Shown here piece after piece: positions 1 to 64,000 of a DNA stretch of 64,000 nucleotides. Position numbers and translations under genes: made by a program. Source of the DNA: Escallonia rubra (lineage: Eukaryota; Streptophyta; Magnoliopsida; Escalloniales; Escalloniaceae); the NCBI GenBank assembly GCA_033065855.1, contig JAVXUO010001560.1, forward strand, positions 124,001 through 188,000. The letters are read 5' to 3'. The notes below the pieces were generated by a model. That model ran no database searches, had not been told where the DNA came from, and was given only the letters and a program-made list of their open reading frames with translations. Numbering within the stretch: the stretch's first letter is position 1; each line of letters starts with the position of its first letter.

Positions 1-2045
1 CTTCATCGGTCATTGATTTTGATATTCCTGTTGCAGTTACCAATGCTTAGTGTACTTGTGCCATGCGTCCCCTTTCCGATTTTCTGTCATATGCTCATCT
101 TTCTCCTCCTTTCTGTTCATTTGTCTCTACTGTAAATTCTCATTCTGTACCCAGGACCTTGATTGAGGCCTTGTCTTACTCTGGGTGGAAAGCTGCTATG
201 GAAGAAGAGATGGCTCATTTTGTCGAATAATCGGACTTGGGATCTTGCTCCCTTGCCTTCTGGTAAATCAGTAGTTGGATGTGTACAGCAAAAGACATCC
301 CTGGTGGTTCTGTTGCTCGCTTGAAAGCCCGTTTAGTGAGTAGAGGATATTTCCTAACCTACGGAGTTGACTATCTTCGTACCTTTTCTCCTGTTGCAAA
401 GATGTCTTCGGTTCGTACTTTCATTTCCCTCAGCGCCACTCATTGCTGGCCCTTATTTCAGTTGGATATGGAGAATACCTTCTTGTATGGGAATTTGAAT
501 GATGAATTTATATAGAGCAACCTCCTGGGTTTGTTGCTCAGGGGGGTCTTCTCAGGTTTGTAAGCTTAAAAATCCCTTTTTGGCTTGAAACAATCTCCTA
601 GAGCTTGATTTGGGAAATTTGCAGAGATGGTCACTAGTTTTGGGTTAACACAGTCATATGGTGACCACTATTTACACCAACATTCTAATATGGGACGTAT
701 TGCTAATTGCATATATTGATGATATTGTTATAATGGTGCATGATAGCAAGGGCATTGATGCATTGAAGCATTACTTACGTCATCACTAAGGACTTGGGTA
801 AGTCGAAGTATTTCCTTTGCATTGATGCATTGAAGCATTCGAGACTGGGATTTCCTTGGCATTGGGGTGGCTTGCTCGTGTGAAGATATATGTTTGTCTT
901 GGAGAAAATATATCTTGGATTTGTTAGCTGAAGCATGGATGTTGGGTCCCAAGCCTCTTGAGACACCAATGGATCCCAACATCTAGCTCACTTTTGATAA
1001 ATGAGATTTGATATCTGATCCGGGTGCATATAGACGGGTTAGTTGGTAAGCTAAATTACTTGAAACATTACCCGTCCTGATATAGCATTCTCAATGAGTG
1101 TTTTGAGTCAATTCTTGTCAGTTCCTCCCTCTAGTCTGTGGGATGCTGTGATATGTATTAGATAATATCTTAAGTGAGCCTCTGTGGAAAGGGTTACTGT
1201 TTTGAGATTGTGGCCACACCGGTAGCTTTTTACTGATAGTGATTGAGCTGGATCACCCTCAGATGGGAGATCTACCATTGGCTATTATGTCTTTGTTGGT
1301 GGTAACTTCGTTTCCTGAAAGAGCAAGAAGCAAGTGTAGTTTCATGTAGTCAGAGTACGCACGTACTTCATGTAGTTTAGTTTGGGGCATTAATTTCTTG
1401 CTTGAACTTGGGTTTAAGATATCATGTCCTACGAGGTTGATACGTGACAATGAAGCTGCAACCTATGTTACATGGACTCGGTATGAGTGTCCGAGTCGGA
1501 TACGTGTCCTAGTGTCGGATTCGTCTATTTTTCAGAATTCAAGACACGGGGACACGGCAAAATATTCCCACCTATTAATGTTTCTTAGTTATTCCTTAGT
1601 TTAGATACTGTTTTATGATATGCATATCGCTTTAATTTAGAACTGAGATCATCTCAAAGCAATAACAAACTAAAAGAAACAATATAACACAGTGTTCCTA
1701 GTGGCATATCCTACGGGATGTGTCGGACACATATCCCATACCCATGTCCAAGCGTCGAGTGTCCAACACGGGTACTTCACGCATTTTGAAGAGTCCATGT
1801 AACATAGGCCGCAGCGTTGCCTCTAACCATGTATTTTATGAACTGACCAAGCATATTGAAGTTGATTACCACTCTATCCACGAGAAACTTCTGGAGAATA
1901 TTACTGATACTAGTTCTATTTTCGATCTCGATATCAGCTAGCTGATTTGTTTACTAAATCTCTTGGGGCTAATAGGGTGGACGTTCTATGTAACAAGCTG
2001 CGCATGATTGATATATATGCTCCAGCTTGAGGGGGAATATTAGAA
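1..2045 (+). mobile_element. Ty1/copia retrotransposon remnant, 3' part of pol
   Basis: Degenerate reverse transcriptase and RNase H of a copia element, cut by the left window edge. In order one can read, through many stops and frameshifts: the RT entry (WKAAMEEEM near 190), the block VARLKARLVSRGY...DYLRTFSPVAK (about 310-400), FQLDMENTFLYGNL (460-500), SLFGLKQSPRA (570-605), a damaged YVDDIVI (about 710-730), LVGKLNYL (about 1040), the RNase H block AGSPSDGRSTIGYYVF (1250-1300), LGFKISCPTRLI.DNEAA (1405-1460), TKHIEVDYHSIHEKL (1850-1890) and ADLFTKSLG (about 1940). A purine tract with GAGGGGGAAT near 2030 looks like the polypurine tract before a 3' LTR. The RNase H is split by a later MITE. 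The element is dead. It most likely lies in an intron of SMU1, since the next host exon downstream is an internal SMU1 exon. Confidence 0.85.
1463..1807. mobile_element. hAT-type MITE, copy 1 (345 bp)
   Basis: The ends form a terminal inverted repeat of 17 bp (CTATGTTACATGGACTC on the left, its reverse complement on the right). The flanks GCTGCAAC (1455-1462) and GCCGCAGC (1808-1815) agree in 6 of 8 bases, fitting the 8-bp target duplication of hAT elements. It interrupts the RNase H region of the copia remnant, so it is younger than that element. No coding capacity. A second copy lies in the opposite orientation about 1 kb downstream. Confidence 0.8.
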
Positions 2046-2831
2046 TACATAACTTTTATTAAGGGAGAGCACCCTTCTTGTTAAGCCTTTTTTGAACTTC
2101 CAATTTGTACCCTTTGTACTATATGTTTAACTTAATAACTTAATGCTAAGAAAGATACTTCACATGATTAAGTTATTTTAACCACCTCTCCACTTTCCAG
2201 TAAATCTAAAAAACCACCTCTTATCACATGCCGAACGCTAACACCCACTATATCAGATTCATTTTGCTTTGAATATAGGATTGAAGCCTTTGTTTTTATG
2301 AGTTCATAGATAGGTTGTTGTTTAGTTATGTTTCTTATTGTTTGAAAAATAAACACCCTATAGTTCATATTTGACTTTCAAGAATTTCATATTGCTCATT
2401 ACTTTTGCAAACGCATCGCATGTGCCATAGAAACTAGTTAATAATTAGTTCAGGAATTTCCTAGTCTTGTATTAATTAATATCTACTAAAAGAGTGTCAG
2501 CCTATCAACACTTGTCATGCATCAGTTCAAGTATTGTTGTGTTTTCTTGAAAAGAGGAAACAGTGAATTTGGCCAAATGCTCTATGCATCTTTCAAGGGT
2601 TATCACGCATCTAGACCAGAACTTGCAGAACTTTATATTTCAATTGCGACCTTTATTACCCGAACCGAAATTGGCCTCCCTTGTTTCCTTGCTTCTCTAC
2701 CTTAAGTGAGCAAATTGATTTTGAAATCTACATTCAAGCAACGAAGGTGGTGATGAAGGGAAGGCCCCCCAAATTGCCATCCTTAGGTGTTGCGCTGTCT
2801 GATGAAGCTGGAGAAGAAGTTATGCCAACAC
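2046..2831. other. Non-coding stretch, nothing recognised
   Basis: The first few hundred bases may be the 3' LTR of the copia remnant, but I cannot find its far end. Around 2517-2830 two short open readings occur, neither of which resembles SMU1 or any family I know. Confidence 0.4.
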
Positions 2832-3165
2832 CTATGTTACATGGACTCTTCAAAATGTGTGAAGTACTTATGTCGGACACTCGACACTTGGACATGGGTA
2901 CGGGATATGTCTCCGACAAATCCCGTAGGATATGCACTATATTATAGTGTTTCTTTTAGTTCGTTATCGCTTTGAGATGATCTCAGTTTTAGATTAAAAC
3001 GATATGCACAACTTAAAACACCATGTAAACTAAGGAATAACTAAAAAACAAGAATAGATAGGAATATCTTGCCTTGTCCCGTGTCTTGGATTTTGAAAAA
3101 TAGACGAATCTGACACTTGGACACGTGTCCGACTCGGACACTCGTACCAAGTCCACGTTAAATAG
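2832..3165. mobile_element. hAT-type MITE, copy 2 (334 bp, inverted relative to copy 1)
   Basis: The reverse complement aligns along its whole length with the copy at 1463-1807, by eye at about 85% identity. It is flanked by a perfect 8-bp target duplication GCCAACAC (2824-2831 and 3166-3173), which fixes both ends and points to a hAT transposase. The right terminal repeat has decayed somewhat (CTATTTAACGTGGACTT read inward). Confidence 0.85.
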
Positions 3166-3465
3166 GCCAACACCCACCAACTATATGGGATATGTACAGC
3201 CACACACACAGTCACATCAACTCTTGTACATATTTATGTATATGCAAATACAAATACATGAACTTCATTTATGCTTAACTTCTGAAGTGATAACATATTT
3301 GCTTTCATATTTTTTCAATGGGTAGGACTCCCAGTGCAGTATAAGAGTGATGCTAAGCTTAGAGTTTGTCTGACTGGTTAATTCACGAGGAGTTCTGAAT
3401 TCTCTTTAGTTTATACGTTGGCAAGTAATGGTTTTGCAAACTAATATTGTACACATCATGTACAG

Positions 3466-6400
3466 GCGTATCAAGAATCAACAAAAGAGAAAAGACGCGC
3501 ACAGATCGCTCAAGGTTTTACTTCCCTTCCATACTTATGTTATAAAAATGGTTTAGTTTGAAAATCACTCTCGGGCAAGACAAACTTTACTGGCCACAAT
3601 TATTCACGATTCAGATAATTGGATATCAATGCTGAATCCCATCCTATAACAATATCAACTTCGAACCGAGGAGGCAAATGTGCTAGTCATGAGCAAACGA
3701 GCTTCATGATTACGAACATCATTTTTTATTGACAAGGACTCCTATGTTGTAAAGTGTACCGTGAAATTTAGCATAAGTGATCGTAGAAATTTCAAGTAAC
3801 ACAACTGGAATGAAGTCGCTTCTGAAAGAAACCTTTATGCTTGAAAACCGAAGTTTTATTCCTCATGAGATCTCAATCGTAAATAGAATTAACTGCACGA
3901 GCTCAAATATGAAAAAGAAAATGTATACTGCAAAAATAACATGCACAGATTAACAGAAATTATCTTTATGAACTTCAAATGCTGCAATGAATGACAAGGT
4001 TAACTCCCACCGACTAATTACATTAAAATACCTGTAGGCTCCACATGTCGAGCACAATCAACAAGCTTCAGCCCCTTGGTCAGTGGATCTGCGAACATGT
4101 TATTTGTATCAACGTGTTCATAAAATACATTACATTTTTAAGCCATTCTGTAATCTTGTAGAACTTTCGCTCTACATACTTTGCACCTTTAGAATTTTTA
4201 CTGTTAGGAGGAGACAAGCGACTCCTTCGCACTTCTCCAGAAGATTGCTTTGCCTAAGCGTTAGAAGATATTACTTGTGGTGGATTTTCCATTGTTTGTG
4301 GAACCACTGAGGTCTGCATCTGCATATCCAATTACCTTGAGATCATCAACCCATTCAAATACAAGCATGCAACCTTCGGTACTAAGATTGCATCACCTTT
4401 TTTGCAGAAATGGCATCCACCTTACGAGCAAGACTGTAATTAGCTGTGTATATACCCAAAACGCTCGCTGTATAAGCAATATCTTTTCCTGCGAGCATGG
4501 ACATACATCGAACTACCCACATCATTACTATCAAGTTCATTATTTCATAGACTCCTTTTAAATACATTGAGCCTCGTTTACTTATACCTTTGACACGCAG
4601 GATCTACACCTATCAAACAAGGCTTCATATTGAAAAAGAATTCGATCAATATAAGCTCTTTCAGAAAGTCCCAACAAGTTCCTGGATCTATTTTCGTGAA
4701 TTTCTATGCCAAGCACATCGGCTGCCTCTCGGACGTCTTTCTTGTCAAAGAATTTGGAAAGCACTTTTTTTGACATCATGAAGCAAGCCTAGATCCCTAT
4801 TATCAAGAACTTTATCATCAAAATACAAAGAAGAGATATTTTCTCTCATTGCCCTTGAGCTATATGCAAGAGTCAGTATTTTTCACAAAACTAGTACATT
4901 GCAGAACCTCGTGAAATTTTGAGTACCATAGACGAGAAGCTTCTTTAAGACCTTAGATGAACTTTTTAACCAACAAACCATACGCTCGCTGCCTGCCACC
5001 TCAAGACCCTTAGGTTGCTTCATGTACACTTCAGGTAAATCACTCTTCTCCAGAGCTCTCTTTACATTCATAGGACGAAGCTTTAGATCAAAAGGTGCCG
5101 TTAATACCATGATAATCCTGGAGGAGTCTTTTAAGGATATCGGTGAAAGTTCTCCTTATAATCTATTCTGTCACTCTTTTTACTTCCTAGAATCGTGTCA
5201 GACTCTCGCAACGTAGTACTTATACCTGGTTTATTTATGATACTTCCATTCGACATGATTTTATGGTCATTTAGATCATCTTTCCTTACTCTAACGGAGA
5301 GTGCAGTTAGCCACTTGAAGTTGCTTTTCTTGAGAAAATGGCTCTATGTTGCTATGTTTGGTTGCGCTAAATTTTCTTGCAACAAGAAGCTACACTTAGT
5401 AATACGCAGATCTGGGTCCATCTTACTTCACTCTAAGGTTACCGCCCCAGAGAAATGGCAACCATGATCTCCCTTCCTATAATACGACTCAGTGTCTCAC
5501 ACTAAGCAAGTAGGTGGTGGCAAGCATAGATTTGCTATGGGGGAAGCAGAAATGGCTCAAGGGTTGCACAAGCAAAAGGTGTCACCAAGCATGAGGTGGT
5601 ACTCTCCTACTAACCAACCTTATTGCCTGATTAAGCATGCTATTGAAGGCTGAAGGTTTTCTTATTTGATTGTAGAGGATTTTTTTCTCTTTTTTGGTGC
5701 TTTTTGGATGGGCAAGAGCTAAACAGCTCAGCTGCTTTTAAGCAAGTAAAGCTTTTGGTGTTATGTGCCAATCTGAAATGTCCATAGAGAATGCTAGAGG
5801 TGTTAGCTTTATAAGATTTTGAGTGTATAGCGTGCATTCTCTTACGGTTGTTGAGACTTGGTATGATTGTGGTAAAGCTTTTGTCGGTGGACGTGGATCA
5901 ACTTGGGCAGCCAGGAGATGAAAGGTGCTTTGCTATCAAGAGTAGTCTGGTGGTAGAGGATGGACAAAACTTGCATAGCTCTGCTGGAAGGTTACTGGGT
6001 TTCGAAGATTCTCAAGGTTGGAAGTTCGGATCTTGAGAAGGTACTCAAAAAGCATCAGCCGAGGTTTGAGCAGTATAGCAGTTAGTGATGTATGGCTCTG
6101 AGGACAAGGAAGAGTTAGCGGTTGATAAGGCTCCTGTAAAACACAACTTTGTTTTTCGCCGAGTTTGGTTGTGGGTTAGGTGAAGAATGTCGATGGGTTT
6201 TATCCTCTTCAGTTAACTAGGCCGATGGTGATGTTAGGGTGGGCAATAAAGACGTTGCAGAGTTGAGAAACAAGAATGTTGCAGTTTGTACATGTCTACT
6301 GTTCTTTGGTTGCAAATTTCTAGAGACGTTGGTAATGGGCCACGTGCAGGTTATAGGCAAGGCTTTGGTCAATTCAGCCATGTTCTAAATTCAGTCGAAT

Positions 6401-9400
6401 AACTTCCTTACTTTAGAACCATTAATCAGGTGTTTTGGACCGTTTTTTGGGGGGAAGGGGTGGTGTTCAAACTAAACTTATCACTTGGTAGTTACTTTGC
6501 TAAGCGTCAGCAAAATAAGGGACTAGGCTCTTTGGAGAAGGCGCGAATTGCTGGCTCAGCTGATATGATACTGAGAGGAACTAGGGGGAGTGATACTGAT
6601 AGGAACTTGAGCTTAGAGTGCTGACATGCCTGGGACCTCATTGTCTCCCATCTTCAGTTTGTTGGCACTTTTTTTCAGATTAGGCTTCATTTTGGATATC
6701 TTGGGGTCTAATTTTTTTCTAGGCGGATTTGTGGTCGTAGTTTTGTTTAGTGACTAACTAAATACACGCACGTGCTCCGCAAGTGTAGTAACTTGATCCG
6801 TGTATCTATGTTAATCGCGCAAAATTTTCAAAGACGAGCAGCTTTGGCATGAAAGACAACCTTCTTCAAGGTAACACCATAACTCAGAACATGCATTACA
6901 AGTTTACACGGTCATGTGAATTCTGGCTGTAGCCTAGGATAACAAAAATGAATACTGATTCTCCTCATATCACTCCATCAAGAAGCAGAAGGGCACTTCA
7001 CTTTCAGGAAAACTCAGGTCAGGACTTCGGCATCATAAATATGACCAAATCATCCAAAATAAATTAGCTGATGGTCATCCAATAGCAGCATGTGGCCTTG
7101 CGTTTCTATTTCTGTAAGAAAATCTAAGGAATAAAAAGAAGACGACAGGCGCCTAAGTTGGTGAAAAAATTACAATTCGTTGTATCTGAAGTTTTTTCAT
7201 CTTTCTTACGCTATGATATAAGAAAGAACTAATTTGAAGTCACGTCATGAATACAGTAGTCAAAATTCTACCACATGGAGGTTGGATAATTGTCTGTCAT
7301 TCTATTGAAGGCGTGCATTCGAAATATGTCAGATGTTTTAGCCAGAAGATGTTTCACTTGGGTAGCAAAGAGTCGATGGAGTCAAATAAATAGATAAGCA
7401 TATTATTGAGGAAAAGATGAGTTAACTAGACTGAATCCAATGCTTGTCATAGAAATTCAAAAACAAGTAATAAACTGACTAAATAAATATAACAATGACT
7501 AAATTGTAGACGGTTTCTAAGGCAGTTCAGCCTCATTATGCAGTCGCTGCAAACGGTTATGCCAGGTCAGAACTAATGAATTTACTGAAGGAGAATGGGG
7601 TAACTTCACCCTAGGCTGCCGGTGATGAAATTCACTTTTACTATTGGGTACTGAAGTGAAACGCACTGGCTTATTAGGGTAATATTGATTCATCATGGTT
7701 AGGGAATCGGCGAAAATGGTCATCCCAAGGGGAAATGTCCTAAGACCCTTGAATGAGCACCTTTCTAGATTAAGCGGCCCCCCAACATATAATAACGCCA
7801 TTGCATTACAAAGTTTAACTTCAGGAAAGGTTCCAAACTTAGGGTCTCATAGTGACTATACCCTTCGAAATCGTTGGTTTAGTTGTTTGTTGATGGCTAT
7901 AAAACTGGATTTCAGTAAAATGAATCTTTTGTAGGTGTTGGCATTGCAATTACCCAGATTATATTGTTGTGTAAAATGTTTTCGCAAGCAATTTTTCTCT
8001 GTATCTCTTCACTTTAAAGTGACATTTCTCTTGCCCATTTCAGCTCTTGCTGCAGAGGTTTCTGTCGTTCCACCATCACGGCTGATGGCTCTAATTGGTC
8101 AGGCTCTAAAGTGGCAGCAGCACCAAGGTTACATTTTAATATGAACTATTTTCTTTGTGCCAATGCTGATGAAATTTTTGTAAATAGCAAGTATGCGTTA
8201 TTCCATTCTGAAGTCTTAACAGTTGTGTTGGTTTCGATAGCCCCTTATAAATATCTTATGGGATTCTAATTTCATGGAGGGCAAGTGTCAAGTGAGGTGG
8301 TAGATATGGTCACCTTCTTTTTGACTTGTTGTTTTGGACGGATATGGATCCTCTGATGGTGCTAAGAAATATATTAGGGAGATCGTTTCTTTTTTGGAGT
8401 TTGATGTGCAAACACTGGTAGGATAGTGCCCATCCACTTGGTGGGGATGCTAGGTTCTCCATAAATGTGCGTGGCACGTGTCTTATTTATATTGTACATA
8501 TATTAATGAAACTTATATTGTTGGTCAATTGTAGGCTTTCGTAGATGTCATAATTGCTACTACACTATTATCATCTTGGTGAAGTGTATTTTGTTGGCTC
8601 TTTCAGGATTACTTCCAGCTGGAACACAGTTTGACTTGTTTCGAGGAACAGCCGCAATGAAACAAGATGTAGACGATTTGCATCCAACGACTCTTGGGCA
8701 TACTATTAAGGTAGTTGTCCATAGCTTGGCTTCTCTAGCTTTGCTTTTACATTATATTTGTGATGTTAAACACTCTTTACTTCGCAAACTTCTTATTTGT
8801 TTTTTCTGGTGGCGTTGCACTGCAGTTTGGGAAAAAGAGTCACCCAGAATGTGCTCGGTTCTCACCCGACGGACAGTTCCTTGTTTCTTGCTCGGTTGAC
8901 GGATTTATTGAGGTATATCATAGGGAAAATGCTAGACATCATGACTGTTTTTCATGATTGGTGTCGACTGATGTGGCACATTAGACGTTACTCTCTCCTT
9001 TAATTGGAGAACCCGTGTTCTTTTTCATTTTTGTTTATCTTCTCTATAAGCTTGGTGATAGGAAACTTTCCACTATAGTAAATTGACCCCTAGCTTCATG
9101 ACGTGTCTCTTGATTTTAATTCACGGTTATCTAGTAGTAGTGGCACTCATACCAGATTACAAGATAGCTTTAGAGCCATGACTTCTGATGAGTTTCAATT
9201 GTTTTTTCACTTTTTGGTCCATACCAGGTTTGGGATCACATAAGCGGAAAGCTTAAGAAGGATCTCCAGTATCAGGCTGATGTGAGTAGAAAATTGCTAT
9301 CTCATGAACCATTTTATGCTGTCCATCTATATACATGTTTATGGTTGGAGTCTGCGTTTGTTGTTTTCTAAATGGAGAACCACATAAATCTAGCGAGAAA

Positions 9401-12400
9401 GGAAGCAGAAAGTGAGTTTAAATGCGAAGTACGTTGAACAGCATTATCTAGATTATGAAGCTAAAACTAAAGTTTGTGAAAATTAAGGCGTATAAATCTT
9501 TGTTAATGGGCTGACTTTTGCAAATCAGAGCACTGATTTTATATCACCCTGGCAGTATTTGGAGTCTCTGATACCTAGTTAGGATTTAGGATCTAAGAAT
9601 TAAGAGTAAGGGCTTAGCTGACCATGGAGAAAGAAGAGAGAAGTACGAAATGAGTTGATTCGGTATCAAGTTGCACGTAGAAGATAATACAGAAATACCA
9701 AGAACTCCTAGGGTGCTGCTATATTTCTCTTGCTCGTCTAGTTGACCCTGAGCTACGGCTGTCTATGGGCCTAGTTGGGCTGGGTTACTTGGATTTTCAC
9801 ACAAAAATACGATAGCTTAAAAGTTCACCCAGCCCAACCCGATCCTGGGTTCACTCTGGATAAACCCAGCCCAAACAAATGCAACCCTGGGCTAAAATCT
9901 TTTTATTTACGAATTTTGGTAACAAGAAAATGGTTAACAAATGCGCGTTTTTTAAAAAATAGCCTTGTGAAGACCTGACGAGTCTAGTGAAATTTGAATC
10001 AGCTAAATCAGAGGTTTGAAGAAGTCGAAAAAGGAACTTATACTTAAGTAACAAATTTTCATGTTTTTATTTTTTATTGTGGTCAATAAAAAATGGAAAA
10101 CCATGGCTATCCTATGGTTTTCCATTTTTTTATTTAATCTCAGCCTCTCATCTTGTCATGTTTTTATTTTTTATTGTGGTCAATATTTTTCTATCTTGGC
10201 CATATCTCGCTAGTGTTCTTCTCACCCGCACCGGATTATCTCATCTATCTCCTAAAAAAGCATTTCATATATATAGTTTAATTTTTAAGTGGGCTAACCA
10301 GACACCGGTAGGTTCAAACCCTAACTGATGTAGCGGAAGTATATAAAACAAGGAGCACGTCCTTGGGTTAAAGAAAACCTAGAATCCACTAGGCAAAGGA
10401 CACATCCTAGAATCAACTAGGTAAGAAATCTCAGAAGTGTAGAAAACCTGTATTTCATTGTCTGACTTGAAGAGTTACGAAGAACATTTATATGCACCAA
10501 GTGAAAATCTTCCATAAGCGACAATATTTATGGGCGATTATCTAAAACCTAGAATCGTGTGGAATGGTTCTCGGAATTGATTGAAAGCAAGTAAGATATA
10601 CATGCGTGCTAGAAATGTGGGATTCTGTTGTGTGCTAAATTCCCTGGGATTCTTGTCCTCCATCAATCTCTTAAGCAGATGTGTGCTAAAACAATGGTAT
10701 TCTTGTTCTACATCAGTCTTCACTACTTGAAAGGTATCTTTCACCTCACCAGAATAGGATCTTGGAGAGCTTCAAACTTCTCCACTTGCAGTGATTATAA
10801 TCACACGGTGGAGCCATAGAAGCTATTTCTGATTCCTTAACCTTCCTTTGATGTTGTTGACAAAATTTACTAACTAAGAATCTGCAGCTGCAATGCCAAC
10901 CACAATGTAGTCAAAATGTTTGAGAAGACATAATTTCAGAAAATTCAACATTATTGGTACTAAACTCGTCTTCTTATTTGACCAATTTGGGACTTTCGTA
11001 GAAGTATTCTTTGGTCGCATCATCCTTTGAAAGCTTCATCTTGTAACTTCTTAACAAGTTGACGTTCATCTTTCGGTGTTTCATGCACATCATCTTGACC
11101 TGAAAGTTCTTCCCCAACCAAACTTTTATCAAAATATGGTGCTTGAAAATCGTACTCCAGCCCATTTTCATCTTTTCTTATTGCATGAATATCAACCTAA
11201 TTATTTTCGAGCCTGTAGATATAAAGCTGATATAAATCCGACTATATAATTAAACAAGATTTTGGCAAAAAGAGTTCTTCAACCAGCATATGCAACATTA
11301 TGGGCCAACAAGTTATTCTATTCTTACATTGCAATACTAGACACCGTTGCACTTGACGCCACTTCTGTGCTGCATTAGACCCACGCGTATTGCAAGCGTA
11401 TTTAATTACTTTCTCTGGGGATGTTCTTATACTTATAAAATAATCTTCTAGACCAAAAACCTAGTCAATAATTTCCTCCTTGGTTTACAATTCAACAAAC
11501 CAAAGAATATCATCATCGATGGGAATGCTTCTACGCATAAGTTGACTGCAAGAAAATCTCCAGCACAAACTCTTTGGCTTTCATGATTTCTTTGATCGCA
11601 AAACTCTGTTGGGTGATGAAAGCCTTCACCCCACTGTAAACGTCGATAAGGTGGTTTCCACAGATGCAATGACCCTGTCTACGGCCCCACGATAGGGCAA
11701 TGCCTCCCTCAAAAGGGCTAGCCAAAGTAGGTACTTCGAGTTCATGGGCAAGGTCTTATAAGGCCAATCAAAATTTATCCCGCATTCGATGTTTTCCTAT
11801 CACAACCGACAAATGAGTTTATTATCCAACAGCTCTGATACCAAATAATGTAGCGGAAGCACATAAAACAAGAAACACGTCCTTGAGTGAAAGAAAACCT
11901 AGAATCCACTAGGCAAAGAAGAGAACCTAGAATCCTGTGTGTAAGAGATCTCAGAAACGGAAGAAAATTATATTTCATTTTTTGACTAGAAGAGTTACAA
12001 AGTGACATATATATAGGTCAAGAGAAGAGCTGCGATAAATGTAATAGGCTATCTAAATCCCAGAATCGTGTAACGATCTAAGGAATTCATTGAAAGCAAA
12101 TAAAATACACATGCATGCTAAAAAGATGGGTTTTGTTGCTTGTTATTGCTGCATTAATCCTCGTTTGCTAAACTGTGGGATTCTTGTCAGTCTTGAGCAC
12201 ATGTTCGCTAGAACACATTTGATTCTTGTCCTACATCAGTTTTTCCTCTTCTGATATTACCAATTTTGGACTTTCTAAAAAATATTTTCTCCGGTGACAT
12301 AATCCTTCATGTTGAAATCTTCATTTTGTAACACTCCAACAAGTTGATGTTCATCTTTGGTGTTTCTTGCACATTGCCTTGACCTGAAAGTTCTTCCCCA

Positions 12401-15400
12401 ACCAAACTTTTCTCAAAAGACGCTGCTTGAACATCGAAGTCTAGCCCAGTTTCTTCTTCTCTTTTTGAATGAATATCAACATTACTATTCTGGAACAATA
12501 AATGTCGACTATATAGCTTGAATGAATCCCACTCTATATCATAACGAGATTTTAGCAAAAAGAATTCTTCAATCAACAATGCAACATTATGGGCCACGAA
12601 GTTATGCTATTTCTACATTGCAATACTTGACCCGGTTGCACTTCACACCACCGTTGTGCAGCATAAGACCCAAGTTTTTTGTAAGCGTATTAATTCTTCT
12701 TTATTCTTCTCTATAGGATATTCTCATACTCAAAAAAATCTTCTAGACCAAATACTTAATAATAAATTCCTCCTTGGTTTGCAATTCAACAAACCAAAGA
12801 ATATGAGAATTCCTAGGAATGCTTCTACGCTTGAGGTGGACTGCAAACAAAATCTCCTCCACGAACTCTATTGCTTCACGATTCCTTTGATCCCCAAAAC
12901 TCCACTGGAGTGATGAAATTACCTCAAATCAACATAGATAAGCGTGATTGCCAACGTCACACGGATCTATCCTCGAGCCAGGAAAGACAAAGCTCTTACG
13001 ACATGCGTGGCGATAAACAGATATATTAATAAGAGACTATCTAAAACCCAGAATCATGTGGAACAGTTCTAGGTGATCATGGAAAGCAAATAGAATGCAC
13101 ACACATGCTAAAAAGTTGGGACTTTGTTAGCTGTCATTGCTGCTTTTAACCCACGTGCGCTAGAACCGTGGGATTCTTGTCCTCATATTAAGTACATGTG
13201 CGCTAGAACAATGGGATTCTTGTCCTACATCATTACCTCAACCCAACTTTTATTTTTAATGCCATGGCCGGGTTAATTTCTGATTTAACCCATACTCAAA
13301 ATCAAGTGACCCATATACAGGCCTATCCTGAACTATTACTTAGAACTACGGCATTCCATTAGGGGTTTGGAGCGGCGTTATTTTTGTTTTTTTCAATTTT
13401 TACCAGTCGAGGTGTTTAACAGGACCAAAGACCAGTTTTAATCTGTGGAACCTTCCTTTTATCCGTTGTCTAAAAAGAGTCCAAAGACTGCATGTGCAAT
13501 GGATAGTTGTGGCTACTAGCATTAGTGTACGTATAACAAGTTGCACTCTAGTATCTAAGATGTTCTGCTTTGGTGAATGTATTCTTTTGTGCTTTTGTTT
13601 ATATTTATTGAGATATAACGTACATGATATGTTAATGTTCTTTTCTTGCGCTATGCAATTTTTTCCCAAGTAATTGTTTATTTCACATCCCACTTTTCGT
13701 TTGTTGACAATATAATCTGCACTTGAATATACTTAATTTAAACAAATTGAATCACTAAATTAATGGACAATTGAGCATGCGCCTTGATCGACTTATAGCA
13801 TTCCGATTGGCATTGTTGGGGAATATTTTGGCAGAGGTGAATGTTCAGTGTTATAACTTTGCAAGCCTAGGAAAAATGCGCCCGGTAGTTAATTGGTTGT
13901 CTCCTGCATTGCTTTTCGGTTAAACTCCTGTCATGGTCCCTGTACTATTGGGATTTTTTCGGAATAATCCTTGAACTAATTTTTTTAGCAGTCAAGTCCT
14001 CCACCGTTATAGCGTTAGCCGCATTAGTTATGGTCACGTCTGTTAGTTTTCCTCGTTAATTGGCCTCATATCAAGGGCAATACTATTTGATGTTCCAAAC
14101 AATACAGAGCTGAGCAAAGAGATCATCTCTTTCTGATCTCCCATTTTGCCCGTTACTTTAACCTTCCCTACCTCTCTTTTTCTCTGTACCCAACGAGCAT
14201 CTTTTCTTGGACCAAAGATCACCGGTGTTCATGACTCTCAAATCTACAACCACAGGCGACCTATAACTTCAAAGCAAAGCTGGATCAATCAAATCTCACC
14301 CCCACCGCCGCCCCCCCCCCCCCCCCCCCCAAAAAAAGAAATAAAAAAAAAATGGAAGCCAACTTTACCCACTCCTAACTTCTTAGCAATCTCTTCTGCA
14401 AAATCAGATCAATACCCGTCGCTAAATTCTTAGTAATCTCCACTGGAGAATCCGTGTCCCATCACCTTGTAATCCCTTGCTCTGGCTGGATCTGTAGTTC
14501 TGTACCTTGCCACTAAGTCTTCTCCTTGGTCTCAGAAACTACCTATATTTATGAAAATTTTGGAAATCTGATGAATTTCCTACCTTGCTGCATCGACACT
14601 TTTCTTCCTGCCTATTGCTGGTGTATATATTGGTTATGAAATTAAATCATGAAAACTCATTATGTCGATTATAGTGTAAATTGCTGGTAGAGAAGAATGC
14701 TTGGTTGATCCCAGTATGAGGAAAATACATTTTGCAGTGGTGAAGAAGTTTCATGTTCTTGGTGGTTCTGCCGTAGATGGGGATGCTATAATCGGCGATA
14801 GCGGCATGAGAGTAGAGAGTTGGGCAGAGAAAGATGGTTTCTATAGGGATGAGTGTTTGCTTGGTGTTTCTGGAGATAAACTGCTGAAATGACATATTTG
14901 GGCCTGATGTGGGTCCCATTAACGGCTATAAATTAACAGAAGTCATCAAAAGGACAAATTTGGCTAACCATGTAATGTTCAAGGAACATCAGCGCTATAA
15001 ATTTGTTAAGGGACTATTCCGGAGAAACACAATGGGAGTTTCCTCTGTGGGATTTAGAGACAAACCGGGTTAACTATATTTGCACTGTCCTTTCTCTCTC
15101 TTCACTTCAATGCACCTCCTTAGTTGACATAAATGTTAATATTTTTGAATTTTTTCATACCCAAGTGTAAATATCGAATGGGTTTGTGTTGATGAACCAA
15201 TGGCAGATAAGGGATAGCTTGCTTAATTTAAAGCGTGTCTATTTGCCCTCGAGGTTTCCCATTGTCTGACTTTCAGTTACTTTCAGGAAACATTTATGAT
15301 GCATGAGGATGCGGTCCTTTGTGTTGATTTTAGTAGAGATTCAGAGATGCTTGCATCTGGGTCAACAGATGGTAAAATTAAAGTAAGTTTTATGTGTGCT

Positions 15401-18079
15401 TGGTATTTTTAGACATTACCATTTCATAGTATATTGTTGTTTTGCTAACAGCCAAAAGTTCCTCAGCTACCTACCTTTTCTTTGACACTAATGAGAAGTG
15501 GAATAAAGCATAGTTCATTTTGGATTGAAGTAAAGAGGATGGGTGGTTTGGGCGCGGGGGTTGGGGGGGGGGGGGGAGGGAATAACGAGGAAAAAAAGAA
15601 GAAGAAGATAAACAAGTATGTCCGTTTTTATGATGTCACTTGGTTCTAATTACCTGAATGAAAGCTACCTTTTTGTGAGCAACCTTTGCGATCATAGGAT
15701 ACTTCCCTTGATATCGAAGGAAGAAGATTTTTCCCGAGTGGGCATCAAGCATGTAGACAGACATCTTTACAGGAGAGTTGATCCATCAATGTGATTCTTT
15801 TCCTTGCATTAGTCCTTATCTAGATACCCTGAAAAGTCAGTGTTCTGATATAGTCTATCATGTTCTAGTAAAATTTGAAATTATTACCTTGTCAGCCAGT
15901 GAGTCTTCTGTGTCTTCTCACAAGTCTAAGCAAATTTTCTGTGAAGTAGGAACAACGTGAAAGTTGCAGGACTTCTTTACAGCCTAAGAGATTTTCAGTT
16001 GAATTAAAATGTAAAACGGCCTTGGTTCTGGTGTTGGTGGTAATATCTAGTCATGAAAAACTTCGAATGCTAATAAGAAATTGTGATAGACATTTAGGAA
16101 TTATCATGTTTGTGTTGTTTATATAATTTTTAGTTCACTGGCTACTTTTTGTTTTTACTTGTCACAATATTTTAAAGTCCGATTATATCACCTGTTTGCA
16201 TATTGATTGTAGGTTTGGAGGATAAGGACTGGTCAATGCTTGCGCCGTCTCGAACGTGCACATTCTCAAGGTGTCACTAGTCTGGTCTTCTCACGAGATG
16301 GAACTCAGCTATTAAGCACGTCATTTGATGGAACTGCAAGGTTCTTTTAATTGAGAATTGGCCATTAAGTGTTACAGGGACATGTTAATGTAGTAATTTA
16401 TTTTCAACCCATAGTTCTTACCTTTATACTGTTGAGTCATTCATTGCTTGCTTATATCAGTTTGGTAGCTATTTATTTATTGACAGCATTATTTCTGTTT
16501 ACTAAATTTCGTGTTTTGCCGCCTGCTTATCTAGAATCCATGGATTAAAGTCGGGTAAGCTCTTAAAGGAATTTCGTGGCCATACATCTTATGTGAATGA
16601 TGCCATATTTACAAGCGATGGACTTCGCATCATCACTGCATCTAGTGATTGCTCGGTCAAGGTAAGGTGCTTCTAGAAGCTCTTATAGAGTAGGGGCCAA
16701 GCATAAAAAGATTCTCCCATTATTTTGTGTGCATTATGGTTTTATTGTGCCTTGTATAGGTTTGGGATGTGAAGACTACAGATTGCCTGCAGACATTTAA
16801 GCCACCTCCTCCGCTAAGGGTATTCATCGTCTAGTTTTGGGAAAGTGCATTATAACAGTTGCTGCTTATGGTTGTTTCTCATGTTTCTTCAGCTAACTGT
16901 TATCATCTTTCTTCTATAATTGACTGTTAGGGAGGTGATGCATCTGTAAACTCTGTTCATCTTTTCCATAAAACCACTGATCACATTATTGTGTGTAACA
17001 AGACGTCATCGATATACCTCATGACACTTCAAGGGCAGGTAATTTTCTTCCTATGTATGCAATCTAGACCTAGGAATATTTTGTCAATATTTCATGTTTC
17101 TAATGTTTGTACGCATTATGCGCGAGTGCTGGGGAGCAGGGTGGGTAAGGTTCATTTTTTGGCTAGGTAGTGGGGCTGTAGAAGATCCATTCAATTTCCT
17201 CGCATTTGTCTGACCAATGTTGCTGAGCTGTAAAACATCTGTGTCTCGCCAAAAGAAATTTATCTGGAGTTCGCTGACGACCTTGAATGTCCCAATTGCA
17301 AGAGACTGAAAGGTTGGTCACAAAGAAGTTAGTCATCTCTAAGCGCCTGTCATGCACACCTAATTGGTTGATTCTTTATAATGCAAAGCTTCCCTTCTTG
17401 ACAACTGTAGTATAATGTGATCTCGGTTGCATGACAACTCTATAAAACACATAGTTAAGAAGTATGTGATATACCATCCATGCCAGAAGCTCGTCACATG
17501 CCCAGACTTAAAAGTAAGGAAGTCATGGAGTGCATAAGCCATTTTAGAGATGGGTGTTACTTTCCTGTGATTCTAATTGTGAATCTGCAAAAGCTGTTGG
17601 TTGTAGCTTGACCGCTTGCAATCGCAAATGAGGCAGTGAAACTGAGTTGCAATTGCAAGAAAAGGTTTTGCTTTCCTGGTTATGCAAAATTTATGTTCTA
17701 GTAACACTGCGTCTAAGCTCTTGAGGTTTGTTGAAATTCGTGTCTAAAAACTCGAGTAAAGTTGAACTTCTAGTGGCGCAACAGTTCATTGCAGCTCAGT
17801 CGAGGTGAAAGTTCATTTGTCATACCTCTCAGGGTTAAGTGCAAATCTGTCCCCTTCCATTTTACATATAATATAGCGAATTTCCTCCGTTTACAAGGCT
17901 TCAAATTTTCTCCCTCATATGTACCAAATTGGTTGCCCCGTCGCCCAAACTATTTCTTCTATCTATTCTCTCGTGTCTTTGACAAATTGTGAAGGGTAAA
18001 AAAGTTTTGTCGCTACTATTCAAACTCCGATACTCATGGGCATTTTTATTTGCAAATCCTTTTGTTTAATGTCCTAGTC

Positions 18080-18126
<47 letters not shown>

Positions 18127-21100
18127 CGTGATCCATTGCTACCGCTAGCAAGTTGTCCCAAATTATCGTCCGCTACATAGTGTAGCGGACGGCCAGATCG
18201 CGCTGGCAACTGACAAGTTGCCAGCGCTAGCAATGGATCACGACCCATATATATATATATATATATTTTTTTTTCCAGTAAGAGAAATGGCCAGGCAGTG
18301 ACAATTGGGTGGTTGTCACTGAGCATTCCTTGTCACATGGAAGAGAGCCGAACGTGAAACTTTGGTTTCTTTCGGCTCGTAACGTTTAAATCCAACTTTT
18401 TTTAAAGATGGATAAAAAGGTTTATTTCTTCCTCCTCTTCTGGTTCATCAGCATTCGCACTTTACACTGCACAACTCCACCCAATGCTGAATTTCAAATT
18501 CTGATTTAGATTTATGTGGAGGATTTGGAGATGGGTTGAGTAGGTTCGAAAAATTTATTGGTCGTGTTATCTAATTTGCAGATCTGATTTTTATGGCATC
18601 GAAATCGACATCTATATAAAGCGAGATCGAAATGAAAAAATATGGAGATCTCTGGAGAATCTGTCTTGCATCAGATTTTCATAGAAGTTTATTTAATTTT
18701 TGATTGTATGGGTGATCATGATGGTCATTGTTGTGCTGAAAAGTATAGTGATGGTAATAGGTATTATACAGAGGCGAAATGCTGAGCCTTCCATGGCATA
18801 AGGAGTGTGGGATGTTTACCAAGAGATGACAGGTGGCGGGTAGGCTGGGATAAATGGCAGAGAAAAGCAGTGTGGGGGTGGTTGATGGTTGTCTACTGGA
18901 GAGTTGGAGATGCCGTGGAGGGAGAGGGAGGGAGAGAAGGAGGGAGGGATTGATTTGGTACGCTCCTCAATTGAAAAACCGAAAATTACGTAGAGTACCT
19001 GTCGAGTCATTTGATGATACCAAGCGCAGTAGGATGGCCAAGCCGGCATGAGCAGCTATTGGTTCGCTCAGTCTCTCTCGTCCAATCAGAGGTTTGTTCA
19101 TAAAATTAGAACGTCTGAAGTGAAAGAACATTTGAAAGTGATGAAGATTCGAAAGGCTATTGGGCCAAAGGGCATTGAGGTTTGGATAAGCTCTGGTGAG
19201 GTGGGTGTAGACTGGGACTGAGTATTTTAAACAAGATCTGAAATTCGAAGAAAATGCCCGAGTGGTGGGGGAAAACCAATTTGATAACTATCCGAAGTTG
19301 CAACCTATAGGGGATTGAGCTCATGAATCACACTCATAAGCTTTGCGAGATGGTAATCGACATATATTAAGGAGAGTAAAACATTCGAGAATCAAATTTG
19401 GTTTTGTGACTGGGAGATCCACTGTGGAAGCATTTACTTGATTAGGCCTTGATGGAGAAATTTAGGAGCTGTTTGATAAAACTGAAATTTAAGTGCCGAA
19501 AAAGTTAAGCGCTGAATTCGCAAAACTGAAAATTTTAAGCGACTGAATTTTTAATGAAAAATAAGCTAACCTATATGGTAAACTAGAAGCAGATGTCTGA
19601 AAATTGTTTATTTCACAAATTTATCCATTTTACCAAAATTATGCATTTGTTTATGTACTTTATAACTTTTTTAGGGGGCTAAAATCGTGTTGGTGGTGGT
19701 GGTGGCGGCAGTGACGATGGAGTAGTAGTGGTTGTGGTGGCGGCAAAAATGTGTCAATGGTGGTGGTAATGGTGCATGAAGACGTGGTATTGGTAATTGT
19801 GATGATAGCGATAGACAGCGACATGACTCTCATGGCAGTGGTTGTAGTGTGGTGGATCTCTAGATAATTGTGACGGAAATGGACGCGATGACGACGGCAG
19901 TATGGTGGAGGTGGCGGTGTCCTTGTTGTGGTGGTGGTGATAGTGGCTAGGTCGTGGTAATTGTGCTGGTGGTAGCAAAATGAAATAATGGTTGCGATGG
20001 TGGTTGTATTGTGGTCAAGGTGATGTTGCCAGCAAATTAATTACGGCGGCATCGTGGTGGTAATTTTATTTTTTATGTGAATATGTTAAAAGACCTTTTA
20101 ACCATCTCACTTAGAATTAAGTGATCAGCATTAAGTAAGTCCATCCTGACTTAATATTTTAGTCTATTTTTTGTAGGAATTAATTTTTTAAGTGATACAA
20201 GGTTTAATATTATCAAACGCATTTAATTGAAAATCATTGAAAACTTTAAGTTTTAAATACTTAATTGCGTTATCAAACACACCCTTAAGAGTGAAGAGAA
20301 ATGATCTTCAAATGTGGGAAAGACATGCGATGCGTTTCCAAGGGCTTTAGAGAAGAAAGTTAATGCGTAATTGCACGAAGTGGGGGCAGGGCCGGGAGCG
20401 GGAACGTGGGCCGGTGTGCATAAGAAGCTAGAAGAATCTAAGGTTGGGAGCAGCTTGAATAAATAGATGTGTAAAGAGCATTTCCATTTGTTTAATATAT
20501 CTTGCACTTAATTATGGTGTACACACTTTTTTCCTTGAGAATATCATAAGCGACATTGAATTGTTACTTTGTACTCGACACATCATGTTGCTCCCAGCTA
20601 CTTGCTTTGATAAAAACAAAGGTAAAATTAGTTCTGTTGCTGCTATTCACTTCTCGAGACATTTCTAAGAGGCACATCTCCCACCTAATAGGGTTAGACA
20701 CAGGGCCAAAAATGAATTAGGTAGGGAGGGAGCACTGATTGACAAGCTCTGTCTTAGTTGCACAAAGCGGGGGCGGGGGCGGGGGCGGGGGCGGGAGCGG
20801 GGGCGGGGGAGCATAAGCACCAAGAAGAATTAGAGGTTGGGAGCGGCTTGAATAAATAAATGTGTAAAGAGTATTATCATTTGTTTAGTATAGTTTACAT
20901 AGCCAGCAACAACAGACAAGGAGGCTTTAAGGACTTGAAGGAGGAGAGAAACAAGGAATTGAGTTAAAAAGGGCTTGATTTTCATGTATTCTCTCACTTG
21001 TCCCATGCATCTCTATTCAGCTAACGGGATCGAGTTCCCATATTAGCTTGGGACGAGATCCCATGGAGCTCCTAACTTGGGATCGCAAAAGCGAGTTTCC

Positions 21101-24100
21101 GAGAGAGAAACGTCACCTTATTAGGAGTTTCCTGCAACTAAGAGCTCTGTTCTCTCGATGAGGTAGTCAGCAACGGACAAGGTGGCTTTAAGGACTAGGA
21201 GGAAGAGGGAAATAAGGAATTGAGTCAAAAAGGGTTTGATTTTTGGGTACTGTCTCACTTATTCCATGCATCTTTGTCCAACTGACGGGTTCGAGTTTCT
21301 ATATTTGCTTGGGATGCTATCCCATGGAGTTCCTAACTTGGGAACGCAAAAGTGAGTTTCCAAGAGAGAAGCGTCACCATATGTTGAGTTTCTTCCTATT
21401 AAGAGTTGACGTAATTAAGGATATGCATGATGGAGCAAATCCTAGTTTGAGAACAACTGATTGAATAACTAAAGGTTTCTTTTCACTTCAGCGTTATGGA
21501 GGAGCTTAACAAGAATATTTAGGATGAGATCCCATGGTGTATGGCATTTGCAGATGTTGTAGTTTAATTGATGAAACTAGAGCAGAACTGAACATTTAGT
21601 TAGAGTTATGGAGAAGTAATTTAGGATTTAAAGGCTTAGGTTAAACAGGACTAACACATAGTACTTGGAATTCAAAGTTGGTATAATTAGGAGGAGGTCC
21701 GGGGTGGAGGTATATTTGGATCGACGTTGCACTAGAACGGAGAGGTTGACAACGATGTTGCATGTGAGATAAGGTCAGGTTGACCACAGCGAAGGTTTGC
21801 CTCTGGTGTGCTGCGTGATTGGAACATTCCTTACTAGTTGAGGAGAAAATCTTATAGGATTACAGTGCATGTTGAGCCACTAAGAAACACCATACATATA
21901 AGTGAATGTGCGGCCGCAGAAAGAGGGACGAAATGAAAAAAATTAGGATATCCTTAACAAAGCAGGGGTGGCGCGGATTAAGGAAGAAACAGTGGATCAT
22001 TGCTTGAGGTGGTTTGGTCATATCCAGCGCAGTCCTTCAAACGCCCCCTTAAGAAGAAGTGATCTGCGTGAAGTTGATGGGTTAAGACGAGGTAGGGATA
22101 GATAACTTGGGGAGAAGTAGTTCGGAAAGACTTGCTGCTAGAAGTTTCGTGGAGAACGTGTTCTCAGATAGGGGGGAATGAACCCGAACTAGTTGCGGAG
22201 GAAAGCTTGAATGATGATGATGTTGTAGAAGAAGACTACAGCTAACAGGGAACTATTTAAAAAACAAACAGGAAAAACTCCTTTAACAGAAATGCTAATA
22301 CTCTGAAATCCTTCTCCATGGTTGTGCAGGTTGTAAAGAGCTTCTCATCTGGTAAAAGAGAAGGTGGAGATTTTGTGGCTGCTTGTGTATCACCCAAAGG
22401 GGAATGGATTTATTGTGTTGGCGAAGACAGGTATATTCATGATTAAAGCGCAATTTATGTTCACGTGGACTTTCCACCCTGATGCTTTTTCCAAGTAGGA
22501 GTTCCTGTCCTTGTTGCTATTGTCTAACGTTTGTCAATGTTACCTTTCAAGAAACTTCACTGCAAAAATAGCCCTTTTAGTACCACTCTATTTAGCTGGT
22601 TGCAGATAATTGCATAAAGGAAACAACTCTAAGATAAAGTACAAATTTACAGCTGAGAGTGGGAATAATTAACGAAAAAATGAGTTCACGTTGTATCAAA
22701 TCTCATTGCACTGTACTTTTTTCTTCTCTTTTCGTTTTTCTTTCGTGCAAACACCAATTTTCATAGTTGGGGATCCAGTTGGAAATACATTGCCTCGGAG
22801 TAAGACTTATGTCCTACTCTAGGATTGGAATCTACTTTAGTTGGAAGTTGTCGTGTATTAACTTAATTTTTGTAGTAAAACTCTGTTTCCGTAACTCTAG
22901 GATTTACAGTTCTCTAATTCAATTGGCATTACGACTACCCTAATTTAGAAAGATCGAAACACTTTGAGAGAACTCAGGGAAGAGGAAGACGTGGAGAGTA
23001 GGATATACGTATCCACTCCATCTTTAGTTGCATCTTTATCTTCATACTGGAGTTTGAGGACAATAAGTGGTGAGCATGGAGCTGTACTTCCACTCCCTGT
23101 GTATTAGTATTTCCAAAGAGGGAATTATTGTAGAAGTAGGAACAATTAAGATCTGAGTAAGAAGATTTCACTCGCTTTGTGATATAAATGTTTGTACCCT
23201 GGGATTATTCCTTAAATTCCTAAATTGGATTCTGTGTGAATTCAATCTGGATGAGGAAGATAAAGACTATAATGCTAAGGCTGTCTTTAGACACAACCCT
23301 ATCAAGGTCATCAGCTTTTTCTCACCTGTTATATCATACTTATTGTCAACCATAACCAACAGATCTCTTTGCTCGAATACAAAATCATCTCCTTTGATAT
23401 GTTTATCAAGTAGTATGATTAATGCTATTATTTGAATTATGTCCACAGGGGAGGGGGAATGGATGTTGATGGTTCTTGGTATTGTTTATCTTACTTTCTA
23501 TTAATTTTAGTACTGACTGACATTTTAAACCCCCTGCAGGACTATGTACTGTTTCAGCATCCAGTCCGGCAAACTGGAGCATCTAATGAAGGTAGTGTTT
23601 AGACGGCTAAAGAAATGATAAACTGCACTATCCTCCATGGTTCCGATTTTATACAATAAAAACAGCATGCTTTGACATTTTCTCGTTTTAAGTGTTCTAA
23701 GATTGTTTGATATCATTCCAATGACAATTGGGTGCGATTTTCTTCGAAATTATTTTTTGCATTTTTTGTTGAGATTTTTTATAATGATAGCTTCTGATCT
23801 CTTGATCGTAATGATAGTTTAGGTGTAAACTTTCTCCATGTTTTACTAGGTTATCTCATTTCAGGCTCTCTTTTATCGGCCCATGTTCCACATGCAAGAC
23901 TAGCTGTTTCTTTTTCGTTTCATCGTCTTAGTTTAGCAGAGTATGCATCTGGGCTTCTGAAGTAGGTTTCGGGAATAGAAGCTGGGGAAATCATGGGACA
24001 TAAAAGAACTTGACATGTTAATTCGTCTAGTTGTTAGTGTCTTTCTACAAAATACCTTATGTTTGTTTGGTAGAGAAATTTCACAGTGCGCGTTCTTGCT

Positions 24101-24204
24101 GGCAGGTGCATGAGAAGGATGTCATTGGTATTACTCACCACCCGCACAGGAACCTTGTTGCCACTTATAGTGAGGACTGCACGATGAAATTATGGAAGCC
24201 TTAA
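3466..24204 (+). CDS. SMU1: SMU1, WD40-repeat splicing factor (5' exons outside window)
   Basis: Spliceosomal protein that pairs with RED/SMU2 in the B complex and affects splice-site choice in the nucleus. Coding exons read by eye: 3466-3514, 8044-8127, 8607-8710, 8826-8912, 9228-9281, 15287-15382, 16213-16340, 16535-16661, 16760-16819, 16931-17038, 22330-22430, 23540-23591 and 24106-24204 (TAA 24202-24204). All introns are GT-AG and all phases agree, giving 382 residues. The first residues are [16 protein letters not shown], then [19 protein letters not shown] (linker), then seven WD40 repeats to the C-terminus [12 protein letters not shown]. This follows Arabidopsis SMU1 (about 510 aa) almost residue by residue; the missing roughly 130 residues carry the LisH/CTLH part and must lie upstream. 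The visible gene spans 20.7 kb for 1.15 kb of coding sequence because introns 1, 5 and 10 (counted here) are filled with transposons. No broken codon is seen. Confidence 0.96.
4025..5120 (-). mobile_element. Ty1/copia remnant, reverse orientation, in a SMU1 intron
   Basis: On the minus strand, from high to low coordinate: [15 protein letters not shown] (about 5040), [10 protein letters not shown], then after decay [10 protein letters not shown]...[29 protein letters not shown] (4650-4760), and finally [20 protein letters not shown] (about 4040-4100), the conserved end of copia pol. Many stops. The sequence from 3590 to 4025 may be its 3' LTR, but I cannot prove LTR ends. Confidence 0.8.
5121..8043. 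other. SMU1 intron sequence, no firm element
   Basis: Between 5520 and 6620 the + strand gives a stop-ridden reading (for example [32 protein letters not shown] near 5960-6070) that looks like old coding DNA, perhaps retroelement ORF1, but I do not recognise it. 6770-8043 shows nothing identifiable. Confidence 0.35.
10060..10188. repeat. 29-bp direct repeat flanking a hairpin
   Basis: CATGTTTTTATTTTTTATTG plus GTGGTCAATA occurs at about 10060 and again at about 10157. Just after the first copy lies an inverted repeat: AAAAAATGGAAAACCATGG, a 6-nt loop, then the near-complementary arm ending about 10130. Confidence 0.7.
10326..10715 (-). repeat. LTR 1 of the short LTR element
   Basis: Starts TGATGTAGCGG and ends TTCTACATCA. 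Aligns throughout with the LTR at 11846, including the AACCTAGAATCCACTAGGCA block near its left end. Confidence 0.8.
11831..11843 (-). other. Primer-binding site (initiator Met tRNA type)
   Basis: Read on the minus strand it is TGGTATCAGAGCT, the standard plant PBS complementary to the 3' end of initiator tRNA-Met, two bases inside the LTR at 11846. It fixes the orientation of the array. Confidence 0.85.
11846..12238 (-). repeat. LTR 2 of the short LTR element
   Basis: Homologous to the LTR at 10326; its PBS-proximal end reads TAATGTAG instead of TGATGTAG. Confidence 0.8.
13012..13232 (-). repeat. LTR 3 of the short LTR element (truncated)
   Basis: Matches the right-hand half of the other LTRs from the GACTATCTAAAACCCAGAATC block to the terminal CTACATCA. 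The left half is missing. Confidence 0.7.
13921..15066. mobile_element. Probable Mutator-like or MITE relic with degenerate terminal inverted repeats
   Basis: The left end (GGTCCCTGTACTATTGGG, then TTTTTTCGGAATAATCC) and the right end read inward (CTCCCATTGTGTTTCTCC, then GGAATAGTCCCTTAACA) are imperfect inverted repeats about 1.1 kb apart, inside the SMU1 intron. No transposase is visible and I could not fix a target duplication. Confidence 0.4.
14311..14330. repeat. Homopolymer run of 20 C followed by 7 A
   Basis: C-rich tract inside the relic at 13921-15066. Confidence 0.95.
15551..15581. repeat. G-rich tract with a run of 14 G
   Basis: The run 15563-15576 lies in the intron 3' of the SMU1 exon at 15287-15382, followed by a purine-rich GAA stretch. 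Confidence 0.9.
18086..18270. mobile_element. Hairpin MITE (about 124 bp) inserted in a TA microsatellite
   Basis: A (TA)n array (18086-18122) and an (AT)n array (18247-18270) flank a short element at 18123-18246. Its ends are perfect inverted repeats: GGGTCGTGATCCATTGCTA on the left and the same read inward on the right. A second inverted pair sits inside (CGTCCGCTACA / TGTAGCGGACG), so the whole can fold into a long hairpin. TA at the boundary fits a TA or TATA target, but the microsatellite hides any duplication. Confidence 0.8.
19474..20287. mobile_element. hAT-like non-autonomous insertion with GTGG-rich core
   Basis: The ends are inverted: AGCTGTTTGATAAAACTGAA on the left and GGGTGTGTTTGATAACGC read inward on the right. 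The core (19690-20060) is a long stretch of degenerate GGTGGT / GATGGT repeats. It separates adjacent LINE codons (EKFR and SEKRNDLQM), so it inserted into the LINE. I could not settle the 8-bp target duplication. Confidence 0.6.
20360..20895. repeat. Duplicated LINE segment with an expanded GGGGGC array
   Basis: The segments at about 20360-20490 and 20755-20895 share sequence (both end GGTTGGGAGC.GCTTGAATAAAT...GTGTAAAGAG). The second has expanded to seven or so GGGGGC units (20767-20812). Confidence 0.7.
20901..21409. repeat. Tandem duplication, about 250 bp unit
   Basis: Copies at about 20901-21147 and 21165-21409 align along their length, both with GACAAGG.GGCTTTAAGGAC near the start and CATGGAG.TCCTAACTTGGGA in the middle. 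They lie between LINE blocks that should be adjacent. Confidence 0.8.
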
Positions 24205-26942
24205 AAGTGCTTCTGGCTGTATTCTTGTTTCCATTCTCTTGCTCGACAATAACGTCATAGGTAATTACTCATCCTGGAGAATTTTGATTGAAGTAGGGTC
24301 ACCTACATCGCTGTTGTTCCAAGTAGACCAGCTGAGCCCCTCAACTATGAAATAACGTTGTAAGTTGTCCTTCATTATTAAAGTTAGTCTCAGAGAAAAG
24401 TTTGTTCCGAACTTGAGATACAGTTCAGAATTTAAGGATTCTTGGGTTACTCTTGGCCAATTTGAAATCAAAGCTAGAACAATTCACTAGGACTTCATAT
24501 TTCCCCTGCCACGAGTCTAAATTACCATTTTTAATGCAAATGAGTCTAAAAGCTAACTGGAGCTGAAAGACGTTATAAAGTTCAGCAGTAAGACTGTCAT
24601 TATGAAAAAATATGATGACAGGGAATTAAAACCTCAAAATCAGAGTTTTTTCTCTACCATTTGCTATCTCGTTACTCTCCAATTTGGAGCCCCTCTTGCC
24701 AAACTACATAAATTCACCAAACCAACGCCACCTCCAACCACCCTGATAGCTATCACGGCCAACCACCATCAACCCACCACAACCATCATGCCTACGTTAA
24801 CTGCGCCACCACCAAATGTAACGACCTTGTAAATACTAAGCATAATCAGCTTATCATTATGTTCCCAACCTATCTTGGTCGCACTCATGGGCTCACTGTA
24901 GGTTCCATTTTGTACGACATGTAACCGTAGTCGATAGTCAAATTTTCAACCATCCCGAAACAATCAAAGCGAAGCACGCTCAAAGCATTTCTATTTTTCA
25001 ATTTTGTGTTTCTTCTACGCCAAGAATTTTATTTTTGTGCGACTTAAGAAAACGCACTCGTCGCGCCTCGCCCGCCGAACCCCTTTATTTTGCTGAGTGG
25101 ATGACAACGGCGCACCTTGGCCTTCCTTTTAAGGGGGTCGGCCTGGGCCTTCCCCTTGCTCCGCGACACCCGTCGTCTGTGCCTGCGCGCCGACTCCGTG
25201 CCATCCGTCGCCCATGCCCGCATTCCGTATCTGCGACACTTGTCACCGTGCCCATGCATCGTTCATGGGTTTGGAGCCCCTGGCACGACGTCCACTTTAC
25301 TCGACAAACGTCACCGCAAGAAAATTTTTTAATACTAAAAAAGAATAAAGTGGTGGTGGATGGCAGTGGCTGTTGGTAGTGGCTATCAATGGTGGTAGGT
25401 GGTGGTGACCGGTGGCAACAATCCAGGCAACTACCGAAAGTTGAGACGGCAGTTAGCGGTGCCAGCAACGTCAGACGGTGGTGGCAACTGACCGGTAATG
25501 GAGGTGGTGACTGGCCGATGTTGGTGTTGGCAACGGAGGTAAATAGTGCTGCCGCAATGGTAGCTGCGGATGGTTGCCAGTGGTGCTACGGCGGGTGGTG
25601 GTTCTGACGCATGGAATTTACCACAAAAATATGATATTATACACAAATGGGCTTTAAAACCCAACTCAATATACCCCATAGTAGTATTTGACCAAATCCA
25701 TCCTAACCCATTTCTAACTAAGTGGGTTGGGTTGGTTAAACCCATGGGAACTCAACCTGACTTGTAGCTATAAGTGAAGCATTAAAGATCTATCTCCCAT
25801 ATGAACACACACTCTCGAACCATAGAACAAAGTCCAAAGCTTTTCCAGTTTAATGTTGCGCTATTATTCTTAACCGGAAAAAGGAAACAATTGACGCATC
25901 TTATCCAGTTCGATGTTGCGCTACTGTTGTTAACCGACTGATTAGGAGAGAATTACAGCGAAGATGCCTCAACAACACTGGCTGCTCAGTCAGCCTCAAC
26001 GTATATGTTAATTGAATCGGCTGATCTCGTAACGAATTTCTCAAGTGGTTTAATTTTAACTACGATCATATAAACATCGTTCTTATAGATGAAAATAAAT
26101 CTGCAACGTGCATCTCTTCCACATGACCAACCCTACATGCTTCTGATAGCAACAATATGTAAATGTCATGGAGTGCATCTCTACCATTTGAAGTACTCAA
26201 CTTAGTAAGTTAAACACTTATTCGCCTCGCATGGACTTAAATAAATAAAATAATAAAAACCTAAACTAACTCAATAATCAGGTTCTAACCAACCCAGGAA
26301 ATCTACTGTCGATTTTACCTGCAGAAGGGAACAGAAAGAGGGGTGAGTTTTTGAGAGCTCAGTAAGGTCGCTCAAAAATCTAGTAGATGGAATACAACAA
26401 TTATCAGATTCACTACAAAAACGATAAGGGAAGAGATTCAACTTAATCCTTTAAACCATATGTCGATAGAAACAACTTCAATTACACTGAAACGATACAG
26501 ATGATATTGGACATGAGTGAATGCAAGGTCACACAGGCAGTGTAGGAAAACACTTAGCAAAGCAACATATGCATTGCTCAATAACAATGTGGTTACATAT
26601 GTATATGAACACTAGTTAGACCATTAAGGTACTAGCTTCTCTCGCAATAACAGACCATCCTTATATCACGCGCAATAACATACCATCCTTATATCACGCG
26701 CAATACAGATCATCCTTGTAACTCCTCAATACACTAACTCATGTCAATATGCAGAATGTAATAATCGATAATACAATGATTAAATCGATGTTCAACAAGT
26801 AATAAATACTGAGCATTGATAAGGATTTCCAATAAACGTATAAGGCTCAAAACAAGGTATTAAAGGCACACGATGCATTCTCATAACAATTATAACAGTC
26901 AAAGAAATTTGATAACAATTCAGAAGAAAAAAAATACAAGAG
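24205..26942. other. SMU1 3' flank, no gene recognised
   Basis: The start holds the SMU1 3' UTR. 25030-25300 is a GC-rich island in AT-rich DNA, and 25350-25610 is GTGG-rich low complexity. Neither gives a reading I recognise. 25610-25770 resembles the GGGTTGGG-rich ends of hAT MITEs. 26640-26710 has a short direct repeat (CATCCTTATATCACGCGCAATA). From 26100 to 26940 the DNA is AT-rich and featureless. Confidence 0.5.
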
Positions 26943-27181
26943 AAGTGCACTAGATTCCCTCGGCGTTAGGACTCTGTGACGCTAATTAACAATTTCGTCT
27001 GACTTGGCAATTTTGTACTTTAGAAAGGCTAATATAGCCCTTAATAATCTTAGCCTTCCCTTCTTTTCTATTCCACAACATTATCGGGGTACGGTGGGCC
27101 GATACGGGTGGTGATGGCGGAAGTGACATGGGGCTGCTTTGTGCGATGGACCACTGGGGATAGTGATGGCAAGGGTAAAAT

Positions 27182-27412
27182 TAGAGATGTCAAAGGGCCG
27201 GGCTTGGGCCGGCCCAGCCCAAGCCCATCGGGCCTGCTAACGGGCCTGCTAACGGGCCGGGCCGGGGCCGGGCCAAGAGAGGGGGAAAACGGGCCGGGCC
27301 GGGCCGGGCCGGGCCGGGCCTGGCGAAAGGAATCCTAGGCCTGGTCCAGGCCCAGGCCCTAAGCCCAATATTTAGGGCCGGGCTTGGGCCGGGCCCGGGC
27401 CCTTTTTTTTTT
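27182..27412. repeat. Left TIR and subterminal GGGCCGGG-rich region of the hAT element
   Basis: Contains a CGGGCC array (27240-27320) and CCTAGGCCTGGTCCAGGCCC, a block also present at the other end (about 31271-31295). It ends at a T-run. Confidence 0.8.
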
Positions 27413-28250
27413 TTTTTTCATGTTATTCAATTTTAAAGATAGGGAGTTTTAGATGCATATTACTTAAATGACCGGTCTGAACTGTTGAAACTTTGATTAA
27501 ATCTTATTTAACATGCGCAACTTTCACAAAATGTTTTAATAGTAAACCAACTTCAAATTAATCAACCTAATGTTCTCAAAAATGAGAAAGTGATGAGGGC
27601 AAGCTTTGCTGATGTTTCTTGTTAGCAAATACTCAGTTTCTAGGGTTCTTTAAGTGGAAGAAACTTGCAAAGGCACAATGGAATGGCCAAGATCAGCAAG
27701 TTAGGAATATCTTACCTAACAAACTTCTTGATAAAGCCTAATAACCCTGCAATTTCTTTATTCCAAATGTACAGTTTATGAGCCCAAGGGCTAATGTAAG
27801 AATGTTTGCGAGAATATCGTTGATGATGATCTCTCATCGTGAACATGTATATTTCGCAGATTTGTTATCTCTAAACACAGATTTTCTAAAAGTTATTTCA
27901 ACAACATTTGAGATTGCCACCATTAAATCTTAGAAGTCTCTGGCTAAAGGTGTTCATTATAATAAATGTGTTCATAGGCCCTCCTCCTTTTATCCGGGCT
28001 TGGGACCGGCTGCTTGTAAACAAACAGGCGAAGTTACCTATTTTTTTATATATACAAAAAAATATATATCTTGCGTGTAAAAAATTATTTTATATATATG
28101 GAAAAAAGTATATTTTGTGAAAAAATTTATTCTTAAAACTCTAACAATCAAAATAATAATGCATGTCTATCCAAAATATCAGCAATCAAAGATCAAGAAA
28201 TCTGCAACGTCAACCAAAAGGATCAAAAGAGGAAAATAAAAACAAATTAC

Positions 28251-30527
28251 CTAATCATCCGGAAGTACTTCAATATCCGAGTCACTGCTCTTCCTATCAT
28301 CAATCGGTTTATCTTGCTCGCGGTATTTCGCATCAAGATAATCCTTCCAACATACACATAGCTCGAGCGACTCGGGGTTAAGACGACTCCTCCTGTCATC
28401 CAAAACCCTCCCGCTTGCTGAAAATGCCGACTCTGAAGCAACCGTGGAGGCTTGCACTGGCAGTACATCCCGTGCAATTTGGGATAAAGTTTTATACATG
28501 TTTTGATTTTGTTTCCAAAAATTTAACAAATTAAAATTAATCTGTTCTTGCCTTGATAAATCAGAATAATGATCAGTATTTGCATATACACCAATCTCAT
28601 TAAAAGAGGAAAAATTATACGAACCTCCCGAATTAGAAGTACCTTCACCTGGTAGTTGTCTTGCTACTAGATGTTCAAAGCCTTGAAGGTATGGCGCATA
28701 ATACCTCTCAGCAGTGGATGATGATGTAGCTCGCCCGCGCACGTCAGCAGAATTACGATAGAGGTTGAACAAGTCCTCAAACCTCTTGCTCACTTTTGCT
28801 GTGAGCAAGGTTGTGTCATCTGCTGTGTAGCGCATTAATTTCGATATCTCTTGTATCGAGGCGTTCACGCCATGCAACTTTAACCTAGGATCTAAACAAG
28901 TAGCCACAGTAAAAATAGCAGGCAGTTTCCTCCAATATTTATTAAATTTTTGATCCATCACTTGTACTATTTCCCTAAAGGGTCCTATATATCTCCATTT
29001 TGTTAACATTGTAGCCATCTTCAGAATTTCTATTACAGCGAGAGGAGAGGTGGGATAGTACGTACCAGACAATAAATTGGTAGACGTGTAGAATACCTCC
29101 AAAAATTCAGCTAGGTATGTGGCCATCTGCCATTCCTCTTGAGTTGGCAAGCCGGCTGGGAACTGGGTTAGTAGAAAATGCGTGTAGACTTCTCGGTATG
29201 CCAGAATGTGTAAAAGCATGTGGTATGTAGAGTTCCACCTGTGGACCACATCTGTAACTGCTCTCCTGCGAGGCATATTATATTGAACACACAACGTTTT
29301 AAATTGTTGTGTTCTCAAACTCGAGCCATTAACATACGCTGTCATACCCCTCATTTTGAGCAGAATATCTCCTGCAGCACCTAAACCATCTTGAACAATT
29401 AAGTTAATAATGTGACAAACACAACGAACATGAAATAATTCACCATCAAGTACAGGTTGAAGCGTCTCCTTTAAAGCTGCAACAGCAGCTTTATTATTAG
29501 AAGCATTATCAAAACTAACACTCATAATCTTATCCTTAATTTTAAATGTGTTGCATGCTTTTAATATAAGAGTAGCAATGTTCATTCCATCGTGCGGATA
29601 AGGGAAGTGCTCGAAAGTGATGATTCTCTTGTGCATAACCCAATCTGCATCAATCCAATGAGCGGTCACACAAGAATAACTAACAAAAGTATAAGGAGAT
29701 TGCCAAATATCAGAAGTAAGACTAACTTTACCGTCAAATTTATCGAAATAATCGATAAGGCGTGCTTTGGCAGCCTTGTACTGTCGGAGTGCATCGGACC
29801 TCGTTGTGTTTCTATGAACCTTTTTGTACAAAGGTTGAACGTAGGTGTTCATATATCTAGAGTGCTTAGGATTATCGGCAAAAGAAAAGGCTTGTTCATC
29901 GTGAATAACAAATTCAGCGAGACCGTCTCTTTGCTCTCGCTGATTATAAACAAATAACTTACCGTCAAAAGATAATTGCGTTTGGGTAGGTTCGACGTGG
30001 CCTTGTCGAGGTGCACACTGAGGGTAATGCCTGTTAAGATGTCCATTACCACTACCAGTCGAAAATAATTTAAGACAGTACTTACATTGAGCTTTTCGGA
30101 TGTCGTCCACCGTAATTAAGTCGAAATGATTCCAACACTCGGCTTTCTTCTTTTTCCCCCTTTGGACTTCTGGCACGTTATCGGAGGCATTGCTCGGCCC
30201 TTCTTCATCATGACCAGGCATAGGGTTGAGATTATGCCACTGAGTAGTAGCTTCGCCAACCGAGCTGCGTCCTTGACTATAATGCGGGGGGTCTTCATCA
30301 GGCGTGTATTCAAAATCTGGAATGTTTTGATTGAACTCCCAATTGGCTTGGGTATCTATCATAGAGCCTGTACTCATTCGTCCACGAACGAATGGTTGTG
30401 TTGGTGCTTGGATTGGTGTTTCTGATGGCCGTGGCGCTGGCGCTTGTGCTGGTGGTGGTGCTTGCGATGATGATGATTTCTTTCGTGATGACGTTGCACG
30501 CCTCATTTTGTTCAATAATCCAGACAT
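28251..30527 (-). CDS. hAT transposase (BED zinc finger, RNase H fold, hATC), 758 aa
   Basis: Cut-and-paste transposase expected to bind the ends of its own element in the nucleus and to act as an oligomer. Residues 1-125 are a Ser/Pro/Gln-rich tail with a basic start (NKMRRATSSRKK). A BED zinc finger covers about 130-170 (W132, CKYC 148-151, HLNRH 163-167). The RNase H-like core has the expected acidic residues D273 (LTSDIW) and D340 (SFDNASNN), CVCH 369-372, RWNSTY 430-435 and a candidate third acid E477 (FLEVFY). A DUF4413-like stretch (KFNKYW...TCLDPRLKL) lies at 527-551, and the hATC dimerisation domain at about 664-735 (VASESAFSASGRVLDDRRSRL). No stop or frameshift, and no intron is needed. 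The first Met after an upstream AT-rich leader is a plausible start. Intact coding plus intact ends suggest recent activity, not proof of present activity. Confidence 0.95.
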   Translation of the reverse strand: MSGLLNKMRRATSSRKKSSSSQAPPPAQAPAPRPSETPIQAPTQPFVRGRMSTGSMIDTQANWEFNQNIPDFEYTPDEDPPHYSQGRSSVGEATTQWHNLNPMPGHDEEGPSNASDNVPEVQRGKKKKAECWNHFDLITVDDIRKAQCKYCLKLFSTGSGNGHLNRHYPQCAPRQGHVEPTQTQLSFDGKLFVYNQREQRDGLAEFVIHDEQAFSFADNPKHSRYMNTYVQPLYKKVHRNTTRSDALRQYKAAKARLIDYFDKFDGKVSLTSDIWQSPYTFVSYSCVTAHWIDADWVMHKRIITFEHFPYPHDGMNIATLILKACNTFKIKDKIMSVSFDNASNNKAAVAALKETLQPVLDGELFHVRCVCHIINLIVQDGLGAAGDILLKMRGMTAYVNGSSLRTQQFKTLCVQYNMPRRRAVTDVVHRWNSTYHMLLHILAYREVYTHFLLTQFPAGLPTQEEWQMATYLAEFLEVFYTSTNLLSGTYYPTSPLAVIEILKMATMLTKWRYIGPFREIVQVMDQKFNKYWRKLPAIFTVATCLDPRLKLHGVNASIQEISKLMRYTADDTTLLTAKVSKRFEDLFNLYRNSADVRGRATSSSTAERYYAPYLQGFEHLVARQLPGEGTSNSGGSYNFSSFNEIGVYANTDHYSDLSRQEQINFNLLNFWKQNQNMYKTLSQIARDVLPVQASTVASESAFSASGRVLDDRRSRLNPESLELCVCWKDYLDAKYREQDKPIDDRKSSDSDIEVLPDD

Positions 30528-30599
30528 ATTTCACGCTAAACTTTGTAAGAGTAACTAAATACACAAGTATAAGAGTAGTAATAAGAAATAACAATTAAA

Positions 30600-30830
30600 A
30601 GAATGAACGAGTAACAAATATTAGAGAGTTAGTAATTAAAAAGAATTTAGCAAGACTAGTAATTAATAAACAAGAGTACTAATTAGTAAATACTAGTAGT
30701 AATTAAAAGAATGAACGAGTAACAAATATTAGAGAGTAAGAGTAATTAAAAAGAATTTAGCAAGACTAGTAATTAATAAACAAGAGTACTAATTACTAAA
30801 TACTAGTAGTAATTAGCAAGACTAGTAATT
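30600..30830. repeat. Tandem repeat, about 110 bp unit, in the transposase 5' leader
   Basis: GAATGAACGAGTAACAAATA recurs at about 30601 and 30711, each followed by AAAAAGAATTTAGCAAGACT and an AT-rich tail. It lies between the transposase start and the right subterminal region, where a promoter is expected. Confidence 0.8.
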
Positions 30831-30944
30831 GGAGAGGAAACTAGTAGCAAAGCTTGTTGTGAGAGTAAGAAGAGAGTAAGAAGATTGGTGTGAAAAATTG
30901 GAGAGAAATGGTGTGAATTTATAGATTTTAGAAACTTCACAAAA

Positions 30945-31080
30945 GACTAAAATACCCCTACAAACTATCCGTTTATAGTTGTTGGGGAGGGTAAGAGTGT
31001 AAAGGAGTTGAAAAATATAGGTTAGACTAAAATACCCCCCAAACTAGCCGTTATATAGCTGTTGGGGGGGTAAAAGTGGA
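30945..31080. repeat. Short tandem repeat inside the hAT element
   Basis: GACTAAAATACCCC followed by a CCGTT.ATAG.TGTTGGGG block occurs twice, about 80 bp apart. Confidence 0.7.
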
Positions 31081-31129
31081 AGTTTGGAAAAGGGGGAGAA
31101 GAAAGGGGGGGAAAAGCAAAAGATTCAAA

Positions 31130-31407
31130 AAATGGTGGGGCCAAAACCGGGCCAAAATCCGGGCCGCAGACCGGGCCAGGTAACCGGGCCAAGCCCGGGC
31201 CGAAACCGGGCCGGGCCAAACCCGGGCCAAAACCGGGCCGTGCCGGGCCGGGCCGTTTTCCAGATTCTTCAGGCCTGGTCCAGGCCCAGGCCCCAGGCCC
31301 TATGTGTGCGGGCCGCTACTGTTCCTCCACGGGGCCGGGCCAGCCCGGGCCAAAACCGGGCCGGGTCGGGCCAGCCCGCGGGCCGCCCGGCCCGTTTGAC
31401 AACTCTA
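31130..31407. repeat. Right TIR and subterminal GGGCCGGG-rich region of the hAT element
   Basis: Dozens of CCGGGCC / AACCGGGCC units, ending in the terminal inverted repeat. Mirrors the left end at 27182-27412. Confidence 0.8.
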
Positions 31408-31795
31408 GGTGAAATTGAGTTGCAGTGGTACGGTGGACCTGACTGGTGGGTCCTGTAATAAGCCCCCACCCACACAAATCTAAAATAAAAGAAAAGTGCA
31501 CTAAATTCCCTCCACGTTAGTACTCCGTGACACTAACTAACGATTTCAGCTTATGCGGCGATTTCGTACGTTGAAAATAGTAATATTTCCCTTAATCTTA
31601 GCCTTCCCTTCTCTTCCACAACATTATCAGGGTACAGCCGGGGGGTGGTGACGGGAGAAGTGACATGGGGCTGCTTTGTGTGATGGACCAGTGGGGGGTG
31701 GTGATGGCAAGGGTGAGATTGAGTTGTGGTGGTACGGTAGACCTGACTGGTGGGTTCTGTGGTCAGCCCACCCCACCCCACACACACACACACTG

Positions 31796-32434
31796 AAGTT
31801 GATCATATCATGAATTACCACCAAGCCTAAAATGGATTATTTCTGGGTTGATGCCCGAGCGGTTATATATCTAGAGAGATTGCATCAACAGAACCGTAAT
31901 CAGAAAGCATAAATACATTCTACGGACATGTCTGCTTTGAGCAATAGGTATGACCTTTCCGAAGCTGCAGTTTACCTCTCAATAACACGAGTCACAGGAC
32001 ACTATCAAATTCTCGAGGTTATGACTTGATTATGATTTCTATTGCTTCATAATTTCACCAACAAAATATTAAACAAAAATTTACAACATGCAGATGCGAG
32101 CCGATAAGTGCACATATATACACACAAACCACTGTCTTGAGTGGCTGAAAATGCAGACCGCCTGCATATCAAAGCATTAGACTGCTCCTTTACTGATTTC
32201 AATCCCCATAAGACCAGATGCATCCCTAAATATAACGGAACTTCTCATGGCGATATTTTACCTACGATGTTTTCATAGTAACTACACTCGAGCCAAACCT
32301 TAATAGTTAAATATCAAACACTGACCAGATGGGTGGGGCAAAGAACTCAAATCCCAACTCACCCTCACCTACTGAGCTATAATACAGTCCTAGCACTTTG
32401 GGAGAGCTACAAAACCTTCACAAAGAGCTACATG
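31796..32434. other. 3' flank of the bZIP gene
   Basis: Probably holds the bZIP 3' UTR (minus strand); no other gene or repeat is recognised. Confidence 0.4.
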
Positions 32435-35400
32435 TCACAACGAAATTGTTCTTCGGAGCTGATATCTTGGTTCTGGAGTCAATCTACTCAGCAACATCTT
32501 GTCCAACTCCTGCAATGAAAAAGATTTATCAACGAGAAAACGGGCAGAGTTCAAATTGATGCACCAGATCCTTGTCTATGTGTTTGTCTGTGTACAGGCG
32601 CATATGTGCAGCTTGTGCGTGAGAGTCTCTTTAAACAATGAACCCCGGGGAAAAATCAAACTTGAAATAGATTATGACCTCCATCATAGAATCGAATAGT
32701 TTCATAAATCTACTTGAGAATAGTAGACAATAAGCAGTAAATTGCATTCACAGAAGACTAAGAGAGAAGAGGAAAACAAGAACCTTGGATAATAAATAGG
32801 AAAGAGTGGCACTAGTTCTGAAAAAGAATAGCACAACTTTCTGCAGTAGCAGAATTCACGACAGATAAGTTCAAAGCTCAATTTTGCACTCTTTACTTAG
32901 GTCTCACAAATATTTTGTAGGCTCTGCCCATTTTTTGTTTTCTTGGACACTGTTGTTATGTACGGAGTTGATATTCTTTTCTTAGGTGTACAGGAGTACT
33001 GTCTAAATAGAAATATCTAATATTTCATGGAAAAATAGTTTGGGTTTTAGTTTTTCCCCTCATACTGTTGTAGTTATTCACACCAGTTAAAAGTACAATT
33101 GTGATGCACTAAGGTCAGAAAAATGTGTCCAACCTTCCGAAAATTCAGCTGGACTCATAAAGAGAAAATTATGACAAGTCATGAACCAAATTTGATCTAC
33201 ATGAAGTATGGATATTGGACACGAAATCGAAATTTTTGAGATCTCCGGTTTACGTAGATGTAAATTTTGGGAAACTCAAATTACAGCCTAATAAGCAAAG
33301 CTCTATCCTTTTTGGTAATTTAGCATTTGATTGAAAAGAAAAAATTGTACATTTATTAACGGGCATACCCCTGAAAGTACTAGGAGGGCATGCCCAACTA
33401 ACCACACACAGAAAAAACACTAACTAGGGCCCCATGTACAAGATCGCAAGCTACACTCTTCCAAACCTAGTATCAGCATGCTGACCGTTGCATCCTCTTA
33501 CAAGCCCAAACAAGTCCGCATTTGCAGAAGTAAAAGAAACATCCAAAGTGGGGTCAAATAAGAGAAAATATGATAGAAACAATGGTTTAACGACGCGCAA
33601 AGGTGGTGAGGAGCGTACCTGGTCCATTCTCTTGCACCAAGGCTCACCCCTGGGAATTGATTGACCATTCCACCAGTAACATAGACTGAGGATCGCAACA
33701 AAAGCGCATCCAGAAAAAGTAGTCTTTTCACTCCTTCCAATGGTGGGAGAGAGGATTAACAACTCTGCATGTGCCCTCTCTCATGTTAGAAACTGGTCAA
33801 TACCAACAAAAATGCCGACGCTGACCACCCATGCCAATGTTCTGAACTTAGTGACCCCCCCTCTCCCTTCTCTTCTCTCTCTGAGACAAGCACATCTATT
33901 TCTCTTCCTCACCATCTCTGCCACTCATGTGCCGACAACCTATGTTGACTTCAACTCCCAATGCCGACCATTACTACTACAACAAATGTCAGACATATCG
34001 AGTGCCATTTAAGACGAATTGTTACCATTGGCTAAACTGAAAGCTTATATCTGTACAATTCCAAAGGCTGGTCTAATTCAGGACATGCATTGCATGATGT
34101 TGTTGGCTTCCTCTTTCAAGTCAGTATCTGTTGTTTTGAACAATATTTGTGCTTTGCACCAAAAAAAAAAAAAAATATTTGTGCTTTGCACCAACAAAAA
34201 AATAACAATATTTGTGGTACAATGTGATCATTTGCCTTGCGCATCAAAATTTTGCCTCTTTAGTTAGGAAATTCCTAATCACGGAATCTAAACTGAAATA
34301 TAAATTCCAAACAACGATTTGTTCCATCATATCTGTCAGACACCATTCCTGGGAAAAAGAAAAGAAAATCCTAACTTACTCGGCCAACTATGCGGATTAG
34401 GAGATCAATCCTAACCAATTTAACACCATTATTCGTGGCAGTTGTTAATAGGCATGTGATATAGTAACAAATTTCCACCATGTTGACACTTATGTGATGC
34501 TGGATGTTTTGTAAGAGATGCATTGGAAGATTTCTAGCCGTAATCCAATTATACTTTCTGTCCGTAATGGATCAGGTAAATGCAAGAAACGGAATAATTC
34601 GACCCGTTGCTTGACTGCCAAATATACTTTTTTGTGGATAACAAGTAGATGGGATTGAGTTTTGCAGTTTAAATGATGTGCATACATTTTTATGCAGGTC
34701 AAGGAAGTATGATGTGAAACCATAGTTATGAGGACAATCTCTCAGAAACTCGATGAATTCGCCGTCCATAGGGTAATTCAATTGATTAGTAATCATTCCA
34801 TTGCTCGTCCAAAGGCAGGCTATTCAATCGAGCAAAGTCTCCAAAAAATGAACCAGAAATGGGAATGGATTATGATTTCAACGGACAAAATTTAAGATTT
34901 AACACTGGTGACAAAGGATTTGAACAGCTAGCCTTAAAACCTTCAAGGTGAAGAGAGGTAGATTTATGCGAAAGATTCATCCATCATGTTTCATGCAAGA
35001 AGACTAGAAGAGTCTTTCTTAATAAAGAAGAAACTCCAAGCGGATCATGAGATGTTCTCACTGGATTGGAAAGATAGTTCAGGCAAGCCAAATAGCTTGA
35101 GGGGAAAGAAAGGTAATTTTACAAGATACATTTGGAGTATCCCACCAGAATTTAGTCTTAATACTGATTGTGCCGTAATTCGTGGTCCCTTTTAGTTAAC
35201 TGTTGTTTTCGTTTTATCCATGCTCTATTAAGAATAGGAATTAGTAGGTATTGGCCATTTTTGTTATGGACTGTAGAAGTGGGAGTGGGACACAAGATAA
35301 ATTTTTGCCAGGAGCTTGATTACCTAATTTCGATCAAGTTCTACAGGTGTAGTAGAACAAGCTCCACTCTCTTCTAGTCAACTTTGACCTGAAAGTCTGG

Positions 35401-38120
35401 GACTCTTTAGCTGTCAATACTTCGCAGTTGAGTTCTCGATCCCCAAGTCACCATCCCTTATATATTAATTTGTAGTCATTGACTCCTATCCAAATGTAAT
35501 GAAGAAACTTTCAAAGCTAGCAACTTCAATGTGTAATGCATCTATGTAGATGCACCCACCTTTCCAGCTTCTTTCTTTCCTTCAACTTTCAGAAAGGATA
35601 AAACCCTTCGACACCCACCATTAGATTTAGTACCAGTTACTTTATTAAGACCTCCTTTGCAAAATCATTGAACTATCTACCTAGAATACTCAACCTACCA
35701 CTACTAAGCGCCAACCACCCTTTAAACTATCATTCATGAGTACTGTCAACGGCACCCAGAACAGTCTCCAAACATCTCTCTTCCTTGACCACTTTACCGC
35801 TTGAACTCCTACCTTTGGTACCTAAATTTTCTACTACCTCTTCGACCATAACAATCAGCTATAATCAGGCCAAAATACGTACTCTAAAGTACCACTCTAA
35901 TTCTTAATAACAGAGGTCTGTAATCGATTTGTCTGGCCTAAACTTTGCCTTTAGAGGACAGCATTCAGGTTAATCATATGTTGTAGGCATACATGTTCAG
36001 TTGCTATTTTTCTTAAAAAATATATAACAGACAATGTTTCGATAATATAAAAACCATATGATTGTAGATATTTGAGTTAATTAGAAAAAGATAGACATCA
36101 ACACTAGAAAAAGATTTTGAAAGGTCTCTTAAAGAAGACAAATGGCTTTATCACACGTATAGAAGATTCTCGGCGTAAGAGTCTAATAATATGGCTGGGA
36201 TGTGACATCGAACGTCAAAGCTTTTACTACAATGTAGAAAGAGTTTGGATAAGAAGCAGTATTAAAAACTTAATATAAAGTTTAAGTGAAACTATGGAAC
36301 TTTAGACCACCTCGTGATGTTTCCCGGACTTGGTGCAAACACTGATGATGAAATGTCAAATTCAAAAACTTGTTCATTGCAGAGTGGGGAATGAGAAGTT
36401 TACATGGTTGTGGCTTGATAATTGGATGCCTTGTGGACCTCTTACTGCTCATTGGGGCCCAAGGATCGTATATGACGCTGTCAGTAATCAATATGCTAAG
36501 GCGTTTGCAATTATCCCTAATGGTGACTCGCAATTGCCAACCCTTAGATCTCAGGCTTTAAGAAGTTGGTACTATGTTCGTCAAATGCAGAGGTGGAGGA
36601 AAGTGATTCCATTAGATGAGCACTCACCCCTAATCGTAAATTCTCTATCAAGTCCACCTGGGATGCAATGAGAACAACGAAACTGATATGGCTCAATCGC
36701 CATGTGCTGCAATTGAAGGCTTGGAATCTTATAGTAGATAATAGTTGTCCTCAGTGTCTACAACAGTGTATGGATCACCTGTTTCTGTGCCAAGTATTTC
36801 AACAGTTGCAGCTCACCTGAAGTTATTCCAGTTGGCCACAACTACTGCAGTTTGCAACTGCTAAATTTCAAGGAAAGGGTTATTCATGCTAGACTTGGTA
36901 ATTTAGTTATCGCAATCACTATGTACGAGATTTAAAGGGAGCAAAATAGTAGAAAATTAACAATATCCAGAGACCTGCTGAATAAAAGGAGTAATTGGCT
37001 ATCAGTCATATGTTCGCTTTGCAGTAGCTGAATTGTAGTTAAGAGTCTTTGGTGAACCCCTCTATTAGGATGTACTTGTTTGAGCTTACAATAAAATAAA
37101 AGGAACATTAACTCGAAAGACAAAAAAGAGATAAAGTTGACAGAAAATGCTGCTACTAGTCATGTGTTATTAACTGCACAAATTGGTATTTGGTGGAAAT
37201 AAGACAAACAGTCAATTGGGAAAGATAAGCATTCATGGAAGAAAATTAAGTCAAATGACATAAACACAAACCCCATGCATCAGAGAGATGATGGAACCCC
37301 AACCTTCTCTCTATTCAGCTTCATATTTTCCTCTTCAAGACGTGAAATCTTAGTCACCAGCTCATTGTGATAAGCCTGCACATTAGCACATGACTCGGTT
37401 AATGACAAAGTTAACCAATTTGGGCATGCACGAGGTAGAAAATAAAGAAAAACACATTGAGTAGCCTGCCTGTTTTCTAGCTCGCGAAAGTGCAGCAGAT
37501 TCCCTGTTCTTGATCTTTCTCTTTAGCCTCCTCTCAAGAGTCTTCTCAAACGCATCTGCACCACCCCTCTTCCCACTCGGGGTTGGTGTATCCGATAGTC
37601 CGTCAATCGAAGTAGACGGTGACAACCCTATATGCCCAGTATATGTTTGTGTTGCCAATGCATTTTCCAAACCCATGGTGGATTCTAGAGAAGCTTCAGC
37701 AACATATAGCCCCGCTTTTACCAAAAATTCCTCCAATGTCATCTCACCAAGAGTTGCCTCTCTCCCTTGACCATTCATTTCCTCAACATCTCTCATTTTC
37801 TGCCCTTGTTGAATTTCCCTCCACACTTCATTAACTGTCTTCCCACTAAACGCCCTAACTAGCGACAGGCTGGCCTGACGCTTAAATGAATACGCTGAAG
37901 ACGAACTATCTACGGTCATATCATTCGACTGATTAGCCTCGGACTTCAACACGTTTTTAATCAGTTCATCAAGGTTCATGCTGCCCAGTGGTTTACCCAA
38001 GGCTCCTAATTGGTTCTCGACTTCATCTAGGGATAGGCTATACCATGAAATTTGCCTCCCCAATGGCTGTAAAGAGGATTGTTGGTCACTCCCATGAAAA
38101 CCCATTGTCTGAATCCCCAT
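32435..38120 (-). CDS. Group A bZIP transcription factor, ABI5/AREB-like, 265 aa
   Basis: Nuclear DNA-binding protein of the clade that binds ABA-response elements (ACGT core) and is switched on by SnRK2 kinases. Coding exons on the minus strand: 38120-37470 (217 codons), 37375-37304 (24) and 32509-32435 (24 plus TGA). Phases are all 0. Start MGIQTMG; C1 at 22-50 (RQISWYSLSLDEVENQLG...SMNLDEL); C2 at 80-103 with RQAS; C3 at 123-137 (LGEMTLEEFLVKAG); basic region about 194-215 with N205-x7-R213; zipper leucines L223, L230, L237 (R213-x9-L); C4 at 252-265 (TPEPRYQLRRTISL). All four conserved phosphorylation-site regions of the family are present. Length fits the short AREB3/EEL/ABI5-like 2 members, which it resembles more than ABI5 itself; I do not assign an orthologue. 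Intron 1 (37376-37469) uses a GC donor. Intron 2 is 4.8 kb. Confidence 0.93.
32510..37303 (-). other. 4.8 kb last intron of the bZIP gene
   Basis: Donor GT at 37303-37302 and acceptor AG at 32511-32510 on the minus strand. It separates the zipper from the conserved C4 tail. Apart from a LINE fragment (36290-36860) and a short A-rich duplication (about 34145-34220, ATATTTGTGCTTTGCACCAA twice), I see no identifiable element. Confidence 0.85.
36290..36860 (+). mobile_element. L1-type LINE fragment (zf-RVT region)
   Basis: Reads PRDVSRTW, then CRVGNEKFTWLWLDNWMPCG (36380-36435), GPRIVYDAVSN (36460-36490), and in a shifted frame STWDAMRTT (about 36650), then CPQCLQQCMDHLFLC (about 36750-36790). 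This is the end of ORF2 of plant L1 LINEs with the Cys/His zinc-binding motif. It is on the strand opposite to the bZIP gene and has frameshifts. Confidence 0.8.
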
Positions 38121-38660
38121 TCACCAGTCTTTGACCCTGCCCGCAACCTACTTTATGTAGAATATAGGACCCATTTCAAACTAAAGATCATTGAGCACTT
38201 GCTTGTGACCCAAAAAATATGATCTTTTTCCCCACTAATTGGTTAATTAACAAATTTCTGACTGATCCTCAAAACCCTAAAAACGTAATGGCATTGACAT
38301 GCAGAAGTATACAAAATAAAGGGATATGAAGAAAGAGGCACAACGGTAAGGTACCGAAATCAGATCAGATTGAAGATAAAAAATGAAACCCGTTGAAACT
38401 TCACAAATCAAATTGCATCAGAACAAAGCTCGAGACAAACTGTGAAAGGGTCTAAAAAGGGAAGGGATGGATGGATGAGTGAGGGAGAGGAGTGAGCATT
38501 ATATTGAAAATTATAATCAGAAAAAAACCCGATATGATTAAAAGAATCTTATACCTGGCACAACCCAAGAAGATCTGATGCGAATCTCGCAGACGAGGGG
38601 AAAAGCGGAGGTTTGTCCCCTTCGATTGTTCGTACAGCTCCAAGTAAAACCCACGTAGAA
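38121..38660 (-). other. 5' leader of the bZIP gene, possible leader intron
   Basis: A donor-like CCAG|GTATAA lies at 38554 on the minus strand and an acceptor-like GGGCAG ends at 38137, 16 bases before the ATG. They could bound a roughly 0.4 kb leader intron, but the pyrimidine tract is poor. No clear TATA box. Confidence 0.3.
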
Positions 38661-39134
38661 GGGAGTCCTATTCGTTATTTGTCGCTAAAAGATCGATATC
38701 TACTTATATTTTTAGCAATAAAAATTATAAATAAACAAAAAATAGTATGCGATCAATTGAAGGAATGACAATTGTTCGTTGGGTTGTAGGAATTAGCTTA
38801 CGGTCCAAGTATAGCGACAACTACAAGACATTTCCAAATTCTCCCATTTAGCAGAACGAGAGACTTATAGTTTTATAGTTGTTCTAAGTTATCACTATAG
38901 ATAGACCTGGCAAAAATGGGTCCATGCCCATGGGTCAACCCAAACTACTGAAAAAATGGGGTACGGACACCAAAATGAGAGGCCCGTTGAAATTTTATCC
39001 GTACCTGAACAGTCCCGTAAATTACGATTCGGTCTGGGTCGGATACGGGTTACCCAAGTTGCTTTAATATATAAGCGAATTTAGAGTTTCAGCAGTTCAC
39101 TTATCCCTTTAGTCTTCTTTTGTTATCTCTACTG

Positions 39135-39135
<1 letters not shown>

Positions 39136-39178
<43 letters not shown>

Positions 39179-39188
39179 TTCTCTCTCG
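39136..39188. repeat. (CT)n microsatellite
   Basis: About 16 uninterrupted CT units followed by imperfect ones. Confidence 0.95.
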
Positions 39189-39527
39189 CACAGTTAGCTC
39201 AACCGACGACCACACTACTCACATCAAGTCCTTGACGGTGCCATCGTCCCTCTCACGCTCAATGGCTCACAGATCCGCTATAATCATCGTCACTCCATCA
39301 CCGCAACACCACCTTTCGCTTCCACCGTCACGACCGCAGAGGCACTGCCCACTCTTCACCGTGACTGTCGTTGTTTGAAGGCCTTATCTTTGACTTGACC
39401 AGATCTACCTTCTCAAAGTCGACCTGACTATTAAATCAACTAGATCTACCTCAACTAGATCTACCTTGTATTATTTTTGTTAACTGCATGAATTTTCCTA
39501 CTTAAAGTTTAGGATTTGAAATTTTTT

Positions 39528-39880
39528 GGGTAGGTCAAGGTTTTGACTAACCATCCGGTAACCTTGGGGGTTAACCGGCCAGTTGGTCAGTGGGTTAAAA
39601 TTTTAGGATTTCCAATTTTTTGGAAAGGTCTGACTAACCGTCTGGTAACCTTGGGGGTTAACTAGTCGGTTGGTCAGTGGGTTTACGATTTAAAAGGCTA
39701 GAGAATTCTGGATAGTCAAAAGTTTCTGACTAACCTTCTAGTAACCTAGAGAGCAAACTAGTCGGTTGGTCAGTGGGTTTACGGTTTTGAATGAGAAAAA
39801 TTATGGGAAAGTTATATTCCTAACTAACCGTCAGGTAATCCAATGGATGAACCGCCCGGTTGGTCAGTGGGTTTTAAGGT
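39528..39880. repeat. Four tandem repeats of about 95-115 bp
   Basis: Each unit has GACTAACC (or ACTAACCGTC), GGTAACCTTGGGGGTTAAC and GGTTGGTCAGTGGGTTT, with rising divergence. A similar CGGCCAGTTAGTCAATG motif is at about 53110 inside the LTR-like DNA on the other side of the Tat element. Confidence 0.8.
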
Positions 39881-40845
39881 TTAGGGTATAAGCCATATAG
39901 CACCTACTCACTAGTGGTCTGATCGAGAGCACGAAAAACTAGCCGGCAAGTCAGTCTTCCCCTCTTTGTGAGATTATCAGCTAGCTTACAGAATATTGGC
40001 TAGTTCCCTTGCCAATATGTCGTATGTCAAAATAGGCATTCTCCCATAAAAAGGGTCCGGGTGTGTGATTTCTCTCTTAACGCAGGTTTAAGGTCATTCA
40101 TTCGGCTCGACTTGTTTATAATATCTCCCACTCGTAACTTAGGTAGTTAATAATTGGTGATCACCAGTACGTGTACAAGTCATTTAATAAACTAAGAAAC
40201 CAGGACGTTCCTTTAGTACGAGCCCTTGGAACTGAGGGTACAGTCAAATTCGTCTCATAACTAGGAAGTTCGGGGTTTCAACCATTACCCTCTAGTGGGT
40301 GAGTTAGGGACAAACGTGTACATGTGTGAGGCATGAAATAAGAGCACAATTATCACAGTTACAGCACATTGTACATGTTATACAACACAAAATAGAACAT
40401 TTTCAAGTTTATTCCTCTTAATTTTTAGTCCCCAGTAGAGTTGCCACCGTAGCGAACGACCTCAAAAAAAAAAATCCTAAAACCTGAAAAATAACTCTAA
40501 AAAATGTCCAAAGGACTATTACTCTATTGAAAACAAAGAAATGGGTCCGAGGACTAAGTTATACGACGGAAAGGTGTTAGGCACCCGCCATAAAACTTTC
40601 GGTCTCTACTTCATTTCTATTGATTTTTGAGTTTTCCAACATATATATACATAAACGTATAAAAGAACCCTAAGTCTAATTCTATATTATTGGCTTGAAC
40701 TCAACATCAGAGTTCGAATGACCTACATATCTGGTCGGACAAATCAAAATCAAAACTATCGTAGTTCGACTCGGATCCTACGGAAGGCAACCTACACATC
40801 GGTCTTAGACTCAAACTATGAAAAAGGCCTCTTTTTGATAGTTTG

Positions 40846-41258
40846 TGTTACTACTTAAATCTTGATCGGGACCACATCTAGGAAATGAGCCTGCAAAATA
40901 GAAACACAGAGTGACCACCGGGGATGTTCCGGTGGAGGCAGCTCCGATGCTAAAATCAGAACGACGCTACTAGGGTAGGATTATGAATAGCTGAAAATGC
41001 ACTGAGTGCTTGTGTGTGATCTTGTCTGTGTACCTGCGTATCTGCCCAATATATTGGTCATTTCCAGACTCCTCTCTTCTTTAGAACTCCTTTCTGATTA
41101 TCCTTCTTGTAGAAGAGCCATGTTAGGACTCTTCCTTTAGCACATGAGTCCTTAACTGCTTCTATCACCTCTCTTAGGTTCTATCCCGATATAGTCCACT
41201 CAGAGTCAACCATGCCACGTGTAATTAGACGGTTGGGTGGGTATATTTAGCCATATCA
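40846..41258 (-). repeat. 3' LTR of the Tat element
   Basis: On the minus strand begins TGATATGGCTAAATATA and ends AGTAGTAACA. Same length and order as the 5' LTR. Confidence 0.95.
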
Positions 41259-41260
41259 TA

Positions 41261-41280
41261 ATGCCCCCTCTCTTTGGCGA
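41261..41280 (-). other. Polypurine tract of the Tat element
   Basis: Reads AAAGAGAGGGGGCATT on the minus strand directly before the 3' LTR; start site of plus-strand DNA synthesis. Confidence 0.8.
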
Positions 41281-41356
41281 TTCCCTCAAGTGAACAGTTA
41301 AAGGCATATGGTGTAGAAAACCGACCAAAAATAATTTAGCCACGAATTTTCCATGT

Positions 41357-43680
41357 CCGTTGTTCAGAGGTATTTTTGAGTGTTTTAACACTTAAAATTT
41401 TATGCTCGGAATATCTAGTCGGGCATCCTAGTCGGGATGTCTGGTCAGATGTTCTGGTTGGGACATCTGGTTGGGCGTCTTGGTTGGGACGTCTGGTCGG
41501 GCATCCTGCTCGGGAGGCCTGCTCGAGCATCCTGCTCAGGAGGCCTGTTTGATCATCCCTGCTCAAGTGGTCTTTGGTCAGGCGTCCTAGTCGGATGTCT
41601 GCTCGGGAACCCTGCTCAGGAGACCTCGTTGATCATCCCTGCTCGAGTGGTCTGCCCGGGTCTTCTGCTCGGGGTCTCTGGTTAGGCGTCCTGGTTGGGA
41701 TGTCTGGTCGGGCATCCTGCTCGGGAGGCCTGGTTGATCATCCCTGCTCAAGTGGTCTTTGGTCAGGCGTCCTAGTCGAATGTCTGGTCGGGCATCCTGC
41801 TCGGGAACCCTGGTCAGGAACCCTGCTTGGGAGACCTCGTTGATCATCCCTGATCGAGTGGTCTGCCCGGGTCTTCTGCTCGGGGTCTCTTGTCAGGCGT
41901 CCTGGTCGGGATGTCTGGTCGGGCATCCTGCTTGGGAGGCCTGGTCGGGCATCCTACTCGGGAGGCCTGGTTGATCATTCCTGCTCAAGTTGTCTTTGGT
42001 CAGGCGTCCTAGTCGGATGTCCGGTCGGGCATCCTGCTCGGGAACCCTGGCCGGGAACCTGATCAAAAGACCTGCTCGGGAGGCCTGGTTGATCATTCCT
42101 GACCAGACATCCGTTGTTCAGAGGTATTTTTGAGTGTTTTAACACTCAAAATTTTATGCTCGGAATATCTAGTCGGGCATCCTAGTCGGGATGTCTGGTC
42201 GGATGTTCTGGTTGGGACATCTGGTCGGGCGTCCTAGTCGAGACGTCTGGTCGGGCATCCTGCTCGGGAGGCCTGGTCGAGCATCCTGCTCAGGAGGCCT
42301 GTTTGATCATCCCTGCTCAAGTGGTCTTTGGTCAGGCGTCCTAGTCGGATGTCTGCTCGGGAACCCTGCTCAGGAGACCTCGTTGATCATCCCTGCTCGA
42401 GTGGTCTGCCCGGGTCTTCTGCTCGGGGTCTCTGGTTAGGCGTCCTGGTTGGGATGTCTGGTCGGGCATCCTGCTCGGGAGGCCTGGTTAATCATCCCTG
42501 CTCAAGTGGTCTTTGTACAGGCGTCTTAGTCGGATGTCTGGTCGGACATCCTACTCGGGAACCCTGGTCAGGAACCCTGCTTGGGAGACCTCGTTGATCA
42601 TCCCTGATCGAGTGGTCTGCCCGGGTCTTCTGCTCGGGGTCTCTTGTCAGGCGTCCTGGTCGGGATGTCGGGTCGGGCATCCTGCTTGGGAGGCCTGGTC
42701 GGGCATCCTGCTCGGGAGGCCTGGTTGATCATTCCTGCTCAAGTTGTCTTTGGTCAGGCGTCCTAGTCGGATGTCCGGTCGGGCATCCTGCTCGGGAACC
42801 CTGGTCGGGAACCTGATCAAAAGACCTGCTCGGGAACCCTGGTCGGGAACCTGATCAAAAGACCTGCTCGGGAGGCCTGGTTGATCATTCCTGACCAGAC
42901 ATCCGTTGTTCAGAGGTATTTTTGAGTGTTTTAACACTCAAAATTTTATGCTCGGAATATCTAGTCGGGCATCCTAGTCGGGATGTCTGGTCGGATGTTC
43001 TGGTGGGGACATCTGGTCGGGCGGCCTAGTCGAGACGTCTGGTTGGGCATCCTTCTTGGGAGGCCTGGTCGAGCATCCTGCTCAGGACGCCTGTTTGATC
43101 ATCCCTGCTCAAGTGGTCTTTGGTCAGGCGTCCTAGTCGGATGTCTGCTCGGGAACCCTGCTCAGGAGACCTCGTTGATCATCCCTGCTCGAGTGGTCTG
43201 CTCGGGTCTTCTGCTCAGCGTCTCTGGTCCGGCATCTTGGTCGGGAGGCCTGGTCGGGCATCCTGTTCGGGAGGCCTGGTTAATCATCCCTGCTCAAGTG
43301 GTCTTTGGTCAGGCGTCTTAGTCGGATGTCTGGTCGGGCATCCTGCTCGGGAACCCTGGTCAGGAACCCTGCTTGGGAGACCTCGTTGATCATCCCTGAT
43401 CGAGTGGTCTGCCCGGGTCTTCTGCTCGGGGTCTCTGGTCGGGAGTCCTGGTCCGGACGTCTGGTTGGGCATCCTTCTTGGGAGGCCTGGTCGGGCATCC
43501 TGCTCAGGAGCCCTGGTTGATCATTCCTGCTCAAGTTGTCTTTGGTCAGGCGTCCTAGTCGGATGTCCGGTCGGGCATCCTGCTCGGGAACCCTGGCCGG
43601 GAACCTGATCAAAAGACCTGCTCGGGAACCCTGATCAAAAGACCTGGTCGGGAGCCCTGGCCGGGAATCCTGGATTGGCA
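41357..43680. repeat. Three-copy super-repeat built of GGGCATCCTGCTCGGGAGG-like units
   Basis: Super-units start with CCGTTGTTCAGAGGTATTTT at 41357, 42111 and 42903 (periods 754 and 792; the third is partial). Inside each, a roughly 20-26 bp GC-rich unit with TCGGGCATCC, CTCGGGA and GGCCTGGT recurs dozens of times, some as TGATCATCCCTGCTC variants. Its open readings on both strands are by-products of the repeat. It forms the non-coding region of the Tat element next to the 3' LTR and the upstream flank of the antisense gene. Confidence 0.93.
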
Positions 43681-43940
43681 CATTGTGCTCGGGCAGTCTG
43701 CTAGGTTTATGTGCTCAAGCACTCTGCTCGGGCAATCTGCTCGGGCACTCTGCCCGGGCACTCTGCTCAGGAAGTTGTTGTCTTGCCACGTGTTAGGGAT
43801 TAATGCAATTGTAACGGTCATTTAGCCGCCAAAATTGAGGCGGTTAAATTTTGAATTTCAAAGTTTAATACTCCGGGAAACGGGTCAGACGTGTGTCTTA
43901 AATGTTGCCGCCTTTATAATGGTGGTTACTCTAACTCCCA

Positions 43941-43953
43941 TCTATATATATTT
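43941..43953 (+). promoter_or_regulatory. TATA box for the antisense gene
   Basis: TCTATATATATTT lies about 150 bases before the antisense ATG, just outside the tandem repeat, in a setting (pyrimidine-rich CTCCTCACTCTC downstream) typical of a plant core promoter. Confidence 0.6.
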
Positions 43954-44098
43954 GGGGTTCTACTCCTCATTTGCCCCCTGCTCCTCACTCTCATTCTGTT
44001 CGGCTCATCTTAAACAAGTAAGTTCCTCTTCGCCTTTTCTTGCTCGGCACATATCTATTTCCTTTTAGTAGCACTAAATATCATAGTCTTTTTAGAAC

Positions 44099-46063
44099 AT
44101 GTCTACAACAAGTTCGAGTAGTTCAACAGAAAACGATATAGAGAGTGGCTCCGAAAGTAGATCTTCACAAGTAGGTACTTCAACTCATAGAAGCCAAGTA
44201 GGAACTTCTACTCCCCAAGTCAGCACTTCGTTTCCTCGTAGAGATGCTCTCAGGGAAATCAATGATGAAGCCGAGGATAAATTTGACGAAGACACTTGGT
44301 TCTCTGCAGACGAGAAGAGGAACAAGATGACAAAAGAAAGCATAGTCGAGCTTTTGGAAGAAATTCCTTTGCCTCCTCCCTTCTCTGCTCGGGTTCCAGC
44401 ACTCCAAGAGCCTGCCAACTATGGTACGGGCTTGGAAACAAGTGTCTACGAAGGTTAGATTAGATCTGGCTATAGAGTTCCAATGCACCCCTTTGCTGTC
44501 GCCTTTTTCAATCACTATAAAATGGCGCCAGGTCAGCTTGTGCCCAACGGTGGAGAAAACTCGTTGGTTTGATCTACCTTGTGCAAACTTCTGGGTATCC
44601 AGTGACAGTCCATGACTTTATGAGGCTATACCTTGAAGTCTGTTTTATAAAGAACGTGGCCAACAGTGTCGGTTGGTATTATATTCACAACCGGATCCGA
44701 ATTATAAAGGGGGGTCCTAAATCCAACAAAGGTTGGCACTCCCGGTACTTCTTCATTCAGCGGCCAAGCGGCAAATGGGAGTTCTCAAGAAAGTGGAATG
44801 GGTACTGTAAAGATTATGAAAAGAAGGGTTCCTTGGCTCCCAATGCTACCACAAAAAAACTGATTGATCATATAAAGAGGAGGGGTGTTCTCAATATTGA
44901 TGAGCCCCTTTCAGATCAAGAGATGCGGCATGCGGGGCTCATTCCTCCCTCCACCGCTTTGCCTATTCCTCCAACTCCTGTCGTAGAGGCCCAAATTTTT
45001 TTGGGACCTAAAACTCAAGGGCTGGCGATAGGAACGTCATTTTCTAGAACTCCAAGTCTAGGTAGAGTCTAAAGCCATGTTTATATATTTGTTGTCTTTA
45101 TAATTGTAAACATGTTATCTAACCTTGTTCTTGTTTCCAGAAATGGCTGGCAGAGGTGAAGGTGCAAAAAGTGATTTTTTAGGCCTGCTCCAAAAGGCTT
45201 CCAAAGGTAAGAGGAAAGAAAGTACAGGAGAAGGTTCTTCCCCTCTTCTAAAAAGGGCCCGCGCTCTGACTCCACCAGTGGCTCCGCTCGTGATTGAGGA
45301 TGTTCCTATCGACAAGGATCCTATTTTTCGTCCCCGATGGACCATTAAGAGAGGCGACTCGGGAACGCCAAGCTCGCATGTTTCTGCTCAGCACTTAGCT
45401 CACGGGGTGTTGCCGAGTGATAAACTGATCTTGGAAAATCAGCCTCATGAAGCCTTTGCAATGGCGCATGTCCAGGCTGCTTACAATGTAATTTGAATTA
45501 CTTTATACTTTTTGAGCTCTCCATTAAACTCCTCCCGTTCTTCTATCATCTAACCGTCTCCGTATTTCTTCTCTTCTCAGGCCTACTGTTACAGCAGCCA
45601 GATGCAGGACAGGTTTGCAATGGCGATGGATGTGGCTCGCAATGCTGAGACTGACAAGAGAGCCGCCGAAGGCAAGGCTAACAAACTGGATAAGGAGGTC
45701 AAGAGCCTAAAGACGGAGAATGCTGATCTGCTTAACAAGCTCGGCCGCCTGGAAAAAAGGTGTGAAAAGCTAAGGCAGGAGAAGGCCGAGATCGGGAACA
45801 AGGCCATCCAGGCATTCCTTGATGGTACCGCTGGAGAAGAATGGCTGCGGAAACGGACAGAAGATGGGCTTTCCATCTTCCAGGAGGGTTCCCAGAAAGC
45901 CAAGGAACAAACAATGGCCAAGTATCTGAGCCTTTTCTTGGATGATGTTGTGGTTCCCAGCTTTGAGTCACCATCGGGGGAAACTGCCGCGCCTACTGAA
46001 GCTGGAGATGCTATTTCTCCCGGGGAGAAAAGTGTCCGATCCGGGAATGCTCCTGCATCTTAG
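44099..46063 (+). pseudogene. Antisense spliced gene of the Tat element (Transposase_28-like plus coiled coil)
   Basis: Lies on the strand opposite to gag-pol. Exon 1 is 44099-45061, exon 2 is 45141-45487 and exon 3 is 45581-46063 (TAG). Both introns (79 and 93 bp) have GT-AG ends, a pyrimidine-rich acceptor and matching phases (1 and 0). The N-terminus is Ser/Thr-rich. About 44430-44790 gives the block found in plant 'putative gypsy type transposon' proteins (Transposase_28 family: MHPFAVAFFNHY, APGQLVPN, GYPVTVHDFMRLY, GWYYI, SNKGWHSRYFFIQ). Exon 2 has a basic stretch (KASKGKRKES); exon 3 is a charged coiled coil (KANKLDKEVKSLKTENADLL). Exon 1 has one in-frame stop (about 44456) and one frameshift (about 44550), so this copy is broken. 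Function is unknown; extra and antisense ORFs have been reported in Tat elements. It converges tail to tail with pol, 670 bp apart. Confidence 0.8.
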
Positions 46064-46731
46064 GACAATTTATCATTATTCACAAGACGTTTTGTAATTT
46101 CCCATTTGATGTGCCCTCAGTCCTATTATTGCCTCAGAGGCTTGCAAATGGTTACCTTGTTGTTTACCCCTTGAGGGGTTTGGTTTTTGCCATCATGTTT
46201 TGAATCTTTCACCTTTTGCTTTGTTTTTACTTTGACGCGAACCCTTATCGTCAGCTAAGGGCTGGTAAAGAAGCCTCGCACTCACGCTGGGCCATGTTTT
46301 GAATTCCCAAACCAGGGTGGGGCGACTCACTCCCCCATGGTGTTTCCCTTTCTCGTGCTAGAACTAAAGCTAGACCGTGTTAGGTAAGACTTGTGTCTTA
46401 CCCTATCACATTGGGTGATACTTTGCTTGAGCAACATTCGTGGTTTCACTTGATCGAGCAGTCTGTTCGGGCAGTCTGCTCGGGTATTGAATGTACGTCG
46501 TTATTGGGAACATGAATATCGTTAACTGAGTTAACCAATGATCGTTATGCTAATGTAAGAAATACCTCTTTCAAATAATAATGAAGATGTTAATATTGGG
46601 TAGACGAAACGATATACTTCAAACTGCAGTTGATTTTTATTACAACGGAAATACTTCATCTCTACTCTCCAACTATGTTCTATGCCACTTTCCCCCCAAA
46701 AAGGAAAATGTCTGGTGACAGATACAAGATT
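46064..46731. other. Spacer between the antisense gene and the end of pol
   Basis: Probably the 3' UTR of both convergent transcripts. CGAGCAGTCTGTTCGGGCAG at about 46456 resembles the units of the tandem repeat at 41357-43680. Confidence 0.6.
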
Positions 46732-47745
46732 CTAATGGTAGTATTGCCTCAAGTAGTCAGCATTCCACGTTCGCGGGATCGCTTCTCCTGAAAGTGTTTC
46801 CAGTGAATACGCGTCTGGTCTAAGCACCTTCGATATCTTGTGAGGTCCTTCCCAGTTTGGCGACAACTTCCCACAACTGCCTTCGGGTTTGAAACTTCCA
46901 ATTTTCTGAGGACTAGATCGCCAACTCTAAATATCCTCATTCGAACCCTTCGCTTGTAGAATCATGCAACTCGTTGTTTTGTTGAAATCATCTGATCTAA
47001 GGCTTGGGTAATAGATCCAGATTCCCTCTAAGATTCTCCTCGTTTTCTGCCGCTGAAACTTGTAGCACTCGAACTGTGGGGAGGCCTACTTCTACGGGCA
47101 GTAGCGCTTCTGTCCCGAAACACAGCAGAAATGGTGCCTCGCCTGTCACAGAGTGGGGTGTTGTGCGGTACGCCCAAAGTACCTTAGGGAGCTCATCAAC
47201 CCATGCCCCCTTAGCATCGTCCAACTTTCTTTTCACCCCTTGAAGGATGGAGCCACTCATGTTCTCCGTTTGTCCATTGGATGGGGTGTGGGCGACCGAC
47301 GTCAAACTGAGATGAATAGAGAGACCTTCACAAAAGCTTCGAAAGTTTGAATTATCAAATTGCTTCCCATTATCAGTGATCAGAACCTTTGGAACCCCAA
47401 AGCGGCAGACAACGTTCTTCCAGAAGAACCCTTCGCATTTCGATGCCGTTATGGTGGCCAATGGTTCGGCCTCAGTCCATTTTGTGAAATAGTCGATGGC
47501 GACTATCATAAACCGCCTTTGCCCGGTAGCCATCGGAAAGGGCCCCAAAATATCCATTCCCCACATTGCAAACGGAATTGGGGAAGTTAAGATACTAAGG
47601 GGTGCCGCCGGCGTGTGCGTGAGTGGGGCAAATTTTTGACATCGGTCACACCTTTTCGTGAACTTGATCGCATCTCTCTGCATCCCTGGCCAATAATAGC
47701 CTTGCCGCAAGATTTTGTGCGCCAGGTTTCTTCCACCCAAATGTT
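46732..47745 (-). pseudogene. Tat element integrase
   Basis: Integrase that joins element DNA to the host chromosome. Zinc-binding Cys pair in CDRCQKF, then the catalytic triad: D in WGMDILGPF, D in ITDNGKQFDN and E in NGQTENMS; also WVDELPKVLWAYRTT and a GPY/F-like tail (FRVGDLVLRKLEVSNPKA, then in another frame SPNWEGP...TWNADYLRQYYH and TAG at 46734-46732). A frameshift separates it from the RT reading near 47745, and another near 46880 splits the tail. Confidence 0.9.
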
Positions 47746-49914
47746 GTCCGCAATTTCTTCATGAACCTCCCGTAACGCATAGTCTGCCTCTCTAGGGCTC
47801 AGGCACTTCAGGTACGACAGGCTAAAAGACTTCTTATATAGCATCCCATCTACAAGAGCAAACCGAGCAGCTTTAGCATGTAAATTACGCGCTTCGCTTC
47901 GCTCTAAAGGTAACACACCCGAGACGAGGTACTGAATGATTGGGTCCATCCAGCAAGGTTCATGTTCTACTACATCCACCTCCTTTGAGAGCTGGATACT
48001 TCTTTCTTGGAGGAATTCAATGTATACTGCACGGGAGAACTCCGAAATGTCCTCGGAAGTTAGTCTAGACAGTGAGTCTGCTTGGGCATTTTGGTCTCGC
48101 GATATGTGGCGGATGGCAAAATTTTTGAACTTAGCTGCTTCCGCTCTCACGGCCTGGAGATACTGAGACATTCTATCATCTTTCGCTCCATACTCTCCCA
48201 AGATATGATTCACAACTAATTGAGAATCGCTATGGACAGAAAGAGAGTCAACTTTCAGAGAGTGTGCCAACCTTATTCCTGCTAGTAGCGCTTCGTACTC
48301 AGCTTCATTGTTTGATGTTTGGAAATTGAAGCGGAGGGCGTACTCAATCACAAACTTCTCAGGGCTGATAAGTATAAGCCCGACTCCGCTACTTCCTACC
48401 TTGGAAGAGCCGTCAACATAAAGGAGCCAAGGATCCGAAACTTCTGAAAGAATCAACTGCGGGGGGTTCTCCGGTATTGTGCACTCAACAACAAAATCTG
48501 ATAAGGCTTGAGCCTTAATCGCTGTACGGGGTTGGTACTTAATATCAAACTCGCCCAGTTCCACCGACCAGTTTACCAATCTACCTGACACATTAGGATT
48601 TTGGAGAACTTTCCCCAATGGTTGATCAGTCAACACAACAATGGTGTGCGACTGGAAATATGGTCTCAATTTTCTTGCCGATGTGACAAGGGCAAGGGCC
48701 ACCTTGTCTATCCGAGGGTATCTCGTCTCCACATCCTGTAAGACCTTGCTTATGTAATAAACAGGTCTTTGCTTGCCTTCCTCTTCTCGGATTAAAACCG
48801 TGCTTACCGCTACTTCATTAACCGATACGTATAAGAACAAGTCTTCACCAGTAACCGGTTTCGTAAGGAGCGGTGGGGATGACAAGTATTGCTTCAATTC
48901 CTCGAATGACTTTTGGCATTCTTCGGTCCACTCGAAATCTTTCGCCTTCCAGATAGCCTTAATAAAGGGAAGGCATTTTTCGGCTGACTTGGACATGAAT
49001 CTTCCCAAAGCCGCCACTCTTCCTGTAAGCTCCTGAACCTGCTTAATTGTCTTTGGCGACTTCATGGCATGAATTGCGCCTATCTTCTCTGGGTTTGCTT
49101 CAATACCTCGTTGAGATACTACTAATTCTAAGAACTTCCATGTTGCTACTCCTAACGCCCACTTTATCGGGTTTAGATTCATGTTGTAAGCTCTTAGGAT
49201 GTCAAAGGTTTCCTTGAGGTCCTCCACATGAGCCTTGGCTTCCACACTCTTTACCAGCATATCATCCATGTATACCTCCATATTTCTCCCAATTGAGTCG
49301 TGGAAGATCATGTTAACGAGGCGCTGATAAGTTGCCCCCGCGTTCTTGAGTCCGAAAGGCATGACTTTGTAGAAATATAATCCCCGTTCTGTAATAAAGG
49401 AGGTCTTGGGAATATCATCTACGCACATCTTGATCTGGTTGTATCCAAAATACGCATCCATGAAACTCAACAGCTCATGACCCGAAGTTGCATCAATCAA
49501 AATATCAATTCGTGGTAACGGGTAACTGTCCTTTGGGCAGGCCTTGTTGAGGTCAGTGTAATCGATGCATATGCGCCAACGGTCGCTCGACTTGGGTACT
49601 ATCACGACATTGGCGATCTAATTAGGGTATGATATCTCCTCAATGAATCCGGCTGCCAACAACTTGTCAACTTCTTATTCGATTTTTACTTGTCTCTCTG
49701 GAGCGAACGTCCTCTTCTTTTGCTTGACCGGCTTCTTGAGCGGGTCAACATTCAATTTATGGGTGATTACTTCCAGATCAATCCCAGGCATATCGGATGT
49801 CGTCCAAGCGAAGATATCTGAGTAGCTTCTCAATAAGTTCACAAGCTTGAGCTTGAGGTCGTCTGATAGACATGTTCCCACCCTTACTGTCTTTTCTTGG
49901 TTTCCTGGATACAA
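47746..49914 (-). pseudogene. Tat element reverse transcriptase, RNase H and archaeal-type RNase H
   Basis: Starts with the pre-RT region (DIFAWTTSDMPGIDLEVI, HKLNVDP). The RT has DLNKACPKDSYPLPRID, LLSFMDAYFGYNQI and the catalytic VYMDDML. A first RNase H follows (YVSVNEVAVSTVLIREEE, with VYYISKVL), then the second, archaeal-type RNase H with its acids in LLYVDGSS, NNEAEYEALLAGI, VHSDSQLV and NAQADSLSRL. Two in-frame stops at about 49673 and 49617 interrupt the start of the RT, after which 47587-49605 is one open reading of 672 codons. Presence of two RNase H domains is the basis for the Tat assignment. Confidence 0.93.
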
Positions 49915-51095
49915 TTCGATATCAGGAGGTCTTCAGCGGGCTTACCTCTCTCAACTTTAGTCTCATCCCTCAAATCCTCTATCATGAGGGTTTCATTGGC
50001 TCTGTTTCGGCATGATGCCATGTAGCACTGCCAAGCCACCACCTGGTCTCCCTTAACTTCTCCAACTCCAGTCTCCGTGGGGAATTTCATTTTCGTGTGG
50101 TATGTTGATAGCACCGCCTTTAGTTGGTTTAATGCTGTTCGGCCCAAAATTGCATTATAGGCCGAAGGAATGCGTACCACCACGAAATCTAGCATCAGCT
50201 TAGCTTGGGCTGGTGGGGCACCCACGGTCACTGGTAATGCTATAATTCCCTCGCAAACAACAAGATGGTTGGAAAAACCGTATAGAGGTGTATCTATCTT
50301 CCGTAAGCAGTCGGATGGGATGTTCATTTTTTGAAATGCCTCATAAAAAAGTACTTCCGCCGAGCTCCCATTATCTACGAGGATTCTCTTCATGTCGAAG
50401 TTTCTTACCCGAAGTGTAACAACGAGGGGGTCATCATGAGGTGTTCTAGTGTCTCCCACATTGTCATCAGAGAAGGATATTGTTGGGGTCGGTTCTATCT
50501 TCTGCTTCTTAATCGACGGCCCCACAGTTGTGAGGACTTCTTTTGCGTAAGCTTTTCGTCCTTGTCCGGAAGAGCCGCCTGCGGCGATTCCTCCCGAGAT
50601 AGTATTGATGACGCCCGCATTTTCTTGCGCTTCTTCTCTTCCTGCTAAAGGAGTGGCTTCCCTCTTTTCATTTCTTCGATTGACATATCCTCGCAAGTGT
50701 CCGCGTTGGATAAGAGCCTCGATAGCCCGCTTGAGCGATTCACACCTGTCGGTAGTATGGCCATGGTCGTTGTGATAACGACACCACAAATTCCTATCTC
50801 TCTGACTGGGCGCTGATCTCATCATATCTGGTCTTTCCAGTATCTCTTTATCCTTTATCTCATGGAGAATCTGCGATGGTCTAGCAGTCAATGGCGTCAG
50901 ATTCTTCATGTCGAACATCTCTTTGGGGCGCCTTTCGTCCCTTCTTGAACGCTTAGAACCCCGTCCACCTCTTGGACTATCTTCTCGAGCTCTCTTTTCT
51001 TGCTCTTGCCCATTGTCCCCCCGGTGTCCTTTGTGGGTTTCTAAGTACTCTTCGGCCTGGATGTACTTGTTGGCTTTATCCAACAAGGCGCTCAT
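49884..51095 (-). pseudogene. Tat element gag C-terminal part and aspartic protease
   Basis: Open for 403 codons. Order: MSALLDKANKYIQAEEYLE (end of the gag core), a basic Arg-rich region, a zinc-knuckle-like CRYHNDHGHTTDRC, then a retroviral-type aspartic protease with ILVDNGSSAEVLF, where the usual D-T/S-G is DNG, and NAILGRTALNQLKAV. It is out of frame with the gag part upstream (slip in a C6/G6 run near 51105) and with RT downstream (about 49905). Confidence 0.88.
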
Positions 51096-52277
51096 GCTTC
51101 CGGGGGGCTCTTATTTACCGCAAATGCAAATTTGGTTGTAGGATGAAGCCCGCGCAGAAAAGCTGTGTACTTTACTAACTCATCCAGGTTATATATTTCT
51201 AATGTTGCTGCATTGAAGCGTCCCAAATACCGCGACAAGGATTCGTTCCTTTCCTGGACCACGTTGAGGAGACTTGCTGAATTCTTCCTCCGAGTTCGGC
51301 TGCTCACAAAATGTTTCTGAAACAAGTCAGACAGCTGGGCGAAGGAATGGATGGTCCTGGGTCGTAGAGACTTAAACCACGCATGCGCCGCCTTCCTCAA
51401 AGTGGTTGGGAATGCCCGGCACATGACGGCATCTGAGACCTGGAGGAGCAGCATATTTGTTTGAAACTGGTAGACGTGCTCTCCGGGGTCTCCGCTCCCA
51501 TCATATAAATCACATTGCGGCATCCAAAAATGGGGAGGAAGTTTCGCCTTCTCAATTGTTTTGGACAGAGGGTATCCTGAGTCCTCCCTTGGGGGAGTGA
51601 ATGCCTCTGGGCAAGGCCCCGAGATAGTTTTGCGAGAAGTTCGCCCTTGGGGACGCACTTTTTGTGTGGAGCCATGAATTCGTCCTTGGGGACAATGTCT
51701 TTGGTTCGCGCAACGTCGACCTCGAATTCGTCGCCTACAACAGGAAGCGAATTCGTGCTGTTCTCCACTGACAACCCGTGCCGCACACATGGTCCACTTC
51801 TGGTGACATGTTTTTTGGTTTCTTGTTCTGGCTGATAGCTGGGATCAGTCTCTGATTTATGCTTTCGACTATAGCTGGACCTTGGGGTCAGTCTAAGACG
51901 AAGGTCGCTGGGATCTAGACGCGTCTGGTTAGTGAAATCATCGGGGCCACCTCTTCAAGCTTTTTCTGTAAGGTAGTTACCACACCCTTAAGTTCGTGGA
52001 CTTCTCTGGTCAGATCCGCATTTGGAGTGTCAAACAGCTTTTTGGTCAGGTGATGGCGCAAGTCTCCCCTCTTTAAAAGAGGGGTCGGGGAACGAGTTCC
52101 CTGGGAGCTGTCAGTCGTCTTCGGGGTGACTAAAGTTACATTAATCCAGTCGTTACTAGAATGTTGTTGGGATGGTGTTGGTTGCCGACTTTTTCGGTGG
52201 GAGCCACTTGATTTCGCTCGTCGATTTTGGATGGAGCGGCTGGCTGGGGGAGTGTCTGAAGGTGATTGCCTAGCCAT
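51092..52277 (-). pseudogene. Tat element gag
   Basis: Structural protein. Begins at the first ATG after the PBS (MARQSPSDTPPASRS, Ser/Pro-rich, with a coiled coil ELKGVVTTLQKKLEEVAP) and stops at 51915. A second reading in another frame (51790-51092) has the retrotransposon gag core: FWMPQCDLYDGSGDPGEHV, RAFPTTLRKAAHAWF, FQKHFVSS and ESLSRYLGRFNA. At least one frameshift between 51790 and 51915. Confidence 0.88.
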
Positions 52278-52287
52278 GTTCCTTGTC

Positions 52288-52306
52288 GGTCCCACGGATG
52301 GCGCCA
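52288..52306 (-). other. Primer-binding site of the Tat element
   Basis: Minus strand TGGCGCCATCCGTGGGACC, three bases inside the 5' LTR; a common gypsy-type PBS. The gag ATG follows 10 bases later. Confidence 0.85.
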
Positions 52307-52309
52307 AAA

Positions 52310-52723
52310 TATTACTACTTAAATCTTGATCGGGACCACAGCTAGGAAATGAGCCTACAAAATAGAAACTCAGAGTGACCACCGGGGATGTTTCGGTGGA
52401 GGTGGCTCCGATGCTAAAGTCAGAACGACGCTACTAGGGTAGGATTCTGAATAACTGAAACTGCACTGAGTGCTTGTGTGTGAACTTGTCTGTGTACCTG
52501 AGGATCTGCCTAATATATAGGTCATTTCTAGATTCCTCTCTTCTTTAGAACTCTTTTCTGACTGATCTTCCTTGTAGAAGAGCCATGTTAGGACTCTTCC
52601 TTTAGTATATGAGTCCTAACCAGCTTCTATGACTTCTTTTAGGGTCTATCCTGATACAGTCCACTCAGATTCAACAATGCCACGTGTCATTAGTCGGTTG
52701 GGTGGATATATTTAGCCATATCA
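52310..52723 (-). repeat. 5' LTR of the Tat element
   Basis: Pairs with 40846-41258. Its PBS-proximal end has decayed from TGTTACTAC to TATTACTAC (read on the + strand). Confidence 0.95.
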
Positions 52724-53779
52724 GTTTGTATAATGAAAATGTGACCGTGGAGAGGAAAACACTCTAGACTATAATTTAAACTAGTTTAGAAAGCAGTAAA
52801 TATACATCGAGAATATGCTTGCCTAGAAGACTTGGGAATGCAATGTGATGGATCTATGATGCAAGTTACTTAAAACTATTTAGAAATGAATATGAAGTAC
52901 TAAATTTTCCTTATATATGATCTACCACTTCTAAGAGAATGGTATAAAAGCTCAAGGGAGAAAAAGCTTTCCCTTGAAAATGTAGGCCAAAGACCCTATT
53001 TATAGAGGTCTGGGAACTAGAAATGATAAGGATGACTATCATATTCTGTGATCTGGCGATATAGCAAAATATTTGATGAAAATTACAAACTAAAAAAAAA
53101 GTCAACAAACCGGCCAGTTAGTCAATGAATTGGCTCATCTGATGAACCAGCTGGTTTTCGACAAACCGGGTTTATCCCTTAAAAAAAATTCTTTTTGAAT
53201 TTTGGGATATTATATGTTCTCGATTCGGCAATTATCTCTGACGTAATCAGATAGGATGAACCAGACTCGGGAATCATCTCTATATATCATAAAAATAATG
53301 ATTAATCTCATGTATCAAGGATAAATCAAAAAATCTTTCTAAATCTTTTAATTAATCACAATATCTTGACCTTAACTTAGGTTATACTTAACTAATTGGA
53401 CCGGGTTCTAATTGGGCTGAAGTGGACCACTTATTGGACTTATATAAATAGATTAGGTTCATTATATTATTAGGCCTAAACCCCACAATAATAATAAACT
53501 TAATTATCAACAAAGCCTAATAATAGAAATAAGAAAGATAAGATAAAACTTAAAAAATGGGACGTCTACAACGGGATTTAATGATATTTACTTCGCATTA
53601 ATGAATGAATTAAGTCCAAATCTGTATCCTAAAGTCACCAAATTTTACTCGATTACCTAGTGTTTTTATTCTACTGAATTAGTACCTCCAACTATATTTT
53701 TAAACCCACATCTGTCCGTCATTAGTAGAAGCCTCACGGTTGTCTAAAATTCAAAGGGTAAGCATGGTATTTGAAACCA

Positions 53780-55292
53780 ATAAAACAACCCTAGAGGGGG
53801 GTGAATATGATTTTTGAAAATCAATGGGGAATTTAAACTAAGCACAATTATGAATCTCAATCAAACCAAGTAATATTTCAATGAAGATGTTAACTACACA
53901 ATCTCAAGCAATAAGTAAAGAGATTGAGTTAGAGATACTTGACAAGGAGATTTAAATGGTTCGGCTTGAACTACCCTCAAGCCTACATCCACCTCTTCAA
54001 TGAAGTCCCTTGCAAGAGCACTAGAATCCACTAATAACAATCTTCTTCCGGGTCAAGATCAAAACCCTTACAACACTTGGTGATATCCCCACACCAAGCA
54101 CAAGCCTTGAATCCACAAAGCTCACCCAAGACTTGACAAACTCAAGCCTTGATCACAATCCTTTTACAAAGATCAAATGTATACAAAGAAAATCTCTTTA
54201 AAGGAAATAAGTACAAATGAAGCTCTAGTGCAATAGAGAGGTGAGAGAATTGATGACTTGAAGGATGCTCACTCTCAATCAAAGAATTGCTCACAAAGGT
54301 GCTCTCTTTAATGATGTAAAATCATGAAGATGAAGAGAGATAAGTTTAATCTATGAGCCTTGATGTTTCTCTAATGAATGGAGGCTTAGAATGTGGTTTC
54401 CATGGTGTATAATGAATTCCCAAATCATTTATATAGGGAGCAAATGAAATATAGCCGTTATAGGCATAATATGGCCAAAACTGCCATTGCAGTCGACTGT
54501 ATTCCCAATGCAGTCGACTGGGTTCCCTCTAAAATAGCCGCTGGAGTCTTGTCATTGAAAATAGCCGTTGGAGCTGAATTTTGACCAATGCAGTCGACTG
54601 GATTCAAATACAGTCGACTGTATTACTCTACTGCCTATCGGCTGCCTCACGGAACCCTCTTTCCTATTTTGGGCATAACTTTCTTTAGAAAAATCGGATT
54701 GAGGTGCCGTTTTTTGCGTTGAAAAGCTAATGAAAGGTTTTATCAAGATATGAAAATATTATCACCAAATTTGTTTTTGAGAAAATCTGAGTAAGCTCCA
54801 AAGTTCACTCATTTTCAAGAACCACGCTTGTGAGAATGATTATGAACTCACATGCAATGCACAAGGTGTCCTAAGATATTTTTAGGTCATAGTCATCAAC
54901 CCAAGCATCCAACCAAGACTAGTTACATAATAATAAAGATCAATCATAATCGATAGTAACTTAGCCTTTGCATTCTTTCTTGCTCTTTGACATTGGACTT
55001 GATGAAGCTTCCATAGCATGTCCACTATAGCTTTTAATCTCCTTTGGATTTAATCCATCTATCCAAATTCTCAAATGTGTCTTCATCAGTGTGCAGGTAT
55101 ATGCCTATTAAGAATACACTCAAAGCACGCATTAAAACATAATCAATGTGTAGTTATCATCAAAACAAGATGTAAGCTTAGGTTATCCAACCGTAGGGCT
55201 AACAGTATTCAAAATAAATGTTTTCCCCTTGACAATGAAGGCAAAATTTTATCACTTTTCCTCAATTTCATAAGTCCATGTCATCAATGACA
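53780..55292 (-). mobile_element. Probable Sirevirus-type copia LTR (solo or partial)
   Basis: On the minus strand begins TGTCATTGATGACATGG at 55292, as LTRs of SIRE-type elements do, and near the far end has ACCCCCCTCTAGGGTTGTTTT (53787-53807), a block common in plant copia LTRs. No pol, PBS or PPT beside it. I could not fix the far end or a target duplication. It contains four CAGTCGACTG palindromes. Confidence 0.5.
54490..54620. repeat. Four copies of the palindrome CAGTCGACTG
   Basis: At 54490, 54511, 54591 and 54611, arranged as two pairs with 20-21 bp spacing, 80 bp between pairs. Neighbouring AATAGCCG.TGGAG blocks also repeat. Confidence 0.9.
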
Positions 55293-55526
55293 TAGAATCA
55301 AGCAAATCCACTAACAAAGGCAAAAAAACAAAACAAAACAATTTCTATTAGTGTATTCTCACTCTCAAAACCCAAGACCACAATAGTAGCTATGACCTAA
55401 CTCCATGTATGACCACGAGCTCTCACAACAAATAACACCACCATAATCGACTACTACGCAGTACCATCTATGCTTGCACATACCGTATAATCGATAAGCA
55501 TCAAAACACCATATGTCCACACCTAA

Positions 55527-56400
55527 TCACCATCTATTTGACATGTCGAAGAAACAAAGACGAGAAGCAAGTTTTGCCGAAAGATGGTTTTGGCGGTTGC
55601 TGATGGGTGATGGCAATGTAATGGGATAGTTGGGAGAGGGAGGGAGGTTTGACAAATAAGTTGGTATTTTAGGGGATGTGGGTGGAAATGTGGATGGATA
55701 CAGTTGAGGGAACGATAGTGGTGGTAGTGGAAGGGTTAAGCAGACAGGGGTTGTTTTAGGGGATGTGGCCGATGGTGTAAGGTCACAGTTAGGGGTGGGT
55801 AGGGTGGGGGGGGGGAGTTGGGTGTAGGGAAGATGTTTGTGGGAGTAATGGTGGTGGTGGAAAGGTTGTTTTGGGGGATGTGGGCGTTGGAGTAAGGGGA
55901 TAGAGGTGAGGGGTGATGGGGACAGGGTTGTTGGAGTAGTTGTGGTGGAAGGGTTAGTGGCTGATTTGGGGATGTGGGGCGGTAGGGGTGGGTTGACGGA
56001 GGTGGGGGTGGTAAGGCAGAACGAGGCTTGTTCGGAATTTTTGTAATTTTTTTTGGGTGTGTGTGTGTGGGGGGGGGGGGGGGGGAGGGGGGTTGGTATT
56101 TTGCAAATTGGGAATTTTAGGTTTTTGGGCAATATGTATACAACTTATATTTTTCATAAATGCTAGGTTTGCCCCTAGAATTTCAGACCGCGAGTCTCCA
56201 TCTAACCTTGTATTAGGTACTGATTTGGTGCAGTTAAACTATTGGGTACTCGAGTCGGATTTGGTATATACTTTAGGGTCTATTATTGGTATTACTCCTC
56301 AATTAATAGCAAAGAAAAAACTTGTAGTCAAATATGGTGGGGCGGTTGAAGGTGGCGGTTTGGAAGAAGGTGATGGTGGTGGAGTGGGGTGGTAACTGTA
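55527..56400. other. G/T-rich low-complexity stretch
   Basis: GGTGG/GATGG repeats, with a GT run followed by about 20 G near 56058-56085. The minus strand stays open for 201 codons here (Pro/Thr-rich), but this follows from base bias and I do not take it as a gene. Confidence 0.7.
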
Positions 56401-57260
56401 GCAAGGTTGGATTTAGGTCCGTTCGGATCCCTTCCGCTCACCAACTTGATCTTCCGCGGGCTATCTAAAAATTGGTCCGAAGAGGCCTGGAAAAAGAGGT
56501 TAAGTCTCGTTTTCTTTTGCCTTGAAGGGGTATCATTACTACCCTTTTGCCCCCAGACTTCCTCACTCTTTTATTTTACGACACTATTATTGGAAATTGT
56601 AAGACAAGCCTAAAGCGTTTGATGTCTTAACGATATTTGATTGTAGAACCAGTGAGCAAAATAATACGTTTATATATTACTAGTATTGAGCACGTGTATT
56701 TTACGTGGACGTGGTCGGGAATAATTTTTGATTTTTTTTTTTTGGAATCAAAATATTATAATTTAATTATATTCATATTTCTTTTGTGACTTGTTTTAGA
56801 ATAAATGTATATTTGATATTCGCAATTGTAATCCATTCAATATTTGAAAATCTTTTTGTTTAGTTTCTGAATTGAAGAAATATTTGATGGTGCTGCTGAA
56901 AAGAAAAGTAAATAGAGAAATTAAAAGAATGAATCTATATATTTATTTTTGTAATCAGTTAAATTTGTTTATGGTGTGTCGAGACCATGAGCGTAACTGA
57001 ATAGATTTTTAGTTTAAATTGGCGCCATATTTAAGCTTTTTTTTGGGCTAATTACACTTATGTCCTTGAGGTTATGATATAATTACAGTCAAGGACACTA
57101 AGTTTCAAAAGGTATCAGCCGTGTCCTTCCGTCCTTTGTCCGTAAAAAAATTGTACATTTTGATGATGTCATCCGTTACGTATTTTTAAAATACCAATAC
57201 TAACCTTAGTACAGATTTAAACCCTATTTTATTTTGTCTTAAAAAACCCTAATTTTTATC

Positions 57261-57422
57261 GATGAACCGTCCAAAGATTTGGATACACTGAAGCAAATCC
57301 TCGAGGCACTGCAGCTCAAAGGACTTCTACATTCTAAATAAGCAGCTAGTCAAATTAGCCAGAAGAACTACGTTTACGTTCGAAGTTTGTCCTTTGACGA
57401 ATCTCCGAATGTGGTCTTTTGA
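57261..57422 (+). pseudogene. Captured fragment of a LONGIFOLIA/TRM family gene
   Basis: One frame gives DEPSKDLDTLKQILEALQLK, then GLLHSK, a stop at 57339-57341, and in the same frame SQKNYVYVRSLSFDESPNVV. The KDL.TLKQILEALQLKGLLHSK block followed by a NYVY...ESP.VV block is the order of conserved motifs in plant LONGIFOLIA (TON1-recruiting motif) proteins, which act on cell elongation through microtubules. Downstream GC-rich DNA to about 57700 may belong to the same captured gene. It lacks the rest of the protein and is not functional as it stands. Confidence 0.7.
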
Positions 57423-57829
57423 CGAATCACAAGCACCAGTATCGCCGGAGAATCGAAGAGGTGGTAGCGATTCACTGCTTGCGAGTTTCAGGTACAAATT
57501 CGGTGCGCATCAGAATGAACTTACCGGTGTAGGCTTCTCGACGACTCCGACAGCGTCCCTTATTTGAACAGAAAGAAGAATCCGACAGATTGGCCGAAAA
57601 AACAAAAGAAACTCGCGAGCAGCGCCGGCTGAGGAAGAAGATGTCGGCATATCGGGGTAAACGACGCATGTGAACGACTGATGAAGAAGACACCGGCAGT
57701 CTGAGTTGTTACAGCGGCGCATGTGAACGAGGTAAATGGCGCTGCCGTGAGCTGTTAAGGTCGCCGACGATGGTTGGGGAGGGAGGTGCCGGCGCCGGCG
57801 TGGGGAATAGTTCATCAATGTTTCCCTAA

Positions 57830-58040
57830 AACCCTAATTTGAAAGATTATGGCTTTGAAATCCCTAATTTGTCAAATTAGGGTTTGGAAAACCTAATTTA
57901 GAAAATTTGAAACGCTAATTTGAACAAATGAAACTCTAATTTGACAAATTAGTGCTTCGAAACCCCTAATTTGTCAAATTAGGGTTTTGAAACCCTAATT
58001 TGAAACTGAATGGAACCCTAATTTGAAGAGATGAATGCAA
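57830..58040. repeat. Imperfect AAACCCTAATTTG / CAAATTAGGGTTT repeats
   Basis: About ten units in both orientations, partly palindromic (CTAATTTGTCAAATTAG), in the right half of the Pack-MULE. Confidence 0.85.
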
Positions 58041-58804
58041 TTTGAAAAATTATGTTTTTAAATCATGGGCAATTTGGTCTTTTCGTTTCAAACCGTTATG
58101 TATTTGTATTTTCCGTCTGGTCAACGGACATAAGTGTAATTTGTCCAAACTATTGTCCTTGGCTGTAATTATACCCTAACCTCATGGACATATGTGTAAT
58201 TAGCCATTTTTTTGTGCATATTTAACTATGTTTTTGTTTTTCCAAATAGCCTTTTGTTTCTTAACTGATATTTTACATATTTCAATTTCTTTGTTTTTTT
58301 TTCAGTTTGTCAATTGGTTAATTTTTTACTAACTTAAAAATAAGAAAAAATAATCACAATTCTCATTACCCAATTCATTATCCAATATTTATTTCATTTC
58401 AACCAAATTAAAAATAGAGTAATAAAAGAATTTCTTTGTTTTGTTTTTCTTTCTCATCTGACTTGTCATTTCTCAATGTTTATAATTAGATTCATTATCA
58501 AATGTTCATTTAATTTCAACCAAATTTAATAGAAAATCATAAATGAAGGGTAAAAATGTTATTGATTTAATTAATAAAGAACATAATCGTTCAGAAATAA
58601 CTTACAACATTCGTACTTTTATAAGTAGTATACATATAGATATAGATATAGATCGACAAAGTAATTGACATCAGAATTTATGAAAAAAGTGCTAAGAAAC
58701 ATTACAATCAAATGATAATAAATTCTTTTTTACCAAGAGTAAAGTCAAAAAATGAAAACGAAAAAAAGTCAATAGAAGTGGGAACACGTGCCCCCATCCC
58801 GTCA

Positions 58805-58886
58805 TATAAGATAGAGTGAGCCCTAGTGCTCGAGGGCTCAAAACTCCAGCCTCCACCAAACAAAGCCCCCAAATCGAAAACCCTAA
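58805..58886 (+). promoter_or_regulatory. UBA2 core promoter: TATA-like box and telo-box
   Basis: TATAAG at 58805-58810 lies 95 bases before the ATG. A telo-box AAACCCTAA is at 58878-58886 in the leader, an element frequent in plant genes for RNA and ribosome functions. Confidence 0.55.
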
Positions 58887-58899
58887 TCTCCTCTCCGCC

Positions 58900-60390
58900 A
58901 TGGCCAAGAAGCGAAAGGTCCGCGCAACCCCCGAAGCTACCCCACAACCCGAACAGCAAGAACAACCATCTTATCAAGAAGAACCACCGATTGAACCTGA
59001 ACCTGAACCGGAGCCGGAGCCGGAGCCGGAACCCGAACCACAGCAGATCGAGCCGGAACCAGAAGACCAGATCAACGACGAAGACGCCGTCCATGAAGAA
59101 GTTGAAGAAGAGGAAGACGTGGAGGAAGAAGTAGAAGAAGAAGAAGAAGAAGAGCAGCCGGATAACATGGAAGACGATCAGAAGCAAGCCGAGGGAGACG
59201 ATAAACAAGGCGCACCCGAAGCCAACGGCGACGGGAAAAAGGCGGCGGTAGTCGAAGAGGATTTCGAAGAAGAGTCGGTGGAGAAGCTTCTAGAGCCCTT
59301 CTCCAAGGAGCAGCTGCTCGTACTCCTCAAAGAGGCCGTGGCAAAGCACCAGGATCTTGTCGAGAGCGTCCAGAAGCTTGCAGATGCCGACCCCGCCCAC
59401 CGCAAGATCTTTGTGCACGGCCTCGGCTGGGACACCAACGCCGAGACCCTCACGGCCGAGTTTGGAAAGTTTGGCGAGATTGAGGACTGCAAGGCCGTCG
59501 TGGACAAGGTCTCTGGGAAGTCCAAGGGATACGGGTTCATCCTGTTCAAGCACCGGAGCGGCGCCCAACGTGCTCTTAAAGAGCCACAGAAGAAGATTGG
59601 CAATCGCATGACCTCCTGCCAGCTGGCCTCCGCTGGTCCCGTACCCGCTCCCCCGCCTACTGCCCCGCCTGTGTCGGAGTATACCCAAAGGAAGATTTTT
59701 GTTAGCAATGTGGCGTCCGAGATTGACCCGCAAAAGTTACTGGATTTCTTTTCCAAGTATGGGGAGGTTGAGGACGGGCCTTTGGGGTTAGATAAGCAGT
59801 CTGGGAAGCCCAAGGGGTTTGCTTTGTTTGTTTACAAAACGGTGGAGAGCGCCAAGAAGGCGTTGGAGGAGCCGCACAAGAATTACGAGGGGCATACTTT
59901 GCACTGCCAGAGGGCAATCGATGGACCCAAGCCCAATAAGCCGTATTACCAGCCGCATCATCATCAGCAGCAGCATCAGGGTGGTGGTGGTCATCAGAAT
60001 TACCATCATCATGCTAAGAAGAGCAAGTATTCGTCAGGTGGTGTGTCCGGACCGGGGCATCTGATGGCGCCGTCGGGCCCTACTGGGTTTAACCCGGCGG
60101 TTGCCGCACCGGGGTTGACCCCGGCGCTGGGGCAAGCGTTGACTGCCTTGCTTGCGGGCCAGGGAGCTGGGTTGGGGATTGGGAATCTTCTTGGAGGGCT
60201 TGGGGCGCCAGTGAACCAGGGGATGCCGCCTGTGATGAACAATCCGGGTGGGTATGTGAATCAGGGTGGATATGGGGGCCAGCCTGGGATGCAGGGTGGG
60301 TACCAGAACCCGCAGATGGGACAGGGCAGCAGCAGGCCTCAGCAAGGGGGTGCGTCGTACATGGGTCATGGCCATGGACATGGTCACTAG
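58900..60390 (+). CDS. UBA2: UBP1-associated protein 2 (UBA2) type, two-RRM RNA-binding protein, 496 aa
   Basis: Nuclear RNA-binding protein of the Arabidopsis UBA2a/b/c family, whose members bind U-rich 3' UTRs and take part in ABA and wound responses. Single coding exon. Start chosen at GCCATGGCC, giving MAKKRKV (NLS-like); an upstream in-frame ATG at 58816 would add 28 unlikely residues. Order: Pro/Gln stretch, an (EP)n run 32-46, an acidic region 59-92, LLEPFSKEQLLVLLKEA at 130-146, RRM1 168-245 (RNP2 IFVHGL, RNP1 KGYGFILF), RRM2 264-341 (IFVSNV, KGFALFVY), His/Gln-rich 348-373, then a Gly-rich tail with GQALTALLAGQGAGLGIGNL and a final GHGHGHGH. All match the family. The stop TAG is directly followed by GTGAGT, so a splice donor probably opens a 3' UTR intron. 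Confidence 0.95.
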   Translation: MAKKRKVRATPEATPQPEQQEQPSYQEEPPIEPEPEPEPEPEPEPEPQQIEPEPEDQINDEDAVHEEVEEEEDVEEEVEEEEEEEQPDNMEDDQKQAEGDDKQGAPEANGDGKKAAVVEEDFEEESVEKLLEPFSKEQLLVLLKEAVAKHQDLVESVQKLADADPAHRKIFVHGLGWDTNAETLTAEFGKFGEIEDCKAVVDKVSGKSKGYGFILFKHRSGAQRALKEPQKKIGNRMTSCQLASAGPVPAPPPTAPPVSEYTQRKIFVSNVASEIDPQKLLDFFSKYGEVEDGPLGLDKQSGKPKGFALFVYKTVESAKKALEEPHKNYEGHTLHCQRAIDGPKPNKPYYQPHHHQQQHQGGGGHQNYHHHAKKSKYSSGGVSGPGHLMAPSGPTGFNPAVAAPGLTPALGQALTALLAGQGAGLGIGNLLGGLGAPVNQGMPPVMNNPGGYVNQGGYGGQPGMQGGYQNPQMGQGSSRPQQGGASYMGHGHGHGH

Positions 60391-63300
60391 GTGAGTTAAA
60401 GGTATACTTAATACTCTGTTTCAAGATTAGTTAATTTGTTTGTGTAGTGCTATTTGCGTTAATGCTTCTTATTGGTTTGCTAAGCGTCTCTGAAGTTTTA
60501 AGAACTAGAGTTTGTGTAGTGCTTATGCTTGTCATGCTTTTTAAAGATTTAAGGACGCAATATTGATAACAAAAAATTAAGAAACAGAAGGGATGCAAGG
60601 TTTGGTGATTTGGCTGAAAGCATGTAAATTTACTTATACTTGAACATCATCTACGTTTGTGTTAAGTATCATGCTTAGTTCTATACATGTGTAATATCAT
60701 TATTGGTGTGTGGATGAATTATGCCATTAGCTGTCGTGATTTGTTTCGAGCTTCACTCATGGTAGAGGAACTTGGCATAGATGAACTATCATGGTTTGTA
60801 CTCGCGCACATAGTGATTAAGTGTCCAGACCTTATGTAATTCACAAACAAAATGGGTGTATCGACCAAACTTCTATTAATGGATGGTACCTTTTATCAGA
60901 CGTTTCTAACCTGACCTCGTGCGATTCCGGGTCAATTCCAATCTTAATTTGGCGGCCACCTGTTTCAATTTCAGGTTTTCTGCAACAACAAACCCAGTAC
61001 ATGTCCCTTGGAAGGAATTCACTAAGAAATGTATTGGGTTTCCCTTGCTGAAACTAGAAACATTCAAATTTATTCGGGGGTCAGAGTGACTTAGCATACG
61101 TAGCGGATTTTTCCATTCCACTTTTTGGTAACCTCCACCCCTTCCACCTTTGGTTGATTTTTTTTCCTTCGTCCCATTTTCATACTTTAGCTTTTCCTTC
61201 TTTTTTGTGTTGCTGCATCAGTCGCAACAACTTGATTCTTGGGGCAAAAATAAGTAGCTTGGGTATTTGCAATAATACTTTGTGACGTCATACGCCAATT
61301 TAGCTATAGATTCTGTTTTTTGTTTTGGAGATATATAATTTGTTTCCAAATGAAGTTGTGGAATGTCAATTCAGATCATCTTTCACTCAATACCCTGATC
61401 CCAAGTTCTGTTGTTTCACTGCTAGACGAGTATTAAACTGGCCTTCTTGCAGTTTATCGTCTTTCTAAGTGAGAAACATGGAAAACTAGGGAGATGGAGG
61501 CTCGAAGTCCTGTTTATTCTAATTTACCATTGACCATGAAATCACTAAAGATTTACTGTGGAAGAAAAGGTTAAGAAGTTGATACGAAGAGTTTACAACA
61601 AAGGAGGTTTTCCACCAAGTTCTGTTGTTCATCAAAATTTCAAATCATTAGATCCCTTCTGTTGTCTGCAAGTGCACCTGCGGGTTTGTTCGTGCTCGGG
61701 CTTGTGCTTGTAGTTCCATTATTTACTTCTTTCGTACCTTGTTTGAGCATTCAAGTCGAAGTAAACTATGTTAGTGTCCATGCTGATTCCATGACAAAAA
61801 TTTTGGTAGACTTTCATACGAAAACACAGGTATATCTGATATCAAAGTAGGTACTCTTGCAATACTAGTTATTTTCATGCTACTTAAATTACGCCCAAGA
61901 CAAAAAATCTGAGAACTTTACAAAGGTCCCTGATATATATTGTGAGTTTGTGTTACTTGTTATACTTCTATGCTGATCTTAACTACTGATATCAAAGTAG
62001 GTACTCTTGCAAAACTAGTTATTTTCATGCTACTTAAATTACGCACAAGACAAAAAATCTGAGAACTTTACAAAGGTCCCTGATATATATTGTGAGTTTG
62101 TGTTACTTGTTATACTTCTATGCTGATCTTAACTAGTGCAGGACAAAGATTTCAGTAGACTTTCGCATGAAAACATGGGTAATGAAATTAATTTAGGTAC
62201 TATTGCAAATCCCAGGGTGGTTTATTAATTTTTGACAAGGCAAAAAGTTTGAGAATTTTCAAACCACTTTGGGATTTTCCGTTATATCATTGCAAGTTTA
62301 TGTTGTAACTTGTATTTTATACTTATCTTGCATTACGTACTGTACCAAAGCTAGTAGTTGTCATCCTACATGAATCACAATGTTTCACACATTTTCCCAA
62401 CGTTAAATGTGCTCTAATATATTCTTCCAAATGTTGTTTAAAATATAGTTTGGGACTAAGTTGAACTTATCTATGGTAAAGTTTTCTTCTCCAATTCTCA
62501 AGTTTCCCTTGGAAATATTTTGTTTTTGAACTTGAAGTTTTTATGTTTTACGATTCATTGTGCAGATCCATTCATAGATGCATCAATCTTTTAAATTTGG
62601 ACTCTGCTGAATCTTCTGAAGTTCCGGGCACTCAATGACGTCTTTATATTCGTAGCAAAAAGTTACTGTTTGCCTAAAGACCAGAATCTTAACTCTGTAT
62701 TTTCTTTTTCTATTCAAGTACTTCTATTTCTTTCGACTATTTTCAAAACAATGTAGTATTTTCGTTCGGATCTTGTGTTTCCAAAAAATTGTTGGGGAGC
62801 TGGTGGGAGATTCCTACATAGATCTCCATGACTCTCCAGAATTTTAAGTTGGTTAAGCGGCAATATTATCTTATGCACCTATTTGATGGTTGTTTCTCTT
62901 CATACTTGAGTTACTGGTCTGTTGCCAAAATGTGGTTTTCCATGTGAGCGCTTCCAATGTTTTTAAGATGTGATGGGTTGATTTTCGTCATTAGACCTAT
63001 ATTATGACTTGTATACTATAACAATGTGATTGCAGGTAATGTTTCTAGTATTAACGACCTCTGATGATGTGATAAGGACAGACATTTCTCAGAGACCTGA
63101 CCCCACCCCCCCTCTTTTCTCTTTCCTTTTTTTCTCTCTCTGTGTCTCTCTGGACTTTGTGATTCTTTTTGGTCGAAATATTGTTTTGAAAAGGGGAAAA
63201 GAAGTAACATTTGATTATTTCTTAAGTTGGTAAATCCACAAATATGTTTTTTTGGTGGGAATATCTGGTTGTCGTACCCTTCATTTTGGAAGGAGGAGGC

Positions 63301-64000
63301 ATTTAAGGATCATTTGTTTAGCTTTCAACCAGTGCTGATTGAAATTTTACTTCACTGAACAGTTTTCGAAATTGACATAAAAGGATTTGCAAAACTACAG
63401 TTTTTATTGACGACATTTTGTTGCCTGAAAATTTACTTCATTTCAAGAAGTTGAAATTTTATTCCCCCATGCAAGATGCTTGTGCATTTAACGCTCATGA
63501 TACGCATGAAGTATTTCCCCATGGGTTTCTTTATTTGTTTCTCGTCTCCTCTTCCCGCCGGTGGTTGTACTCCAGTTGCCAAGAATCCTCCTCCATCATA
63601 TGTATACATCTTAGTGGGGGCCAAGGGAACCTGGGCGAGAAGTTGAGATTCACATGGGCTATTGTACCTTGGTGTGATCTGCATCCATGGATGTGGCTAC
63701 CATCTTCCCCTGCATACAAGGTAATACCCGGTTGTGGTCGTGGATCCTGAGGACGTTGTATTTGTAGTTGAGTTTCTAGTGTGCCTTCTGAAGAATCTTG
63801 GTGGATATACAAGCGATTGGATAGGTATCATGATATTGTGGCGGCATGTTTGTTATTTTGGTTTTAAGTTGGTGTTATTGTATGTGCTGCGTAAATTTGG
63901 AATGACTCGAGTCGCAGTGGAAGGTCAAATATTTACTTAACGGTTGGTTTTTGGTATCTCCTTGTTGCATTTCGGTGGCATTCATTCTACTATGGTTGGA
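60391..64000 (+). other. UBA2 3' region with likely spliced 3' UTR
   Basis: GTGAGT right after the stop codon is a strong donor. Acceptor-like ends occur at 62565 (TTGTGCAG) and 63035 (GATTGCAG). I cannot choose the true 3' UTR exons. A 150-bp tandem duplication lies at 61836-62135. No other gene is recognised; 63380-64000 may be transcribed 3' UTR. Confidence 0.5.
61836..62135. repeat. Recent 150-bp tandem duplication
   Basis: 61836-61985 and 61986-62135 differ at two positions that I can see. A third, strongly diverged copy follows to about 62330 (GTAGACTTTCGCATGAAAAC in it matches 61808-61827 before the first copy). Confidence 0.93.

Follow-up and report, generated by a model that had tools for sequence, protein, structure and literature searches.

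Plant LTR retrotransposons are generally without introns, Ogre and EVADE being the exceptions named in a 2025 review (PMC12786077). Sense-strand introns are not expected in such elements, since replication passes through a spliceable RNA. Genes on the strand opposite to gag-pol are known from the Retand elements, where a survey of 63 clusters reported TRP28 ORFs for all except two (Vicient 2025, PMC11963269). Like the Escallonia gene considered here, these ORFs lie antisense to gag-pol between pol and the 3' LTR, contain PF04195 (Transposase_28, predicted to be DNA-binding) and have tandem arrays nearby (PMC11963269). Antisense Transposase_28 genes in Retand elements are therefore already known, and the gene described below is a variant with two introns. 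The TRP28 survey counted single ORFs and never uses the word intron in its main text (PMC11963269); the Escallonia gene, on the other hand, has three exons and two conserved introns, and selection on it has been measured. No description of introns in antisense Transposase_28 genes was found in the literature searched (outside Steinbauerova 2011 and Gomez-Orte 2013).

Several other systems resemble this gene in part. In maize, gene23 of Grande is an antisense accessory gene with its own promoter that encodes a nuclear protein (Gomez-Orte 2013, via review PMC7264820). The HBZ and APH genes of deltaretroviruses are likewise antisense, their transcripts are spliced, and the HBZ and APH-2 proteins are nuclear (PMC10186651). 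However, the HTLV-1 antisense promoter is in the 3' LTR and TATA-less, and HBZ has a bZIP domain (PMC10186651); no sequence relation to the Escallonia gene is claimed. The gag-pol intron of Ogre also resides inside a Tat-clade element, but on the sense strand, from where it is removed in a subset of transcripts (PMC6317226), whereas the Escallonia introns are antisense and would be invisible in the genomic RNA. Finally, the VANC proteins of VANDAL transposons, which counter silencing, are encoded by the element beside noncoding tandem repeats of a short motif (PMC5735166; PMC10398659), an arrangement that is also found here.

The gene lies in a 64,000-nucleotide stretch of Escallonia rubra DNA (the window), inside a complete element with LTRs that are 90.8% identical over 412 columns and a 5-bp target site duplication, GTTTG, at 40841-40845 and 52724-52728 (Table 1). 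The minus strand encodes gag, RT, RNase H of two types and integrase, spread over several frames. One of these frames holds PF17919/PF17917 together with PF13456, which we take to be the archaeal-type second RNase H of the Tat clade. A second RNase H is a marker of that clade (PMC6317226). From the end of the integrase frame (46997) to the end of the 3' LTR (41258) there are about 5.7 kb, containing the antisense gene and a 2.4-kb tandem array; this is long, as in the Tat/Retand lineage, in which Retand elements have 2.9-6.6 kb between pol and the 3' LTR (PMC11963269). Based on the antisense gene and this long 3' region, the element is assigned to the Retand lineage as a Tat/Retand-type element. 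The 9% divergence of the LTRs indicates an old insertion; at a substitution rate of 1.3e-8 per site per year, it would date to about 4 million years ago, within wide limits.

Elsewhere in the window, the minus strand carries an uninterrupted 759-aa hAT transposase-like frame (28251-30530; PF05699 1.1e-22, PF14372 1.1e-12) and an exon-like, presumably ABI5/ABF-like frame (37383-38120) in which the beginning of a bZIP domain scores below cut-off. About 2.7 kb separate this second frame from the retroelement upstream of it. A 153-bp tandem duplication, 98% identical, occupies 61836-62138.

Table 1. Features of the Tat/Retand-type element and its antisense gene, in window coordinates.
Feature	Position	Strand	Remarks
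Complete Tat/Retand-type Ty3/gypsy element, carrier of the antisense gene	40846..52723	-	LTR pair, target site duplication, gag/RT/RNase H/integrase domains
5' LTR	52310..52723	-	
3' LTR	40846..41258	-	
gag frame	51092..51844	-	PF03732, 3.7e-16
RT and two RNase H domains	47587..49617	-	PF00078 1.5e-24, PF17919, PF17917, PF13456
Integrase frame	46997..47758	-	PF00665 1.6e-13, PF17921
Tandem array directly upstream of the antisense promoter, between it and the 3' LTR	41356..43770	+	TGNTCGG repeats
TATA box of the antisense gene	43943..43949	+	TATATAT; position kept among copies, few shared variants
Exon 1	44099..45061	+	Transposase_28 domain in relatives; broken in window copy
Intron 1	45062..45140	+	79 nt, phase 1, GT-AG, 29% GC
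Exon 2	45141..45487	+	Basic pattern resembling a bipartite nuclear localisation signal
Intron 2	45488..45580	+	93 nt, phase 0, GT-AG, 37% GC
Exon 3	45581..46063	+	Coiled coil, through to stop codon

A sequence-only reading of this locus had proposed a separate transcription unit, tail to tail with gag-pol on the opposite strand, with three phase-matched exons, two short GT-AG introns, a TATA box about 150 bp upstream, and a product with a plant-specific N-terminal domain and a C-terminal coiled coil. This was partly borne out. Frames and domain strands agree with the tail-to-tail arrangement, both introns were found in place by direct reading, and TATATAT starts 156 bp before the ATG at 44099. 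The sequence supports a separate antisense unit in a Tat element, with its TATA box and two introns, as well as the proposed protein layout, the N-terminal domain being PF04195, as seen in relatives. The exons are 45-53% GC, versus 29% and 37% for the two introns. The exon phases match as well, but exon 1 is not open in the window copy, which consequently does not qualify as the working gene it was taken for. The frame from 44099 hits a stop at 44456-44458, the remaining piece of exon 1 (44521-45072) is in a different frame, and an alignment to 12 related proteins switches from frame 2 to frame 1 near 44551. With one in-frame stop and one frameshifting indel in exon 1, the window copy is a pseudogene. 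A Pfam scan of its broken pieces gave no match to PF04195; the domain spans the break.

Is the structure kept in other copies? A search of the genome (566,129,122 bases, 3,222 contigs) with 44521-46063 as the query gave 44 matches (452 first-look candidates, 40 of them scored). Loci were taken for the best 30 of the 44, the window included, a sample that leans toward complete copies. Each of the four splice dinucleotides is canonical in 29 of these 30 copies, and all four together in 27. Intron 1 is 78-86 nt long and intron 2 is 92 or 93 nt in 29 copies, differences that are not tied to multiples of a codon, while exon 2 measures 347 nt in 26 copies and exon 3 measures 483 nt in 25. (One copy, G000:C28:33420-34880, lacks 83 bp across the boundary between intron 2 and exon 3.) The ATG is kept in all 27 copies that cover that stretch, and TATATAT is found 153-164 bp upstream of it in 26 of them. 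When the 44 matches were compared by hand with a list of 40 RT matches, nine contigs were common to both; on all nine, the antisense gene and RT are on opposite strands, tail to tail, with a spacing of 2.0-2.3 kb.

Full-length predicted relatives of the antisense protein are present in the protein database, and the 120 that were listed all belong to E. rubra or E. herrerae. Two initial searches yielded 163 proteins, which were split at 56% identity to the relative P0001, 105 falling above the cut and 58 below it; those of the latter that were listed have 43-53% identity to P0001. One member of this second subfamily, P0100, aligns to the genome exon by exon (170 matches), and ten stretches (identity range 66-100%) were taken as a sample. 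In all ten, both introns have the same codon positions and phases as in the window. Donors are GT in nine (intron 1) and ten (intron 2), and acceptors are AG in nine for each intron. A TATA box, CTATAA, precedes the ATG (located by pattern) by 139-144 bp in all six copies with upstream DNA, and integrase is opposite in strand to the antisense gene in L075, the one copy checked. The upstream DNA of four subfamily 2 copies matches the window in runs of 11-19 bases only. Since the introns and the TATA box are common to both subfamilies, the transcription unit predates the subfamily split.

What might such a gene do for its element? The explanation that we favor, and consider probable as a whole, is that the window copy is a decayed member of a conserved three-exon accessory gene with its own TATA promoter, carried by Tat/Retand retrotransposons. 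The antisense unit would be transcribed from this promoter and then spliced, and splicing in vivo is very likely, judged from the sequence. The Transposase_28 domain of exon 1 would thereby be joined to the nuclear localisation signal of exon 2 and the coiled coil of exon 3, giving a dimeric nuclear protein. This protein would most likely bind the element's own DNA, probably at the motif array beside the promoter, and so regulate or protect transcription of the element. That the product is a nuclear protein acting on DNA or chromatin, a proposal based on motifs and literature, has in our estimate an even chance of being correct.

PF04195 was found in exon 1 of all four relatives scanned, above the cut-off of 26.2 bits (P0001 36.7, 5e-9; P0005 37.3; P0100 41.6; P0095 34.8), and the Transposase_28 part of P0164 found no structural match in fold searches. 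By our own definition of the basic pattern in exon 2, 41 of 65 and 19 of 32 classable proteins have this bipartite-nuclear-signal-like stretch and the other 24 and 13 lack it (97 of the 163 proteins could be classed, by their junction-2 residues). Exon 3 encodes a long helix, modeled in P0001 as residues 450-524 with a pLDDT of about 70-79; the rest of that model is poor, and the fold models, all of low confidence, yielded no structural match that would support DNA binding. When solved structures were searched by sequence, the single hit was a weak one between the coiled coil and an engineered protein (E 0.0075).

A protein of this kind might also be an HBZ-like repressor of the element's sense transcription, and not an activator or anti-silencing factor. 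The spliced antisense transcripts of deltaretroviruses encode proteins, one of them bZIP, that restrain sense transcription of the virus (PMC10186651), and the window copy, P0001 and P0005 all have a sub-threshold match to the zipper part of PF00170, without the basic region (19.5-24.2 bits versus a cut-off of 27.6, profile positions 28-63 only). However, a full bZIP domain, with a basic region and a zipper above the Pfam cut-off, was not found in the scanned sequences, and the Pfam scan gave no zipper match in the subfamily 2 proteins P0095 and P0100. Furthermore, the promoter is internal and has a TATA box; judged from the TATA position (43943), it is outside the 3' LTR, where an HBZ-like promoter would be. 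The repressor reading is unlikely.

The array next to the promoter is rich in CTG(N)TCGGG. TGNTCGG occurs there 53 times on the gene's strand and 0 times on the other (41356-43790), compared to 8 and 2 times in the 52,122 bp outside the element and 8 (forward) and 3 (reverse) elsewhere in the element. The scattered window copies include those in both LTRs (40863, 52327), the 5' leader (43997, 44041), exon 1 (44386), the DNA just downstream of the antisense gene (46464, 46477) and the gag-pol part (50136). Among 29 subfamily 1 loci, two of them without upstream DNA, 26 of 27 copies have the motif 21-40 times in about 790 bp upstream (758 forward and 1 reverse overall), and the remaining copy has none. 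Subfamily 2 arrays (six copies) are at the same place and consist of a different repeat unit in which TCGG occurs 5-9 times per array, always forward in five copies and 7 times forward and once reverse in the sixth (L077).

A motif core that is common to both subfamilies, on the gene's strand and in otherwise dissimilar upstream DNA, invites a self-recognition reading. The spliced antisense protein would then be a nuclear, dimeric, sequence-specific factor that recognizes the TGNTCGG motifs in the arrays next to its promoter and elsewhere in the element, and that opens the element's chromatin or relieves its silencing, making it an LTR-retrotransposon counterpart of VANC. In this specific form the proposal is distinctly unlikely. 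VANC belongs to a different class of element, and VANC-like binding and demethylation would apply here only by analogy. The motif pattern could also stem from shared ancestry of the arrays or from binding of a host factor. In subfamily 2 (L071-L074, L076, L077), 11 of 41 motifs come close to perfect palindromes centered on TCGG (5 or 6 of 6 arm pairs), unlike in the window; this palindromic form is limited to subfamily 2, which counts against self-recognition.

Purifying selection on the antisense frame, with introns that keep their place, was the test proposed in the earlier reading; within this one genome, the gene passed it. Singletons are mostly mutations that occurred after insertion, whereas variants found in at least three copies were mostly carried through replication. 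Nonsynonymous and synonymous changes numbered 389 and 142 among singletons versus 118 and 180 among shared variants in the 30 copies, an odds ratio of 0.24 (0.30, 0.20 and 0.20 for exons 1, 2 and 3). The ratio was 0.30, 0.24, 0.20 and 0.17 at cut-offs of 2, 3, 5 and 8 copies, and 0.27-0.35 when CG/CHG transitions were left out. Singletons are even over codon positions 1, 2 and 3 (0.299, 0.283 and 0.298 per site), while shared variants are not (0.106, 0.076 and 0.311, with 0.258 in the introns). No shared variants occur at the eight splice dinucleotide sites, where about two were expected, a result that is weakly significant by itself, and the TATA stretch (43941-43953) has them at 1 of 13 sites (0.077 per site, versus 0.24-0.29 upstream and 0.18 downstream). 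Of the remaining frames, both forward ones and two of the reverse ones have the opposite trend; the third reverse frame is depleted, too (odds ratio 0.32). Since the P values treat sites and copies as independent, which does not hold for related copies, they are set aside, and it is the pattern of variants that carries the argument for selection.

Pairwise dN/dS for the antisense gene is 0.22 (dN 0.054, dS 0.245; 435 pairs), with RT as a control at 0.15 (best 30 of 40 matches). Read in the RT frame of the window (offset 2 of the majority columns), RT gave 0.25 in the shared-variant test; RT singletons are unfit as a neutral standard for RT because their nonsynonymous to synonymous ratio is already low (158/118). 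In subfamily 2, dN/dS is 0.15 (10 copies, 45 pairs; 0.15, 0.10 and 0.18 for exons 1-3). Introns are not a clean neutral yardstick, since in each subfamily they diverge less than synonymous sites do (0.144 versus 0.245 in subfamily 1, 0.298 versus 0.501 in subfamily 2). Within one genome, then, protein-level purifying selection on all three exons is evident at the level of DNA sequence. With its canonical splice dinucleotides and codon-level constraint in all three exons, the gene structure is more than a product of chance, and structure and selection together are almost certainly real.

This bears on the view that the antisense transcript is itself the functional product, pairing with genomic RNA and feeding or blocking small-RNA silencing, with the protein incidental. 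The unit is indeed antisense to the 3' part of the element, and a published review allows such a role (PMC7264820). However, RNA pairing alone does not predict dN/dS values of 0.22 and 0.15 or a codon-position bias in all three exons, and RNA and protein roles are not mutually exclusive; that the protein is incidental is very unlikely.

The three exons might also be short genes or ORFs in their own right, lying on a single RNA that is not spliced, with the introns as spacers, a view helped by the ATG at the second codon of exon 2. This is highly improbable, given splice sites that are canonical in most copies and phases that are identical in the two subfamilies. Moreover, retention of intron 2 would bring in an in-frame stop in all 30 copies, and retention of intron 1 leads to a stop or a frameshift in 25. 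In third-party gene models, predictions that draw on transcript or protein evidence and/or Pfam content (PMC10759652), the exons are joined with no gain or loss of length at junction 1 in 66 of 120 proteins (24 differ, 30 could not be scored) and at junction 2 in 85 of 120 (15 differ, 20 could not be scored). Least credible of all is an unremarkable dead repeat, in which a fragment of a host gene was captured and serves no purpose for the element: the window copy is broken and stops or frameshifts are present in 29 of 30 copies, but purifying selection in shared and not in private variants marks a gene used in replication that decays after insertion, low dN/dS recurs in the second subfamily, and this reading, contradicted for the family, holds only for the window copy today.

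Why, then, would the conserved antisense gene have kept its introns? The sequence-only reading spoke of a need for introns. Their persistence likely has a simple answer: the genomic RNA would carry them in reverse complement, unseen by the spliceosome, and the spliced antisense mRNA, having no LTR ends, would not be copied, so that nothing would remove the introns during replication. That the introns are needed does not follow.

One survey reported Transposase_28 for 23% of Retand elements (PMC6317226), another for nearly every cluster (PMC11963269). The two surveys counted long single ORFs, with cut-offs of at least 250 codons and at least 600 bp, respectively. Introns might explain part of this gap. 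If the structure described here is general, single-ORF surveys have cut such genes into pieces, and the reported TRP28 ORFs of less than 600 nt and second antisense Smc-like ORFs might be exons of one gene. For the Transposase_28 gene family, dN/dS values of 0.15-0.22 are now available, and TGNTCGG is a concrete candidate target motif for the protein. By being placed antisense, the gene would escape intron loss, allowing the element to carry a spliced, separately regulated gene indefinitely.
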